A DNA stretch of 64,000 nt from a candidate division KSB1 bacterium (GTDB lineage Bacteria; Zhuqueibacterota; Zhuqueibacteria; Residuimicrobiales; Krinioviventaceae). Below the pieces are notes generated by a model, which saw nothing but the letters and a program-made list of their open reading frames with translations, had not been told where the DNA came from and made no database searches. Within the stretch, counting starts at the first letter, position 1. Every line of letters starts with the position of its first letter. Below are positions 1 to 64,000 of this stretch, one piece after another. The position numbers and the translations under genes are program-made. The stretch is taken from positions 2,170,001 to 2,234,000 of the forward strand of contig JAXHMJ010000005.1 of NCBI GenBank assembly GCA_034521575.1. The letters run 5' to 3'.

Positions 1-121
1 GCTGAGAAATATTATAAATTTCAGACATCTCGCGCACGGTTGCGGACTCGCCGTCCTCCAGTTCGATGAGATGCTGCAGAGCCAGTAAACCGTAGACTGT
101 CTTTTTCGATAGTTTAAACAT
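1..121 (-). CDS. Rrf2-family transcriptional regulator, N-terminal part
   Basis: Only the first 40 codons are in the window; the gene runs off the left edge. The translation begins MFKLSKKTVYGLLALQHLIE, the typical start of Rrf2 regulators, and continues into the first part of the winged helix (TVREMSEIYNIS). Members of this family bind DNA as dimers and often sense iron-sulfur clusters, redox state or small metabolites. Ligand residues, if any, would lie outside the window. The ATG ends at 121 and an imperfect palindrome lies just upstream, which suggests autoregulation. The family call is good; the regulated pathway is unknown. Confidence 0.75.
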   Translation of the reverse strand, partial: MFKLSKKTVYGLLALQHLIELEDGESATVREMSEIYNISQ

Positions 122-128
122 ATTAAAT

Positions 129-146
129 AGGACTAAATTGGTCTTA
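129..146. promoter_or_regulatory. candidate autoregulatory operator of the Rrf2 gene
   Basis: The sequence AGGACTAAATTGGTCTT is an imperfect palindrome (GAC-N7-GTC core, 12 of 17 symmetric positions) centred about 15 bp upstream of the Rrf2 start codon. Rrf2 proteins commonly repress their own promoters through dyads of this kind. The assignment is inference from position and symmetry. Confidence 0.35.
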
Positions 147-479
147 TATATTGAACACTAAAATAAGGATATTATTCCTGCTTGTCAATAAAAACATTGA
201 AATGTCGTGCACGTTTACGCCGATTTCTCTCTTTTATCTGTTTGTCGGTCGTGGGGTTTGGGTGAAAAAATTCGACAATTTGTTGCGTTATCGCAATGAA
301 ATGAGTATTTTCAGATAGGAGTATTACCAACGGTTAACAAGTTTACCAAAGCCAACGGAATAATACTTTACCACCTAAAGTGGAGCACATAGATTCTCTT
401 ACAAGACTCTGTAAAAAAAACAGTTCTTTGGCATAAAATATCAATTATATTTTTATATTTTTAAAATGAAACCAGATTA

Positions 480-1220
480 CTATTTATTTTTCTGTCGATA
501 AGATGGTCCTTCCATCAGTATAATCTCCGAGTTTTAACGAGCCGGTCTGCGATGGCTTGAGCGATTACAGCACTTTGAAAGATCTCTCCCCAGCGGCCAA
601 AGGGCAGATTGGTGGTCACGATTGTACTCGACACGTTCATGCCTGGCACTGAGCACCTGGAAAAAAAGATTTGATGACTGTTCGTCAAGCGAAAGAAAAC
701 CCAACTCGTCACAAACAAGCAGACTTGGAGTTTGATAAAATTTTAGTTTTTTTAACAACGACTGATCAGCTTGAGCGGCAATGAGGTGATTAATCATATC
801 AATAGCTGTTGTGAAGAGTACACGTTCATTTTTCAAACAGGCTTGATAAGCTATGGTTTTTGCTAATCGGGTTTTTCCGGTTCCGGGGGCGCCAATAAAG
901 ATCACGTCTTGTTTTTTATGAATAAAATCACATTCGGACAAACGCAAAACAAGGGATCGGTTCTGTTGTCGGGAGACATGGAATTTAAAATCAAAGTCAC
1001 TTGGCAAGCATTTATCAATCAAATGCGACGCTTTGATTCTGTTTTCAACAGAGCGTTTCCAGCGTGATTCGTTTTCCAGGTCAAGCAAATAATCGAGCAG
1101 CCACAGAAAGCCGTTGTTCTGCTCTTTTTCTTTTTCAAAGGCATCTTCGAGATATTCGGCCATGGTATTGAGTCGCAACTGCTGCAATTTGTGGATTGTA
1201 TTTTCAATTTTTGTCATCAT
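480..1220 (-). pseudogene. istB: IstB-like ATP-binding transposition protein, frameshifted
   Basis: IstB is the AAA+ helper ATPase that works with the IstA transposase in target capture and strand transfer. The reading frame from 1220 shows the Walker A region FIGAPGTGKTRLAKT and Walker B VCDELGFLSL. After QVLSARHER the frame breaks near 634. The expected continuation STIVTTNLPFGRWGEIF is found in the neighbouring frame, as if one base were lost. A second one-base loss near 536 in a run of A moves the reading to SEIILMEGPSYRQKNK, which ends at 480 and matches the usual IstB tail. istA overlaps the start by 17 bp. Function would be restored if both indels are sequencing errors. Confidence 0.85.
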
Positions 1221-2695
1221 TGTTCCTGCTTTTTTTCAAAGTAATGGCATCATAGATTAACAGATCGGGTTCCTGTAATTGTAACTGATTGAGCGTTTCA
1301 TCTTTGAGGGTAACTTTGGGGTAATATGTTTTAATATGCATTTTTTGATGCAGGATATTCTCAACATAATCGACGCCATAGGCTTTGTATTTGAGGGTTA
1401 TTTCAACGGCCTCCACAACTGCTTTGGCTCCATATTGTTCTCTTAATTCCAGGAGATGACTGGATGCCCGGGAAAGGCTTTTCCCGGCCTTGGCCAAATT
1501 TTCGATGAATAGTTTGATGGGTTCACCCATTGAAAACAAGAGTTGTTCTTGTCTGGTTAACCTTGCCTTTTTACGTGTTTTCAAAAGTTCTGAAATATGG
1601 TTCGGATTTTCAATAACAGCCCGGCGTTTCCAGCTTCGCGTGTGTACAGCAACAATTTTGTTTTTATGGCCTGCCCAAATTGTATGGTTATCCGCTTTGA
1701 CACTGACTGTTTTACCGGCCATCCACCAAGGCGCTGAATAATAATTTGCATCAAATTTAAACCGGCAATCGGAATGGACTTTAGCTTCTGAATGATCTCT
1801 GGTATCCGGCAATACATCCGGCAATGGACGCAGGGCTTTCGGCTGAAAACGTTCAACCGGTTTTTCATTCGTTGTTGCGTGAATACGTGTATTTGCAATG
1901 TGATCGCGCCATTTGCAGGCTTGCACATTTACATCATCCAGATCGGCAAAGGTGCGGCACGGCCAAAAGTTATAGCGAACGTAATGAACACCGCCTTTTT
2001 CTATCTTGCCTTTTGCGGATGCGTCCCTTATGCCGCACGCGTAAGGTCTGATATGAAAAGGGCGCAAGAAATGCAAATAATCTTCGTTGAACCGGATAAT
2101 ATCGCCGATTCGTTCAATGACCGCTGTTTTCAAATTATCGTGCACCAGTTCTTTGGGAGCGCCACCAAAGAATAAAAAGAATTCAACAGGGTGCGCATCA
2201 CAGCTTCTTTGTTTTGACTATGTGTGAACTCGATGTAGAGCATTCTGGAATGGCATTCTATCACCGTCATGCAGTACAGTTTTCTGGAGGTGTTGCCATA
2301 AATGAGACTGCCGAAATGCCCCAATCAAACTGACATTGTTCACCAGGGCTGCTTTCAAACCGAATGTAGGCTTTGGATCGTTTCTTACCTCCTCGTTTAG
2401 CAAGGAGGTAATCGCGCAAAATCGTAATCCCTCCGGTATAGCCTTTTTCGTCGATACGTTGTTTAATAACAACAGCGCTGGCGTTCGGCCAACCTTCCAG
2501 CAGTTCATCAATATAATTATAGAACGGTTCCAATTTACCTGGCTTTGGACGTCTGGGAGGTGTGGCAATATCCGGGGAGTTGAGATATTTTTGCACAGTT
2601 GGTCTTGAAATACATAACTTTCTGGCAATTTGGCGTTGTTTCATGCCCATATCAGCCAATTTGTGAATTTCAAAGATGATTCGTTTATTCATCAT
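1204..2695 (-). pseudogene. istA: IstA-like DDE transposase, two frameshifts
   Basis: This is the DDE transposase of the IS21 family. The N-terminus (MMNKRIIFEIHKLADMGMKQ) carries a helix-turn-helix (QRQIARKLCISRPTVQKYL). The catalytic core begins at QCQFDWG, the first Asp motif. There the frame breaks near 2305, where one base is missing, and continues in another frame as HFGSLIYGNTSRKLYCMTV. A second single-base loss near 2165 moves the reading to APKELVHDNLKTAV, the second Asp motif, and on to the C-terminus at 1204. All expected segments are present in order, so two point deletions explain everything. The chosen start overlaps the end of the preceding HTH gene by about 11 bp, suggesting coupled translation. 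Confidence 0.85.
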
Positions 2696-3116
2696 GACTT
2701 TTGGCCCTTTCAAGAGATTCAGTTACAAGTTTACGGATCGTCATGGGGTCCCAGTTTTCAAAATCGGAGCGGGTAGTCAAGGGTTTTGAAGGCAGTGCAA
2801 CCGGCTTTTTCGGCAAAGAAAGCACCTGAAACATAAACCCGTCAAAGGCAATCAGGGATTTTTTGATCAAAGCGTTTCTGGCAGTGATAAAATCATCAAG
2901 ACTTATCCTCAGCATCGTGCAGAGCCGGTCCTGACTGTAATAAGACAGCCCGTGCCGATCTCCGACAAGCACGAGCAAAAAGTAAATCAAAAGCTCGTGT
3001 TGATTCAAACTGGTAAAAAAATGGTCTGTGATAAACCGGTGTGGAATAAAACTAAATCCCCCATCAATGTTACGCACCCGGTCGGGAATAAGGGGTTTTT
3101 TGGTGATTTTCATCAT
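2685..3116 (-). CDS. helix-turn-helix passenger protein of the IS21 element
   Basis: This 143-residue protein begins at a double ATG (3116/3113) behind a GGGAGGC ribosome site. It has a winged-helix-like pattern: FTSLNQHELLIYFLLVLV, then LSYYSQDRLCTMLRISLDDF, resembling DNA-binding domains of replication or plasmid-control proteins. Similar proteins precede istA in IS21 elements of Deltaproteobacteria and related groups (established by recall, not by search). It lies inside the element ends, so it travels with the transposon. It overlaps istA and may control its expression or the end complex; that role is inference. Confidence 0.6.
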   Translation of the reverse strand: MMKITKKPLIPDRVRNIDGGFSFIPHRFITDHFFTSLNQHELLIYFLLVLVGDRHGLSYYSQDRLCTMLRISLDDFITARNALIKKSLIAFDGFMFQVLSLPKKPVALPSKPLTTRSDFENWDPMTIRKLVTESLERAKSHDE

Positions 3117-3187
3117 TCTGCCTCCCGAATAATAGATCACGTACAAATTCAACTGAAATCTACTATACCACAAGGCAAATAGCAATA

Positions 3188-3372
3188 GCGTCCATTTTTA
3201 CAATTAAATTCTTAAAGACAAAAAAAGGTCAATATTTTTATGTAAATCAGCCAGTTGCACGATTAACGCGTCCATTTTTACAATTTTCCCGGATGAATCA
3301 ATTTTATAAGGATTCATTACACAAGTGTATAATTTTTCTGACTGCTTTTTTAACGCGTCCATTTTTACAATT
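3188..3372 (-). repeat. three copies of an 18-bp repeat inside the IS element
   Basis: AATTGTAAAAATGGACGC, read on the minus strand, occurs at 3188-3205, 3268-3285 and 3355-3372, with spacings of 80 and 87 bp. Two copies encode KIVKMDAL in the Cys-rich passenger protein and one overlaps its stop codon. The pattern of spaced identical copies resembles transposase binding sites rather than protein repeats, because the sequence between copies is unrelated. Confidence 0.7.
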
Positions 3373-3686
3373 TTAATCAGCTCCGCTTTTTTTGACTGGT
3401 TCGCATTGCGTTTTTTCTGAAGGTCTCGGTTTCTTTTCACATAGTCTGGATGCTTTTTACGATACTCTTTTTGATATTTATCTAATGGATAGGTCTTGCG
3501 CCATTTCTTTAAACATGCGACTTGCTGTTCGTGATACTGAGAATCCTGAATCATTTTTTGTTTTTGCCAGGCACGTTTGCGGGCTCTTTGGCAGTTGGGG
3601 GCACTGCAGTATAACTGATTGCCTTTGAGCCGGGGATTAGCAGGTTTTTGCTTACAGCAATTCTTGCAAATAATGGTTTTCTTCAT
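3204..3686 (-). CDS. small Cys-rich passenger protein of the IS21 element
   Basis: The start at 3686 is chosen because the protein then begins MKKTIICKNCCKQKP; the longer frame adds an implausible hydrophobic leader. The N-terminus has a zinc-ribbon-like set of cysteines (CKNCC, YCSAPNCQ), followed by a strongly basic region (RARKRAWQKQK, KYQKEYRKKHPDYVKRNR). This suggests nucleic-acid binding. The C-terminal part contains KIVKMDAL twice, encoded by an 18-bp repeat that also spans the stop codon. Proteins of this type are known upstream of IS21 transposases but have no assigned function. No convincing ribosome site is visible. Confidence 0.5.
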   Translation of the reverse strand: MKKTIICKNCCKQKPANPRLKGNQLYCSAPNCQRARKRAWQKQKMIQDSQYHEQQVACLKKWRKTYPLDKYQKEYRKKHPDYVKRNRDLQKKRNANQSKKAELIKIVKMDALKKQSEKLYTCVMNPYKIDSSGKIVKMDALIVQLADLHKNIDLFLSLRI

Positions 3687-3981
3687 CACAGACACTCGTA
3701 TTGGTGGAAGGATAGTTAGGGCTGAGAACCAACATACAGCCAAAAACAAGCCCAATAATCTAAAGTGCCATAAAAATTAATTTGTGAAAAGGGGGAAAAA
3801 GAGAATAAAACGAATGATATGAAAATAAGAGAAAATTAGATGGAATTTTTATGAATATTTATGAAAATGAATTAAATGAAAGAAAATGTATGGTAAAGTT
3901 TTAGACCGGTGAAAATGGTAAAGAATTAAAGTGGTGGTAATATAGGAGAGCAGTGTTTTAGCATATATCAGTGTGGAGACC

Positions 3982-4737
3982 ATGAAAACAAAGCATACAG
4001 CCTGGTTTCGGTTTTATGAGGAATTGAATGATTTTCTGCCGAGGGATAAGAAAAAACGGGATATCCTTTACGAGTTTTCAGGTCATCCGGGTGTCAAGGA
4101 TGCGATAGAGGCGCTTGGGGTACCGCATCCGGAAGTGGAGCTGATTCTGGTCAATGGCAAATCTGTGGGGTTTGATTATCATCTGCAGCATGGCGACCGG
4201 GTGTCTGTTTATCCCATGTTCGAAAGTTTGGATGTTCGATCGTTGATCCGTCTCCGGCCGCAGCCGCTGCGGATTCCGCGTTTTGTCCTGGATGTGCATT
4301 TGGGAAAATTGGCTGCCAACTTGCGGCTTTTGGGATTTGATGCGCTGTATCGCAATGATTATTCCGATCCGCAGATTATTGATATTTCCGTGAATGAACG
4401 CCGCATTATTCTGACCCGGGACCGCGGGATTTTAAAGACCGGCGCCGTGACGCACGGGTACTGTTTGCGCTCTGACGATCCGGAGCAACAGACCCGGGAA
4501 GTACTGAGCCGTTTTGATCTTTACAACAGCGTCAGTTTGTTTACCCGCTGTGTCAAATGCAACGGAAAAATTGTGCAGGTCGAAAAGCATGCGATCCAGG
4601 ATCAAATACCGGAAAAAGCCGCAAAATACTATGATGATTTTCATCAATGTCAATCATGCGGGCAGATTTACTGGAAGGGGTCGCATTTTTCAAAAATGCA
4701 AAAGAAAATCAAGAAATTGTTGAAACGGGAAAACTAA
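3982..4737 (+). CDS. Mut7-C RNase domain protein with N-terminal ubiquitin-like domain
   Basis: The protein has about 251 residues from the ATG at 3982; a GTG at 3973 in the same frame is possible, but GGAG at 3975-3978 serves the ATG. Residues 1-80 form the ubiquitin-like fold often fused to Mut7-C (VKDAIEALGVPHPEVELILV). Residues 95-160 carry the PIN-like Mut7-C core (FVLDVHLGKLAANLRLLGFD, then IDISVNERRIILTRDRGIL) with its acidic residues. The C-terminus has a four-cysteine zinc ribbon (CVKC, CQSC). The family is related to the nuclease domain of eukaryotic Mut-7 and is predicted to cut RNA. The IS element sits directly upstream and may have removed the native promoter. Confidence 0.85.
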   Translation: MKTKHTAWFRFYEELNDFLPRDKKKRDILYEFSGHPGVKDAIEALGVPHPEVELILVNGKSVGFDYHLQHGDRVSVYPMFESLDVRSLIRLRPQPLRIPRFVLDVHLGKLAANLRLLGFDALYRNDYSDPQIIDISVNERRIILTRDRGILKTGAVTHGYCLRSDDPEQQTREVLSRFDLYNSVSLFTRCVKCNGKIVQVEKHAIQDQIPEKAAKYYDDFHQCQSCGQIYWKGSHFSKMQKKIKKLLKREN

Positions 4738-4750
4738 CAGGTAAAAAAAA

Positions 4751-4934
4751 GGCACCGGGTGTCGCATCGCCTAGGGGGGGTCAGCGAACGACGGGGGAAA
4801 CCGGTGCCATATCATATAAAATTCAGAACATAATATACTGTAAAAATATTTAAAATGCAAGAAAAAAATGATGACGCCGGGTGCCAATTAGCCTAGGGGG
4901 GGTCAGCCATTGGCGAGGGGAACCAGCGCCATCA
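4751..4934. repeat. two copies of a conserved folded sequence in a convergent intergenic gap
   Basis: Copy 1 is 4751-4808 and copy 2 is 4869-4934. Both share GCCTAGGGGGGGTCAGC in the centre and a GGGGAAACC-like segment near the end. In copy 1, GGCACCGG (4751-4758) pairs with CCGGTGCC (4801-4808), GTCG (4761-4764) with CGAC (4789-4792), and TCGC (4767-4770) with GCGA (4784-4787). In copy 2 the outer stem 4869-4880/4923-4934 has 10 of 12 pairs and the second stem is GCCAAT (4883-4888) with ATTGGC (4909-4914). The stems differ in sequence but keep pairing, while the loops are conserved. On the minus strand each copy is followed by a run of 7-8 T, so both could end transcription from the TonB receptor gene. 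The rest of the gap (4935-5119) shows nothing recognisable. Confidence 0.7.
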
Positions 4935-5119
4935 TGTTTTGCTCGCAATATTTTTATCCGGGATTTCATATTTATACTCCCCTGTATCATGTATCGCATT
5001 TATAATTGCTCTATCTTAGACAAATTCTATTCAAGTTTTATTCCATATTTTTAAGCCAATGCATCGTTTTTTTTTGATCAGGTAAATGTTATCGGCATTT
5101 TATTCCACTTTTTATTCCA

Positions 5120-7281
5120 CTATAGTGTGCCCTTGAGTCCTGCGGTAAACGTGCGCATGGGTTCCATGCTGCTTTCCCGTGATGCATAATTATAGTTGAA
5201 CACATTGTTTACGCCCAACTGCAGTGTGATCGATCCGAAATCGTAGGACACCTGCAGGTCCACAAATTTCATAGGCACCCGCTCGTTGATGGGATAAATT
5301 TTCACCTCTTTAATTTTACTGGCATAGCGGTATAAAAGTTCCGTATACACCTTGCCCACATGCAGATTAGCCTTGGCGGTAAACAACTGATTGGGACGAT
5401 AAGTGAGCGGTTCATTCCATTGCAAATTTTCGTGGTCCATGAGCGTTGTCGTCAAAACCAGTCCGGGCGCTATGCGTGTATTGTTCCAGTGAAACGGGTT
5501 ACTCCAGTTCATGGTGGCTTCAATGCCCTGAATGCGCGCCTGTTCCACATTGCGGAACTGGACATCTGTCCACGAATCAGATCAAGGTGTGCCTCGATCA
5601 GATTCCAGTAATCATTGCGGAATAGCGAGATATCCACATTCCAGTGATCGTTGATATAGTGCCGCACGCCCACATCATAAGCCCAGGCGTGTTCAGGCTC
5701 CAGATCCGGATTGGCTTTGATCTTGAAATTCATGATGGTCAATTCCAGGAATCGCTCGACGATCGTCGCGGCGCGAAAGCCGCTGCCGACCGAGGCGCGG
5801 AAATGTGTGGTGACCCAGGGCTGCCAGTTCAGTCCGAAGCGCGGACTCCACAGGTCTTCGCCTTTGCCGCCCTGCAGCTGATATCGATCGTAGCGCAACC
5901 CCGTGGTCATGCGCAGATTTTCGCGCAGTTTCCACTCATTTTGCACATACGGGCCAAACGAGTAGCCGGTGTGCGATCCGAAAAATTTGGTGCTACCCGC
6001 ATCCTGCTGAAACTGGATACCGCCGGTCAGAGTGTGGGCGGCATGCGGAATCCAGGTACCCTGGGCTTCGAATCCCTGTCCCAGCGCCGGATTGAAATTG
6101 GCGTCATCACCGAACTGATTGCCCATCAGAGTGCGCACAAATGACCCGCGCACATTGATCGCCAGCTTGGAGGACACCGGAATGCCCACTTTGACATAGG
6201 CGTTCAGCTGATTGGTGGCTGCATAATTATCCAGATTCGATTCGTCCACTTCATAGGGATGGTTGGGACCCTTCCATTGCAGAAAAAAGCCGCGGTCGAT
6301 GTAACTGTATGCCGCGTATGCGGTGACATTGGTGCCATGGGCAAACTGGTAATCAAATTTTCCGGTCAGGTTGACCTTGCTGGCATCTCCCAGCTGCCGG
6401 TATCCGGTGGATGAGTAATGACCGGCGGAAATGCGCATGCCCATTGAACCGATTTGCCGGCTGTAACTGGCATCTTCGCGGTGATACCATTGCATCTTGT
6501 TCGTATAATCCCAGGTCTCATAGGCCGGCTCTCCGTACAAACCCGAAGAAACCGATACCATCATCCGCCCCTCTTCGGACGGATCTTTGGTCTGGATATT
6601 AACCACCCCCCCGAGCGCCGAAGCGCCCCATAATGTGGATCCTGCGCCCTTGAGCACTTCAATCTGTTCAATGTCCATGGGCGGCAGCATGTCCCAGTTG
6701 AACTCGCCGGTGTCGCTGGCATATACCGGCACACCATCCAGCAGCAGCAGCACTTTGTTACCGGCGCCAAATGTATAGCCGGTCGAGCCGCGGATGTTGA
6801 TCTGATCGCCGATAAAATTGATGCCCGGCGCAGTTTCCAGTACCTCGACGATATTGGTGGCGTTTCGCTGTTCGATCTGGCGTGCGGTGACGACGGAAAT
6901 GGAAACCGGCGCACGGTCCAGGCGCTGTTCTGTTTTGCCGGCCAGCACCACTACCGGATCGAATTCAATGGATGTGGGTTCCAGGGAAAAGTTGACGCTG
7001 GTCGCGCTGTTGACCCGCACGCGCACCCCTGGTTCTTCAATATTGCGGTAGCCGATCATCGAGGCGCGCAGTGTGTATACATCCGGTGGTACAGACGAAA
7101 TTGTAAAATTTCCATCTCTGTCTGTACTGGCGCCCAGCATGGTGCCCTCAACGGTGATGTTCACTCCCGGCAGCGGCGTCTCGGTCTCGCTATCCACCAC
7201 CCGGCCTTTAATTTGACCTGTCGGCGCTGCCCAGACGGCGCTGTTGAGAAATAAAAGGAATAAAATAATCGTTTTTTTCAT
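5120..7281 (-). CDS. TonB-dependent outer-membrane receptor, one frameshift
   Basis: The product of about 720 residues forms a 22-strand outer-membrane barrel that imports a ligand using TonB energy. The start at 7281 follows GGGAGAA and gives a clean signal peptide (MKKTIILFLLFLNSAVWA). A carboxypeptidase-regulatory-like beta-sandwich follows (GQIKGRVVDSETETPLPGVN), then the plug (INIRGSTGYTFGAGNKVLLLL, GAGSTLWGASALGGVVNIQT) and the barrel. The frame breaks near 5575, where one base seems missing. The continuation WTDVQFRNVEQARIQG through the C-terminal strand ending FTAGLKGTL is found in the neighbouring frame and stops at 5120. The substrate is unknown; BtuB/CirA-like receptors have similar plugs. 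A DUF523/DUF1722 gene ends 22 bp upstream in the same direction, so co-transcription is likely. Confidence 0.88.
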
Positions 7282-7303
7282 CCTGTTCTCCCTGTTAACC
7301 GCC

Positions 7304-8257
7304 TTAGACATGATTGCGCAACGCCAGTTCCGCTGGATGCGGGGTCAGGTAAACCTGATCCAGCAGATAGGGTTGTTCATATTTGCGGATATAGTGCTTG
7401 AGCAGCGTCACCGGTACAATCAACGGCACCAGGTTGTTGTGATATTGACTGATAATATCCCGCATTTCCAGCTTTTCATCTGCGGTCAGTTGCTTTTTAA
7501 AGTACCCGAGTATGTGATCCAGTACATTGACGTTCTTTTTAACCGTGGCTTTGACCTTTAATCCCTGCATCAGCGTTCTGAAATATTGGTCCAGCAGTTC
7601 TTCAAAATTAAAATGTTTAATATCCGCGACCCGTTTCCCGAGCTTGCGCATATGCGTTTCGCTGTGCGCCATAAGCATCAGCTTGTGGCGGGTGTGAAAA
7701 TCAACCAGACCCTTGGCCGAGCGGTCCTGTTTCAAATACTCCTTCCAGCGGTGAAACACAAACACGCGTTCGATAAAGTTTTCCCGCAATCCGGCATCGT
7801 TGAGACGGCCTTCATCTTCAACCGGGATCAGCGGAAACCGGTCCATAAACGCTTTGGCAAACAATCCGGCTGTCTTGTTGGAGGTCGGATTGCCATCCTC
7901 TTTATAAATTTTGATATCGCGCATACCGGAGCTGGGGGATCTGGTTTTGAAAATGAATCCGCATAGATCTTGTGTTTCCAGATCAACGAGGCGTTTTTTG
8001 CTCCACTCGTGCATGCGTTCGGTGTGATCCATATTGCTACGGAGGGTGACCAGGCGCGGCGATTCCGGATCACCGGCCAGGTGCATGGCTTCGCGCGGTG
8101 TCGGCAGCCCGCACTCTACTTCCGGACAGACCGGAACCCATTCAACAAACGGTCCGACAATATTGGTCAGATATCGGTCCCATTTGTGTCCGCCGTCGTA
8201 ACGGACTTTTTCGCCGAGCAGACAAGTACTGATTCCAAGTTTGATTTTTTCACTCAT
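7304..8257 (-). CDS. DUF523 and DUF1722 domain protein (YbgA-type)
   Basis: This 317-residue cytosolic protein joins two conserved domains. Residues 5-150 are DUF523 (GISTCLLGEKVRYDGGHK, VPVCPEVECGLPTPREAMHL), and the second half is DUF1722 (VDFHTRHKLMLMAHSETHMR, VLDHILGYFKKQLTADEK). The Cys residues in CLLGE and CPEVECG are conserved in the first domain. The fused form is widespread in bacteria. DUF1722 proteins are found near DNA photolyase genes in some genomes, but no photolyase is present here and no biochemical role is claimed. The gene starts at 8257 and faces the divergent LEA lipoprotein gene across 82 bp. Confidence 0.85.
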   Translation of the reverse strand: MSEKIKLGISTCLLGEKVRYDGGHKWDRYLTNIVGPFVEWVPVCPEVECGLPTPREAMHLAGDPESPRLVTLRSNMDHTERMHEWSKKRLVDLETQDLCGFIFKTRSPSSGMRDIKIYKEDGNPTSNKTAGLFAKAFMDRFPLIPVEDEGRLNDAGLRENFIERVFVFHRWKEYLKQDRSAKGLVDFHTRHKLMLMAHSETHMRKLGKRVADIKHFNFEELLDQYFRTLMQGLKVKATVKKNVNVLDHILGYFKKQLTADEKLEMRDIISQYHNNLVPLIVPVTLLKHYIRKYEQPYLLDQVYLTPHPAELALRNHV

Positions 8258-8275
8258 AGACCCACCATTTTGGGA

Positions 8276-8303
8276 TTGAATTGATACATAAAATCGTTAT
8301 ATT
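8276..8303 (+). promoter_or_regulatory. sigma-70-type promoter for the LEA lipoprotein gene
   Basis: TTGAAT (8276-8281) and TATATT (8298-8303) are separated by 16 bp and lie 36 bp before the start codon at 8340, which is preceded by a GAGGT ribosome site. The match is good for a housekeeping promoter but was found by eye. Confidence 0.45.
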
Positions 8304-8339
8304 ATGAAAAATCACATTGATCTTGTTCCGAGGTAAACG

Positions 8340-9179
8340 ATGAAAACAATCAAAGGGTTCATCCTTATTTTTATAACCGCCGCCCTGTTCATGAGCGGCT
8401 GCGCTGCGCTCCAGGAATTTGTACAGCCGCCGTCGGTCCGGGTCTCCGGTGTACGTTTGGACCACGTTACGTTTGAACAACTGGGACTCGATGTTGATCT
8501 CTCGGTCCGCAATCCCAATACCTTTGGGTTCAGTCTGAACGGCTTTGACTATTCCATGTCCATAGAAGGTAAAGAATTTTTAAGCGGAACTCAAGAAAAA
8601 CAACTGATGGTAGAGGCAAAAAATTCCCAGACTCTCGAAATCCCTCTTTCTATTAATTTACGTGAACTGCACGCCCTGAGCCGGTCTGTGCAGGAGCAGG
8701 ATTCTCTGATTTACAGCATCACGGGTCACCTGTTTCCGTCGGGTGTGTTCAGCGGCACCCGGATTCCGTTCGACCACAGCGGCCGGCTCCCCAATGTGCG
8801 CATTCCGCATGTATCATTCGACGGTCTCAAGGTGCAGAGTCTGGGACTGGGCGGTATTGAGCTGCAGCTAAGACTCTCGATTGATAATCCCAACAGCTTT
8901 GGATTTCATTTGAGTGAAATGGATTACAGCATCGACCTTGCAGGAAGCCGTGTGGCATCCGGAAAAACGCAAAAGGCATTTTCAGTGGGCTCTAAAGAAG
9001 AATCCACACTGATCTTGCCGATTTCCCTGGGTTTTACAGAACTGGGCAGTTCACTTCGATCCATGCTGAAAAGCAACAGTATCGAAGTCGCCATGTCCAG
9101 CAGCACGGTTCTGGATTCGCCCCTCGGCTCTATGAACCTGCCTCTGGAGATGACCCAGGAAGTTGATATTTTGAAATAG
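8340..9179 (+). CDS. LEA type 2 (WHy domain) lipoprotein
   Basis: The 279-residue product starts with a lipoprotein signal (MKTIKGFILIFITAALFMSGC) whose lipobox Cys is residue 21. Two tandem LEA14/WHy-type beta-sandwich domains follow, at residues 35-135 and 155-260. Each carries the family signature of an asparagine-proline turn after a hydrophobic strand (LSVRNPNTFGFSL and LSIDNPNSFGFHL). Such proteins are thought to protect against desiccation or stress, and in bacteria they are usually membrane-anchored in the periplasm. The internal duplication is clear. The gene has its own promoter and stands alone. Confidence 0.88.
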   Translation: MKTIKGFILIFITAALFMSGCAALQEFVQPPSVRVSGVRLDHVTFEQLGLDVDLSVRNPNTFGFSLNGFDYSMSIEGKEFLSGTQEKQLMVEAKNSQTLEIPLSINLRELHALSRSVQEQDSLIYSITGHLFPSGVFSGTRIPFDHSGRLPNVRIPHVSFDGLKVQSLGLGGIELQLRLSIDNPNSFGFHLSEMDYSIDLAGSRVASGKTQKAFSVGSKEESTLILPISLGFTELGSSLRSMLKSNSIEVAMSSSTVLDSPLGSMNLPLEMTQEVDILK

Positions 9180-9530
9180 GAAAAAGATCAAAAACAGTTT
9201 GTTTGTTGTGAGGGAAATTAGGTGGCAAGGTGGCCTTTATTTCGCTGAAAAAGTAGGTTGATAAAGGTTAATGTTCAAGCAAATATTCCTAAGATACAAC
9301 TGGAATTTTTCTGGGTATTTTAAGATGATCAATATGATTTTTAATAAAATTATCAAAATAATCAATTCCTCCCTGTGAAGGCAATATAATCAGTATGAAA
9401 CGTTGGGGGGTGGGGGTCGGAGCTACTTCACTATCAAGGTACAACAAACCTTGAAGCGAGAACCGAGGCTCGAATAACCACCTCGCCCCCAATGTTTTAT
9501 GACCGCGTGTTAGCGCATGGCATTTTGTAA
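9180..9530. other. intergenic stretch holding a branched inverted-repeat structure
   Basis: No gene is supported here. AACGTTGGGGG (9399-9409) pairs with CCCCCAATGTT (9486-9496) with one G-T pair. Inside this stem are a hairpin TCAAGGT/ACCTTGA (9434-9440 with 9448-9454) and a shorter one CGAGG/CCTCG (9464-9468 with 9481-9485). TTAGCGCATGGCAT begins at 9510 and an inverted near-copy (12 of 14 positions) ends at 10421 on the far side of the next gene. The arrangement suggests a small folded mobile or recombination element, but no known type fits. Confidence 0.4.
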
Positions 9531-10421
9531 TCAAATTTCTTCTATACATTCAAATCTAATTTCATTATCATCTCTCCACTCAATCCATTTGTAATTATTG
9601 TACCGAAATCCGTTGAATTCTCCTATTTCAAAATCAATATTACGACTTTTAAGTTTATCAGAGATTAATTTAATGTTGTCAACAGTCAAAGATAAATGTT
9701 GCTCTCGTAAAAATTTCGTTGAGAAATCCATTTGTTTAACAAAAAAATGCAAATTCTTATTCTCGCACATTAAAACATTCTCTGAATCAGGTTTTGTCTT
9801 AATCTCTAAATTGAAAAGCGACTGCAAATCACTCCTTGTCTTATTAATGTCTTTTACAATCAGACAAATGTGGTCAATCCGTGAAGGAATTTCATTTTCC
9901 GAGTCATTTTTAAGTATCGACATAATTTTAAGTGAATGATACTGCCCGTTTTGCTTTATGATTTCTCTTAAAACCCCCTCAGTTTTAAATCCCCGTGATT
10001 TATAAAGTCGAATTGCTCTATAATTATCTTGAAATACGTCAAGCCAAATTCGATTTGTATTCAACTCTTTAAAACAATACTTTTTTATCAGGTCTATAGA
10101 ATCTTTTCCAAATCCTTTTCCTTTATTAGAAATTACAATTCGTCGAAATTCAATTGAATCATTTGTACTTTTTAATCCTGCAAGAATTATATGTCCAATT
10201 AATGAATTATCAATCTTATCAAAGACCGACAAGTGCATTTCATCATCACTGTCAATCACTCCTTTGTGTCTGTCAAAATCATACTGGCCAATAAAATCAG
10301 AATTTTCATTCTCAATCTGAATGATTTTCCTAATATTATCAAGTCGAGTTAATTCAATTTTTATTTTATCAGTTTCCAGAATCATATTTTATTTGCAGGT
10401 GTTTCTTATGCTTTGCGCTAA
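9510..10421. repeat. imperfect inverted repeats flanking the acetyltransferase gene
   Basis: TTAGCGCATGGCAT (9510-9523) on the plus strand and TTAGCGCAAAGCAT on the minus strand (10421-10408) agree at 12 of 14 positions and bracket the AT-rich gene. They may mark the borders of a cassette or of a non-autonomous element. No transposase and no clear target duplication is seen. Confidence 0.35.
9531..10385 (-). CDS. GNAT acetyltransferase fused to a VOC (glyoxalase-like) domain
   Basis: Residues 5-155 form a GNAT N-acetyltransferase: the acetyl-CoA loop is NKGKGFGKDSID and the segment NYRAIRLYKSRGFKTEGVLRE is the usual C-terminal half. Residues 165-284 resemble a VOC fold (IPSRIDHICLIVKDINKTRSDL, then WIEWRDDNEIRFECIEEI), typical of glyoxalase, dioxygenase or antibiotic-binding proteins. 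The acceptor substrate is unknown; detoxification of a small molecule is a guess. The gene is much more AT-rich than its neighbours, stands alone and is bracketed by imperfect inverted repeats. All of this points to horizontal acquisition. Confidence 0.75.
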   Translation of the reverse strand: MILETDKIKIELTRLDNIRKIIQIENENSDFIGQYDFDRHKGVIDSDDEMHLSVFDKIDNSLIGHIILAGLKSTNDSIEFRRIVISNKGKGFGKDSIDLIKKYCFKELNTNRIWLDVFQDNYRAIRLYKSRGFKTEGVLREIIKQNGQYHSLKIMSILKNDSENEIPSRIDHICLIVKDINKTRSDLQSLFNLEIKTKPDSENVLMCENKNLHFFVKQMDFSTKFLREQHLSLTVDNIKLISDKLKSRNIDFEIGEFNGFRYNNYKWIEWRDDNEIRFECIEEI

Positions 10422-10799
10422 TGATAGTGTAAATGCTCTATGGGTATTTCAGCAAGGCAACAGACATTTGTCGATTCCCTGATTTGAGAATTATGTTTTT
10501 GAATTTCAACAATCTGAATTTATTAATTGTTTTATACAAATAGAAAATTCGAAACATACATTTTCAAACCGAGTTATTGACCATTTTTCTACCCCACAAT
10601 GTACATAATATTTATAATATCAACAAAAAACAAGTTTTTTTATTTTAAAATTATCAAAAATACAATTCAACTTTTTAATTTTATTTGCAGATTTCATTTC
10701 TTGAAAGGTATTTTTCTCCTCTACTCCTTTCCACCTTTTTCCCGTTGTTTTCCAGCGCAAAATTCCCTAACTTTTAAATTACAAAAAATCGGAGGTGTC
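10386..10799. other. AT-rich leader region before the lipid A operon
   Basis: No gene is supported in this 414-bp gap. It contains the right-hand inverted repeat near 10408-10421 and long A/T runs. A pyrimidine-rich stretch around 10708-10745 precedes the GGAGGT ribosome site of the next gene. The lipid A operon promoter probably lies here but no single box pair stands out. Confidence 0.4.
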
Positions 10800-11780
10800 A
10801 TGCACAACGTTGGAATCGTGGGGGTGGGCAAGTTGGGTAATTTTCACTGCCGCAACTTGTCGCAGATGCAAGAAGCGCGGCTGGTCGGAGTAAACGACAG
10901 CGATGCCGAGCGCATGGCCGAGATCAGTCAGACGTACAATTGTAAAGCATTCGAAACACCGGAAGCCCTGATTGACGCCGTAGACGTGGTCGGCATTATT
11001 GTGCCGACCACGCATCATCTGCGCATGGCCAAACTGGCCATTAAAGCAAGAAAACCGGTGTTTGTGGAAAAGCCCATTGCCGCCAGTGTGGAAGAGGCTC
11101 AGGAAATGGTGGATCTGGCGGAAACGCATGGCGTGCCGCTGCAGGTGGGGCATATCGAGCGCTTTAATCCGGCCATTCAGGCCCTGGATCCGTTACAATT
11201 CGAGCCAAAATTCATCGAATCGCACCGCCTGTCGCCGTTTAATCCGCGAGGCACGGATGTGGCAGTGATTCTGGATCTGATGATCCATGATATCGACATT
11301 ATTCTGAGTCTGGTGAAAAGTGAACTCAAGGACATCCGCGCCAACGGCGTAGCTGTAATATCGGATCAGGCGGATATTGCCAACGCGCGGCTTGAATTCG
11401 AGTCCGGATGCGTGGCCAATGTGACCGCCAGCCGTATTTCCCAGCGCACGATGCGAAAAATGCGTGTTTTTCAGCCGGATTCCTACATTTCTATCGACTT
11501 TTTTCAGCGTCTCACCGAGATCTACCGCATTACGAATCAAGATCATCCGGCGAAAGCGGCAATCGAGCTCGGTGATATCCAGAACGGCAAGTACAAACGC
11601 CATATTGTCTATGAAAAACCGACCCTGCCCGAGGTGGACGCCATGCAGTCGGAGTGGCGGGCGTTCTTTACTGCGCTGGACAACAACGAGGAACCGGTGG
11701 TCAGCGGCCGGGACGGTCTCAAGGCGTTGCAGACTGCCAGTTGTATCGGTGATATCATTGACGGACAACAGGGGAATTGA
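10800..11780 (+). CDS. Gfo/Idh/MocA-family oxidoreductase of the lipid A operon
   Basis: The ATG at 10800 follows GGAGGT and gives a 326-residue protein starting MHNVGIVGVGKLGNFHCRNL, an NAD(P)-binding Rossmann motif. The sugar-dehydrogenase signature VEKPIAASVEEAQEMVDLAE and the C-terminal alpha/beta domain follow. A Gfo/Idh gene next to lpxB is a recurrent arrangement in diderm bacteria. In some, the relative GnnA oxidises UDP-GlcNAc at C3 so that GnnB can make a 3-amino sugar for amide-linked lipid A. No gnnB aminotransferase is in the window, so that role is only a possibility. lpxB begins 1 bp after its stop codon, indicating a tight operon. Confidence 0.82.
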   Translation: MHNVGIVGVGKLGNFHCRNLSQMQEARLVGVNDSDAERMAEISQTYNCKAFETPEALIDAVDVVGIIVPTTHHLRMAKLAIKARKPVFVEKPIAASVEEAQEMVDLAETHGVPLQVGHIERFNPAIQALDPLQFEPKFIESHRLSPFNPRGTDVAVILDLMIHDIDIILSLVKSELKDIRANGVAVISDQADIANARLEFESGCVANVTASRISQRTMRKMRVFQPDSYISIDFFQRLTEIYRITNQDHPAKAAIELGDIQNGKYKRHIVYEKPTLPEVDAMQSEWRAFFTALDNNEEPVVSGRDGLKALQTASCIGDIIDGQQGN

Positions 11781-11781
11781 G

Positions 11782-12907
11782 ATGTCAAAACAGGTGTTGG
11801 TGATCGCTGGTGAAGCTTCCGGTGACTTGCACGGCAGCACATTGATCCGCGAGCTGCTGAAACGCGATCCGGAACTCGAGGTGTTCGGGATCGGTGGAGA
11901 CCGTATGCAGGCGGCGGGGATGGAGACTGTTGTATCACGTCCGGGATGTTTCGTTTATCGGATTTTCCGAGGTGATTAAACATATTCCCACATTCCGACG
12001 CATATTCAATCATCTTGTTCAGGAATGTAAAAACCGTTCCGCCGATATGGTGGTGCTCATCGATTATCCCGGTTTCAATCTCCGCTTCGGCTCCAAAGCC
12101 AAGAAAATGGGTATTCCTGTTTTTTATTATATTGCACCACAGGTCTGGGCCTGGCACCAGAGCCGCGCCAAAAAAATGGCCGTGTTTGTCAACAAGATGG
12201 CGGTGATCTTTGATTTTGAAGTGCCGTTTTTCAGCAAATACGGCATCGACGCTGAATTCGTCGGACATCCGCTGCTGGACGGGTTACAGGTTGATATGAA
12301 GAAATCCGAGTTTGCCGAAACATATGAATTGAATCCGGAACAGCCGCTTTTGGGCCTGTTTCCCGGCAGCCGCCGACAGGAAATTGAACATCTTTTACCG
12401 GTTATGCTTGAAACGGCGGATCGGCTCAAGGAGTACAATCCGCGTCTGCAAGTGGCTGTCAGTCAGGCGGAGACCATTGACAGGGATTTGCTGCGCCGTA
12501 TCCGCAATTACCCCTATATCAAGACCGTGGTCGGGCATACGTACAGTCTGATGAATGCGGCGGATGCTGCTGTTGTAGCTTCGGGCACAGCTACGCTGGA
12601 AACGGCTTGTTTCAAAACACCGTTCATTCTGGCTTATCAGGTGTCACCCTTGTCCTATCGCATCGGCCTGCGTCTGGTGAAAATCCCGTTTATCGGCCTG
12701 GTCAATATAGTTGCCAATGAAGAGGTCGCCCGGGAATTTATTCAAATTGATCTTGACCCCGACGATATGGCCGCGCAGCTCAAAGGGCTGCTCTATGATG
12801 AAATGGTGCGTTCCGAGACCATTGAAAAATTGACCGGTGTGCGTGAAAGGCTCGGCGAGCCCGGAGCCGCGGCGCGCACCGCGGAACTTGTATTGGAGAT
12901 GCTCTGA
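11782..12907 (+). CDS. lpxB: lipid-A-disaccharide synthase, one frameshift
   Basis: LpxB joins UDP-2,3-diacylglucosamine and lipid X to form the lipid A disaccharide on the inner face of the cytoplasmic membrane. The ATG at 11782 gives VLVIAGEASGDLHGSTLIRE, the diagnostic N-terminus. After QAAGMET, near 11932, the reading has to move by one base to continue LYHVRDVSFIGFSEVIKH. The rest is complete: VFYYIAPQVWAWHQSRAKKM, LGLFPGSRRQEIEHLLPVML and VASGTATLETACFKTPFIL. In a diderm this gene is normally essential and single-copy, so a sequencing indel is the likeliest cause. The stop TGA at 12905-12907 overlaps the next ATG by one base. Confidence 0.92.
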
Positions 12908-13545
12908 TGCGTATCCGCAAACGCACATTGCGTCGGCTCGCCGGGAAACTGGCCTGGCTGCTGCTTCTGGCGATGGGCTGGATGCTGAGAGCGCGATTGA
13001 TCAACCGGAGATACTGGTACAAGGCGCATCGAATGGGAGGCCCGGTGCTGGTGTGTCTCTGGCACGGCAAGATGCTGCTGCCCATTTACGCACACCGGTT
13101 TGAGAATATTGTGGCCATGGTCAGTGAACACGGGGATGGCGAGGCCATTGCGCGCACCGTGGAGCGGATCGGATATGACACCGTGCGCGGGTCCAGCAAA
13201 CGCGGCGGCAGTCGCGCGTTCAAAGATATGCTACGCCACATGCGTCAGGGACGCACCTGCGCGATTCTGCCGGACGGTCCCACCGGCCCCCGGCGCCAAC
13301 TCAAACCCGGCGCCGCGCTGCTCGCACAGCGCACCGAGGCTGTGATTTTACCCATGACGTTTGCGGCCAAACACCCCATTGTTTTCAATTCCTGGGACCG
13401 GTTTACGATCTGGCGGCCGTTCTCCAAAGGCGCGCTGATTTACGGGGAACCGTTCAAAGTGATGCGTCAATCCAAATGCGACTGGAAAACTGTGATCGAA
13501 ACGCGTATGAATCAACTCGAGGCAGAAGCTGATGCGTTATTTTGA
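12907..13545 (+). CDS. DUF374 lysophospholipid acyltransferase-family protein
   Basis: The 212-residue protein has an N-terminal hydrophobic segment (LAWLLLLAMGWMLRARLI), followed by the DUF374 pattern: CLWHGKMLLPIY, VSEHGDGEAIARTVERIGY and AILPDGPTGPRRQLKPGAAL. It is related to acyltransferases of the LPLAT superfamily; the HGK...DGPTGPR blocks correspond to the acceptor and acyl-donor motifs. Its place between lpxB and lpxK suggests a role in lipid A acylation, as proposed for the same arrangement in Geobacter-type genomes. It overlaps both neighbours (1 bp and 14 bp), so the three are co-translated. Confidence 0.83.
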   Translation: MRIRKRTLRRLAGKLAWLLLLAMGWMLRARLINRRYWYKAHRMGGPVLVCLWHGKMLLPIYAHRFENIVAMVSEHGDGEAIARTVERIGYDTVRGSSKRGGSRAFKDMLRHMRQGRTCAILPDGPTGPRRQLKPGAALLAQRTEAVILPMTFAAKHPIVFNSWDRFTIWRPFSKGALIYGEPFKVMRQSKCDWKTVIETRMNQLEAEADALF

Positions 13546-14554
13546 ACGCAAATGGCCAGGTCTGCTGCTCTGGCCGCTGTCGCTGCTGTATGCCGGCATC
13601 ATGCGCTGGCGCAATCGCTATTACGCCTCTACACCCAAGGCCCGGTTCTTTTGCAAGGTTCCTGTGATCAGTGTGGGAAATATTACAGTGGGCGGCACCG
13701 GCAAAACCCCGACCGTTCAGATGTTGACTCGCTATTATCTGGAACACCACCTCAAGGTCTGTATCATCAGCCGCGGATACGGACGCCGGACGCGTGAACG
13801 CCGGCTGGTCTCGGATGGAACGGCAATTACGAGCGACACCCGGACCTGCGGCGACGAACCCGTGATGCTGGCGCATAGTTGCCCGGGCGCTATTGTCATT
13901 GCCGACGCGGATCGCGCCGCCGCCATGCAATGGGCGCTGAAACAGTTTCACCCTGATTTGTTTATTCTGGATGATGCCTTTCAGCATCGCCGCGTCTACC
14001 GGGATTTGGATATTGTCACGTTTCGAGCCGCAGATCCAATGGGTAACGGATTTGTCCTGCCGGCCGGACCGTTGCGTGAACCTGTTTCAGGACTAAACCG
14101 CGCCTCGGTTCTTTGGTTCAACGGTGATGACTTGACCGAAGAGGCGGGAGAACTGAATCCGCATGTTCCGCAGGTGCATGCCCGGTATCGGATTCAGGAT
14201 ATGCTAAATGCGCAGGGTAAGAGCCTGCCACCGGATTTGTCCGGCAAACGGGTGGTGGCTTTTTGCGGTCTGGCTCATCCGGAAAACTTGAAAAAAACTC
14301 TGAAAAGTCTCAAGCCGGAACATCTGACACTGATTCCTTTTAAAGATCATCATATTTACACAGCGGAAGATATGGTGCAGCTTGTGCAAACAGGTCAAGA
14401 ACAAAACGCGGATCTGCTGGTGACTACGGAAAAAGACTGGTATAAACTGCCCCGCTCCGAGTGTGATTCCCGACTCTGGTGTCTGCGCATTCGGCTGGAT
14501 GTGCAGCATCCCAAAGCATTGGAACCTGTACTGGATTCGCTGGTTCAACTCTAA
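13532..14554 (+). CDS. lpxK: tetraacyldisaccharide 4'-kinase
   Basis: LpxK phosphorylates the 4' position of the lipid A disaccharide at the inner membrane. The 340-residue protein has the membrane-associated N-terminus (LLLWPLSLLYAGIMRWRNRY), the P-loop SVGNITVGGTGKTPTVQML and the Walker B-like DLFILDDAFQHRRVYRDLDI, which are the hallmark motifs. Length is normal for the family. The start overlaps the end of the DUF374 gene by 14 bp. A 149-bp gap follows, with no strong terminator, before the response regulator gene. Confidence 0.92.
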   Translation: MRYFERKWPGLLLWPLSLLYAGIMRWRNRYYASTPKARFFCKVPVISVGNITVGGTGKTPTVQMLTRYYLEHHLKVCIISRGYGRRTRERRLVSDGTAITSDTRTCGDEPVMLAHSCPGAIVIADADRAAAMQWALKQFHPDLFILDDAFQHRRVYRDLDIVTFRAADPMGNGFVLPAGPLREPVSGLNRASVLWFNGDDLTEEAGELNPHVPQVHARYRIQDMLNAQGKSLPPDLSGKRVVAFCGLAHPENLKKTLKSLKPEHLTLIPFKDHHIYTAEDMVQLVQTGQEQNADLLVTTEKDWYKLPRSECDSRLWCLRIRLDVQHPKALEPVLDSLVQL

Positions 14555-14703
14555 TAGAGAAATGATCTTTTGGAAATTTAAGATTCGGAAACCAATTATG
14601 AGAGAAAAAAGCATATTTTAAAAGCCCGGGACTTTACTCTTGCTTTTTAGCTCATTGTTTTGTAAAATCATTAAAAATATAATGAAAATACGGGGAAACA
14701 ACC

Positions 14704-16089
14704 GTGACAAATGCGATCGATAAACCACTGATATACGTTGTAGATGATGATAAAAATATCGGCAAGATGATCGAAGCCAGTCTGCGCAAGGAGGGCAAAT
14801 ATGAGATTAAAACCATATTGAGCGGAGAAGCCTGTCTGAAACGCATTCAGGATGAGGTGCCGGACCTGGCTCTGGTGGATATCCAGATGCCCGGGATCGA
14901 CGGCATTGAAACCCTGCGCAAGATCAAGGAAATGTATCACGACCTGCCGGTCATTATGATGACCGCGCACGGCACCATTGAACGCGCTGTGGATTCCATG
15001 AAACTGGGCGCTTATGACTTTTTCACCAAACCCATTTCCAAATATCGGCTGCAGGTGACGGTTCAGAACGCATTGCTGAACAGTTCTCTGAAAAAAGAGG
15101 TCAACGAACTGCGCTCCGAGCTGAAAGATAAATACGCACTGTCCAATATCATCGGTCAGAGCGGTGTCATGCAGGATGTGTTCCAGTCCGTGGAAAAGGT
15201 TGTGGACAGCAACGTCACAGTACTCATCCAGGGCGAAAGCGGAACCGGAAAAGAACTCATTGCGCGCGCCGTTCATTATCATTCGCAGAAACGCGCAGAC
15301 AAGCCGTTTGTCGCGGTCAACTGCTCGGCGCTGCCGGAATCTCTGCTGGAAAGTGAATTGTTCGGACACGAAAAAGGCGCTTTTACAGGCGCCTCCGGAA
15401 AACGCATCGGCAAATTCGAACAGGCCAACGGCGGCACAATTTTCCTGGACGAGATCGGACTGATGAGTCCGGCCACCCAGTCCAAGATTCTGAGGGTTTT
15501 GCAGGAACGTGAACTGGAGCGCGTGGGCGGTAGCGAGCTGATCCATGTGGATGTGCGCATTATCTCGGCCACGAATAAAGATCTGGAAGCCGAAGTCAAA
15601 GAAGGTACCTTTCGCGAGGATCTTTTTTACCGCATTTCCGTGTTTCCCATCAAACTGCCGCCGCTCAAGGACCGCAAGGAGGACATTCCGCATCTGGCGG
15701 CGTATTTCCTAAAGAAATACAATCAGCAGGAAGACAAAGCGATCGAAGCGGTGTCACCGGATGCTCTGGAATTGCTGATGGCGTATCACTGGCCGGGCAA
15801 TGTGCGCGAACTGGAAAACGCCATCGAGCGCGCTGTGGTGCTGTCCAACGGCAAAGAGATTGTAGCCAATGATCTGCCGCCTGCCGTCAAATCCCTGGGC
15901 GAGAAACGTATTTACGAATCCGATAATACCCTGGCCAGCTGGGTGGAAAAACTGGAAGAAAAGGCTCTGCGCCAGGCCCTGCTGGAATGCGAAGGCAATA
16001 TTTCCAAGGCAGCCAAAAAGCTGGGTATTGGTCGCGCCACCATTTACCGAAAAGCCAAAAAATACGGGCTGCCGATGGTCAAAGAATAG
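14704..16089 (+). CDS. NtrC-family sigma-54-dependent response regulator
   Basis: The 461-residue protein has three domains. The receiver (1-125) has acidic pocket residues in VVDDDKN, phospho-acceptor Asp59 in LALVDIQMPG and Lys109 in FFTKP. The AAA+ domain (about 148-385) has Walker A GESGTGKE (177-184), the sigma-54 contact loop GAFTGA (225-230) and Walker B GGTIFLDE. The Fis-type helix-turn-helix (about 420-455) is ISKAAKKLGIGRATIYRKAK. It therefore activates sigma-54 promoters when phosphorylated. No partner histidine kinase is adjacent. Translation starts at a GTG. The serpin gene begins 21 bp downstream, so the two may be linked. Confidence 0.92.
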   Translation: MTNAIDKPLIYVVDDDKNIGKMIEASLRKEGKYEIKTILSGEACLKRIQDEVPDLALVDIQMPGIDGIETLRKIKEMYHDLPVIMMTAHGTIERAVDSMKLGAYDFFTKPISKYRLQVTVQNALLNSSLKKEVNELRSELKDKYALSNIIGQSGVMQDVFQSVEKVVDSNVTVLIQGESGTGKELIARAVHYHSQKRADKPFVAVNCSALPESLLESELFGHEKGAFTGASGKRIGKFEQANGGTIFLDEIGLMSPATQSKILRVLQERELERVGGSELIHVDVRIISATNKDLEAEVKEGTFREDLFYRISVFPIKLPPLKDRKEDIPHLAAYFLKKYNQQEDKAIEAVSPDALELLMAYHWPGNVRELENAIERAVVLSNGKEIVANDLPPAVKSLGEKRIYESDNTLASWVEKLEEKALRQALLECEGNISKAAKKLGIGRATIYRKAKKYGLPMVKE

Positions 16090-16110
16090 TTCAATTTCTG
16101 AAAGGGGATC

Positions 16111-17367
16111 ATGATGAGCAGAACAAGCAGTTTTGTCCTTGCGATAATGATCGCAATCGCACTCGGGGGGTGCAGTAAAATTCTGGAGGTTGATCTCAAT
16201 GATGGCGGCGTGTTGGTTCAAACCGTATCCAGCCGGGTCACCACCTCTCAGAACAATTTTTGTTTTGATTTGCTTGAAACTGTAAATAATGAATCAGGCG
16301 AGCAGGAAAACATTTTTCTCTCACCTCTTTCCGCATCTCTGGCCTTGACCATGACCCTGAACGGCGCGGACGGAGAAACCTATGAAGAAATGCGGCAAAC
16401 GCTGGGGTATAACAACGCCGACCGGCAAGAGATCAATACCACCTGCAGGGCACTGATCGATGAATTGTATAACCTGAGCGGCGGTATCGAGTTCAATCTT
16501 GCCAATTCGATCTGGCTCAATGATCAATTTACACTGCAGGACAGCTTTCAGCAGCTGAACACAAATTATTTCCGGGCGTTGATTGAGAGCCTCGACTTTT
16601 CCCAGAGTCAGGAATGCACGGATACGATCAACGACTGGGTGGAAGACCAAACCCATGACCGGATTCAGGATCTGGTCAAAGCGGGTGATATTGATGCTAT
16701 GACCCTGATGCTGCTGATTAATGCGATTTATTTTAAAGCGGACTGGAAGTATCAATTCGATCCGGAAGAGACGCGGGAACAAAATTTTAATTTGTTGGAC
16801 GGCAACACATCTCCCTGTGACCTGATGGAACTGAAAGGCGAGTTTGACTATTACTCGGATAATCAGATACAGGCCATTGATCTGCCGTATGCGAATGAAC
16901 ATTACAGCATGACGGTTCTGCTGCCGCGCAAAATGGCTAATATCGGTTCGCTGCTCAAGAATCTGGATACAGCGGAATTGAACCGCATACTTGCCGGTAT
17001 GCAGCCGGATTCGGTGATTCTGTCACTGCCCAAGCTGGAACTGGAATATGAAAAGAGCTTAAAAACCGCATTACAATCTATGGGCATGCAAAGGGCGTTT
17101 ACAGGCGGCGCTGATTTTTCAAACATGGTGCAGGAGCGGCAAAACGACATATTCATCAGCGAGGTGCGGCAGAAATCCTTTTTAAAAGTAGAAGAAACGG
17201 GCACCGAAGCCGCGGCCGCCACGGTGGTGATTATGGAACTGACGAGCATTGGCGGCAATGAGGATATTTACATGCGCGTCGATCATCCGTTTTTGTTTGT
17301 TATCCGGGAAAACCGCACCGGGACGATTTTGTTTGTCGGTAAAATCATGCAACCTGCAAGGCGCTGA
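16111..17367 (+). CDS. serpin lipoprotein (inhibitory type)
   Basis: The product (418 residues) starts with a lipoprotein signal whose lipobox is ALGGC, so it should be anchored outside the cytoplasm. The rest is a full serpin fold: NIFLSPLSASLALTMTLNGA (helices B-C), LMLLINAIYFKADWKYQFDP and VDHPFLFVIRENRTGTILFV. The hinge of the reactive centre loop, EETGTEAAAATVV, is the pattern of true inhibitors that insert the loop after cleavage. Counting from the hinge as in alpha-1-antitrypsin puts P1-P1' at Thr-Ser, near 17255. The target protease is unknown. A double ATG follows AAAGGGGAT. The last four residues (PARR) come from the joint with the duplicated copy downstream. Confidence 0.9.
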   Translation: MMSRTSSFVLAIMIAIALGGCSKILEVDLNDGGVLVQTVSSRVTTSQNNFCFDLLETVNNESGEQENIFLSPLSASLALTMTLNGADGETYEEMRQTLGYNNADRQEINTTCRALIDELYNLSGGIEFNLANSIWLNDQFTLQDSFQQLNTNYFRALIESLDFSQSQECTDTINDWVEDQTHDRIQDLVKAGDIDAMTLMLLINAIYFKADWKYQFDPEETREQNFNLLDGNTSPCDLMELKGEFDYYSDNQIQAIDLPYANEHYSMTVLLPRKMANIGSLLKNLDTAELNRILAGMQPDSVILSLPKLELEYEKSLKTALQSMGMQRAFTGGADFSNMVQERQNDIFISEVRQKSFLKVEETGTEAAAATVVIMELTSIGGNEDIYMRVDHPFLFVIRENRTGTILFVGKIMQPARR

Positions 17368-17375
17368 TCGATGAA

Positions 17376-18314
17376 TTGGTTCACCTGAGCGGCGATATGG
17401 AGTTCAATCTTGCCAACGCCATCTGGCTCGATCATCATTTTACCTTACAGGATGAATTTCAACGTTTGAACGAAGAGTACTTTCAGACGATGATTGAAAC
17501 GCTGGTTTTTATGCAGGTGGATGCCTGTGTGCAGCGCATCAATTCATGGGTGGAAGCGGAGACGCAGGACCGAATTCAGAATTTTATAACGCCTGATGAT
17601 TTCGAACCACAGGGGTTGGTATTTATGTTTTTACTCAATGCCATCTATTTCAAAGCGAATTGGAAATACCAGTTTGACTCGGAAAATACCGATCAGGACA
17701 ATTTTTATCTGTCGGACGGCAGTGCGGTTCCCTGTCACATGATGGAAATCAAAAGCAAGTTCGATTATTATGCGGATAAACATATGCAGGCCATTGATCT
17801 CCCCTATGCGAACGAACATTATGCGATGACCATTCTGCTGCCGGGAAATCCAGCGGCCCTTGATTCCCTGCTGATGCATATCAACCAATCCGAACTGAAC
17901 CGGATCACCGGCGCGATGCAACCGGATTCGATCAATGTGTTTCTGCCCAAACTGGAACTTGAATATGAAAAAAGTCTGGTTGATGCTTTACAGTCTATGG
18001 GAATGCAGCTGGCTTTTGGTGGGGCTGACTTTTCGAGATTAATCCAGGAGCTCAAAAGTCAAATATTTATCAAAAAAGTTCGGCAAAAATCCTTCTTAAA
18101 ACTGGAAGAAACCGGCACCGAGGCCGCGGCCGCCACGGTCGTTGTTATGATGTACAGAGGCGACAATTCCGGGGCGGAAGAGGAAATCTATATGCACATT
18201 GATCATCCGTTTCTGCTGGTCATCCGCGAAAAACGATCGGGTACGATTTTGTTTTGCGGAAAAATCATTCAGCTGGAAAGACCGTTTGGCGATGATGAAA
18301 AGGCAAAAGCGTGA
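17376..18314 (+). CDS. second serpin copy, N-terminus missing
   Basis: The copy lies directly after the first serpin and is closely related to it, but it lacks the signal peptide and about the first 120 residues (helices A-C). Homology begins at 17353, inside the last codons of copy 1, in another frame. This looks like a deletion between two tandem copies. The listed start is a TTG; an ATG at 17397 is an alternative. The rest is intact, with hinge EETGTEAAAATVV and a different predicted reactive site: P1-P1' is Arg-Gly instead of Thr-Ser. Without its N-terminus the protein probably cannot be exported or fold as a serpin, so it may be a pseudogene or an assembly collapse. The META gene overlaps its end by 4 bp. 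Confidence 0.75.
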   Translation: MVHLSGDMEFNLANAIWLDHHFTLQDEFQRLNEEYFQTMIETLVFMQVDACVQRINSWVEAETQDRIQNFITPDDFEPQGLVFMFLLNAIYFKANWKYQFDSENTDQDNFYLSDGSAVPCHMMEIKSKFDYYADKHMQAIDLPYANEHYAMTILLPGNPAALDSLLMHINQSELNRITGAMQPDSINVFLPKLELEYEKSLVDALQSMGMQLAFGGADFSRLIQELKSQIFIKKVRQKSFLKLEETGTEAAAATVVVMMYRGDNSGAEEEIYMHIDHPFLLVIREKRSGTILFCGKIIQLERPFGDDEKAKA

Positions 18315-18757
18315 AAAGAATCAAACCGGTTGATATGACACCATTCAGGAGTGGAGTTCTTTGCAGCTTGCTGCTGTTGAGCTGTGAATTCAATTTGTCC
18401 GGACCCGGGGATATTCCCGGATTGACGGGCCCGGAATGGACTCTGCAGTTTTTCGTTAGTGACGGAAAACTGCTGGCGCCGCCGCAGGATCAATCGTATT
18501 CTATTCTGTTTGAAACCGACAGCACCTGTTCCGGACTGAATGACTGCAACGCCTTTATGGGCGAGTATCAAACAGGCGCTGATCAATCGATTGATTTTAG
18601 TTCCTATGTCGCAACGGAAATATATTGCGGCAACACGTCATGGGACAGCCGATTTTACAGCGCAATGCAATCGGCATGTTATTATGCCATCAAAGGCCGT
18701 AATTTGCTACTAAAGGACGACCAGGATGTGCTGCTGATGTTCGAGACACAGGAATAG
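18311..18757 (+). CDS. META-domain (HslJ-like) lipoprotein
   Basis: The start is a GTG at 18311 that overlaps the end of the serpin copy. The protein of 148 residues has a lipoprotein-like leader ending LLLLSC, then one META domain: WTLQFFVSDGKLLAPP, YSILFETDSTCSGLNDCNAFMG and IKGRNLLLKDDQDVLLMFE. META domains occur in HslJ, which affects novobiocin resistance in E. coli, and in many secreted proteins linked to protease inhibition. Here it travels with serpins, which fits a surface protease-defence function. That link is inference from context. Confidence 0.8.
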   Translation: MKRIKPVDMTPFRSGVLCSLLLLSCEFNLSGPGDIPGLTGPEWTLQFFVSDGKLLAPPQDQSYSILFETDSTCSGLNDCNAFMGEYQTGADQSIDFSSYVATEIYCGNTSWDSRFYSAMQSACYYAIKGRNLLLKDDQDVLLMFETQE

Positions 18758-18805
18758 GCGGACAGATCAACGATCCTGTTTATCTTTAAAAGACTTTACG
18801 ATTTT

Positions 18806-18830
18806 AGCCCGTCAGTCGGGCTCTGTTTGT
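18806..18830 (+). terminator. Rho-independent terminator after the serpin-META operon
   Basis: AGCCCG (18806-18811) pairs with CGGGCT (18817-18822) across a 5-base loop, followed by CTGTTTGT. The T-run is weak but the position between convergent genes (META and rho) is apt. Confidence 0.55.
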
Positions 18831-18844
18831 GTTGTGATTCAAAA

Positions 18845-19966
18845 TCACCCCTCCAGCGCTGCCTCTCCCTTTTTACGCACCACTTCGATCAGCTCGGCGT
18901 TGTTTTTCGTGGATTTGATCAGTTTGTTCATCGCCAGCATGGCGGTTTTGGGGTCGGTTTTGGCGACCGCGCGGTTGAGTTGATTCAATGATTCCATTTC
19001 CTGGTCTGTGTACAGCAGTTGTTCCTTGCGCGTGCCGCTGGCGACAATATCGATGGCCGGAAAAATGCGTTCCTCCGACAGTCTGCGATTAAGCACCACT
19101 TCGCTGTTGCCGGTCCCCTTGAATTCTTCAAAGATCAGATCGTCCATACGCGAACCGGTTTCCACCAGAGCGGTGGCGATCACCGTGACCGAGCCGCCGT
19201 TTTCAATGTTGCGGGCCAGTCCGAAAAACTGCCGCGGAATCTGCATGGCCTGTGCATCAAGTCCGCCGGACATGGTGCGGCGGGAACCGCTGCCGTGCGA
19301 ATTAAAGGCGCGCGCCAGACGTGTAATACTGTCCACCAGTACCACAATATCGCGGCCGCATTCCAGTTCGCAACGGATATGTCCCATGGCCATTTCCGCC
19401 AGGGTCACGTGCGCCTGGATGCTCTGGTCGCTGGAACTGGCCAGCACTTCGGCCCGCACACCGCGGCGGAAATGCGTTACCTCTTCCGGCCGTTCGTCGA
19501 TGAGCAGCACGATAATGCGGGTTTCCGGTTCGACTTTGGCAATGGAATTGGCGAGTTCCTCCAGTATACGAGTTTTACCGGCTTTGGGCGGAGAAACGAT
19601 CATGCCGCGTGTGCCTTTGCCGATGGGCGCGATCAGTTCAATAATTCGCATGGAGGGAATTCCGCTTTCTCCCATTTTGATCCGCTCTAACGGATCAATC
19701 GGCACCAGCTGATTCAGCCGGGTGCGGCGTTTAAAGTCGACGGGTTCCAAACCGCAAATACTCTCTATTTCGCGAAGCTGCAGTCCGCGCTCTGTGTCCT
19801 CGGCGGTGCCGATGATGGTGGCGCCGTCCTGCAAACCAAATTCGCGCGTCAATTGCCGCGATACCCAGACATCGCGCGAGCCGGGCTGAAATGAATTGTC
19901 CACGCTGCGCAAAAAACCGCTTCCGCTTTTCAAATGTTGATACACACCTGCAACTGATTCTGACAT
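18845..19966 (-). CDS. rho: transcription termination factor Rho, short form
   Basis: Rho is the hexameric RNA helicase that ends transcription. At 373 residues it is about 45 shorter than the E. coli protein (419). It begins almost at the RNA-binding cold-shock domain (VAGVYQHLKSGSGFLRS) and lacks the N-terminal helix bundle (Rho_N). The motor domain is complete: Walker A VSPPKAGKTRILEELAN, Walker B DIVVLVDSITRLARAFN, the Q-loop and R-loop regions, and RRLSEERIFPAIDIVASGTR. The ATG at 19966 is the first start in the frame. The shortened N-terminus is the only oddity. Confidence 0.95.
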   Translation of the reverse strand: MSESVAGVYQHLKSGSGFLRSVDNSFQPGSRDVWVSRQLTREFGLQDGATIIGTAEDTERGLQLREIESICGLEPVDFKRRTRLNQLVPIDPLERIKMGESGIPSMRIIELIAPIGKGTRGMIVSPPKAGKTRILEELANSIAKVEPETRIIVLLIDERPEEVTHFRRGVRAEVLASSSDQSIQAHVTLAEMAMGHIRCELECGRDIVVLVDSITRLARAFNSHGSGSRRTMSGGLDAQAMQIPRQFFGLARNIENGGSVTVIATALVETGSRMDDLIFEEFKGTGNSEVVLNRRLSEERIFPAIDIVASGTRKEQLLYTDQEMESLNQLNRAVAKTDPKTAMLAMNKLIKSTKNNAELIEVVRKKGEAALEG

Positions 19967-20284
19967 ATGACGTCCTGTTCTGTTATCCCTAACAAACGTT
20001 ATACTATTTTATAAATTGTCGGCAGATCGTTTTCCGTCCCCCGGAAACGCGTTCACTGTAAAAGGAAAATAAGAAATCTTTGGCAATCGGGCAACCTTTT
20101 TTTTTAAGAACTGAATTTTGTGGTTTGTTCCGGGTTGGAAGTGGGTGTTTTAACGTTCACTTGAGTTGCCTGGCGCTGTTACGCAATAACCCAATCTCTT
20201 TAACCAGTGTACACCCGGTTTTTCAAATCAACAAACTCTTTCTCGATTTCACTGCCAGGACAACTCCAAGTGGTTGTGTGATCT
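19967..20284. other. intergenic region between rho and hsdM
   Basis: The 318-bp gap carries the rho promoter region on the minus strand and the end of the hsdM transcript. No convincing gene, repeat or terminator was found; the stretch around 20090-20110 is T-rich. Confidence 0.35.
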
Positions 20285-21811
20285 TCACTCTTCGGTCATC
20301 CCGTTAATAGTTTCCATAAGGTCTTTAAAACTTTCCAAACCGGATTCTATGTTTTCAATAATCTCTCCTGCCAGAACATCAGGATCGGGGAGATTATCAA
20401 GATCGGTCAGGCTTTTATCCCGCAGCCAAAAGATATCAAGATTGGTCTTATCCCGTGCCAATATTTCTTCATAGGTAAATTTACGCCATCTGCCTTCCGG
20501 GCTTTCCTCGCTCCATGTCTCGGTTCGCTTGTGACGGTTTTCAGGGTTATAGAGCTTGACAAATTCCTCTAAATCCGCCGATGTCATTGGTTTTTTCTTC
20601 AGTGTATGGTGCACATTGGTGCGGTAATCGTAAAACCATATTTCTTTTGTGTGCGCCTCTTTACTCGCTGCTCTGTTATCAAAAAACAGCACATTCGCTT
20701 TTACTCCGTGGGCATAAAATACACCGGTGGGCAGCCGGAGAATTGTATGCAGGTCAGCTGTTTTCATCAGCTGCTTGCGAACCTCTTCACCGGCACCGCC
20801 TTCAAACAACACATTGTCCGGCAGTACAACGGCTGCCTGGCCTGTCACTTTGAGCATGGTTTTTATATGCTGTAAAAAGCCAAGTTGTTTGTTCGATGTG
20901 GTCTCCCAAAAGTCCTGACGGTTATAGCTTATATCCTCTTTTTGTGCTTCTCCTGCTTCATTGGTAACCGTGTAGGAGCTTTTTTTGCCAAAAGGCGGAT
21001 TGGTTAATACATAATCAAAACGATTCCCGTCATCAGCAACCAGCGCGTCATTGGGGGAAATGTAGCTTTCGCCTTCTATTTCGCCGATGTTATGCAGGTA
21101 CATGTTCATTAAACACAAACGGCGGGTATTGGCCACGATCTCATTGCCATGAAAGGTTTCGTTTTTTAAAAAGTCCTTTTCTTCCCTGTCTAAATCATGA
21201 TTGTTGGCAATCCAGTCATACGAAGCCAAAAAGAAACCACCCGTACCACATGCCGGGTCGGCAATGGTTTTCATGGGTTTGGGCTGAACACACTTTACCA
21301 TTGTTTTAATGAGCGAACGGGGGGTAAAATATTGGCCTGCCCCTGATTTGGTGTCTTCGGCATTCTTTTCCAGCAAGCCTTCGTAAATCCTGCCTTTTAT
21401 ATCCGCCCCCATCATTGACCACTGTTCCTTGTCAATCATGTTGATGACACGGGAAAGCTTGGCCGGGTCCTGTATTTTATTCTGGCTTTTGGTGAAGATT
21501 TGCCCCAGAATGCCTTTTTCCGTGCTTAAACTGCGGAGCAACTGATTATAAAATGCTTCCAGCTCGGCGCCTCTTTTAGCGGAAAGCGTTTCCCAGTCGC
21601 AAATTTCACTGTCCTTATTTTCATTGCCCTCAACATCTTTCAGGCGGGGAAATTTCAGGCCTTTGTTGTAAGGCGGTTTATTTAGCTCATCTGCCATTTT
21701 TAGAAATAGAAGATAGGTGATTTGCTCCAGATAATCGCCGTAACTCACTCCGTCATCACGAAGCACGCCTGCAAGGTTCCATATTTTTGAAATAATTGCT
21801 GAATCAGTCAT
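20285..21811 (-). CDS. hsdM: type I restriction-modification DNA methyltransferase subunit
   Basis: HsdM methylates adenine at N6 and, with HsdS, forms the modification core of the type I enzyme. The 508-residue protein has an N-terminal helical domain (1-130), the SAM-binding motif ADPACGTGGFF (about 185-194) and the catalytic motif NPPF (271-274, in DYVLTNPPFGKKSS). The C-terminal helices (WFYDYRTNVHHTLKKKPM) contact HsdS. It overlaps the broken RhuM-Fic gene by 4 bp and is last in the operon hsdR-hsdS-RhuM-hsdM, an order different from the common hsdR-M-S or hsdM-S-R. No frameshift is seen. Confidence 0.95.
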   Translation of the reverse strand: MTDSAIISKIWNLAGVLRDDGVSYGDYLEQITYLLFLKMADELNKPPYNKGLKFPRLKDVEGNENKDSEICDWETLSAKRGAELEAFYNQLLRSLSTEKGILGQIFTKSQNKIQDPAKLSRVINMIDKEQWSMMGADIKGRIYEGLLEKNAEDTKSGAGQYFTPRSLIKTMVKCVQPKPMKTIADPACGTGGFFLASYDWIANNHDLDREEKDFLKNETFHGNEIVANTRRLCLMNMYLHNIGEIEGESYISPNDALVADDGNRFDYVLTNPPFGKKSSYTVTNEAGEAQKEDISYNRQDFWETTSNKQLGFLQHIKTMLKVTGQAAVVLPDNVLFEGGAGEEVRKQLMKTADLHTILRLPTGVFYAHGVKANVLFFDNRAASKEAHTKEIWFYDYRTNVHHTLKKKPMTSADLEEFVKLYNPENRHKRTETWSEESPEGRWRKFTYEEILARDKTNLDIFWLRDKSLTDLDNLPDPDVLAGEIIENIESGLESFKDLMETINGMTEE

Positions 21812-22688
21812 TGCTTACCCCTGTTTAATATACTGATTACTAACTTTTTTACTGTTTCGGCTTCCTCGGTTTTGCTATTTGCTATAAACAAAGCAAGCAG
21901 CTGCAATGCGTTTATTGCTATCAACAAACGAATGATTCTTGGTGATAAAATAGAGTAAATTAGCCGCTTTCTCCTCAATGGACGGGTAAAGATATTTGCC
22001 ATCAAAACTTTGTTTGATGGAGCTTTTAAAACTCTGGTCTTTAGGTTTTGCGAATACATCCGACTGGAATTCAGAGTGCATGCTATGAATAAAGCTTCAT
22101 ATACTCATCAAACGAAGGAAAAACAGCTTGCCGGGTCGTATTACCTTTCAGGTCTAATTGTTCATGGTCGTAATCGTCTAATAAAGCCAGTCCTTTTGAA
22201 AAAACAGCAAAAACCTGTTCATTGGTTTTCTCTGTAGCTTCTTCAATAGCACGGCCCAAAACGCGTATTCCTGTTTTTAGGTATTCTACTTCCTGTTGTT
22301 TTTGTGCCAGTCGTTTTTCATTGATAGCATAGCCTTGTACAAGATAATCTTTAAGGCGTTGGGTTGCCCATTGGCGGAATTGTGTTCCTCTTTTTGAATT
22401 CACCCTGTACCCCACAGAGATTACCATATCAAGATTGTAATGTTCAATGTTTCGCTTTACGTTTCGTTTGCCTTCCTGCCGAACTATCCGGAATTTCCGG
22501 ATAGTTGAATCCGGCATCAGTTCTTCTGTTTTATAAATATTTTTAATATGCTCATTAATGGTGCGTACATCCTTATTGAATAATTCTGCCATTTGCAGTT
22601 GGCTAAGCCAAATGGTATCCTCTTCAAACTGAACCCGTATTTCAGTCTGATTATCAGGTGTTTTATATATTTCAATTTTATTTGTCAT
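21808..22688 (-). pseudogene. RhuM-Fic protein, frameshifted and internally deleted
   Basis: The first 201 codons encode an intact RhuM (virulence-associated) domain: IWLSQLQMAELFNKDVRTIN, then YNLDMVISVGYRVNSKRGTQ. An extra T, or two lost bases, near 22078 breaks the frame. The next frame continues MHSEFQSDVFAKPKDQSF into a Fic domain (YPSIEEKAANLLYFITKN, then HSFVDSNKRIAAACF). The Fic motif normally reads HPFxDGNKR; here Pro and Gly are Ser. Then some 60-70 bp seem to be missing before NSKTEEAETVKKLVISILNR, the usual C-terminus. RhuM-Fic genes often sit inside type I restriction operons. It overlaps hsdS and hsdM at its ends, so the spacing of the operon was kept after decay. Confidence 0.75.
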
Positions 22689-23922
22689 GCTTTGTCTTCT
22701 TTATTTTTTCCAGCAACACACTTGCCGGTTCATAATCCGATTCCTGTTTGCATTTCTCAATTTCGGCCTCGCTCAACAGCTTGCCCTCAAAGGCTTTTTT
22801 CAGGATGCTCTGGCGCAGGGCTTCGGATTTTTGCAGTCCTTCTGTAATGCTTTGTTCAACTTTGTCGCAAATGGATAGGCGGGATTCGATTTCGCGGACG
22901 ATATCTTTTTGCTCTTCTAATGATGGTAGAGGAATTTTTAAAGCGTTAAGAAACCTGACATTAATATTTTTTTGAGCTGTTGCAGAAGCTTTGTTATCAA
23001 TATCCTTTTTTATCTTTCGTATATAAAAGTTTAAGAATTCGTCTGATAAAACTTCATTATTTGGTTTTACGCCTACAACGCTATCAGGGAAACAAGAATC
23101 AAAACCTAAGAATGCGGTTTCACCTATATTAGCCGCTATTGTTAGACATAAAGTTCCTTTTGGCCATAATTTGCTTTGAGCTAACCCTTTTTCCGAATAA
23201 GTATTTGAATACTTTTTAATAATGCCGCCATTTGCTGTTCTTATTTCTCCTGTTTGTATGAAGGGATATTTACCTCCAAATAAAGATTTATCGTTTCTTG
23301 GTCGGTGTTTTGACTTCCCTCGACTAACAACTGCAATTTCCCCTAATTTGTGTGTCGCAAACTCCCCCTCAAACGCCTTTTTCAACACCGCCTGCCGGTA
23401 CACTTTTAATTGCTCCTGTGCTTTTTTCAGATCGGCAATGCCTTTGTCGAAGGAGGCAAAGAGGTTTTCGATTTTGGTTACGATGGCGCGTTGGATTGGG
23501 AGGGGGGGGAGTAAAAAATAAGAATCCCATAATAAACTTGGTTCAACATGGGGTATCCCAACACCTCTTGGATTTGTATTTAATTTCTTATAAAGTGATA
23601 ATAAATAGTAAAAAAGGTAGTTCTTTACAACACCTTTTTGCGGTTCAATTCTCATTAAGGTTGAACCTATTGCTCCTTTCTGTGCTTTGCCAGTAAGCCC
23701 GGCTCTTGCACCGTCCCAAACCATCAACAAATCACCTTCTTCACAAAGATTACATTTTTCACCGTTTGTGTATTCTTCAAAAATGCCTTTTTCAAAAGCC
23801 TTTATATTAACATAAGGATATGGAGTAGCCTCTGAATATTTTTTAGCCAATACCTTTGGCTTTTTCCCTTTAGAATAATTGCAAACCTTACCCAATTTTA
23901 TTTTAATCCAATCTTCTTTCAT
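22678..23922 (-). CDS. hsdS: type I restriction-modification specificity subunit
   Basis: HsdS chooses the DNA target through two target recognition domains. The protein (414 residues from the ATG at 23922) has TRD1 (about 5-155), a central conserved helix (LPIQRAIVTKIENLFASFDK followed by a coiled coil), TRD2 (about 195-345) and a second conserved helix (LEEQKDIVREIESRLSICDK). The tandem repeat layout is typical and complete. The start overlaps the stop of a leftover hsdR tail as TGATG, the ancestral hsdR-hsdS coupling. The recognition sequence cannot be read from the protein. Confidence 0.93.
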   Translation of the reverse strand: MKEDWIKIKLGKVCNYSKGKKPKVLAKKYSEATPYPYVNIKAFEKGIFEEYTNGEKCNLCEEGDLLMVWDGARAGLTGKAQKGAIGSTLMRIEPQKGVVKNYLFYYLLSLYKKLNTNPRGVGIPHVEPSLLWDSYFLLPPLPIQRAIVTKIENLFASFDKGIADLKKAQEQLKVYRQAVLKKAFEGEFATHKLGEIAVVSRGKSKHRPRNDKSLFGGKYPFIQTGEIRTANGGIIKKYSNTYSEKGLAQSKLWPKGTLCLTIAANIGETAFLGFDSCFPDSVVGVKPNNEVLSDEFLNFYIRKIKKDIDNKASATAQKNINVRFLNALKIPLPSLEEQKDIVREIESRLSICDKVEQSITEGLQKSEALRQSILKKAFEGKLLSEAEIEKCKQESDYEPASVLLEKIKKTKHDK

Positions 23923-23969
23923 CACGCCGCCAAGCCCTTATTCAATTCATTAATAATATCTTCTTTCAA
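23922..23969 (-). pseudogene. leftover 3' end of an hsdR allele
   Basis: Between the transposase stop codon and the hsdS start the minus strand reads LKEDIINELNKGLAA followed by TGA, which overlaps the hsdS ATG. The full hsdR upstream ends DTIMNELNEVLAA, clearly homologous but diverged. The fragment is therefore the tail of another hsdR allele that once abutted hsdS. It shows that the hsdR-transposase block was inserted or exchanged at this point. Confidence 0.65.
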
Positions 23970-24644
23970 TCACGCATTCTCTCCATTATTATTTCTGTCC
24001 TTGTCCCAATTGTGTGGATTGTTCGTAATGTATTTTTTTATGCGTTGGAATGATTCATCATTACGAATAATATGGTCGTGAAATCGTGATTGCCATGCAA
24101 AATCGGCATGTATTTTTCGGGCATTTTTGGTTACCACAGATTTAAATGAACCAATGATTGACGACAGGGTATTTTTGCCCTGATTTTGAAACCGTTTTTG
24201 GCCTATTGTTTTGTTATTATCGGTTATCGGCGGTTTTCCCGTAGAGACAAGGCATTGCCTTGTCTCTACGTTATTATCGTTATTATCGTTATTATCGTTA
24301 TTATCATTATTATCATTATTATCGTTGTTCCCGTTGTTATCACCATTGATTCCAATATCATTATCAATATCATTTTTGTAAATTACAATAATTCCGTGTA
24401 TGTGATTTGGCATTACCACAAATTCATCCAATTTCACAAATTGAAAATGTTGTGGTATTTCGTACCAATATTTTTCTGCCAATTTTCCTATTTCTGACAG
24501 GATCATTTCATTATTATCAATTTCTCCGAAATAATGTTCCCGATTTTGCGTGCAAATGGTTACAAAATATGATGCGTTCCATCCATAATCCCAATTTTGT
24601 AATCGGGTTGATTCTATCCTGTATTTTCCTTTAAATTTTTTCAT
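23970..24644 (-). CDS. REP-associated tyrosine transposase (RAYT, Y1 family)
   Basis: The start at 24644 gives MKKFKGKYRIESTRLQNWDY. The sequence YFVTICTQNREHYFGEI and the HUH motif PNHIHGIIVI are the diagnostic parts of Y1/REP transposases; the downstream region GKNTLSSIIGSFKSVVTKNA and FHDHIIRNDESFQRIKKYI completes the family pattern with its catalytic tyrosine region. Such proteins mobilise or maintain short REP palindromes. Two oddities are visible. A stretch of NND repeats (24271-24331) is followed, in the protein, by NVETRQCLVSTG, which is encoded by a REP-like palindrome inserted in frame. A second palindrome lies just upstream of the start. Confidence 0.85.
   Translation of the reverse strand: MKKFKGKYRIESTRLQNWDYGWNASYFVTICTQNREHYFGEIDNNEMILSEIGKLAEKYWYEIPQHFQFVKLDEFVVMPNHIHGIIVIYKNDIDNDIGINGDNNGNNDNNDNNDNNDNNDNNDNNVETRQCLVSTGKPPITDNNKTIGQKRFQNQGKNTLSSIIGSFKSVVTKNARKIHADFAWQSRFHDHIIRNDESFQRIKKYITNNPHNWDKDRNNNGENA
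24241..24269. repeat. REP-like palindrome inside the RAYT gene
   Basis: GTAGAGACAAGGCA (24241-24254) and its exact reverse complement (24256-24269) surround a single central base. It lies in frame in the transposase coding sequence, where relatives usually have no extra segment. The GTAG head is typical of REP hairpins recognised by RAYTs. Confidence 0.7.
24271..24331. repeat. TTATTATCG-type microsatellite in the RAYT gene
   Basis: A run of nearly perfect 9-bp units (ttattatcg or ttattatca) encodes an Asn-Asn-Asp repeat in the transposase. It directly follows the inserted palindrome and is likely variable by slippage without breaking the frame. Confidence 0.75.
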
Positions 24645-24654
24645 TATATAATTT

Positions 24655-24674
24655 AGACAAGGCATGCCTTGTCT
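24655..24674. repeat. REP-like palindrome between hsdR and the RAYT gene
   Basis: AGACAAGGCATGCCTTGTCT is a perfect 20-bp palindrome and shares the core AGACAAGGCA and the flanking TTTACG-like tail with the copy inside the gene. It starts directly after the hsdR stop codon (24675-24677 on the minus strand) and 10 bp before the transposase start, so it may also act as a hairpin at the end of hsdR. Confidence 0.7.
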
Positions 24675-27479
24675 TTACGCCGCCAACACCTCATTCAATT
24701 CATTCATAATCGTATCCATTTCGTTTCCAAACAATTGATGCATCTTTCCTCGACCACCCTGTGCATCAAAAGGTGTATAATCGAGGTCGTCTATTTCAAT
24801 ATGATAGGAACTCACCACATGGTCTTTAATCATTCGCAGCCAGTCCATTTGTTCCTGTGAAAAACGGTTGTGCTTGCCGGCATTTTGTCTAAAAATCCAG
24901 TTTTTAAAATTCTCGTCTATGGTTTTATCAAAGGCTTTTAGCTCACTATCAATACCGCAGACACGGCGGATAAGCGAAACCAGAGCGGTTAATTCATCCT
25001 CGGGCTGCCTGCTTTTTACATCCTCAATGGCAGCATAGGCATTCCAGACATAATCCGGCGCCAGTTGCGGTTTTTCCAGCTTTAGCTTTTCCATTACCTC
25101 TTTAATCATGGTAAAGGTGATGTTTCGACGGTTATAGGGCTGGTTATAGAAAATGCTTAGTGCTTTAATTTCATCTGTATGTTTTTGGAGATAATCAGAG
25201 AAATCTTTGATTGTCTCTTTGGCTTTATCCACAGAAAAAGAATCCCATTCCGACGTGGTGACGGTGTCAATATTGATGTGATCGATTATTTGCTCGTGTT
25301 CTTTGCGTACATTTTCCAGATATTCATTGAATTCACCGTTAAAGGTACTGGCAGCTTTCTGAATGAACTCGTGCTGTGCTTCCTTTTTAGTTTCTTCAGC
25401 TTGCTCAGGCGTTCTGTCCTGAACAGGTACTTTTTCAATTTTTTCCTGTGCTTTCTTATCGATTGCGTCAGGGTCAAAAGCAGTAATCAGTTCTTTGGTA
25501 ATTTGTTTCAGGTTTTTACCACCGGAGTATTCCAGCAGTTTTTCTTTTTCTTTCTCTGTAATTTGTTTTTCAAGACGGATCAATCTGTTTGATAAAGACA
25601 AAAACAGGTCTTCATCTTTAACGCCCATGGTGATGGCACCCAGCAAGTCCTTCATAGCAACAGTTGGTTTACGCTCCAATGGCCGGCTGTCTGTTTTCTT
25701 TGACTTTGTTGCGCCAATGGCATCCACAATAACAAAATGGGTTTTGCTGTTTGCCATTCGGGTAACCTGCAGCAGTTTGTCTTTGTCAATGGTTCGTGTT
25801 CCCCGGCCTTTCATTTGTTCAAAGTAGTTGATGCTTTTGACGTCGCGCATAAACAGCAACACTTCCAAAGGTTTGACATCTGTTCCCGTGGCAATCATAT
25901 CAACCGTAACAGCAATCCGTGGATAATAAGAGTTGCGAAAACGGTTTAGAACTGATTTTGGATCTTTTTCTACTTTGTAGGTTACTTTTTTACAGAAATC
26001 ATTACCTTCGTCAAACTCTTCCCGGATTATTTTTATGATGTCATCCGCATGGCTGTCTGTTTTGGCAAACACCAGGGTTTTTGGCACCTCATAATCGCCG
26101 TTTTCATCAAAACGGTCGGGAAATATCTCTGTTTTTAATGCCCGTTTGTATTCTTTGATAATATGTCTGATTTGACTCGGGTTTACCACCTTTTTATCCA
26201 GATCATTTCTGGAATATGCGGTATCTTCATCTTCTTGCTGCCAACGCTTTTGCCGTGTCAGTTTGTCCCGTCTATCGACAAACCAGCCCGCCTTTACAAC
26301 TTTACCGTTTTTACTTATATCGGTTTCAATGGAATACACATCATAAGGAACATTGACCCCGTCTGTTACTGATTCTTCATAGCTGTACTGGCTGACCACG
26401 TTCTCATTGAAAAACCCAAAAGTCCGTTTATCAGGTGTGGCCGTTAAACCAATCAGAAAGGCATCGAAATAATCCAGGACCTGTTTCCACAGGTTGTAAA
26501 TGGAGCGGTGACACTCATCTATGACAATGAAATCAAACTGTTCTATTGGAACCTTTGATGAGTATTCAACGGGTATAGGCTGCTTCTTATCGAGTTGTTG
26601 CTGCATCCAGGTGCTTTCATTGGGGTTTTCTTCCTCTGCTTTTTCCTCCAATTCTTCGCCCTTTAAGATTGAATAGAGACGCTGGATGGTAGAAATACAG
26701 ACCTGACTATCCGAAGCTATATAACTCGATGATAAACGCTGTACATTATACAATTCGGTGAATTTTCGATTATCATCGGTTGGCTGGAAAGTCATAAATT
26801 CCTGTTCTGCCTGTTCACCGAGGTTTTTAGTATCAACCAAAAATAAAATCCGCCTGGCATCAGCGAATTTCAGTAATCGGTAAATAAAAGTGGCGGCGGT
26901 AAATGTCTTTCCTGAACCCGTAGCCATCTGTATCAATGCCCGTGGCCGGTCATTTTTAAAAGATACTTCAAGATTTTCTATAGCCACTATTTGCGCGGGA
27001 CGTAAACCGGTATGATCCAGGGATGGTAGATCAAGCAATCTTTTGCGTAAACTGTTCCCCTGCTTTAGCCATTTTTCAATTGTTGCAGGTTTATGAAAAC
27101 TAAAAACAGTTCTGCTGCGTGGTTTTGGATCTCTTTTATCTGTAAAACGGACAAGTGTCCCGGTGCTTTCATATATGAAAGGAAGTGGATCATTATTAAG
27201 ATATTTCAACTTGGCTTCTGCATAACCTAAAGATTGATCTTCTGCAACTAATAAGCGATGTCCTTCTTCTGCACGCTTTGCTTCTATAATTCCAACAGGT
27301 TTTTTCTTCACAAATAATACATAATCAGCGGGTCCAACATCAGTATTGTATTCACGAACCGCAACCCCTTTATTGGCAGAAAGGTTCACTTTATTCTTTG
27401 ATTGAACAACCCATTCCGCATCAATGAGCATTTTATCAATTTTATCTCTGGCAATCTGTTCTGGATTCTGATTATGCAT
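24675..27479 (-). CDS. hsdR: type I restriction endonuclease, motor and nuclease subunit
   Basis: HsdR translocates DNA and cuts it at a distance when the site is unmethylated. The 934-residue protein has an N-terminal PD-(D/E)xK nuclease (D52 in PADYVLFV, E66 and K68 in GIIEAKR). Superfamily 2 helicase motifs follow: Walker A QMATGSGKTFTAATF (about 184-198), DECHRS and LTATPDKRTFGFF, then the second RecA domain with QMKGRGTRTIDKD. A long helical C-terminal domain holds the complex. The ATG at 27479 follows GGAAGG. The frame is open throughout. A group II intron remnant lies immediately upstream and separates the gene from the rest of the defence island. Confidence 0.95.
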   Translation of the reverse strand: MHNQNPEQIARDKIDKMLIDAEWVVQSKNKVNLSANKGVAVREYNTDVGPADYVLFVKKKPVGIIEAKRAEEGHRLLVAEDQSLGYAEAKLKYLNNDPLPFIYESTGTLVRFTDKRDPKPRSRTVFSFHKPATIEKWLKQGNSLRKRLLDLPSLDHTGLRPAQIVAIENLEVSFKNDRPRALIQMATGSGKTFTAATFIYRLLKFADARRILFLVDTKNLGEQAEQEFMTFQPTDDNRKFTELYNVQRLSSSYIASDSQVCISTIQRLYSILKGEELEEKAEEENPNESTWMQQQLDKKQPIPVEYSSKVPIEQFDFIVIDECHRSIYNLWKQVLDYFDAFLIGLTATPDKRTFGFFNENVVSQYSYEESVTDGVNVPYDVYSIETDISKNGKVVKAGWFVDRRDKLTRQKRWQQEDEDTAYSRNDLDKKVVNPSQIRHIIKEYKRALKTEIFPDRFDENGDYEVPKTLVFAKTDSHADDIIKIIREEFDEGNDFCKKVTYKVEKDPKSVLNRFRNSYYPRIAVTVDMIATGTDVKPLEVLLFMRDVKSINYFEQMKGRGTRTIDKDKLLQVTRMANSKTHFVIVDAIGATKSKKTDSRPLERKPTVAMKDLLGAITMGVKDEDLFLSLSNRLIRLEKQITEKEKEKLLEYSGGKNLKQITKELITAFDPDAIDKKAQEKIEKVPVQDRTPEQAEETKKEAQHEFIQKAASTFNGEFNEYLENVRKEHEQIIDHINIDTVTTSEWDSFSVDKAKETIKDFSDYLQKHTDEIKALSIFYNQPYNRRNITFTMIKEVMEKLKLEKPQLAPDYVWNAYAAIEDVKSRQPEDELTALVSLIRRVCGIDSELKAFDKTIDENFKNWIFRQNAGKHNRFSQEQMDWLRMIKDHVVSSYHIEIDDLDYTPFDAQGGRGKMHQLFGNEMDTIMNELNEVLAA

Positions 27480-27540
27480 TTACCTTCCTATCCTCTTAGC
27501 CCGGCATGTCGCGTGTATATTTGATGTCTTTAATATACAC

Positions 27541-28270
27541 AGATTATCCAGAGGGTGCAAGTCCCTTATGGGCGAGTTGGCAAAGCCCATAGCCAACAAA
27601 CTCAGCTATGTAAATGCAGCCGGCATAGACTCAAGGATAAACGACTTGACCGGGGAGATCTGTCAGATGTCGCGCCAGCCCCGTTGGATAAATTATCCCA
27701 CCGGGCCAACTGTTTACGACTGATTGCCCGACTCGGGATGAACAGCCATCCATGACAAAAGTCAGTCACTCGTAAGACAATCCCGGCCAGTTTTGACGAA
27801 CGCATCGCACGTCTGAATTTTTTTCAAGCAGGGTAAATCAATTATTTTCCCGACGCGTCGGGACCAATATGCACGGCAAATTACGGGATATTGACGTTTG
27901 GATTCGCCGTCGTTTACGCGGCTGCATCTGGTCCCGAAAGCGTTCGGGAGAAGAAACCGAATCGGAATATGAAGAATCTCATGCGACAGGGAATCCCTTC
28001 CGACATGGCTTGTGCATGGAGCCGCACCCGAATCGCTGGGCCGTTGCCTGCAGTCCCATTCTGAGCACAACAATAACCAATGCCAGATTGGAACGCAGGG
28101 GTTCTGTTTCTATGTTATTGTACTGAAACCGACTCGTGGTTAATAGTCTGCCCGCCTGCTGGCGGGAACCGCCGTGTACGAGACCCGTACGCGACCGAAA
28201 AAAGTGCCCGTGGTGCACGGTGGTGTGAGAGGCGCACTCCGGTCTTATGGCCGGAGCCGCCTGCTCGATT
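27541..28270 (+). mobile_element. truncated group II intron
   Basis: The element lies on the plus strand, opposite to the surrounding genes. The left part (from about 27541) looks like domain I of a bacterial group II intron, with GAGGGTGCAAGTCCC followed by short paired segments. The middle keeps only the C-terminal maturase part of the encoded reverse transcriptase. The right part matches domains V and VI: CCGCCGTGTACGAGACC, then GGTGTGAGAGGCGCACTCC, ending CTGCTCGATT at 28270. About 20 extra bases (near 28191-28212) seem to interrupt the domain V region. The reverse transcriptase proper is gone. The left edge is uncertain; a 9-bp stem GTGTATATT/AATATACAC lies at 27513-27540. Confidence 0.65.
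27869..28126 (+). pseudogene. group II intron maturase, C-terminal remnant
   Basis: The reading frame shows DIDVWIRRRLRGCIW, then shifts to a second frame with KPNRNMKNLMRQGIPSDMAC, and returns to RWAVACSPILSTTITNARLE. In order these are the X (maturase) domain segments typical of group II intron proteins. Two compensating frameshifts and the loss of all upstream reverse transcriptase motifs make it a pseudogene. It is followed at once by the intron's 3' RNA domains, as in complete introns. Confidence 0.7.
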
Positions 28271-28877
28271 GTGCGTCCTTCTTTAATTTTTTGATTGCAG
28301 CTTTGTCTAAATTTTGCATTGAGATCCATGTACATTCTTCGTCTGGATCTTTTTCTTGAAAATTAACTTTAAACCATTTCGAGACAAAAGTCTCATTTTC
28401 ACAGTATATCGAAAGCTTAAATATATGATCATCTTTGTCATCAAAAATCAGGGGTGTGCCCCTTGGATGTGTATTTGAATATACCTGTATTTTAGATTGA
28501 TCTTTTTTTGTAAGCAATATATCCAAATATTCAAATTCATCTTTTGATAAATCAATTGGAGAATAATCATCAATATTGTTTGAAACCCAATGTAGTTTTA
28601 TGGGATCAAATTTATTTACATTTTTTCCATTTGTATACCACTCTGTAATCTTACCAAAACAATTTTTGGCAATCTTGCGTTGGGAATTTAGAACTTTCAC
28701 TCGTATAAAAACCTCTGGTGGAAAAGGTCTAGAACCATTTTTAACCATTAATAACTTCTTAAAGGGAAACTTATCTTCATAAATGATATGAAGCTTTGGT
28801 TTCCTTCTGTGTAGATAAAGGCTAATTATAGAAAGTACTAATGCCAATCCTGAAAATAATGTATTTAGCTCATTCAT
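28245..28877 (-). CDS. single-pass membrane protein of unknown function, tail replaced by intron
   Basis: The start at 28877 gives MNELNTLFSGLALVLSIISL, one N-terminal transmembrane helix, followed by about 180 residues of mixed beta/alpha character (HIIYEDKFPFKKLLMVKNGS). No family is recognised. The gene lies directly downstream of the RloC-like gene in the same direction and begins 23 bp after an attC-like site. The last eight codons come from the end of the group II intron, so the native C-terminus has been cut off by the insertion. The context suggests a defence accessory gene or an unrelated cassette; neither is proven. Confidence 0.6.
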   Translation of the reverse strand: MNELNTLFSGLALVLSIISLYLHRRKPKLHIIYEDKFPFKKLLMVKNGSRPFPPEVFIRVKVLNSQRKIAKNCFGKITEWYTNGKNVNKFDPIKLHWVSNNIDDYSPIDLSKDEFEYLDILLTKKDQSKIQVYSNTHPRGTPLIFDDKDDHIFKLSIYCENETFVSKWFKVNFQEKDPDEECTWISMQNLDKAAIKKLKKDAQSSRRLRP

Positions 28878-28899
28878 ATTTTCATAGCACCGAACGATT

Positions 28900-29007
28900 T
28901 GCATAACTTGCCGCAGGTTTTGGGGCAAAGACTTTTAATAAATTCAAGAACTTTGTTCGTGCAACAAAACTTAAAAACCGCACAACCCCTGCGGTCAAGT
29001 TAATGCA
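28900..29007 (-). other. attC-like recombination hairpin
   Basis: On the plus strand TGCATAACTTGCCGCAGG (28900-28917) can pair with CCTGCGGTCAAGTTAATGCA (28988-29007) as an 18-bp stem with two extrahelical bases and a 70-base loop. Read on the minus strand the site ends with GTTATGC, which resembles the attC R' core GTTRRRY but does not fully match it. It stands at the 3' end of the RloC gene and just before the start of the next gene, where a cassette boundary would be. An alternative smaller stem, 28980-28992 with 29005-29019, overlaps it. No integrase is present in the window. Confidence 0.45.
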
Positions 29008-29039
29008 GTGGTTATGTGCCATTATTACAAATTATTATT

Positions 29040-31253
29040 TTAACTATTTTCATTATTCTCTTGTGCTTCATTGCAAATTTTCTGGAGAACGTCAAAATGA
29101 TCCTGATCTTTGTTTTTAACAGCATCTATAACAATATCTACTACTTTTTTGCATTCACTGATGTCAGATAATATAAGATTCCTGTTTAAACCTGTTTGAT
29201 GAGACAAGTTGTTTACAAATTTATCAACACATATTCTTTCGGCTTCGTTTTTTATTATAAATTCTAATCCCTTTTTTAAACCTGCGCCATATTTAAATCC
29301 CACGAATGCTTCCAAAAATCTTCTTATGACATTTGGTATTTGGTATAAATCTTCAAAATCCGTAGAAGGTGACTGTGAGAATTTATTAATTTTATCAAAC
29401 AAAAAGTAATATTCAGATTTATAGTTTAATAAAAAATTCGGAAGATTTCTTAAAGACGCTATTTCAGAATCATTTTTGTTTATTCTTTCGATAAGATAGT
29501 ATCTGCATTGTTCTTTATTCCCCCTTATTTTCTTCATCCAGTCTTTTAGTAAATTAAAAAATTCCAAATTGTGGGTTGAAACAAAAAGTTGTTTGCATTT
29601 TTCAACTTCTGAACGAATTGTGGCATAGGTATTATACAAATGATTAGAATCAAGGCTTGAAATCGGATCATCAATAAAAACAATAGATTTTGACAAGTCT
29701 GTTTCTTTATCCTTTAGTCGTGTCAAAAAGTAAGCAAATGCTATTGAAGTTTTTTCGCCTTCGCTTAAATTTTTTGCCTTTTCATTATTTCTGATGAGTT
29801 CGAATTTATCATCATTGGTTGGTTTAACCTGTAAATGGCTTCCACCGAAAATACTTTCTAAATAATCATTAATAGTATCCGCTGCTTTAGAAATGTCGGA
29901 AAGTTTGGCTTCAAAATCTTCGGCTGATTTTACTTTCTCTGATTTTTGATTTTCTAAATTTTCAATTTCCGTTTCCAGATTTTTAATTTTTGATAATTTT
30001 TTGTAATAATTATTGTCTTGATCAAATTCATAAGCATAATGTTTTTCTAAATCTTCAAATGCTTTATCTTTTTTGCTTTCAAGGTTTTTATCATATTCAT
30101 TATGACGCTGTATTAATCCGTTTATACTTTGTATTATTTTTTTAAGATTTGATATATCAGCGGTTTTAAATTCACTTGAAAGTCGGTCAAATGGATTCGA
30201 ATATTTTTTTTCAAGCAGGGCGATTATATTCTTGATTCCTTTGTTGTAAATTTTAATTTCCTGTGCTAAAGTTGTTTTTACATTTTGAAATTCGTCTATA
30301 AATTGCGGATAAAAACTATTTTTATCGGGCAGAGTGATTTCTATAGTTTTTAATTTCGTCTGTTGGATAAATTGTTTCAGTTCGTTCAATAATATCTCAT
30401 AGTCTTTTGAGAAATGTTCTTCATAAGACTTAATAAGACCTGCTGGTAGGATTTGACCACAAAATTCACATTTGTTTTTGCCTTTATGGAATTTTAAACC
30501 AGTATTTACCCAAGTGTTTAAGTCCGGATTACTTTTGAGTCGCTCAATTGTTTTTGCTATAATTGATTTATCTAATATTTCAAGATATTTTTGCTCATCA
30601 ATTTCAAAATCAATTTTAATTTCACTGACCTTTTCTTTCTTTGCACTATTTATTGTATCAATAAGTCGGTTAACTTTAGTTTTATCTAATTTGTATTTTT
30701 GAATATCCTTTTCAATAGTAGTTAATATTTGCTTTAATTTTCTTTTATCGTATGGTGGTTTTATCCTATCTAATTCTCTGGCTTTAGTTGTTAATGCCGT
30801 TTCTATTGATGATTCAAGTTTATTTTTATCATTATTTTTTGCTGTAATATCATTTTTGATTGTCTCAATAGCTTCATAAAGTTTTTCTAATTTTTCCTGT
30901 AACTCAATATCCTTTTTGCCAAGAATAAAAATAGGGTTTGCTTCCTGTTCATCCCACTTTAGATTTTCTTTAATGTAATCCGTATTAAATACTCTAAAAT
31001 GAAAAGAATGATTGTTCAGATTCGATGTGTTGATTTTATCGCTGTCGTATGATAACTCAAATGTGCTATTTTGAAAATCAGTATGCATTTGTTCCAATTC
31101 AATGCATCTGAATATTCTTGATAATGTAGTCTTACCAGAATAATTCCATCCATAAATAAGATTAAAGTTACTGAATTCTTTTAGATCATTGTTCCAGCGG
31201 AAATTTTCAAATAGACCGTGTTTTTTTATGTATTCTATTTTGGTTATCATCAT
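29040..31253 (-). CDS. RloC/PrrC-like anticodon nuclease with ABC ATPase head
   Basis: This 737-residue protein belongs to the AAA_13 group that includes PrrC and RloC. The ABC-type ATPase has Walker A GWNYSGKTT (35-43), signature LSEGE (496-500) and Walker B SIVFIDDP (523-530). Two long coiled-coil arms meet at a CxxC (262-265, KCEFCGQIL), the zinc-hook feature that distinguishes RloC from PrrC. The C-terminal part has NVIRRFLEAF with R644 and E648, and H685 in NLSHQTG. These match in order and spacing the Arg-Glu-His triad of the PrrC/RloC tRNA-cutting domain (R to E is 4 residues in both). Such enzymes cut tRNA when a phage disables the linked type I restriction system, which is present just downstream. 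Function is inferred from motifs and context. Confidence 0.8.
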   Translation of the reverse strand: MMITKIEYIKKHGLFENFRWNNDLKEFSNFNLIYGWNYSGKTTLSRIFRCIELEQMHTDFQNSTFELSYDSDKINTSNLNNHSFHFRVFNTDYIKENLKWDEQEANPIFILGKKDIELQEKLEKLYEAIETIKNDITAKNNDKNKLESSIETALTTKARELDRIKPPYDKRKLKQILTTIEKDIQKYKLDKTKVNRLIDTINSAKKEKVSEIKIDFEIDEQKYLEILDKSIIAKTIERLKSNPDLNTWVNTGLKFHKGKNKCEFCGQILPAGLIKSYEEHFSKDYEILLNELKQFIQQTKLKTIEITLPDKNSFYPQFIDEFQNVKTTLAQEIKIYNKGIKNIIALLEKKYSNPFDRLSSEFKTADISNLKKIIQSINGLIQRHNEYDKNLESKKDKAFEDLEKHYAYEFDQDNNYYKKLSKIKNLETEIENLENQKSEKVKSAEDFEAKLSDISKAADTINDYLESIFGGSHLQVKPTNDDKFELIRNNEKAKNLSEGEKTSIAFAYFLTRLKDKETDLSKSIVFIDDPISSLDSNHLYNTYATIRSEVEKCKQLFVSTHNLEFFNLLKDWMKKIRGNKEQCRYYLIERINKNDSEIASLRNLPNFLLNYKSEYYFLFDKINKFSQSPSTDFEDLYQIPNVIRRFLEAFVGFKYGAGLKKGLEFIIKNEAERICVDKFVNNLSHQTGLNRNLILSDISECKKVVDIVIDAVKNKDQDHFDVLQKICNEAQENNENS

Positions 31254-31304
31254 ATATCCTTATTGCACATAACATATAGTTTATCAGACCGCCAAACCCG
31301 TCCA

Positions 31305-31366
31305 TTTTTTCTATTATCAGAAACCTTTTTCTAATATCAGAAAAAGGTTTCCAGTATTAGAAAAAA
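31305..31366. repeat. long imperfect palindrome upstream of the RloC-like gene
   Basis: AAACCTTTTTCT (31321-31332) and AGAAAAAGGTTT (31339-31350) form a perfect 12-bp stem with loop AATATC. The stem extends outwards for 16 more bases with 12 matches. It starts about 50 bp before the nuclease gene and could be an operator or a bidirectional terminator. Confidence 0.6.
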
Positions 31367-31722
31367 TAACAATCCATCATTCACACCCTCGGCCTGCAAG
31401 CGTGCATAGGAAACAGAAACACAGGGGTGGGGTGACATTGCAAACACCCAAAGACTCGGCTGATATTGGATTTTAACGCTATGTCGAACGATATATGAAA
31501 ATCGGATTGATCAAATAAAGACAGGTTGACGCAGATAGGCGTCGGCATACGCCTTGATCTCTGCCGCACGTCCCGAAGCTGCTGCGAAGTGGTTCCCGTT
31601 TCTGTGGCTGTACAACCCCAAACGTTACCCCGCGTTTTATGGTTTATCAATAGTATTGAATTTTATTTAAAGATGCAAGGAAAAAAGTTAGCAGTTTTAA
31701 GTGGTCAAGTTTCAAAGGAGTG

Positions 31723-31752
31723 AAACAGTACGTTCTATAGAACGTACTGTTT
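31723..31752. repeat. perfect 30-bp palindrome
   Basis: AAACAGTACGTTCTA (31723-31737) is followed at once by its exact reverse complement (31738-31752). It is flanked by GGAG on the left and a T on the right. It is not next to a recognised gene. Confidence 0.65.
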
Positions 31753-32100
31753 TTCAAACGTGGCACAATCCGCACTGCTATCATGTCTGCATCGAGTTAT
31801 TAAAAACCAGGCTGTCCCCGCAGACCGGCCGGGACCGATGTCCCTGTCCTATCCGGCGCCCGAAACATCTATACCGTGCGATCAGAAGCAATTTTCCTAA
31901 AGCAATTAACAATGAAAAGTAAATTAAAAAGGGAAGGCCAGACGCAAACCATGGGGGCCAAGTCCTGGTCCTCCAGCCGGCGGATCAGCCTCTGCTGCGT
32001 TCAGGTCGAGTGCAATGCTTATTCGTTATATAACATGATAGTAACTGCGTTTTTTATCTTTTAACTGTTATATTTATGAGAAAAATGTTCTTTTTTTAGA

Positions 32101-32856
32101 TTAATTATATCCTTCAAAACACGCCCACCACGACATCATTTCATGTATATCATCAAGTAATCGTGCTTGCTTATCTTGTCGTATGTTATTCAAGCTCGCC
32201 TCAACACCCAAATCAATTGCCTCTTGGAATTCTTCAAAAGCAACAATTCCATCATGGATCAAATTATCAAAATATGCTTGTTTAATAACCTCATATGAAT
32301 TTTTATCTGGACATAGATCACATATATCACATGCCACTAATCCCCAAAAATCAGATGGACTTGTTGTCTCTTCTCCTGTGAATAATGTGCTCAAAAATCT
32401 CAACGCTTCTTCTCGCGTTATAATACGGTCTACTACTGCATACAACAACGCATCACAAGCTGAATTACGAGTCAAATCAGGTACATTCTTGTTTAATGCT
32501 AACTTTTTTATTTCGTCTACAGAACCCCCACAACTCTGATATAAGGCTCCAGTGAATTCTGCTGCGGCAATGTCCCCAAATAAACCATCAATTATAGAGT
32601 CTGGTAAACAAAAAAGCTCTATCAATACCTTGTGAGCTTTCTCTTCTTTAAAATAACCCAATAGCATTAATGCATAAATATGACCAAAATAATTTTTATC
32701 TTGTATAAATTTGATTGGATTTTTCGTGACCTCTTTAAGAATGCTGATCAAATGCGGCGTTATTTCTTTTTGATGTTCTATAGCAAAAGTGACTTTTTCT
32801 CTTTTGTATCTCCCGTCAAATTTTTCCAGTTCCGATATTACTTTTTTTAATTCCAT
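32101..32856 (-). CDS. DUF1186 domain protein
   Basis: This 251-residue helical-repeat protein matches DUF1186 in its main blocks: NYFGHIYALMLLGYFKEEKA, LPDSIIDGLFGDIAAAEFTG, and NSACDALLYAVVDRIITREE. The pattern is HEAT-like and suggests a binding role; no enzyme motif is visible. It starts 15 bp after the stop of the DUF3160 gene in the same direction, behind AGAGAGG, so it is probably the last gene of that transcript. Its composition is AT-rich compared with the polysaccharide locus, so it may be a later addition. Confidence 0.75.
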   Translation of the reverse strand: MELKKVISELEKFDGRYKREKVTFAIEHQKEITPHLISILKEVTKNPIKFIQDKNYFGHIYALMLLGYFKEEKAHKVLIELFCLPDSIIDGLFGDIAAAEFTGALYQSCGGSVDEIKKLALNKNVPDLTRNSACDALLYAVVDRIITREEALRFLSTLFTGEETTSPSDFWGLVACDICDLCPDKNSYEVIKQAYFDNLIHDGIVAFEEFQEAIDLGVEASLNNIRQDKQARLLDDIHEMMSWWACFEGYN

Positions 32857-32871
32857 TAGCCTCTCTTTATT

Positions 32872-35433
32872 TTATTTCACCAGCATCATCTTGATATGTT
32901 TCACCTGTTCTCCGGCGCTGACGCGCGCAATATACACGCCGGATGCCGCTCGATAAGCATTCCAGATCACCTGATGCGCGCCGGCGGCTTGTCTTTCGTT
33001 GATCAGCGTTTTGATGCATTGTCCGCGGCTGTTGTACACGGCGATCTGCACGTGCTGATCCGACGGCAGCCGATAATGGATCTGCGTCACCGGATTGAAC
33101 GGATTCGGGTGATTCGGATAGACCGCAAATCCGGTCGGCGCTTGCACCGGTTGATCCTGCTCACCGGTATACATTTGTCCTGTCAGCTCACGGCCTTGAA
33201 CGCGTTTTTGTCCGGCATGGTTTGCCAGATAAATATTCACCCAGTCCGGCCGCTGCGGCAGTTTTTCGTCTTCCACCTGCTGCGCCCATTCCTGATCAGT
33301 ATAGCGTTTGAAATCCCTTGAAACCTGTTCATAATAGGACAAAAACGGTCCGCAGAACGCCATCGGCGTTCCGGTGTCCGATTGCGTTAGAATAACGCCC
33401 AGATTGACCCGGCCCACGCTCACATGCAGAACGTGTCCGACGGGATTTCCGGCCTGATCCGTGGGCTGGGTGTGCACATCCGCAATTACGTAATCCGGTT
33501 CGCCTGCCTTGAATGTGTCGTAATACAGATCCGCGTACCAGCCGGAGTACGGCGGACGACCGCTGCCGCCGTCCCGGAACAGCATGCGCTGCAGCCAGTC
33601 GCGTTCTTTTCCGGAAAATTCGCTGCCGTTGAGCTCTTTTTCCGCGAGTCCCTGGAGTCTGGAACAGATTTCTCCAAACTCGCCGTAAAACGTTAGCAGG
33701 CTGTCTTTGAATCCCGGGTTCCTGTCTGGAAACTCGATGGAATTGAAAAATCCCGCCGCGCGTTTTGCATAGTCTTCAAGATGTGCAAACATATCCGGGA
33801 CCGGTTCTACGAACGAATGCGGATACGAGCAGCCGGTCATGCCGGTATAGGATTGTTTGGCGTACAGCAGATTGTCATGCCGAAGCTGCGCCCAGGACGC
33901 CAGCTGGGTGTTCAGGGTTTTCTGCTGCCAGGCTGTGGACTGCATAAACAGCGGCACACCCTCGGGGGTATGCGACAGGTCGCGGATACCCTGCAGCCAG
34001 GCATTGTACAGGGACTGGATCCAGAATTCGTCCGGATAATAATCCACCAGATAGCGCAGCGCACTTAGCTGCGACGCATACTGATATCGCTGCAGCTCGT
34101 CCTGCAATAGCGGCGCGGCATTGTCATTGCCCAGCACAAACATCGCGTCCAGCGGATCGGGCAGCGGCCGCCAGACTTTTTTATTGTTGAATACAATGCG
34201 GTCAAATACCACATTGGCAAACACATAAGAATCAACAATAAACCGCTGTCCCAGCAGCCGGAATGATACCGATAACGTGCCGGGCTCGGGATCAAAGGGA
34301 TCCATCATGATCATGTTCGAAAGAATTTTCTGCTGTGCGGCGTCGGAAGATTCGAGTGTCCCCTGGAATGCTTCGAAATCCTGCAAATCAACCAGATCGC
34401 GCGCCGAAGCCATACCGGCATTTGACTGGATTCGGTGCAGTTCCGCCGGCGTCAGGTTGTCGCTTTCTCCGACCAGAAATCGGATCATGCGGTCGATTTT
34501 GTTCAGATTTTTCCGCTGACCGGCCTCATCCACCAGTTCATTGATCAAAACACCGGCCAGTCCCATACGCTGAATGGCTTTCGGACTCCAGGGCGCTTCC
34601 CAGGGATTTTCCGGCGGCGGGGTCAGCCAGAGTTCGATGCGGCCCAGCCACATCATGGCTTTGAAATAATTTTCAAGGGTGCGCACCCCGTCCATCGTAT
34701 AAATCTTTTGATTGTAATGGCCGCGTACAGTGAATTGACTGAAATCGAGATGCCGGGCGCGTTCGCTGAACAGCGGCATATCAACGGCTTTTTCATGGTC
34801 AATAGCCGTCATCACGGCGCGGAACACGCTGTCGGGTGCCAGGCGGGGTGATACCGATTCTCCGGCCAGCAGTGATCGCGCAACTGCAAGATAAAGATCA
34901 GCGTCCTGCAGCGGCAGATTGAGCACCGGTTCATCTGCATAGCGCTCCGCCAGAGTCGGCAGTTGTGCGTGCATGTCATTCAGCAGCTGAATGAGCCGCG
35001 GTTCCACAACATAAACCTCAAGCTCCATCAGAATGTTATCATAGGAACAATGCAGAGCGTGCAGCACCGCATCGCTGCTGATAAATACCGGCAGATCCTT
35101 GGCATAGACATCATGCAGGGCATGCCCCATGCTGTGGAATGACAATCGTTCGCTGACCACAAACCGGTTGCGCGTCAGCAGTTCGCGTTCGTCGGCAGTG
35201 AGCCCGTATTTATCCTGAATCGAATCCAGAAAAGAGTAGATGTTCAGATCTCCGGCCTGATCCATATCTGTATACCAGGACCGATCCGGCGCATACTCGG
35301 CAATGAGTTGCGACGCCGATTTATCCTGGTTTGATGCCAGATATGATTTGTATGTCTGCGGGTCGAAATGATTTTGGCCCCGGACCGCAAAGATGGGGCA
35401 AAGGACAGATAATAACACTAACAGAGTTTTCAT
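32872..35433 (-). CDS. secreted DUF3160 protein with C-terminal sorting domain
   Basis: The start at 35433 follows GGAGGT and gives a signal peptide (MKTLLVLLSVLCPIFAVRGQ). A DUF3160 region occupies most of the protein (ISSDAVLHALHCSYDNILME, LRYLVDYYPDEFWIQSLYNA, YDTFKAGEPDYVIADVHTQP). The last 85 residues are a FlgD-like or T9SS type A domain (YPNHPNPFNPVTQIHYRLPS, then ASGVYIARVSAGEQVKHIKM). The protein should therefore be exported across the outer membrane and left on the cell surface or released. DUF3160 has no fixed function. Its place after the heparinase gene makes a surface role in polysaccharide handling likely, but this is inference. Confidence 0.85.
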   Translation of the reverse strand: MKTLLVLLSVLCPIFAVRGQNHFDPQTYKSYLASNQDKSASQLIAEYAPDRSWYTDMDQAGDLNIYSFLDSIQDKYGLTADERELLTRNRFVVSERLSFHSMGHALHDVYAKDLPVFISSDAVLHALHCSYDNILMELEVYVVEPRLIQLLNDMHAQLPTLAERYADEPVLNLPLQDADLYLAVARSLLAGESVSPRLAPDSVFRAVMTAIDHEKAVDMPLFSERARHLDFSQFTVRGHYNQKIYTMDGVRTLENYFKAMMWLGRIELWLTPPPENPWEAPWSPKAIQRMGLAGVLINELVDEAGQRKNLNKIDRMIRFLVGESDNLTPAELHRIQSNAGMASARDLVDLQDFEAFQGTLESSDAAQQKILSNMIMMDPFDPEPGTLSVSFRLLGQRFIVDSYVFANVVFDRIVFNNKKVWRPLPDPLDAMFVLGNDNAAPLLQDELQRYQYASQLSALRYLVDYYPDEFWIQSLYNAWLQGIRDLSHTPEGVPLFMQSTAWQQKTLNTQLASWAQLRHDNLLYAKQSYTGMTGCSYPHSFVEPVPDMFAHLEDYAKRAAGFFNSIEFPDRNPGFKDSLLTFYGEFGEICSRLQGLAEKELNGSEFSGKERDWLQRMLFRDGGSGRPPYSGWYADLYYDTFKAGEPDYVIADVHTQPTDQAGNPVGHVLHVSVGRVNLGVILTQSDTGTPMAFCGPFLSYYEQVSRDFKRYTDQEWAQQVEDEKLPQRPDWVNIYLANHAGQKRVQGRELTGQMYTGEQDQPVQAPTGFAVYPNHPNPFNPVTQIHYRLPSDQHVQIAVYNSRGQCIKTLINERQAAGAHQVIWNAYRAASGVYIARVSAGEQVKHIKMMLVK

Positions 35434-35505
35434 CAACACACCTCCTGGATTTTGCTTACAAAATGCAAAAAACTGGCCATACTTTTTTTTACGAAAAAAA
35501 CAATA

Positions 35506-35534
35506 GGTTATGCCGTGAGTTTAACGGCATAACC
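35506..35534 (-). terminator. terminator after the heparinase-type lyase gene
   Basis: GGTTATGCCGT (35506-35516) pairs with ACGGCATAACC (35524-35534), an 11-bp stem with a 7-base loop. On the minus strand TATTGTTTTTTT follows. The position fits termination of the transcript from the GH9 side, leaving the DUF3160 gene to its own promoter. Confidence 0.75.
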
Positions 35535-35579
35535 TGAAAAAAATTTTATATCGAGTGAACATTTTTCGCAGTTGTGTGT

Positions 35580-37436
35580 TTACCAGGCGGACAGCGGCTG
35601 AATATCCGGTACGGGTTCCCTCCTCAGCATCATGAGAACGAGAAAACGGGAGGGAGTGCGGGAGTTGATCTCGCTTTCAAATCCGAGTATTCGGGTATCG
35701 GGATTGCGGGCGTCATAATCAGCGGGCGGCGGGTCCGATGGATAAACGATAAATTCCGCCTCCGCAGGCTGGATAATTTTTAAACGGACGCTGCGGCCGT
35801 TTTGTTCCAGCTGCGCCTCGGAACCCTTTGTGGTTACCGTTGCGCGGGTCAGCATGGACCAGCGTACCCGGGTGCTGTCTTCGAGTGCCGTCATTTCATC
35901 CTGAATCACGACGATCCGATTGTTCCATAATCCGATTCCGCGCCGCACCCGAGTTAGTTGATCGTTGTAAACCGACGATAGATCGAGGATGGTGTGAGGC
36001 ATGGGAGGCTCGGATGAAAATGCCGCAATCTCGGCAAAACCGTTAACCTGCTGCAGTTTGTCATTAACGGTCAGGGTGTTATGACTTTTGCTGTTCAGTC
36101 GAAAGATCTGCCAGCGTTCACTGTCCTGACTTTTATTCCACAGATCAATTCCCAGAGATTCCAAGCTATGATAGTTCTGGCTGCCCAGATCCGAGGCCCA
36201 GCGTTCACCGAGTGCATCGATCACAAAGGATCCGATATCCATGTGAGCGTGATTGGCGCCGGGCGAGCCGCCTTTGACTCCCACATACACCCCTTCCTCG
36301 GACCAATCACTGCGGTGCACTGTCACGGGTGTGTTGCCGTTGGCCATCCAGTGCAAATGTTTGGGAATCGGTATATTGTTCAGACGCGGAGACCAGATCA
36401 GCAGAAAGGGCAGCATCCGGTCCTGATCTGAAAGTTTGCTTAATTTATCGATTTCCTGATACAGCAGGCTGTGATCATTCAACTCCTGTGCAAACCAGAA
36501 CAGCGGCGCCGCTGCATCTCCTTTGAGCCCGCAGTCCGAATAGTTGAAATATAAACCGGTGGGGCCGGTGGATGCATGATAATAATAGCCGGTCTTTTCG
36601 AATCCTTCAGCGTCGGATAAATTAAAATCCGTTCCCAGAGCCGTCCGCAGGGCGTCGATCAGCAGGACATTAAAAGACGTGCCGTATTCCCAGTATCCCG
36701 GTCCTTCCGGATAGGCGCCGTCCGGGGCGTATTCGCGCATCGCTATGGGAACGTTTTCCACGGCTCGTTCGATAATGCGGGAGGACAGTTCGGGGGCATG
36801 TTCCAGGATCGCCAGGGCGCCCAAAACCAGTCCCCCATGACACACCTGATTCCAGTTGTTTGACGTTTTCACCCACCACCGGTCGCCCAGTCCCGGAACC
36901 AGTCCTTTATCAATAACGGCCTGCCGGATACGGGCGCGGCTGTCCGGGTTCAGGTCATGATACAACCAGTCATATCCCACGGCCAGCGCAGCGGTCATTT
37001 CCGCCACATCAAGAAAATGCAAAGGGTTCCAATCTTTGAATGCCGCTGCAGCCAGCATTTCCTGTTGTGCGCGTTTGAGATAACGCTTCTTCCCGGTCAT
37101 GCGATAGGCAAACGCCAAACGCGTGACCCGGTTCAAACAAGTACGCGATTGGCCCAAGAGCCGGCGTCCGGTCAATTGGTACCTGACCGGGTTTGTATCC
37201 AAAATTTTTTCAGCGCTGTTCAGCAGTGAATCATAGACCGGTGTTAACAGCGAATCCCGAAGCAGTTTCTGCTCAAGAGCCGCACGTTCATTCTCGTGAA
37301 AAAACAAACGCGGATGATCAGGTGCTTTATCGATGGAGAGCTTGATGGTTTCCATCGCTGTGGCAAATGTATGGTTTGCTGATATTATAATGAAAAAGAG
37401 TAAAAATAAAAGCGAGCCGTTTTTAACGGTTGTCAT
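35580..37436 (-). CDS. secreted heparinase II/III-family polysaccharide lyase
   Basis: The 618-residue protein has a signal peptide (LLFLLFFIIISANHTFA), an alpha/alpha toroid domain (residues 60-380) and a heparinase II/III beta-sandwich (about 390-600). Catalytic-type motifs of the family are seen: NNWNQVCHGGLVLGAL with the conserved Asn, YPEGPGYWEYGTSF with Tyr, and NHAHMDIGSFVIDALGERWA with the His. The family cleaves uronic-acid polysaccharides such as heparin, alginate or related polymers by beta-elimination and leaves unsaturated ends. Those products would suit the GH105 protein encoded nearby. The exact substrate cannot be told from sequence alone. Confidence 0.85.
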   Translation of the reverse strand: MTTVKNGSLLFLLFFIIISANHTFATAMETIKLSIDKAPDHPRLFFHENERAALEQKLLRDSLLTPVYDSLLNSAEKILDTNPVRYQLTGRRLLGQSRTCLNRVTRLAFAYRMTGKKRYLKRAQQEMLAAAAFKDWNPLHFLDVAEMTAALAVGYDWLYHDLNPDSRARIRQAVIDKGLVPGLGDRWWVKTSNNWNQVCHGGLVLGALAILEHAPELSSRIIERAVENVPIAMREYAPDGAYPEGPGYWEYGTSFNVLLIDALRTALGTDFNLSDAEGFEKTGYYYHASTGPTGLYFNYSDCGLKGDAAAPLFWFAQELNDHSLLYQEIDKLSKLSDQDRMLPFLLIWSPRLNNIPIPKHLHWMANGNTPVTVHRSDWSEEGVYVGVKGGSPGANHAHMDIGSFVIDALGERWASDLGSQNYHSLESLGIDLWNKSQDSERWQIFRLNSKSHNTLTVNDKLQQVNGFAEIAAFSSEPPMPHTILDLSSVYNDQLTRVRRGIGLWNNRIVVIQDEMTALEDSTRVRWSMLTRATVTTKGSEAQLEQNGRSVRLKIIQPAEAEFIVYPSDPPPADYDARNPDTRILGFESEINSRTPSRFLVLMMLRREPVPDIQPLSAW

Positions 37437-37462
37437 AAACCCACCTCTATGAAGGATTAAAA

Positions 37463-37490
37463 GACGGCAGCAGATTGTGCCGCTGCCGTC
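37463..37490 (-). terminator. hairpin between the GH9 and heparinase genes
   Basis: GACGGCAGC (37463-37471) pairs with GCTGCCGTC (37482-37490); on the minus strand TTTTAATCC follows. The short T-run suggests partial termination, which would lower expression of the lyase gene relative to the GH9 gene. Confidence 0.55.
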
Positions 37491-37502
37491 CGAATATAGA
37501 TA

Positions 37503-40059
37503 CTATTTGGATAAATATTTCTGTGCGCCCAGAACAAGAAACATGAAATGGGTTGAACCGCCGCCGACCACATATTCAGTCTGCTGCCACATAAAGGGCC
37601 AGTCTTTCATTTCCGGAAAATCGGGCCGGGTGAGATTGGTTCCGGAGACAACACCGCCCGGAATAAACGACCAGTCCGCGCGATTGACACCGTACGCCAC
37701 GGTTTGAGATCGGGTTCCGATATTGGACGCAAACGATGCTGTGTTTTCACCGGGATGACATCCGAGCACAAAATTCAACGCATTCAGCATCGGATCAATA
37801 GGAAACAGGTCCGGATGGTGTTTGTTGAGAAAATAATACGAAACACCAAATTCCTGAATTCCCCAGCCGGCGCCCCAGATGGCCGGATGATAGGGGACAC
37901 CAAACGGGTTCTCCCGGGCCTGGGCGTTGATTTCACTGCTGGCTTCCTCCAGGCTTTTTTCAATTTCCTGTTTAAACGCCGTGTCTTTAATAAACGGAAG
38001 CGCGCGCGCCACGTTCCAGCCCATGCGACTGATGCTTTGCTTGATTTCCGGCTTTAATTCGATAAATGCCTGTTTGTATTTTTCTTTGTTTGTGGTGATA
38101 ATAAGCTCCACCAGGGATGAAATTTTCGCATAATTCACCCACCGGCCTTCGCTGTCGCCGAACGCATCCCACAGATTCTCTGCGGTCTCCAGAGCTTCAT
38201 CCGCCAGTTTGTCATTATAACCGCGCAGCACTCGCGATGCGGCCGCCAGTCCGGTAATGCCATCCAGCTGCCGTCCCGGACCTTCATTCATGAATACCAT
38301 GCGGTCATCCAGTTCCGGGACGTGTTCCTCGATCATGTCATAATTGTCCTGGGGATTATAGTATTTGGAATAATCGGTCGATACTTTAAGAAACCACAGA
38401 CCGTTGTGATTTTTGGGCGCCGGACCCTCAAAGACTTTATTGTCCGTCATTGAACCGGCGTCTCCGAGCAAAACGTATTGACGCAGGTTGTTGCAAATAA
38501 TACCGCGGTACAGTTCATTGAACGCTCGATAACCGCCCAGAATGGCGGCCAGACCATGCTCGATCTGCTGCAAAGCATCCGGTTTGCCATCCGGATGATG
38601 GATTTCCACAATACGCCTGTCAACATCCACCAGGGTTTGGTCGTAATCAATAGCAAATTCTTCAACAGCCAGCGCCAGATTGAATACTGTACCCACCTGG
38701 GATTCAATACGCATGTCGTAATCGCCGGCGTCATGCCAGCCGCCTGCGTTCAGGCCTTCAACCGGCTGATACGCTTTATAGCCTTCGGGCAGCTCACCAT
38801 GCGTATAGCCGTCGAAATGGTTGATATTCGGTGGCGCCATGAGTGCGTCATCCAGGTGGCAGACGTCATGCCAGACCCGGTATTTTTCAAATACCTTCAT
38901 ATGACACATCTGCACGGGCAGAAAATACTCCAGAACCGGCTGCCACACACCCTGATCGTATACTGTTGCGTCGATTTGAAACGCTTCCGATATGACATCA
39001 CCGTACTGCACCACATACATACCGGGTTCTTTGACCTCGGAAAAATCGGCGATCAGGTAGTTGAATCGCAGAAACTCGCCCTTAAACGGTTGCGGCTCGA
39101 TGGTGGCTATCTGAGTGTAGCCGTTGTCCGGATCAATTCGTTTGATCACAGCGGATTGGTCTGCAGCCAGACGTTTGTCCAGTTCAATAACCGCGCGTTT
39201 TTCCTGATTCGGATGGTAACCCACCTGTGAGGTGTGCACCACAGGCCCGTAATGCCAGCTGTCCACAATATTCGGTGTGACGATCCATTCTATCGCTCCG
39301 GTGGTTGCGCCGGCCGGAATCTCGGAACGAACCACAAACCAGCCGTTGTTGTGTTTGATGCGCCCGTCCAATAGCTGCAAAGGACCGGATAAGCTTTTGA
39401 TTTTCATGCGCTGCAGTTCGTTTTCCGGCGCCACAGTCAGTTCACGGCCTTTTGCAATCGGAGTGGCGTTCAAACTCACCTTCGGCATCCTTGTGAGCCG
39501 GGGTATTGGCATAACGCGGAAACGCGCCGCTTTTTTCATCCAGATACCAGGTTTTTCCAAACAAATCTCCGGGAAACAGTTCAATATTGAACCCGACGCG
39601 ACGATCCCATTCCTCGGGAAGCGGTTCCTCGAGGTCAAGGCGTATCCGAATTCCGTCACGCAGCGACGTTACATGGATTTGATAGGTCATCATCCAATCC
39701 GGATAAACCATGGGATTAAAACCTGTTTTGTGACGGCTTGAATCAGGATATTGCAGAGATACGACGATTGTATTGTTCTCCCGGTCCACTTTTTGATCGA
39801 TCACCTTGGGCTGCGGCTGCCACTGCCCCGGCGTAGGTTGCAGCATGAGATTCCCGTTGGTAGTCGTGCGTTTGCCATGATGGATAAATTCGATACCACC
39901 CTGATGTCCTTCAGGATATTGGTTGGAGAATACCATGACGTCAAATGCCGGACTGTCAAAATATTCCTTGTCGTTGAGTTTCAATAGAGGGGTTTCAGCT
40001 GTCACCTGCAGCGTTAGAGCCAACAGGAACTCAATCATAAGGGCTATACGAAAATACAC
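37503..40059 (-). CDS. secreted GH9 glycoside hydrolase, copy 1, one frameshift
   Basis: The GTG at 40059 follows AGGAGAGA and gives a signal peptide (RIALMIEFLLALTLQVTA). The N-terminal part is a beta-sandwich seen in both paralogues of this window (LNDKEYFDSPAFDVMVFSNQ). The frame breaks near 39470 and continues as LNATPIAKGRELTVAPENEL into a CelD-type Ig-like domain (YGPVVHTSQVGYHPNQEKRA) and the GH9 alpha/alpha barrel. The nucleophile/base region is GGWHDAGDYDMRIESQ. The C-terminal active-site side is RADWSFIPGGVV with a conserved Glu in TEYVVGGGS. GH9 enzymes cleave beta-1,4 bonds in cellulose, mixed glucans or glucosamine polymers with inversion. It is a diverged paralogue of the gene at 41582-44197. 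Confidence 0.87.
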
Positions 40060-40090
40060 AAGTCTCTCCTTTTTTGATACGTGTCTGATT

Positions 40091-41530
40091 TTATTTCTGA
40101 TGTAAAAATGGAATGGACCCGGTTTCCAGCATATCCACGCACTGCGCCAGGGAACGATAGTTGTGGTAACATCCTTTCCAGGGGCCGGCCTTGGATGCGC
40201 GTTTGCTGCGCCTGGGATGGATATCCAGTGCAGAACGGTACCATCCGCCATATTTATGGTCAATTTGATAGGTTTTGGTAAAATTCCATAATTTATAAAA
40301 CATTTCTTTATAGTGTGGATTCTCGGGAAATAGAATTGACATCATCAAGAGCGCATTCAGACCTTCGGCCTGAACCCACCATTGTTTGTCAGGGTTGATA
40401 ATAGTGATCGTGCTGTCGCCTTTAAAGTAATAGCCTTCATAATAGATGCCGCTATTGTCGTCAAACCCGTGCTGTAACGAATGATCCACCAACCGGCGTG
40501 CAATATTCAGCGTCTTGTCCCAACTGGGACGGCCGAGCACCGCTTCGGCTTCCAAAAGCAGGAATGCGGTTTCCATATCGTGTCCAAAACTCACATGATC
40601 GTCCCAGGAATGTTCCATGATGAATTTGCGGCTTGAATCCTTGAACGACACGTGCTGCCAGTTTTCTGTAAAATACATATTTAAATATCCGGGCGAGGTG
40701 AACATGGTGTCCCGGACAATGGTAAATATTTCATTCAGGCGTTCGCGCACGCGCGCATCCGGCCATTGGGTGTAGAGCGCGGAAAAGGCTTCCATCAGAT
40801 GAATGGACGAGTTGTAATCTTTGTAGGTGGAAAATGCGCGTGATTCTTCAGGTGCGCCGCTAAGGTCAAACTGCTGTTTGTTGTTGAAAGAAACGCCACG
40901 TCGATCCGCGTAATTGAAATATCCTCCGTATTGCGCATCATGATAATGATGATCCAGCCAGTCAAATGCGGTTTTGGCCAGTTTTAGGGCTTCTTTTGAT
41001 CCGGTTAATTCATGATAAGCGGATAATGCGTAAATGGCAAATGCATGGCCATAGGCTGTTTTATGATCATCCGGGCCCGGTGGTTTGCGGACTGGTGTGG
41101 TTTGATAAAATCCGCCGTATTCGGAATCCCAGGCCTGATCTCTCAAAAATTGATAGCCGTGCCGGGCTGCTATTCTAAATTTTTTCTCATCCCGATAGCG
41201 CATTGCCGCTTTGGATGCTGCCCACACACCGCGGGTTTGAGTGACAATGACTTTGGGAAAGGGTGAGATCAGGTTCCACTTGTAATCGTATCGGGTGGAG
41301 AATCCGCCGTTGGTTGTGTCGATGACGCGTGGATACCAAGAGTCCAACAGGTTGTGTTGTAAGAGCTGCTGCATGTCTTTTAGAATAACCTCGTCATCAC
41401 GGATTATGTTACCCGAGTCAGACGCACAGGCAGCAAAGAGCATGATTATCATAATGCCGAAAAATACAGTTTTTGCCGTTTTGGACTTGATAGCAATTTC
41501 CCTTTTTGTAAACGTTTTATATCGAATCAT
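40091..41530 (-). CDS. AGE-family (cellobiose 2-epimerase-like) lipoprotein
   Basis: The fold is an alpha/alpha barrel of the N-acylglucosamine 2-epimerase superfamily. Conserved parts include the catalytic His region EHSWDDHVSFGHDMETAFLL, the substrate loop KQWWVQAEGLNALL and the C-terminal GPWKGCYHNYRSL, closest to cellobiose 2-epimerases and mannosylglucose-type enzymes. Unusually, the protein starts with a lipoprotein signal (FFGIMIIMLFAACAS), so it should sit in the periplasm or on the surface, whereas family members are normally cytosolic. The listed start at 41530 leaves a long basic leader; a later start may be used. It lies between two GH9 genes and probably acts on a disaccharide they release. 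Confidence 0.8.
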   Translation of the reverse strand: MIRYKTFTKREIAIKSKTAKTVFFGIMIIMLFAACASDSGNIIRDDEVILKDMQQLLQHNLLDSWYPRVIDTTNGGFSTRYDYKWNLISPFPKVIVTQTRGVWAASKAAMRYRDEKKFRIAARHGYQFLRDQAWDSEYGGFYQTTPVRKPPGPDDHKTAYGHAFAIYALSAYHELTGSKEALKLAKTAFDWLDHHYHDAQYGGYFNYADRRGVSFNNKQQFDLSGAPEESRAFSTYKDYNSSIHLMEAFSALYTQWPDARVRERLNEIFTIVRDTMFTSPGYLNMYFTENWQHVSFKDSSRKFIMEHSWDDHVSFGHDMETAFLLLEAEAVLGRPSWDKTLNIARRLVDHSLQHGFDDNSGIYYEGYYFKGDSTITIINPDKQWWVQAEGLNALLMMSILFPENPHYKEMFYKLWNFTKTYQIDHKYGGWYRSALDIHPRRSKRASKAGPWKGCYHNYRSLAQCVDMLETGSIPFLHQK

Positions 41531-41548
41531 AATGCTGCATAGATTGCA

Positions 41549-41577
41549 AAACCGGCGTTCCGTCGGAACGCCGGTTT
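41549..41577 (-). terminator. strong hairpin between GH9 copy 2 and the epimerase gene
   Basis: AAACCGGCGTTCC (41549-41561) pairs perfectly with GGAACGCCGGTTT (41565-41577) across 3 bases; on the minus strand TTTTGC follows. This is a terminator or a stabilising hairpin that would make GH9 copy 2 the most abundant message of the operon. Confidence 0.65.
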
Positions 41578-41581
41578 GGTG

Positions 41582-44197
41582 CTATTCTGATAACAATTGA
41601 TCAACTGCCAGTACACCAAACATGTACACACAAGCGCCACTGGTGATGTACTCGCGTTCTTGCCAGAAAAACGGCCAGGTTTTGTTTTCCGGCAAATCCG
41701 GGGTCAGAATGTTGAATCCGCCCCAAAACGTACCGCCGGGAATATAACTCCAGTCCGCCCGATTCGTGCCGTAGGCTACCACGGGAGAGTTGGTGCCCAC
41801 GCCTGAGACCAGGGAAGTGGTGGTGTGTCCCGGATGACAGCCCAGCTGGTAATTCAAGGCATTGAACAAATGTTCGCTTTTGATGAATTCCGGCCACGCT
41901 TTGTGCAGAAAATAATAATTCATACCCACATTGTGAAATTCACTGTGTTCGGCTCCAAACGGGTTTTCAGCCAGACGCACGTCCAGGGTTTTGCCCAAAT
42001 GTTTGGCGGCTTTTGTCACGTTTTGCGTGTATTCCGGACAATCCAATTCGCCGAGCACCCGGCCGATACTCCAGCCAACACGCTCCATATCTTGAACAGA
42101 CGGAACCGGAATATCGCATAGAGCCTGTTTGTATTCATCCTTACCGAGGGTAAGAATCAATTCAGTCAAAAGTTCGATTTTGGCATTTTCAGCCCGGCGG
42201 CCGGTTGCGCTTCTATGAGTTATCCAGAGGGCTTTTGCGGTTTGCAGGCATTCGTCGGCCAGATCAGCGTCATAACGGTCCAGTACGCGTGCTGCAGCCG
42301 CCAAAGCCGTGGCGCCCAGCATCTGTCGCGCCGGATTGGTTTCCGTAAACACCAGACGGTCATCCAGTTCCGGAACCACATATTCAAAAGATTCATCATA
42401 CACATCCGGGTCAAATCGATTAGAGTAACGGTTTGCCACTTTTTTATACCAGAGACCGTCTACATCTTTGATTTTTATCTTTTCCGCCTCGTTATCAAAC
42501 ACCTGATTATCCGTGGCATTGGCGGCATCACCCAGTTGAACGTACTGGCGCAGAGAAGGACAAATAATACCGCGGTACAGGCGTCCGAGACTGCGGTAAC
42601 CGGCCAGGATGCTCAGGACACCGTGTTCAATCTGCTGCAGCACATCGGCTTTGCCGTCCGGGTGATGAATTTCAACAAACTTGTTTTCCTGATCCACAAA
42701 GGTTTCGTCGTAATCGACATTAAATTCTTCGTACATTAGCGTCAAAATGCGCACCGTTCGCGCCTGAGTTTCCACGCGTAAATCGTAATCACCGGCGTCA
42801 TGCCAACCTCCAACATTCAGACCGGGAACATGCTCCAGCGGCTTGAACGGAGACAAAGTGGAGGACTCGTCCTGATTGTCATAGCCGTCAAAATGATTGA
42901 TATTCAGAGGCGCCATCAAGGCATCATCCATATGACATTTTCCGTGCCAGATTCGGTATTTTTCATTCACGCGCATGTGACACATTTGCACCGGCATAAA
43001 GTATTCCAAAGTGGGCTGCCACACATGGCGTTTGTAAACATCCTCTGATATTTGGAACACCGGCGTTTGGAAATCTCCATACTGTACCAGATAGGCGCCG
43101 GGTTCGGTTATCTGAGTAAAATCAAAAATTGCATAATTGTAGCGCAGATGCTGTCCCCACCACTCCGGCTTGCCGGTCAGAACGCTGCGGATTTCGCCGC
43201 TGGATTTTACCCGCTGCAAAACCGCGCTTTGCACGGTTTTGACCGCATCATCCAGTTCAATGATGGCGCGTTTGACCTGATCGGGATGATAACCCACCTG
43301 AGAGGTATGCACCACCGGACCATACTGCCAGTCCGGCATGACATTGGGTGTCACAGTCCATTCTACGGCGCCGTCCGTAGCGCCTTCCGGGATTAGCGAA
43401 CGCACTACAAACCAGCCGTTGGCATGTTTGTAGCTGCCATCCAGCAGGCATAGATCATTGATGTGATTTTTGATGGTCATTCTGGATAATTTGCTTTCAG
43501 GAGCCACGGTCAGATGTCTGCCGGTGGCCAGAGGAACCGGATTGTAATGATTGCGCTCGCTTTTGGTAGACGGGCCGTGAGCCTGGCGTGGAAAAATTCC
43601 GGATTCTCCGTCCATATAAAACGCTTTGTTGTAATAATGGCCGGGAAACAGTTCCAGATTAAATCCGACCTGCCCGACCCATTCCTCGGGCAGCGGTTTT
43701 TCCAAATCGACAATGATCTTGAAAGATTTCCCCTCTGCCTGCACGCGCACATTGTATTGAAGGTTTAAATCAGGGTAAATAATAGGATTAAATCCTTGAC
43801 TGTCACGGCTCTTATACGGATAGCGGCAGACCAGACTGATTTCGTTCGCTTGCTGGTCAACGCGACGCTCCTCCAGGGCAATAGCGTCCGGTGATGCGCT
43901 GCTTTTTTGTCCGCCTTTTTCTCCATATTGGGGGATGGGTTGCCATTGTCCGGGAGCAACACTTAGTCGCACATTACCGCAGCTTGCGGTTCGGTTTCCG
44001 TGCTGAATAATTTCAATCCCGCCCTGGTGTCCATCCGGATAGGCATTTTGAAACACAAACACATTCAGGCCCGGCATTTCGAAATATTCTTTCTCATTGA
44101 TGGTGAGACCGCTATCGGCTGCAGACGCCAAACCGACGGTCAGAACCGGCAGCATAAGCATCAAAAAAACCGAGATGTTTCTTAACAGCACTTTCAT
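41582..44197 (-). CDS. secreted GH9 glycoside hydrolase, copy 2
   Basis: The start at 44197 follows GGAGGAGGAGAACC and gives a signal peptide (MKVLLRNISVFLMLMLPVLT). The domain order is as in copy 1 but intact: N-terminal sandwich (30-250), Ig-like domain (YGPVVHTSQVGYHPDQVKRA) and GH9 barrel with GGWHDAGDYDLRVETQ and WQEREYITSGACVYMFGVL. The protein has about 871 residues. It is first in the leftward transcript and has the best promoter, so it is probably the main secreted hydrolase. Which beta-1,4-linked polymer it attacks is open. The uronate enzymes nearby argue against plain cellulose. Confidence 0.92.
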   Translation of the reverse strand: MKVLLRNISVFLMLMLPVLTVGLASAADSGLTINEKEYFEMPGLNVFVFQNAYPDGHQGGIEIIQHGNRTASCGNVRLSVAPGQWQPIPQYGEKGGQKSSASPDAIALEERRVDQQANEISLVCRYPYKSRDSQGFNPIIYPDLNLQYNVRVQAEGKSFKIIVDLEKPLPEEWVGQVGFNLELFPGHYYNKAFYMDGESGIFPRQAHGPSTKSERNHYNPVPLATGRHLTVAPESKLSRMTIKNHINDLCLLDGSYKHANGWFVVRSLIPEGATDGAVEWTVTPNVMPDWQYGPVVHTSQVGYHPDQVKRAIIELDDAVKTVQSAVLQRVKSSGEIRSVLTGKPEWWGQHLRYNYAIFDFTQITEPGAYLVQYGDFQTPVFQISEDVYKRHVWQPTLEYFMPVQMCHMRVNEKYRIWHGKCHMDDALMAPLNINHFDGYDNQDESSTLSPFKPLEHVPGLNVGGWHDAGDYDLRVETQARTVRILTLMYEEFNVDYDETFVDQENKFVEIHHPDGKADVLQQIEHGVLSILAGYRSLGRLYRGIICPSLRQYVQLGDAANATDNQVFDNEAEKIKIKDVDGLWYKKVANRYSNRFDPDVYDESFEYVVPELDDRLVFTETNPARQMLGATALAAAARVLDRYDADLADECLQTAKALWITHRSATGRRAENAKIELLTELILTLGKDEYKQALCDIPVPSVQDMERVGWSIGRVLGELDCPEYTQNVTKAAKHLGKTLDVRLAENPFGAEHSEFHNVGMNYYFLHKAWPEFIKSEHLFNALNYQLGCHPGHTTTSLVSGVGTNSPVVAYGTNRADWSYIPGGTFWGGFNILTPDLPENKTWPFFWQEREYITSGACVYMFGVLAVDQLLSE

Positions 44198-44314
44198 GGT
44201 TCTCCTCCTCCAGTTATTGAATTGATGGATTATTTCGAATGGATCACCGCTTTTCTCTCGTATTTCTGTCTCTCGTCTCGTAATCATACGTACGCGCCTT
44301 TATAAATTCAATCT

Positions 44315-44345
44315 ATTCTATCATTTTTTTACTTGTTATACAAGT
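44315..44345 (-). promoter_or_regulatory. leftward promoter of the GH9 operon with overlapping operator
   Basis: On the minus strand TTGTAT (44343-44338) and TAGAAT (44320-44315) are exactly 17 bp apart. The -35 box is embedded in the inverted repeat ACTTGTTATACAAGT (44331-44345, plus strand), the type of dyad bound by GntR-family regulators of sugar-acid catabolism. Binding there would block the promoter. Confidence 0.55.
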
Positions 44346-44381
44346 AAACAATTGTCACTTTACATTGCATTCAAAAATAAT

Positions 44382-44431
44382 TTGCACCTTTAAAAAATTT
44401 TTGATATACTATATAAAATTGAACCGGTTTA
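44382..44431 (+). promoter_or_regulatory. rightward promoter of the KDPG aldolase operon with LacI-type operator
   Basis: TTGCAC (44382-44387) and TATACT (44405-44410) are 17 bp apart. GAACCGGTTTA (44421-44431), a palindrome with a central CG as in LacI/PurR-type operators, lies just downstream, over or next to the expected transcription start. AAGGA (44438-44442) is the ribosome site of the aldolase gene. Confidence 0.55.
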
Positions 44432-44448
44432 AATTTTAAGGACCTGTC

Positions 44449-45117
44449 ATGACACTGAAACGATTTGAGGTTTACAATCTGATGTACAACACTGGTGTGG
44501 TGCCGTTGTTTTACCACCCGGATGCGGACACAGCAATAAAAACTCTGGACGCCTGCTACAAGGGCGGTTTGCGCATATTGGAATACACCAATCGGGGACC
44601 GCGCGCGCATGAGGTGTTCCGGCACATGGCTGAACACGCTGCGCAGCAGATGCCGGATATGGTCCTGGGTGTGGGATCAGTGGTGACACCGGAGACATCG
44701 GACCTGTATATTCAATTGGGTGCGAAATTCGTCGTGTCACCGCTGCTCAACCCGGATATGGCCCGCACCTGCAACCGCCGCAAAGTGGGGTGGATTCCCG
44801 GCTGCTCCACAGCGTCCGAGATTTCCCGGGCGGAGGAACTGGGCGCGGAAGTGGTCAAGGTTTATCCGGCCACTCTTTTAGGCGGACCCAAATTCATCAA
44901 GACCATGCTGGCACCCTGCCCCTGGATGTCTCTGATGCCGTCTCAAGGTGTGGCGCCTACGCGGGAAAATCTCACCGAATGGTTCGACGCCGGCGCCTTT
45001 TGTGTGGGAATGGGCTCCAAGATTATTACCGGTGATATATTAAAAAATGGTCGATTTGATCAGCTGGAAAAAAACATGCGGGATTTGCTGGAACTAATCA
45101 CAGATATCAAATCCTGA
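44449..45117 (+). CDS. eda: KDPG/KHG aldolase
   Basis: This 222-residue protein of the class I aldolase family splits 2-keto-3-deoxy-6-phosphogluconate into pyruvate and glyceraldehyde 3-phosphate. Conserved parts are LRILEYTNRGPRAHEVF, LGVGSVVTPETSDLYIQLGA, PGCSTASEISRAEELGAEVV and the Schiff-base Lys motif VVKVYPATLLGG. Length is normal. It is the only cytosolic catabolic enzyme of this locus and shows that the degraded polymer contains uronic acids or sugars that enter the KDPG branch. The matching kinase is not in the window. The next gene starts 21 bp downstream. Confidence 0.9.
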   Translation: MTLKRFEVYNLMYNTGVVPLFYHPDADTAIKTLDACYKGGLRILEYTNRGPRAHEVFRHMAEHAAQQMPDMVLGVGSVVTPETSDLYIQLGAKFVVSPLLNPDMARTCNRRKVGWIPGCSTASEISRAEELGAEVVKVYPATLLGGPKFIKTMLAPCPWMSLMPSQGVAPTRENLTEWFDAGAFCVGMGSKIITGDILKNGRFDQLEKNMRDLLELITDIKS

Positions 45118-45137
45118 TCGAAACCATAGGAGCGATT

Positions 45138-48100
45138 ATGACACCCAAACGTTTGTTGATATATGCTTTGTTTTTGGTTTTTCTTTTTTCTTTTGCTCTG
45201 TTTTCTCAGCCCGGCCCCGGCAGCGCTTATCAGTCTATGACCGATAACGGCGCCTGGTGTTGGTTCTCTGACCCGCGAGCGGTATACCATGACGGCACGG
45301 TTTATACAGGATGGGTAACGAACACCGGCGATATTACCGTCGGAGCTTTGAATACAAAATCTATGAATCTTGAGCAAACCATACTGCACAAAAACCTGAC
45401 AGCGGATGATCATGCCCATCCGTCCCTGCTGATTCGACCCGACGGCCGCATTGTCGTGTTTTACAGCAAACACGGCGGTGACAAGATGTATATCCGTGTT
45501 TCGAAAAAACCCCATGATATTTCAGTTTGGGGTCCTGTCATCCATCCGGAATTTGATCATTCCGGAAACGGGATTTGTTACACCAATCCGGCGCAGCTGT
45601 CCGGTGAAAAGAACCGCATGTATCTGTTCTGGCGCGGCATTGACTGGAAACCCACGTTTTCTCTCTCGGATGATGGCGGCCGCAGCTGGGCAGATGATCG
45701 AAAACTGATTGAGAGTGAGGGAGCCAGGCCATACGTTAAGGTGGTCAGCGACGGAGACAACAGCATCCATTTTGCGTTTACAGACGGACATCCGCGCCAA
45801 CAGCCGGAAAACAGTATCTATTATATGAAATATGAAAACGGCAATTTTTATAAAGCGGACGGCAGCGAGATTAAATCTATGGATGATCTGCCGATTCAGG
45901 TAAAGGAAACAGATGTGGTGTATGACGGCAAACGCACCAAGGTGCGCGCCTGGATTTGGGATCTCGCGCTGGACGACCAGGGCCGGCCGGTGATTGCCTA
46001 TACGCGTCTGCCTGATGAGAATGACCACCGCTATCATTATGTCCGCTGGAACGGGAACGGTTGGAAGGACCACGAGCTCTGTATTGCCGGGGGCTGGTTT
46101 CCCGAGACCCCCAAGCACAATACTGAACGTGAACCGCATTATTCGGGCGGACTTGTTCTGGATCATGACAATCCGGATATGGTTTATCTGTCAAGGGATG
46201 TCAGCGGTACGTTTGAAATCGAAAAATGGCAGACCCCGGACAAGGGGACGACGTGGATAGCGACACCGATAACCCGGAACTCGAATTATGACCAGGTGCG
46301 TCCTGTGGCGGTACGCGGACATCAGGGAGAACCTTCTGTGCTGTGGATGCACAACCGATCTTACACACACTATACAAAGTATAATTCAGAGATCAAAATG
46401 AATATCAAAAAAACGTCCCTGTCCGCTGATTTTGACCCGGACGCCGTGTACCGGGCGATGCAGCGGGTAGCCGACTGGCAATGGGCCAATCCGTCGCAGC
46501 ACTCGCCGCGCGACTGGACCACGGGTGCGCTGATGAGCGGAATGACCGCCTGGGCGGAAATGGCGCAGGACCCGGTCTATCTGGATTCGCTTCTGGCATT
46601 CAGCGAACGCGCCGGATGGCGGCCCGGCGATCGGATCTATCATGCGGATGATCATTGTATTGCCTGGACCTATCTGCAGCTGTATGAACGCTATGGTGAT
46701 CCGTCAATGATCAAACCTATCCGTGACCGCTTTGACTATATCCTGGAGCATCCGGCTGAAACACAGCTGGACTGGACCACGCCGGGCGCATCAAAGCGCT
46801 GGGGCTGGTGCGATGCTCTGTACATGGGACCGCCGGTCTGGGCCAAACTGGCGCAGATCACCGGCGATGACCGCTATCTGAATTTTATGAACAGGGAATG
46901 GTGGGCGACCACGGATTACCTGTATGATACCGATGAACATCTCTACTACCGCGACAGCCGCTATTTTGAGCGGCGCGAACGCAATGATGAAAAAATATTC
47001 TGGAGCCGCGGTAATGGATGGGTGTTTGCCGGACTCGCCCGGGTGCTGGAAACCCTGCCCCTCAATTATCCGGACCGGGATCGTTACGAGGCACTCTACA
47101 AAGAGATGGCGGCGCGCATCGTCGAGCTTCAGACCGGCGACGGGCTGTGGCATTCCAGTCTGCTGGATCCGGAAAGTTATCCGGTTCCCGAAACCAGTGG
47201 CAGCGGCTTTTATACTTACGGTCTGGCCTGGGGCATCAATCACGGCCTGTTGGATCGTAAAGAATATCTACCGTCCGTGAAACAGGCCTGGACCGCACTG
47301 GTCGAATCCGTGTACCGCAGCGGCAAACTCGGCTACGTGCAGCCTATCGGTGCCGATCCGCGCAATGTAAAACCTGAAATGACAGAAATTTACGGAGTCG
47401 GTGCATTTCTGTACGCCGGCAGTGAAGTGTATAAACTGACCCTGTTCGACGGCGCGCCGCGCCTCACCGTACACGCGGCCAACCCCCTGACACAGCGCCG
47501 CGGTCCCGAGACCCTTGAAGTGGATGCAGACGTTCTCTCGAAAAACGGATTCAAGACGGTCGAAAAATGTGCGGTTTTTGATGTGCAGGAAAACCGCTTT
47601 TTGGTGAGCCAGGCGCTCAAGCTGGACCGCCGGCCCGTAGCGGACCTGCTGCTGTTCCAAAGCGATTTTGCGCCGGGAGAACGCCGGACGTTTTGGATTG
47701 TCGAGCAACGCAAGGATTATGATATTCCGGAACCTGAGTATAAAGCTCATGCCATGTTTGTCCCGGAACGCAAGGATGATTTCGCCTGGGAAAGCGACCG
47801 CATCGCCTACCGGATGTACGGTCCGGCGCTGGAGGAGGAAACCATTTCCGCCGGGATCGATGTCTGGGTTAAATCCGTGCATTATCCGATATTGCACAAA
47901 TGGTACGCCGGTGAGGATTATCACAGCGATCACGGTGAAGGTCTGGATTTTTACAAAGTCGGACCCACCAGCGGCTGCGGCGGATTTGTATTTTCCGGAA
48001 AAGATACACTGTATACCGCGCCGCACAATTTCCGCGAATGGCGTATTCTGGCCAATGGTCCGATCCGCAGCGTGTTTGAACTGGATTATGCCGACTGGAA

Positions 48101-48531
48101 TACCGGAAACGGTGAATCACGCGAGACCAAACGCATTTCCCTGGATCTGGGATCGAACCTCAATCGGATCGAATGCCGGTTTCCGGATTTGCAGACACCG
48201 GCATCCGGAGACTGCAGCCATTGTTCAGCGTGACAACGCCGGCGAGGTGTCGTATAACCTGAAGGAAGGATGGTTGTCCTATTGGCAGCCCAAACACGAA
48301 CAGCATGATTACGTGGGGTGCGGTGTGATTATCCCGCAGGGTCAGACGCGCTTTTCGCAAAAACAGGGACATGTGATGCTGTCGGTGAATCCGGAAATGA
48401 ATCGCTATGTGTATTACGCCGGCGCAGGATGGAGCAAGAGCCCGGATTTCCAGACACGAACGGATTGGGATCATTACCTAAAAACATTTTCCATGCGCCT
48501 GTCTTATCCCCTCGAACTCACCATTGAATAA
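45138..48531 (+). CDS. large secreted BNR4 - GH105 - DUF4861 protein, one frameshift
   Basis: The product of about 1130 residues starts with a signal peptide (LIYALFLVFLFSFALFSQPG). Residues 30-400 are a BNR_4-type seven-bladed propeller (WFSDPRAVYHDGTVYTGWVT, SDDGGRSWADDRKLIESEGA), the fold of PL24-like ulvan lyases and sialidase-like proteins. Residues 430-790 are a GH88/GH105 alpha/alpha barrel (HADDHCIAWTYLQLYERYGD, KRWGWCDALYMGPPVWAKLA, FWSRGNGWVFAGLARVLETL), which opens unsaturated uronyl ends. Residues 800 to the end are DUF4861. Near 48200 the frame shifts and continues VQRDNAGEVSYNLKEGWLSY to the stop at 48531. A propeller, a GH105 and DUF4861 in one chain couple polymer cutting with processing of its ends. 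Confidence 0.85.
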
Positions 48532-48537
48532 AATCAG

Positions 48538-48565
48538 CGCCCCGGATCTCCGGGGCGTTTTATTT
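48538..48565 (+). terminator. Rho-independent terminator of the aldolase-GH105 operon
   Basis: CGCCCCGGA (48538-48546) pairs perfectly with TCCGGGGCG (48549-48557), followed by TTTTATTT. It lies 7 bp after the stop codon. Confidence 0.85.
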
Positions 48566-48635
48566 GAAGAGCAGCCATGGTGTTGCGCTGGCTTTGCTTT
48601 TTTAAGGATACAGTACAGAAAGGCCGCGGCTTTAT

Positions 48636-49054
48636 ATGGCCGATCTTATTGGAGCCGGAGCCCTGTTTGCCATTTTGATGAGGAATACGCTGGGGACCGC
48701 GCAAAACACTTTTTTTGTTGCACTGCCGGTGATATTTGCCGCTTTTCCCAATAGCCTCCATTGGAACAAACTGTTGCCTTTGGTATGGCATTCATGATTG
48801 TAGAGGTCATTCTAATTCAGAAATACTCTTTATTCATTGGTACGCCAGTGTACCGTATCTCCGATGTTCTTTTAACCCTACTGCTTGCGTCCGGTATGGA
48901 TAGCCCTTTCTCAGAACATATCCACACCCGTGTTGTCTTTACAGCCATCATCGTGTGGCTGCTTGCAGATCATTTTGTCTTTGCCGGCTTGTGTTCAAAT
49001 TATTCACCTTGTTTTTTATCACGTTATTGGCAATTTTCAAACGAGTTTATTTGA
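48636..49054 (+). pseudogene. fragment of a spermidine-synthase-like membrane protein
   Basis: Two overlapping frames give MADLIGAGALFAILMRNTLG (from 48636) and, after a shift near 48775, FGMAFMIVEVILIQKYSLFI. Together these look like the last transmembrane helices of the polytopic spermidine-synthase-like proteins (typical GLGFMxVEIxLIQKFxLxLGxPVYS). The N-terminal part and the methyltransferase-like domain are absent. A decayed remnant is the best reading; the family match is by recall. Confidence 0.4.
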
Positions 49055-49490
49055 AAAACGCAAACAACAACCCCATAATCGCCCCGATTTGACCGATCCA
49101 GAAAATAAACATCCATTTGATGAGGTCGGCGCGGGTGCTCTCAATTTTTGAGTCCAGACGTTTTTCAACGTCGGCAATTGTCACATTGACTTTGCCGATT
49201 TCTTCTGTCATGCGCTCATTAACCTTGCCGATTTCTTCTGTCATGCGCTCATTAAACTTGCCGATTTCTTCCGTCAGGCGCTCATTGAATTTGGAACTTT
49301 CTGTGGTGATACGTTCGTTGACTTTGGATATTTCTACCGCCAACCGCCGTTCAAATTTTTCTTCTACAAACTCCAACATTTCATGCTTTTGCTCTTCCTG
49401 ACTTTTATTGATCAAATGAATCAGGCTTTCCGATGCTTTAGGTCCCAGTTTTTCCCGTAATGGTTCTTCTACGGTTACCAGTTTTGCCAT
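49047..49490 (-). CDS. tail-anchored coiled-coil protein with 11-residue repeats
   Basis: This 147-residue protein has an N-terminal globular part (VTVEEPLREKLGPKASESLI), a long helix made of 11-residue repeats of the type KFNERLTEEIG, and one C-terminal transmembrane helix (MFIFWIGQIGAIMGLLFAFF). The 11-residue period suggests a gently wound coiled coil rather than the usual heptad. In DNA the repeats form 33-bp units (49192-49356), of which two are almost identical, so the number can change easily. Similar proteins (DUF1640-like) are common as hypothetical proteins beside toxin or transport genes. The function is unknown. Confidence 0.7.
   Translation of the reverse strand: MAKLVTVEEPLREKLGPKASESLIHLINKSQEEQKHEMLEFVEEKFERRLAVEISKVNERITTESSKFNERLTEEIGKFNERMTEEIGKVNERMTEEIGKVNVTIADVEKRLDSKIESTRADLIKWMFIFWIGQIGAIMGLLFAFFK
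49192..49356. repeat. five 33-bp tandem units in the coiled-coil gene
   Basis: Units start at 49192, 49225, 49258, 49291 and 49324 and begin TTGCCGATTTCTTCTGTCAT in the first two; later units are more degenerate. The period equals 11 codons, so changes in copy number keep the frame. Confidence 0.8.
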
Positions 49491-49889
49491 TGTACCCTCC
49501 TTTTTATGATAAACATAACATAATTCAATGATATTTCAGGTAATTGCAAGAAAAAAGTCGTTGCGATACCGGTTTTGCCGCGTCCGCACACCGCCCCGGC
49601 GTCAATCAGCCGAAAGGCGGACATCGCACCGGGGCTCAGAAATGAAAGCACAGCGTCTGACGGCAGCAACTCACCCACAGGCCATGCCTGCTCGGCAGCA
49701 TCGCGGATGCTGCACTGCATATTTGGCCTCGCCGTACAATTGCCAACTTGTGCGACGAGTGACAGCGGCACAATCCTGAAAAAGGCTGTATCCTGCCCTT
49801 CCCGTTTGTCGCACAGCGGAAAGCTGTACGACAAAACAGGACTATAGTACATCCTGTTGTATTTTGAACTCTCTCGCGCCTGTGTGCCG
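49491..49889. other. intergenic region without a recognised gene
   Basis: Open frames exist on both strands in these 399 bp but none resembles a known protein or has a good ribosome site. The segment is more GC-rich than typical spacers and may hold a decayed gene. No hairpin or repeat stands out. Confidence 0.35.
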
Positions 49890-50986
49890 TTAAACGGTTT
49901 TCTGAATCACCTCCACAATGCGTTCAGCGGCTCTGCCGTCCCATAACGGTGGAATCCGCCCCTGCCGGCGGCTGCCGTTTATCGCTTCGCGATACGAGTT
50001 TAGAATCTGTTCCGGGTCCATCCCCACAAGCTTGTTGGTGCCCAAATCCACAGTGACCGGGCGTTCTGTGTTTTCCCGCAATGTAATGCAGGGAATCTGC
50101 AGGTAGGTGGTTTCTTCCTGAATACCCCCGGAATCCGTGATCAACAACCGGGCATTGGCCATAAGATTGAGAAAAGACAAATAACCGAGCGGCGGCGCCA
50201 GAGTCAGATTATGCATCACTTGCACCTGATCATCCATACCGAACTGCGAGATCATCTTGCGAGTGCGCGGGTGGATGGGAAAAGGATCGGCGTTTCGTGC
50301 TGAATTTCTTCAAGTGCGGAGAGAATCCCGGCCAGCGTATCGCGATCATCCACATTGGACGGACGATGCATGGTCATCAGCGCATATTCGCCGGGGCGGG
50401 TATGAAACAAGTCAAAAGCGTGCAAATTCTCGGTTTTCTGCAAATTGGCGACCAGCGAATCGATCATGACATTGCCGGTAAAGTGAATTTTGTCCGGATC
50501 AACACCTTCGTTTTTCAGATTATCCAGGCCGCTTTGCTCGGTGACAAACAGCAGATCACACACCGCATCGGTCATCAGGCGGTTGATCTCTTCGGGCATG
50601 CTGCGGTCAAAACTGCGCAGACCGGCTTCCACGTGCGCCACCGGAATATTAAGTTTGACCGCGGCCAGTGCAGCGGCAAGCGTTGAATTGACATCTCCCA
50701 CCACCACAACCAGATCCGGATGCTGCTCCATGCAGATTTTTTCCATTTCGATCAAAATCGCGCCGGTTTGCGCCGCGTGCGATCCCGACCCCACGCCCAA
50801 ATAAATATCCGGTTCCGGCATTTCCAGATCCACAAAAAACGTTTTTGACATTTTTTCATCATAGTGCTGGCCGGTATGGATCAGAAGCGGTTCCAGCCCG
50901 GAAATCGATTGCATCTGACGGTGGATGGGCGCGATTTTCATAAAATTCGGACGCGCTCCCACCACATTTATGATCTTTTTTGACAT
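49890..50986 (-). CDS. wecB: UDP-N-acetylglucosamine 2-epimerase (non-hydrolysing), one frameshift
   Basis: WecB interconverts UDP-GlcNAc and UDP-ManNAc for surface polysaccharides. The start at 50986 gives MSKKIINVVGARPNFMKIAP. Conserved blocks are LLIHTGQHYDEKMS, VVGDVNSTLAAALAA and VAHVEAGLRSFDRSMPEEIN. Near 50278 one base is missing: ILFP is followed in the next frame by IHPRTRKMISQFG and the remaining C-terminal third (LLITDSGGIQEETTYLQIPC, LRENTERPVTVDLGTN). All catalytic parts are present, so the break is probably a sequencing error. It is the last gene of a three-gene operon. Confidence 0.92.
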
Positions 50987-50987
50987 A

Positions 50988-52310
50988 TTAAAACAGTTCC
51001 CCGGCTCCAAGTTTGGCGACTTTAGATTTGTCTTTCAAGCCTTTTGTCATATTTCGCGTATCCACAATGGCCTTGGCATGTTCGGATATAAATTCAATAT
51101 CATAGGCCGAGTGGTTGGTGGTAATCACCACCACGTCCGCGTTTTGTAAATTTTCTTTTGTCAATTCAACTGTAATATAGGTCGCACCCTGAATCTCGAG
51201 TTTAGGCACATGCGGATCATTATAATTAATATTTTTGGCGCCGCGCTGTTTCAGAAATTTAATAATCTTGAGCGCCGGAGATTCGCGGGTGTCATCCACA
51301 TCCTTTTTAAATGCCACACCGAGCATCAGAATATTCCCGTTTTCAAACGGTGCGCCCACCTGACTCAGGGCGCGCCGGATGAGTCCCAGAACGTAAAAGG
51401 GCATATCTTCATTGGTGGTAGCCGCCAGTTCGATGAACTGGGTATGAAAGTCATACTCGCGCGCTTTCCATGATAAATAATAGGGATCGATCAGGATACA
51501 ATGCCCGCCGATTCCGGGTCCCGGATAAAACGGCATATAGCCGTAAGGTTTGGTTGCTGCAGCGTCCACCACCTCCCAGATATCAATGCCGCCCATACGG
51601 TCGCACAAACGCGCCATTTCATTCACCAGGGCAATATTAACGCTGCGAAATATATTTTCCAGCAGCTTTTCCATTTCCGCCACTTTGGGAGAAGAAACCT
51701 TGACCACTTTATCAATAATCGCTTGATTGGCCGCCGCAGCCAGGTTTGTGCATGTTTCCGTGACACCGCCAACCACCACGGGTGTGGTTGATGTGGTCCA
51801 TTTTTTATTCCCGGGATCGATGCGTTCCGGGGAAAAGGCGAGATAAAAATCTTGACCCACCTGCATACCGGTCTCTTCCAGAATCGGCTGTACAACGCCT
51901 TCAGTGGTTTCCGGAAACGTGGTGCTTTTGAGAATAATCAACTGACCCTGGCGCAGTCCGGAGGCAATGGCTCTGGAGGCATGTTCGATATAGGAAACGT
52001 CCGGTTCCTTGTTTTGCGTAAAGGGTGTCGGAACACAGATATAGATCACATCAATCTTGCTGATATGGGTATAATCCGCAACCGCAGCCAGCCGCCCCGC
52101 CTTTACGTTTTTCTCAAGCCGTTCATCGGCAACATCATCAATATAATTACGGCCGTTGTTGATCATTTCAACTTTGGCGGCATTATTATCGATACCCGTC
52201 ACCTGGAACCCCCTGTCCGCGAATTCAACCGCCAACGGCAGTCCCACATATCCCAGTCCGATGATTCCGATTTTCGCTGATTTGTCCTTTATTTTCTGTT
52301 CCAGCTGCAT
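50988..52310 (-). CDS. UDP-N-acetyl-hexosamine 6-dehydrogenase (WbpA/WecC type)
   Basis: The start at 52310 follows GAGGAGG. The 440-residue enzyme has the N-terminal NAD-binding motif IGIIGLGYVGLPLAVEFADR, the SPERIDPGNK loop, and the catalytic Cys in GPGIGGHCILIDPYYLSW. It oxidises C6 of a UDP-N-acetyl sugar to the uronic acid in two steps. With WecB next to it, UDP-ManNAc is a likely substrate, though the sequence style is also that of UDP-GlcNAc dehydrogenases. It lies 10 bp after rfbB and 1 bp before wecB, in a tight operon for an amino-uronic-acid polysaccharide. Confidence 0.88.
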   Translation of the reverse strand: MQLEQKIKDKSAKIGIIGLGYVGLPLAVEFADRGFQVTGIDNNAAKVEMINNGRNYIDDVADERLEKNVKAGRLAAVADYTHISKIDVIYICVPTPFTQNKEPDVSYIEHASRAIASGLRQGQLIILKSTTFPETTEGVVQPILEETGMQVGQDFYLAFSPERIDPGNKKWTTSTTPVVVGGVTETCTNLAAAANQAIIDKVVKVSSPKVAEMEKLLENIFRSVNIALVNEMARLCDRMGGIDIWEVVDAAATKPYGYMPFYPGPGIGGHCILIDPYYLSWKAREYDFHTQFIELAATTNEDMPFYVLGLIRRALSQVGAPFENGNILMLGVAFKKDVDDTRESPALKIIKFLKQRGAKNINYNDPHVPKLEIQGATYITVELTKENLQNADVVVITTNHSAYDIEFISEHAKAIVDTRNMTKGLKDKSKVAKLGAGELF

Positions 52311-52320
52311 AATTCCTCCT

Positions 52321-53331
52321 CTATTCCCCTGATTCTTCATAATGCTGCTTATAATAGTCCAGATACTCACCGGTTTTGATGGGTTCCCACCAGCTCCGAT
52401 TGTCAACGTACCATTGGATGGTTTCCTGTATAGCCTCTTTAAAATCGTGTTTGGGCGTCCAGCCCATGGCTCTTATCTTTTGGCAATCCAGTGAATAACG
52501 GCGGTCATGTCCCAGCCGGTCTTTGATATAGGTTTTGAGCGATTGCGGTTTATTCAACGTTTCCAGAATCGTATCCGTGATTTCGATATTCATGCGCTCA
52601 TTGTCCGCGCCGATATTGTAAACCTGTCCTGACTTGCCGTTTTTAATCAAAAACTGGATAGCGTCACAATGGTCTAAAACATATATCCAGTCGCGTATGT
52701 TTTTGCCGTCTCCGTAGATCGGCAATGATTTATCATTTAGGGCATGGGTCACAAACAGGGGGATCAGCTTTTCAGGATACTGAAACGGTCCGTAATTATT
52801 GGAACAGCGGGTGATAATGACCGGAAGATCGTAGGTCACTGTATAGGAAAACGCCAGCCGGTCGGCTCCCGCCTTGGAGGCGGAATAAGGACTGGACGGT
52901 TCCAGTGGATCCGTTTCCTTGAACGATCCCTCGTTAATGCTGCCGTAGACTTCGTCGGTGCTGATCTGCACAAACATTTCAATGGGATGCAGCCGCGCCG
53001 CCTCCAGCAGAGAAAAGGTACCAAAGACATCGGTCATAATAAACTCGTCCGGTGAACCGATAGAGCGGTCAACGTGGCTTTCCGCAGCAAAATTCACCAC
53101 GATATCCACATCCTTCATCAAATCATGAACCAATGGTTTGTCACAAATATCTCCCTTGATAAACGTATAGTTTGGATTATCCTGAATGTCCTTGAGGTTT
53201 TCCGGATTTCCCGCATAGGTCAGCTTGTCGAGGTTGGTGATCTTTACCGATTCACCCCCTGTTTTGAACAAATAGCGAATAAAATTGCTGCCGATAAATC
53301 CGCTCCCTCCTGTCACAAGATAATGTTTCAT
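52321..53331 (-). CDS. rfbB: dTDP-glucose 4,6-dehydratase
   Basis: This short-chain dehydrogenase-type enzyme makes dTDP-4-keto-6-deoxyglucose, the precursor of rhamnose and other deoxy sugars. The 336-residue protein shows the NAD motif VTGGSGFIGSNFIRYLF, NFAAESHVDRSI, the catalytic triad parts STDEVYG and YSASKAGAD, and RCSNNYGPFQYPEKLIPLF with the typical spacing. It is first in the leftward operon. A 163-bp gap separates it from the divergent nadE gene. No rfbA, rfbC or rfbD is present. Confidence 0.93.
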   Translation of the reverse strand: MKHYLVTGGSGFIGSNFIRYLFKTGGESVKITNLDKLTYAGNPENLKDIQDNPNYTFIKGDICDKPLVHDLMKDVDIVVNFAAESHVDRSIGSPDEFIMTDVFGTFSLLEAARLHPIEMFVQISTDEVYGSINEGSFKETDPLEPSSPYSASKAGADRLAFSYTVTYDLPVIITRCSNNYGPFQYPEKLIPLFVTHALNDKSLPIYGDGKNIRDWIYVLDHCDAIQFLIKNGKSGQVYNIGADNERMNIEITDTILETLNKPQSLKTYIKDRLGHDRRYSLDCQKIRAMGWTPKHDFKEAIQETIQWYVDNRSWWEPIKTGEYLDYYKQHYEESGE

Positions 53332-53494
53332 GTCCAGCTCCCTGGTTATAATAAAATAACGTTAATGTACAAAGCCGCGGCTTTAAAATCAAACAATTAA
53401 CCCGCGCCGCATGTATCTTTATAGAAAATATTTGTCATAAGGGTTAAAAATACTTATTTTTATGGAAAAATAAAATCACTAAACGGTAAAATCC

Positions 53495-55234
53495 ATGAAT
53501 TCTCTGCGCATGGGACAGGTTCAGATCAATACAATTGTAGGTGACCTGGACGGTAATTACAAAAAAATTATTCAAAGTATCAAACAGGCGGAACGCAACG
53601 GCTGTGATTTGGTCGTCTTACCCGAACTGGCCATTACCGGGTATCCGCCGGAAGATCTTTTGCTGCGGCCGCATTTTATCAAAGCCCAGCGCCGCATCCT
53701 GGATGATATTATCCGGCAAAATTCCAGCATTATTACGGTTCTCGGCTTTGTTGATCAAGCTCAAGGGGATTTATACAATGCAGCAGCGGTTATTCAGGAT
53801 CAGAGTTTAAAAGCGGTATATCATAAAATTGAACTACCCAATTACAGCGTGTTTGATGAAGAACGTTATTTTACATCCGGTTCAGCGCCGCTGGTTCTGG
53901 ATGTGGGATCTGTCAAGGTTGGAATCAGTATTTGTGAAGACATCTGGGTCAAAGACAGCGTCATCGAGTGCGAAGCCCTGACCGGAGGCGCAGAAATTCT
54001 CGTGAATATATCCGCCTCTCCGTTTACCACCGGTAAGAATGTGCAGCGCTACCAATTGATCCGCGAGCATTGCCGGCGCACCCATTCCATCATGGCTTAT
54101 ACCAATCTGGTCGGGGGACAGGATGAACTGGTGTTTGACGGACAAAGTCTGGTGATGGATGATCAGGGCGACCTGATTGCCGCGGGCAGATCATTTGAAA
54201 CGGACCTGATCCAGGTTGACCTAAATGTCAGTCGGCTGCGCGAACGCCGGGAGCAGCAGGACTTTTCCGATAGGGTCAAAAATTGCACAACCCGGTTCAG
54301 GCACGTCACTACGGTTGACATGATGATTCAAAAATCCGAAAAACCGGTATTGAAAGCATCAGACACACCGCTCAGGCGCCTGGATGCAACGGAAGAGCTT
54401 TACAAGGCGCTGATTCTGGGCCTGAAAGATTATGTCAGTAAAAACGGCTTTACCGATGTGGTTTTTGGTCTGAGCGGCGGCATCGACTCGGCTCTGGTTT
54501 CAGCAATCGCAGTTGATGCGCTGGGCAGCGAACATGTGCATCCGGTGATCATGCCGTCGCAGTACAGCACGCGCGGCAGTGTGGATGACTCTGAACTATT
54601 ATGCCGTAATATGGGTCTTGAGTCGATTACACTGCCAATCCGCTCAGTCTTTGATTCTGTCATCGAGTTATTGAAACCTGTGTTTTCAAATCTTGCGGAA
54701 GATGTAACTGAGGAGAACCTGCAGGCGCGTATTCGGGGTAATCTGGTTATGGCGCTTTCCAATAAATTCGGCTGGCTGGCTCTGGCCACCGGTAACAAAA
54801 GCGAGCTGAGTGTCGGGTATTGCACCATATACGGCGACATGGTCGGAGGATTTGCTCCGCTGATGGACGTGAAAAAAGGAAGAGTCTACAGGCTGGCGAA
54901 ATACCGCAATGCAAAAGCGGGGTTTGATTTTATCCCGAATGAAATCATGAACAAACAGCCGTCCGCCGAACTCAAGCCGGACCAGCAGGATCAGGACTCT
55001 TTACCGCCCTATGATGAGCTGGACGAAATACTCAGACTCTATATCGAACACTCTATGGGAGCCCGGGAAATCATCGAGGCGGGACATGACCCGGAAACCG
55101 TCACCCGCATTACCGCGTTGGTGGATCGAAACGAGTACAAGCGTCGTCAGGCCGCTCCGGGCATTAAAATCACGTCGATGTCGTTTGGCAAGGACCGGCG
55201 GATGCCGATCACCAACCATTACCGGCGCAGCTAA
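53495..55234 (+). CDS. nadE: glutamine-dependent NAD+ synthetase
   Basis: NadE makes NAD from nicotinate adenine dinucleotide with ATP, using ammonia from glutamine. Residues 1-255 are the nitrilase-type glutaminase domain with the Glu in VLPELAITGYPPEDLLL and the Cys in VGISICEDIWVKDS. Residues 300-579 are the synthetase with the P-loop VFGLSGGIDSALVSAIAV and GNKSELSVGYCTIYGDM. The frame is intact and the length is normal for the two-domain form. The end overlaps the convergent YtfJ-like gene by 4 bp. Confidence 0.94.
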   Translation: MNSLRMGQVQINTIVGDLDGNYKKIIQSIKQAERNGCDLVVLPELAITGYPPEDLLLRPHFIKAQRRILDDIIRQNSSIITVLGFVDQAQGDLYNAAAVIQDQSLKAVYHKIELPNYSVFDEERYFTSGSAPLVLDVGSVKVGISICEDIWVKDSVIECEALTGGAEILVNISASPFTTGKNVQRYQLIREHCRRTHSIMAYTNLVGGQDELVFDGQSLVMDDQGDLIAAGRSFETDLIQVDLNVSRLRERREQQDFSDRVKNCTTRFRHVTTVDMMIQKSEKPVLKASDTPLRRLDATEELYKALILGLKDYVSKNGFTDVVFGLSGGIDSALVSAIAVDALGSEHVHPVIMPSQYSTRGSVDDSELLCRNMGLESITLPIRSVFDSVIELLKPVFSNLAEDVTEENLQARIRGNLVMALSNKFGWLALATGNKSELSVGYCTIYGDMVGGFAPLMDVKKGRVYRLAKYRNAKAGFDFIPNEIMNKQPSAELKPDQQDQDSLPPYDELDEILRLYIEHSMGAREIIEAGHDPETVTRITALVDRNEYKRRQAAPGIKITSMSFGKDRRMPITNHYRRS

Positions 55235-55737
55235 TGCGGTTGTTTTTCCGCCAGTGGTTTGATAATTTGATATAACGTATCAATGTCGGTGTTTGTGGGT
55301 TCAAGGCCTGTCATGTGCTCGACCAATACGCCGTTGCGGTTGAACACCAGAATATTGGATGTCTTGGGATTATACTGATACGCCTGAGCAAGCACGCCAT
55401 CCCAATCCATCAGCGTCCATTTTTGTTTATCCTGCGGAAATTTTGACGTTACAAACCCTTTCAGGAATCCGGGCACCCCCCGAAGATCGGCGTGAGCGAC
55501 AAATATGACTTTCTCAAACAACCCGTTTTCCTCTAATCTGCGTCCCAGTTGATTTCCCCATTGCATATTGTATTTGGAGCCGGGTCGACCGCTGCCGATC
55601 AGGATCGCGACGCTGTCCTGTAATTCATGATGGGTATGCAAACGATCGAATTGATCTTTGATTTCAAATTCAATCAGATGATCGTCCTGCGCAAACAGGG
55701 TACCCGCGATGAAACATAATAGAAAAAACAAACGCAT
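55231..55737 (-). CDS. YtfJ-like thioredoxin-fold periplasmic protein
   Basis: The product (168 residues) has a signal peptide (MRLFFLLCFIAGTLFAQ) and a thioredoxin-like fold. SVAILIGSGRPGSKYNMQW and YQYNPKTSNILVFNRNGVLV resemble the YtfJ family (PF09695). The redox CxxC of thioredoxins is absent, so it is probably not a disulfide oxidoreductase. The gene converges on nadE and has no clear partner. Confidence 0.65.
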   Translation of the reverse strand: MRLFFLLCFIAGTLFAQDDHLIEFEIKDQFDRLHTHHELQDSVAILIGSGRPGSKYNMQWGNQLGRRLEENGLFEKVIFVAHADLRGVPGFLKGFVTSKFPQDKQKWTLMDWDGVLAQAYQYNPKTSNILVFNRNGVLVEHMTGLEPTNTDIDTLYQIIKPLAEKQPH

Positions 55738-55904
55738 CCTGGTCCTCGCTTTTGAAACGTTTTCATTCGACTGTGTTCCGTTGTTTAATACGCAAGCCCC
55801 CCTAAAAGTTTCAAGAATCCTGCCAATATCCCCCGCTCTCTCTTTTTTGGTTGATTCTTTGGTGGAAATTCTTTAATATAGTGTTTATTTTGGAGGAAAA
55901 AAGA

Positions 55905-56588
55905 ATGTGGCCTGAAATTTTACTGGTAAGCCTGTGGGGCGGGATCGTTGCCCTGGACACGACAGCAGCCTTGCAGATCATGATCTCCAGGCCTCTGGTC
56001 GCCTGCACCGTCGCCGGATTGATTTTGGGAAACGCACCTGTCGCCTTTTTATTCGGCATGTTGATGGAACTGGTTTATATTTGCGAGTTGCCGGTCGGCG
56101 CCGCAACTTTTTCAGAAGGCAACGTAGGTGCAGTGGTTGCCGCGGCTTTGGCTGTTCTGATCCTCCGTGTGTCTCCGCGCCTTTCCCTTGTACTCACGAT
56201 ATCCCTGGCCATCGCTCTCGGTATGAGCATCGTCGGAGGCCTGCTTGTAAAAAAAATGCGATCCATTAATGTAAAAACATATGATCATTTGATTGAACAT
56301 AAAACCATAAATATTAGAAATGTAGCCATCGCCCAGTATTCCGGTTTGTTCCTGGCTTTTATTCTCGGATTCGGCCTGACCCTGACCGCGATTGCTGTTT
56401 TGTATTATCCGCTGACAACCATTATCCAGCAGATTCCACTCCGCTATGATCCCGTCTTTAAACCCGTGGGCGGAGCATTGCTTGGAGCCGGTTGCGCTTT
56501 TTTATTAAATATGGTGCTTCGTAAGAACAAATATAAATGGTTGGTAATCCTCGGACTCTTGATGGGAGCGCTGTTTTTTTATCTGTGA
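55905..56588 (+). CDS. PTS mannose/sorbose-family IIC component
   Basis: The ATG at 55905 follows GGAGG. The 227-residue membrane protein has about seven hydrophobic segments (ILLVSLWGGIVALDTTAALQ, AVVAAALAVLILRVSPRLSL) and the family feature ELPVGAATFSEGNVGAVVA. IIC forms the sugar channel together with IID. No IIA or IIB gene precedes it; upstream is a short spacer and a convergent gene. The IID gene follows with a GTG overlapping its stop. Confidence 0.85.
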   Translation: MWPEILLVSLWGGIVALDTTAALQIMISRPLVACTVAGLILGNAPVAFLFGMLMELVYICELPVGAATFSEGNVGAVVAAALAVLILRVSPRLSLVLTISLAIALGMSIVGGLLVKKMRSINVKTYDHLIEHKTINIRNVAIAQYSGLFLAFILGFGLTLTAIAVLYYPLTTIIQQIPLRYDPVFKPVGGALLGAGCAFLLNMVLRKNKYKWLVILGLLMGALFFYL

Positions 56589-57343
56589 CACCGAAAACAT
56601 TGACATACAGAGACCTGATCTCCATATTATTCAGATGCTTGTTTATACAGGGTGTGTGGAATTACGAATCCATGATCGGTATCGGCTTTTGTTTTTGCGC
56701 CATCCCGGTGGCCAAACGTCTTTACACGGATGAGGACAAAAGAGACCAGTTCTTGCGCCGGCATTTGAGTTTTTTTAATGCGCACCCTTATTTTGCCAGC
56801 TTTGCTTTGGGTGCCATTGCCAAAGAAGAGGAAAACTCGGTCAACAACGATATTGATCAGGTGAGTGATATCAACATGTTCAAGGAACGAATGACCGGAC
56901 CGCTGGGAGTTATGGGTGATCGACTGTTCTGGGACAGTATCAAGCCCTTTGCAGCGAGTCTGGGTGTTTTAATTGCACTCACAGTCGGATACCTGGGTGC
57001 GGTTGTCTACCTAATTCTTTACAATATACCGCATCTCTATGTGCGCACCAAAGGTCTGCTCTCCGGTTATAAATACGGTTTCAGTGTGGTGCAGCACATT
57101 TCATTTGAAAAAATGAACAAATACATCATTTGGGTAAAAGCGGCCGCCTTGTTGGTGGCGGGATTATTAATCATCGCCGCATCACACTGGAGTCTGATCC
57201 AGGGTGATTCTGTATTTATATCGTTTGTCGTTTCACTTGTAGCGGGTTATGTGTTGATTAAAAAAAGCATATCCGTCAATATTATTATTTTGATCATCAT
57301 AGCCTCAAGTTTGATCATTGGATGGCTATTTTTTTGGATATAG
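56585..57343 (+). CDS. PTS mannose/sorbose-family IID component
   Basis: Translation probably starts at the GTG at 56585, which overlaps the IIC stop. Residues read MTPKTLTYRDLISILFRCLF with typical IID blocks: IQGVWNYESMIGIGFCFCA, FFNAHPYFASFALGAIA and GPLGVMGDRLFWDSIKPFAA. The C-terminus has four hydrophobic segments. With IIC it makes the membrane channel of a mannose-type PTS, or of the incomplete, regulatory PTS found in many non-fermenting bacteria. Confidence 0.85.
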   Translation: MTPKTLTYRDLISILFRCLFIQGVWNYESMIGIGFCFCAIPVAKRLYTDEDKRDQFLRRHLSFFNAHPYFASFALGAIAKEEENSVNNDIDQVSDINMFKERMTGPLGVMGDRLFWDSIKPFAASLGVLIALTVGYLGAVVYLILYNIPHLYVRTKGLLSGYKYGFSVVQHISFEKMNKYIIWVKAAALLVAGLLIIAASHWSLIQGDSVFISFVVSLVAGYVLIKKSISVNIIILIIIASSLIIGWLFFWI

Positions 57344-57360
57344 ATAAGGATATAGATCAC

Positions 57361-57642
57361 ATGATTAAAAAATCATTTACCATCAAAAACGCCTATGGTA
57401 TTCATGCAAGGCCCGCGCGCCTCATTGTTGAAACCGCATCCCAGTTCTCTTCTGATATATTTCTTTCAAAAGAGGGGGACCAAATCAACGCCAAAAGCAT
57501 CATGGGTATATTGATGCTCGAGGCCAGTCAGGGTTCTAAAGTGGAACTGCAAATCAAAGGAGATGATGAAACAGACGCTTTGGAAGCGCTTGAAGGAATT
57601 TTCGATGAATTAGAAAATAAAGAAGAATGGAATCATAGCTAA
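57361..57642 (+). CDS. ptsH: phosphocarrier protein HPr
   Basis: The 93-residue HPr begins at the ATG at 57361. The active-site His is in NAYGIHARPARLIVETA and the regulatory Ser region is AKSIMGILMLEASQG. HPr passes phosphate from enzyme I to sugar-specific proteins. The stop TAA shares its last base with the ATG of ptsI. The Ser site suggests control by an HPr kinase, but no hprK is in the window. Confidence 0.93.
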   Translation: MIKKSFTIKNAYGIHARPARLIVETASQFSSDIFLSKEGDQINAKSIMGILMLEASQGSKVELQIKGDDETDALEALEGIFDELENKEEWNHS

Positions 57643-59435
57643 TGTCACCTCAAAAATCGGCAAATAGTGAAAAGGTGTTCCACGGTGTTCCGGCCTCGCC
57701 CGGTATCGCAATTGGAAAGATCTTTTCTATCGGCGGAAATGTACTGGATGTAGAGCCACGCACGATTGATGAATCGGAGATAAAGTCAGAACTGGAGCGC
57801 TACCATCAGGCGCTGCAAAAAGCAAAGTCAGAACTGGACGGGCTGGTCAAAAAATCAAAGCGCTCGCTGAGTAAAGAAAGCGCAAAAATTTTCCAGGTAC
57901 ACCAAACCATGCTCGATGATCCGATGGTCATCGAGGGTACTGAAAAGGGAATTCGTGAAAAGCGGAAAAGCGCTGACCATGCCTTTAAAGATGTGATGGA
58001 GCGATTCGAAGCTCAGGTTGCCGAGATGGAGGATGAATATTTTCGGGCGCGGGCCGCGGATCTGTATGATTTGAAATGCCGGGTGATCCGGCATATCCAG
58101 GGACATCATCCCGTATACTTTAATCGGTTGAAAGAGCCGGCCGTGATATTTGCCAAAGAACTCACACCCTCGGATACGGTCAGTCTGGAAACAGACAAAG
58201 TGTTGGGATTTGCGCATGGACTTTGGCGGGCGGACTTCACATGCCACTATTGTCGCGCGTTCCATGAATGTACCCGCTGTTGTGGCGCTGCACAACGCCG
58301 GTGATTCCATTTCTGACGGGGATTGGGTCATCATTGACGGCAACGCCGGGTTGCTGATCGTGAACCCGAATTCTAAAACCCGAAAACTCTATGAAAAGCG
58401 TCTCGCGGATTATCAAAAATTCGAGAAAAAACTCGAGCAGGTGCGTTCACTGCCCCCGCGCACAAAGGATGGCAAGGACATTGAAGTTGCCTCGAATATC
58501 GAATTTCCGTCCGAAGTCGATAGCGTGATTGAAAACGGTGGCAACGGCATTGGTCTGTACCGGACGGAATATCTCTTTCTTGCAGACCGGCAACTGCCGT
58601 CTGAAGAATATCAGTTAAAGAATACAAACGAATCGCTCAAAAACTAAACGGGCAGCCGCTCATTATCCGCACGTTTGACCTGGGCGGCGACAAGCCGCCG
58701 CAGAGCATAGACCTGCCCGCCGAGAAAAACCCGTTTCTGGGATTACGGGGCGCGCGTTTGTACAGCGACGTCGGAAAAGAATTGTTCCGCACACAATTGC
58801 GCGCCATTCTCAGAGCCAGTGCGTACGGCAATATTAAGCTCATGTTTCCCATGATTTCCTGTATGCACGAATTGCGCTATTGCCTGCAGACCACGGAAGA
58901 AGTGAAACAGGAATTAAAAAGTGAAACTATGCAAGTCGCTGATCATATACCCATAGGCGTGATGATCGAAGTCCCTTCTTCTGCAATCATTGCTGATCTG
59001 TTGGCGCGGGAATGCGACTTTTTGAGCATCGGAACCAACGATCTGGTACAATACACCATTGCAGTGGATCGCGGTAATGAAAACATCTCTTATATGTATC
59101 AGCCGTTCAATCCAGCGGTCTTACGTCTGATTAGTGATATTATTAAAAAAGGTCATGAAGAAGGAGCCTGGGTTGGGATGTGCGGAGAAATGGCAAGTGA
59201 TCCATTGGCAACCATGGTGCTTCTTGGACTGGGACTGGATGAATTCAGCGTCAGTCCGGTTTCTTTGCTGGCGGTTAAAGATATTATCAGACGGGTGGAT
59301 TTTGCCGAATGCAGTAATTTGGCCGAAAAAGCCATGAGTTTCAGCACCGGCCGGGAAACACTCGAATACCTTCAGATGGTATTCAGCAAAAAGTTTCGTG
59401 ACCTCATGTTTATTAAACTGGCCAACAGCGATTAA
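57642..59435 (+). CDS. ptsI: PTS enzyme I, two frameshifts
   Basis: Enzyme I takes phosphate from phosphoenolpyruvate and gives it to HPr. The reading starts at 57642 (KVFHGVPASPGIAIGKIFSI). Near 58213 an extra base breaks the frame, and the active-site segment MDFGGRTSHATIVARSMN with the phospho-His continues in the next frame. Near 58633 one base is missing, and reading resumes as EYKRIAQKLNGQPLIIRTFD, with the C-terminal PEP-binding half (TNDLVQYTIAVDRGNENISY, GMCGEMASDPLATMVLL) complete. The total of about 597 residues is normal. Two errors in one housekeeping gene suggest faulty sequence rather than decay. Confidence 0.92.
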
Positions 59436-59529
59436 CAAGATATTTAAGCAAAAGAAATAAATTGTTGGTATTATCATCAAACTAACAAAAAATTATTCGA
59501 GTTTTTATCATAATAGAGGAGACCAGTAT

Positions 59530-60651
59530 ATGCTTTTCACTTCAGAATCGGTAACAGAAGGACATCCGGACAAAATAGCGGATCAAGTATCAGATGCAGT
59601 ACTGGACGCGGTTTTTGAAGAAGACCCGCGCGGGCGCGTGGCCTGTGAGACGTTTGTAACAACCGGCCTGGTTCTGGTCGGCGGTGAAATCACCACGTCC
59701 ACTTATGTTGATATTCCAGAGGTTACGCGCGATACCGTTAAAAAAATCGGATATATAGATGCCGCATATGGATTTGACTATCAAACCTGCGCTGTTCTGA
59801 CCAGTATCGATCAGCAGTCGGGTGATATCGCCATGGGCGTGGACCGGGAAGGCGCCGGCGATCAGGGTATGATGTTTGGATACGCCTGTGATGAAACGCC
59901 CGAACTCATGCCGATGCCGATCCAGTTGGCGCATCAGTTGACCAAACGGCTCGCTACGGTGCGAAAACGCAGAGAACTTGATTTTTTACGTCCTGACGGA
60001 AAATCACAGGTTACCGTTAAATATGTAGACGACAAACCTGTGGAAATAGATACCGTTGTCATTTCCACTCAGCACAATCCTGATGTCACTCAGGAAAAAA
60101 TACGCAAAGAAATCATTGAACACGTCATTTTGCCGGTACTGCCGGAAAAGATGCTGCCCCAAAACGGCCCTGTTTTCCATATCAATCCGACCGGACGTTT
60201 TGTAATCGGCGGACCACAGGGCGACGCCGGACTCACCGGACGTAAAATTATTGTGGATACTTACGGCGGATACGGACGTCACGGCGGCGGCGCATTTTCC
60301 GGTAAAGATCCGTCCAAAGTCGACCGGTCAGCGGCTTATGCGGCCCGATACGTGGCTAAAAACATTGTCGCCGCGGGTATGGCAAAACGATGCGAAATCC
60401 AGCTGGCGTATGCGATCGGGGTCGCCGAACCGGTGTCTGTGCTGGTGGATACATTTGCAACCGGTAAAGCCGACGACGCCGAGATCAGCAAAAGGGTTCG
60501 GGATAACTTTGATCTGACACCGCGAGGAATTATCAGCATGCTCGATCTGAGGCGCCCGATCTATAGAAAAACCGCAGCCTATGGTCATTTCGGCCGCGAC
60601 GGTGATGAGTTTACCTGGGAAAAAACCGATAAAATAGATGCGTTTAAATAA
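59530..60651 (+). CDS. metK: S-adenosylmethionine synthetase
   Basis: MetK makes SAM from methionine and ATP. This 373-residue enzyme has [20 protein letters not shown], the second-domain motif [20 protein letters not shown] and the ATP loop [20 protein letters not shown]. The ATG at 59530 follows GAGGAG. It precedes ahcY by only 27 bp, so the two are one SAM-cycle operon. No SAM riboswitch was seen upstream. Confidence 0.96.
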
Positions 60652-61938
<1,287 letters not shown>

Positions 61939-61952
61939 TCGATTCATAAAAG

Positions 61953-61981
61953 AGCGGGATGTTATAGCCCGCTTTTTTTTT
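61953..61981 (+). terminator. Rho-independent terminator after ahcY
   Basis: AGCGGG (61953-61958) pairs with CCCGCT (61968-61973) across 9 bases and is followed by a run of nine T. It ends the metK-ahcY operon. Confidence 0.9.
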
Positions 61982-62046
61982 GTAACACCCGGCCTTTTAA
62001 TTCGTAAGGTTGTTTGGATCAAAACAATCATTCAAAACGGTGCATT

Positions 62047-62973
62047 ATGCTCAGAGTCGATCAGTTAACCAAGCAGTTTGGCCAACTCATGGCGGTTGAC
62101 CACATTTCGTTCGAGGTGACGGCCGGAGAAATTTTTGGGTTCCTGGGACCCAACGGAGCGGGAAAAACAACAACCATACAGATGATCTGTTCATTGCTCA
62201 AACCCGACCGGGGCGCCATTTACTTGAATGACCAGGAGCTTTTAGCCAACAAACGCCACCTTCGGAAAAAACTGGGTGTGGTTCCGCAGGAAATTGCCTT
62301 GTACGAAGACCTGACCGCACTGGACAACCTGACGTTTTGGGGCGGACTGTATGACCTGTCCGGCAAACCGCTGCGCAAACGCATTGATGAACTATTGGAG
62401 CTGTTCGGCCTGAGTGACCGGGCCAAAGATCCGGTAAAGACCTATTCCGGAGGTATGAAACGGCGGCTGAACATGGCAGCGGGTATGGTTCACGAGCCGG
62501 AACTGCTTTTGCTTGACGAACCGACGGTGGGCATTGATCCCCAGGCACGCTATAATATGCTGGACACGGTTCAGCAGATCGCTCAAAAAGGCACCACGAT
62601 CCTGTATACCACTCACTATCTGGATGAAGCGGACAAGCTGTGTGACCGGATTGCAATCATGGATCACGGAAAGTTGCTTGCCACCGGTACAAAGGAGGAG
62701 CTCAGGAACATCGTGGGAGAAAACACTTTGATCCAATTGATGGACTCGTCGGATCCGGCGCTCCTGAAAAAGATAAAGTCAAACTATCCAACGGTGGGGG
62801 TGGAAAATCTGCAAAATGAGGCCGTCATCTTTACACTGCCGTCGCAAGTGGGTGAAGGTGAATTTATCGAGGCTTTGATCAGGACCGGTTTTTCCATGAA
62901 CAGCCTGCAGATCAAAGAACCCAGTCTGGATTCCGTGTTTATCAAACTCACGGGACGGGAGCTGCGCGATTGA
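62047..62973 (+). CDS. ABC-2-type exporter, ATP-binding subunit
   Basis: The start at 62047 gives MLRVDQLTKQFGQLMAVDHI; a TTG at 62014 in the same frame is possible. The 308-residue protein has Walker A FLGPNGAGKTTTIQMI, signature TYSGGMKRRLNMAAGM, Walker B LLLLDEPTVGIDPQ, and the C-terminal extension of drug/lipid ABC-2 exporters (DSVFIKLTGRELRD). The permease gene begins at a TTG that overlaps its stop codon. The substrate is unknown. Confidence 0.93.
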   Translation: MLRVDQLTKQFGQLMAVDHISFEVTAGEIFGFLGPNGAGKTTTIQMICSLLKPDRGAIYLNDQELLANKRHLRKKLGVVPQEIALYEDLTALDNLTFWGGLYDLSGKPLRKRIDELLELFGLSDRAKDPVKTYSGGMKRRLNMAAGMVHEPELLLLDEPTVGIDPQARYNMLDTVQQIAQKGTTILYTTHYLDEADKLCDRIAIMDHGKLLATGTKEELRNIVGENTLIQLMDSSDPALLKKIKSNYPTVGVENLQNEAVIFTLPSQVGEGEFIEALIRTGFSMNSLQIKEPSLDSVFIKLTGRELRD

Positions 62974-64000
62974 TCCGGAAACTGTTTTACAAAGATTTGC
63001 AGAGTCTCGGGAAAAACCCGTGGGGGTTTATTCTGCTCATCAGTATGCCGCTGGTGCTGGCGCTGCTTATGAACCTGGTATTCAACAGCGGGGACAGTCA
63101 GGACTCTGTCATGCCGCGATCCACTCTGGTCATCGCCGATCACGACAGCAGTCTGGCAAGCCGCTTCCTGAAATCCGCCTTTGCTCAGGGTGAACTAAAA
63201 AATCTGTTCGAGATCGAGCAGATCACAGAAGAAAAAGGTCGGGAGCGCGTCCGTCAGGACAAAGCCTCCGCTTTGTTGATCATCCCCAAAGGATTTGCTG
63301 ATTCCCTTTTGAATCAAAACCCCGTAGACCTGCAATTGATCAAAAATCCGGCTCAGGCCTTTGGACCCAAAATTGCAGAAGAAGCGCTCTCCATTTTAAC
63401 CCAAGGCGCGGACCGGCTGGTGCACATTGCTTCAGAACCGCTCGCCATGATCCGTGAACAAATGGATACCGATGAACCATCGGATGCGCAAATTTCAGCC
63501 ATTGCCGTGGCGATCAATCAACTGATGAAACGCGGCGGCGCCCGGATATTCAACTCTCCGATCAGCATTGACAAACAAGAGGCTCGCCCGCAAGAAGAGC
63601 GGTTTAAGGGCGCTTCTTTATTTGCGTATTTTTTAAGCGGAATATCCACAATGATGCTGCTGTTCATTTTAAATTCCGTTGCGTCCCAGCAGCTAAAAGA
63701 GCGCGAAAATAAAACCCTGCACCGCATCCTGGTTGCACCGGCATCACCGTCTCATTATTTGATCTCCAAACAACTCTATCTGTTTTTCTCCGCCCTCATC
63801 GCTTTTGGACTGGTTTGGGGAGTGGCCTTTCTGTTTTTCGGATTCCGCTGTCCGGCACATTCCATCGTGCCGTTCATTGTACTGACTCTGGTCATCGCCG
63901 CCGCATCCGCGGGACTCATCGGACTGCTGCATGCCTTTGTCACGCGGCGCAATATTGCCAATTCAGTCCTGCCCGCCGTTATCATTTTTTTCAGTGTGGT
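62970..64000 (+). CDS. ABC-2-type exporter, permease subunit (runs off the end)
   Basis: Translation starts at the TTG at 62970, which overlaps the stop of the ATPase gene. It reads IRKLFYKDLQSLGKNPWGFI, then a first transmembrane helix (ILLISMPLVLALLMNLVF). A large periplasmic domain follows (residues 40-220; KASALLIIPKGFADSLL is characteristic), then helices beginning LFAYFLSGISTMMLLFILNS with the ABC-2 motif ERENKTLHRILVAPAS. At least 343 codons are present and the C-terminus is outside the window. The pattern is that of ABC-2 permeases of the YhgE/CcmB-like drug exporter group. Confidence 0.88.
   Translation, partial: MIRKLFYKDLQSLGKNPWGFILLISMPLVLALLMNLVFNSGDSQDSVMPRSTLVIADHDSSLASRFLKSAFAQGELKNLFEIEQITEEKGRERVRQDKASALLIIPKGFADSLLNQNPVDLQLIKNPAQAFGPKIAEEALSILTQGADRLVHIASEPLAMIREQMDTDEPSDAQISAIAVAINQLMKRGGARIFNSPISIDKQEARPQEERFKGASLFAYFLSGISTMMLLFILNSVASQQLKERENKTLHRILVAPASPSHYLISKQLYLFFSALIAFGLVWGVAFLFFGFRCPAHSIVPFIVLTLVIAAASAGLIGLLHAFVTRRNIANSVLPAVIIFFSV

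Follow-up and report, generated by a model that had tools for sequence, protein, structure and literature searches.

Location and architecture of the element

The window, meaning the whole 64,000-nt stretch of DNA that was analysed, contains at positions 4751-4934 two tandem copies of a folded element. They are located between two convergent genes, a Mut7-C family gene (3973-4737, plus strand) and a TonB-dependent receptor gene (7311-5120, minus strand), and both the tandem arrangement and the convergent surroundings were confirmed as described in the initial annotation. Two overlapping ORFs (5509-7311 and 5120-5548) make up the receptor gene, a split that points to a frameshift or a sequencing error near 5509-5548. 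Elsewhere in the window, an IS21-like element (534-3185, minus strand) comprises, in broken frames, an IstB ATPase, pieces of a Mu-type transposase and an HTH protein; its accessory ORF (2685-3185) has a second copy elsewhere on contig C5.

Read on the minus strand, each copy is composed of the stem strand P1, a 5′ internal loop, P2, the terminal loop, P2′, two unpaired bases, P1′ and a U-run. In the window copies, P1 has 8-13 bp and P2 has 10 bp with a single bulged base on its 3′ side, and a U-G pair closes the terminal loop GACCCCCCCUA. The following features were assigned:

4808-4751, minus strand: hairpin of copy 1 (fold and covariance-model match, 6.4e-16)
4808-4801/4758-4751, minus strand: P1 of copy 1
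4800-4793, minus strand: internal loop UUUCCCCC of copy 1
4792-4783/4771-4761, minus strand: P2 of copy 1
4782-4772, minus strand: terminal loop GACCCCCCCUA of copy 1
4750-4743, minus strand: U-run (T8) of copy 1, intrinsic-terminator tail directly 3′ of the hairpin
4935-4868, minus strand: hairpin of copy 2 with a longer P1; model core 4930-4873 (model match, 1.7e-14)
within copy 2, minus strand: internal loop UUCCCCUC and terminal loop GACCCCCCCUA
about 4868-4862, minus strand: U-run of copy 2
4967-4936, minus strand: stretch upstream of copy 2 with GAAATCCCGG, tentatively a possible promoter

Both loops had been reported as kept between the copies. This is exact for GCCTAGGGGGGGTCAGC, whereas the second motif is near-identical only: copy 1 reads GGGGGAAACC where copy 2 reads GGGGAACC. 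The reported changes on both strands of the stems (GTCG/CGAC versus GCCAAT/ATTGGC) and the T-run 3′ of each copy on the minus strand were found as described.

Copies and taxonomic range of the family

A search of the 5.26 Mb assembly for the loop revealed four copies genome-wide, namely the window pair, C5:429885-429942 and C2:861627-861690, all of which share one fold (z-scores of -2.6 to -5.4). A covariance model (R1) built from copies 1-3 recovered the fourth copy and detected copies in 14 of 60 genomes, one of which (G030) lies outside the order and gave a weak match that was unconfirmed by the later models. With a second model (R2), built from 32 matches and applied with a cut-off of E <= 0.01, copies were found in 21 of the 22 genomes of the order and none in the other 60 genomes of the phylum. 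A third model (R3), built from 44 matches, resulted in 52 matches in those same 21 genomes and none in 59 genomes elsewhere in the phylum. The initial annotation had named missing homologues or broken pairing in related genomes as evidence against the element; homologues are present in 21 of 22 genomes and their pairing is intact. A single genome of the order (G015) gave no match, and such absences are uncertain given incomplete assemblies and filtered searches.

Between one and seven copies are present per genome, and tandem pairs resembling the window pair were detected at G004:C2, G007:C76, G009:C514, G002:C26 and G017:C45. GenBank records carrying the exact loop bear the label candidate division KSB1 or just bacterium. 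An exact 17-mer scan of 84,980 genomes returned KSB1 records and one Myxococcales locus (24.1 bits), which has several stem mismatches and is probably a chance match. In viral contigs the loop with seven Cs was absent, and three loops with six Cs lacked the full structure. Plain DNA similarity searches of 40 relatives gave short spurious matches only (L009 and L011 were inspected). Within the genome itself, a 35-nt partial match (L003) was rejected, as the full element is absent there and the models missed it.

No Rfam 15 match was found in the window at the gathering threshold, all matches up to E = 10 in the region 4600-5100 lie outside the element, and only tRNAs were detected at the other loci of the family. 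In the initial annotation, the element had been matched to no riboswitch class. The element represents a new, previously undescribed RNA family of candidate division KSB1 that is order-specific.

Conservation of the structure

Compared with dinucleotide shuffles, folding of the minus strand gave z-scores of -4.1 (copy 1) and -3.7 (copy 2), and folding of the plus strand -2.0 and -1.0, respectively. In a gap-free alignment of copies 1-3 from the same genome, canonical pairing holds in every one of the 54 pair cells and both sides are changed in 6 of 18 pairs, whereas at most 46% of the cells pair when the partner strand is slid. For 44 aligned copies (42 distinct sequences), 96.4% of the pair cells are canonical compared with at most 40% for slid pairings; 17 of 18 pairs are double-changed, amounting to 275 double-changed cells, and the covariation score is 0.962 versus 0.270 (sd 0.018) after shuffling. 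This alignment had been fitted to the structure. RNAalifold nevertheless predicted an identical fold when given it. When 15 conserved-type copies were aligned by MAFFT, which is blind to structure, both stems were recovered and 10 of 14 pairs were double-changed.

Among the 42 distinct sequences there are 94 GU cells versus 9 AC cells, and from this excess the C-rich (minus) strand is concluded to be the RNA; the initial annotation had named no functional strand. These sequences show no variation at G40, A41, C44 and A50 of the terminal loop or at C25 and C28 of the internal loop, and the terminal loop contains either six or seven Cs. The unpaired C-rich segments correspond to columns 24-28 and 40-50 of alignment A6 and are unpaired in the RNAalifold fold, too. 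The initial annotation had proposed a selected structure and possibly a new motif, and this proposal is supported: pairing is kept in the homologues from 21 of the order's 22 genomes, and Rfam has no counterpart. The element is almost certainly a selected RNA structure.

Genomic neighbourhoods, predicted promoters and terminators

In total, 14 copies share one neighbourhood, which consists of the glutamyl/glutaminyl-tRNA synthetase gene (gltX), often a variable gene, the RNA, and, convergent to it, the genes of an AAA_25-like ATPase (236 aa) and of an EF-G-like protein. The copy at L070 was counted here by the neighbours it shares with L064. A second recurrent neighbourhood (L082, L087 and L093) has on one strand genes for a large protein and a LuxR-type response regulator, one or two copies of the RNA, and a gene for a TPR protein.

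Two further observations concern individual loci. In genome G009, a weak and partly degenerate match (L168:2514-2451, minus strand, 15.2 bits) adjoins the AAA_25 gene at the site where other genomes keep an intact RNA, and is possibly a decaying ancestral copy. Upstream of the third genomic copy (L056, ~5750-5885), a long, somewhat attC-like inverted repeat (GCAATATACGTAAGCCGCGGGATT ... AATCCCGGCCTACGCATATTG) adjoins a ParE/RelE-like toxin-antitoxin pair and could represent a cassette end beside the RNA copy.

The initial annotation had offered an elaborate terminator, a small RNA and a short mobile repeat as readings of the element. A small REP- or MITE-like mobile or repeat element would account for several diverged and partly tandem intergenic copies, but copy numbers stay at one to seven per genome, the position is conserved in 14 genomes, the sequence beyond the hairpin is unrelated between loci, and the GU bias indicates selection on a single RNA strand. 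This reading is disfavoured and regarded as extremely improbable.

A GGAAC box is located 31-48 nt upstream of the hairpin in all 14 syntenic copies, at a background of ~0.015 per 16 positions. In 13 of them a CGTTT-like -10 box (GTT/GTA) is found at a fixed spacing from it, the spacers themselves being unrelated. AAC at -35 and CGT at -10 are the general signature of promoters recognised by ECF sigma factors (PMC4153023). This signature (AAC and CGT, spacing ~16) was found in 13 of the 14 syntenic copies only, with a -10 box that often lacks the C. It is well supported that the syntenic ancestral locus has its own predicted ECF-sigma-type promoter with a transcript reaching from the hairpin base to the U-tail; as the predicted start lies approximately at the hairpin base, hairpin and U-tail would make up the whole transcript.

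The GGAAC box is absent from the expected place in the four copies of this genome, including the window pair, and in the other paralogues outside the syntenic group. A stretch GAAATCCCGG ~32 nt before the hairpin is common to copies 2 and 3 and may, tentatively and judged by its sequence, be a related promoter. Searching for the strict GGAAC-CGTTTA pattern revealed no genome-wide enrichment and no regulon. A recurring subset of these strict-pattern sites (GGAACAAAATTATCCCAATCCGTTTA type) was rejected as promoters and is probably coding, because one frame, read by eye, gives QNYPNPF, a motif of secretion-tail proteins.

A U-run is present in nearly all copies. The gene upstream is on the same strand in 30 of 44 copies, some of which may thus be released from 3′ UTRs, and it is divergent in 13. 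An elaborate intrinsic terminator or a 3′-UTR stabiliser of the upstream gene, without a function in trans, fits the GC-rich hairpin ending in a U-run and the many copies behind same-strand genes, among them the window pair downstream of the TonB receptor gene. It leaves unexplained the 13 copies behind divergent genes, the near-invariant loop, which terminators do not need, and the promoter-like box between upstream gene and hairpin in all 14 syntenic copies; furthermore, two consecutive terminators would be redundant. That part of the initial proposal which concerns the hairpin and its U-run stands, but a terminator as the sole role is improbable.

Some copies precede a same-strand gene by ~60-190 nt, for example a membrane pyrophosphatase gene (L004) or the TPR gene behind the response regulator, as would be expected for a cis-regulatory leader such as a riboswitch or attenuator. 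For the convergent copies this is refuted; a convergent downstream gene is found for the window pair and for most syntenic copies. With no common function among the downstream genes and no alternative anti-terminator pairing seen, a leader is very improbable also for the family. The promoter boxes and the copies behind divergent genes suggest that the element is probably a free-standing small RNA gene with its own terminator, the small RNA being the best supported of the three initial options.

Proposed function

In the mechanism that we favour, each copy would form the main part of a minus-strand gene of ~70-80 nt for a small non-coding RNA, and this RNA would act in trans without Hfq. Its two exposed C-rich segments would serve as seeds that pair with G-rich mRNA sites, above all Shine-Dalgarno (SD) regions, and the pairing would block translation during a stress to which an ECF sigma factor responds. 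The paralogues, often in tandem, would vary in stems, seed flanks and promoter, and the window pair would represent two of them. For this mechanism as a whole, which we infer from the features described above, we see an equal chance of its being right or wrong.

Hfq is absent from all 22 genomes of the order, whereas control genomes were positive. The SD sites of the genome read GGAGG, and the internal loops contain CCCCUC or CCUCCCCUCC, which can pair with them. Complementary 6-mers were counted for 672 genes (0.86 Mb) at positions -25 to 0 versus -75 to -50, using a choice of start codons that favoured SD sites. The complements of the internal loop of copy 4 were found in 36 versus 6 genes and those of copies 2 and 3 in 10 versus 5, whereas copy 1 showed no enrichment (6 versus 9). 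Where SD sites read GGAGG, any segment containing CCUC would give such a signal. Complements of the terminal loop near start codons were not enriched (2 of the 672 genes at k = 6, 0.86 Mb), which leaves the internal loop as the most that the anti-SD model may account for.

The terminal loop, GACCCCCC(C)UA, is the most conserved part of the element. Its near-invariance and the lack of enriched complements at ribosome-binding sites would be explained if the small RNA stood alone and its conserved C-rich loops served not to pair with mRNA but to bind a protein, so as to titrate or regulate it. The flanking G, A and UA show the same strict conservation as the Cs, which would be expected for a protein site. 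However, no candidate protein is linked to the element, the neighbours differ by locus without a recurring RNA-binding protein, and similar C-rich loops elsewhere in bacteria are pairing seeds. Protein binding is the main rival to pairing for the terminal loop, though unlikely as an account of the RNA. We likewise hold it doubtful that the element is a new class of order-wide regulatory RNA in this Hfq-less lineage, a core ECF stress-response RNA spread by duplication, whose invariant GACCCCCCUA loop works in a mode not seen before, for example with a dedicated poly-C-loop protein or with G-run targets other than SD sites.

Comparison with known systems

The sigma-E-dependent sRNAs MicA, RybB and MicL of enterobacteria are short RNAs with an ECF promoter of the GGAAC -35 type and a terminator hairpin; they rely on Hfq and pair mostly through their 5′ end. 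The KSB1 element resembles them in the predicted ECF promoter of its syntenic copies and in its terminator hairpin and differs in the absence of Hfq and in its candidate seeds, which are loops.

The Rhodobacter RNAs CcsR1-4 carry the loop motif CCUCCUCCC. They are repeated hairpins transcribed under alternative stress sigma factors (PMC8307010), and the alphaproteobacterial SmelA075 and SmelA099 present CCUCCUCCC anti-SD loops on variable stems (PMC3927594). The KSB1 element shares with these sRNAs invariant C-rich loops, variable stems and repeated hairpins, and with CcsR it would also have in common an alternative stress sigma factor for its transcription. It is distinguished by the loop GACCCCCC(C)UA, an additional 5′ C-rich internal loop, a U-run for each copy, its different phylum and the lack of an Rfam match.

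The five homologous sRNAs LhrC1-5 of Listeria are likewise multicopy and have redundant C/U-rich motifs in their loops (PMC4132741). Their UCCC motifs, one of them in the terminator hairpin, bind targets without need of Hfq, and they are under envelope-stress control (PMC4132741). LhrC RNAs have 111-114 nt, two stem-loops and near-identical copies, whereas here the two C-rich segments sit in one hairpin and stem sequences differ strongly between copies; no homology between LhrC and the KSB1 element was seen.

No structured regulatory RNA of candidate division KSB1 was found in Rfam or in the searched literature. The strong covariation, the order-wide range, the syntenic ancestral locus and the predicted promoter make the element fit for deposition as an RNA family, which could be looked for in existing metatranscriptomes. 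In known RNAs, fixed C-rich loops on drifting stems bind ribosome-binding sites (PMC3927594; PMC4132741), and by analogy the KSB1 RNA may work like the C-rich-loop sRNAs of other phyla, to which no homology was found. It would then add an independent case, from a lineage without Hfq, of multicopy sRNAs that keep their C-rich loops and freely rewrite their stems.
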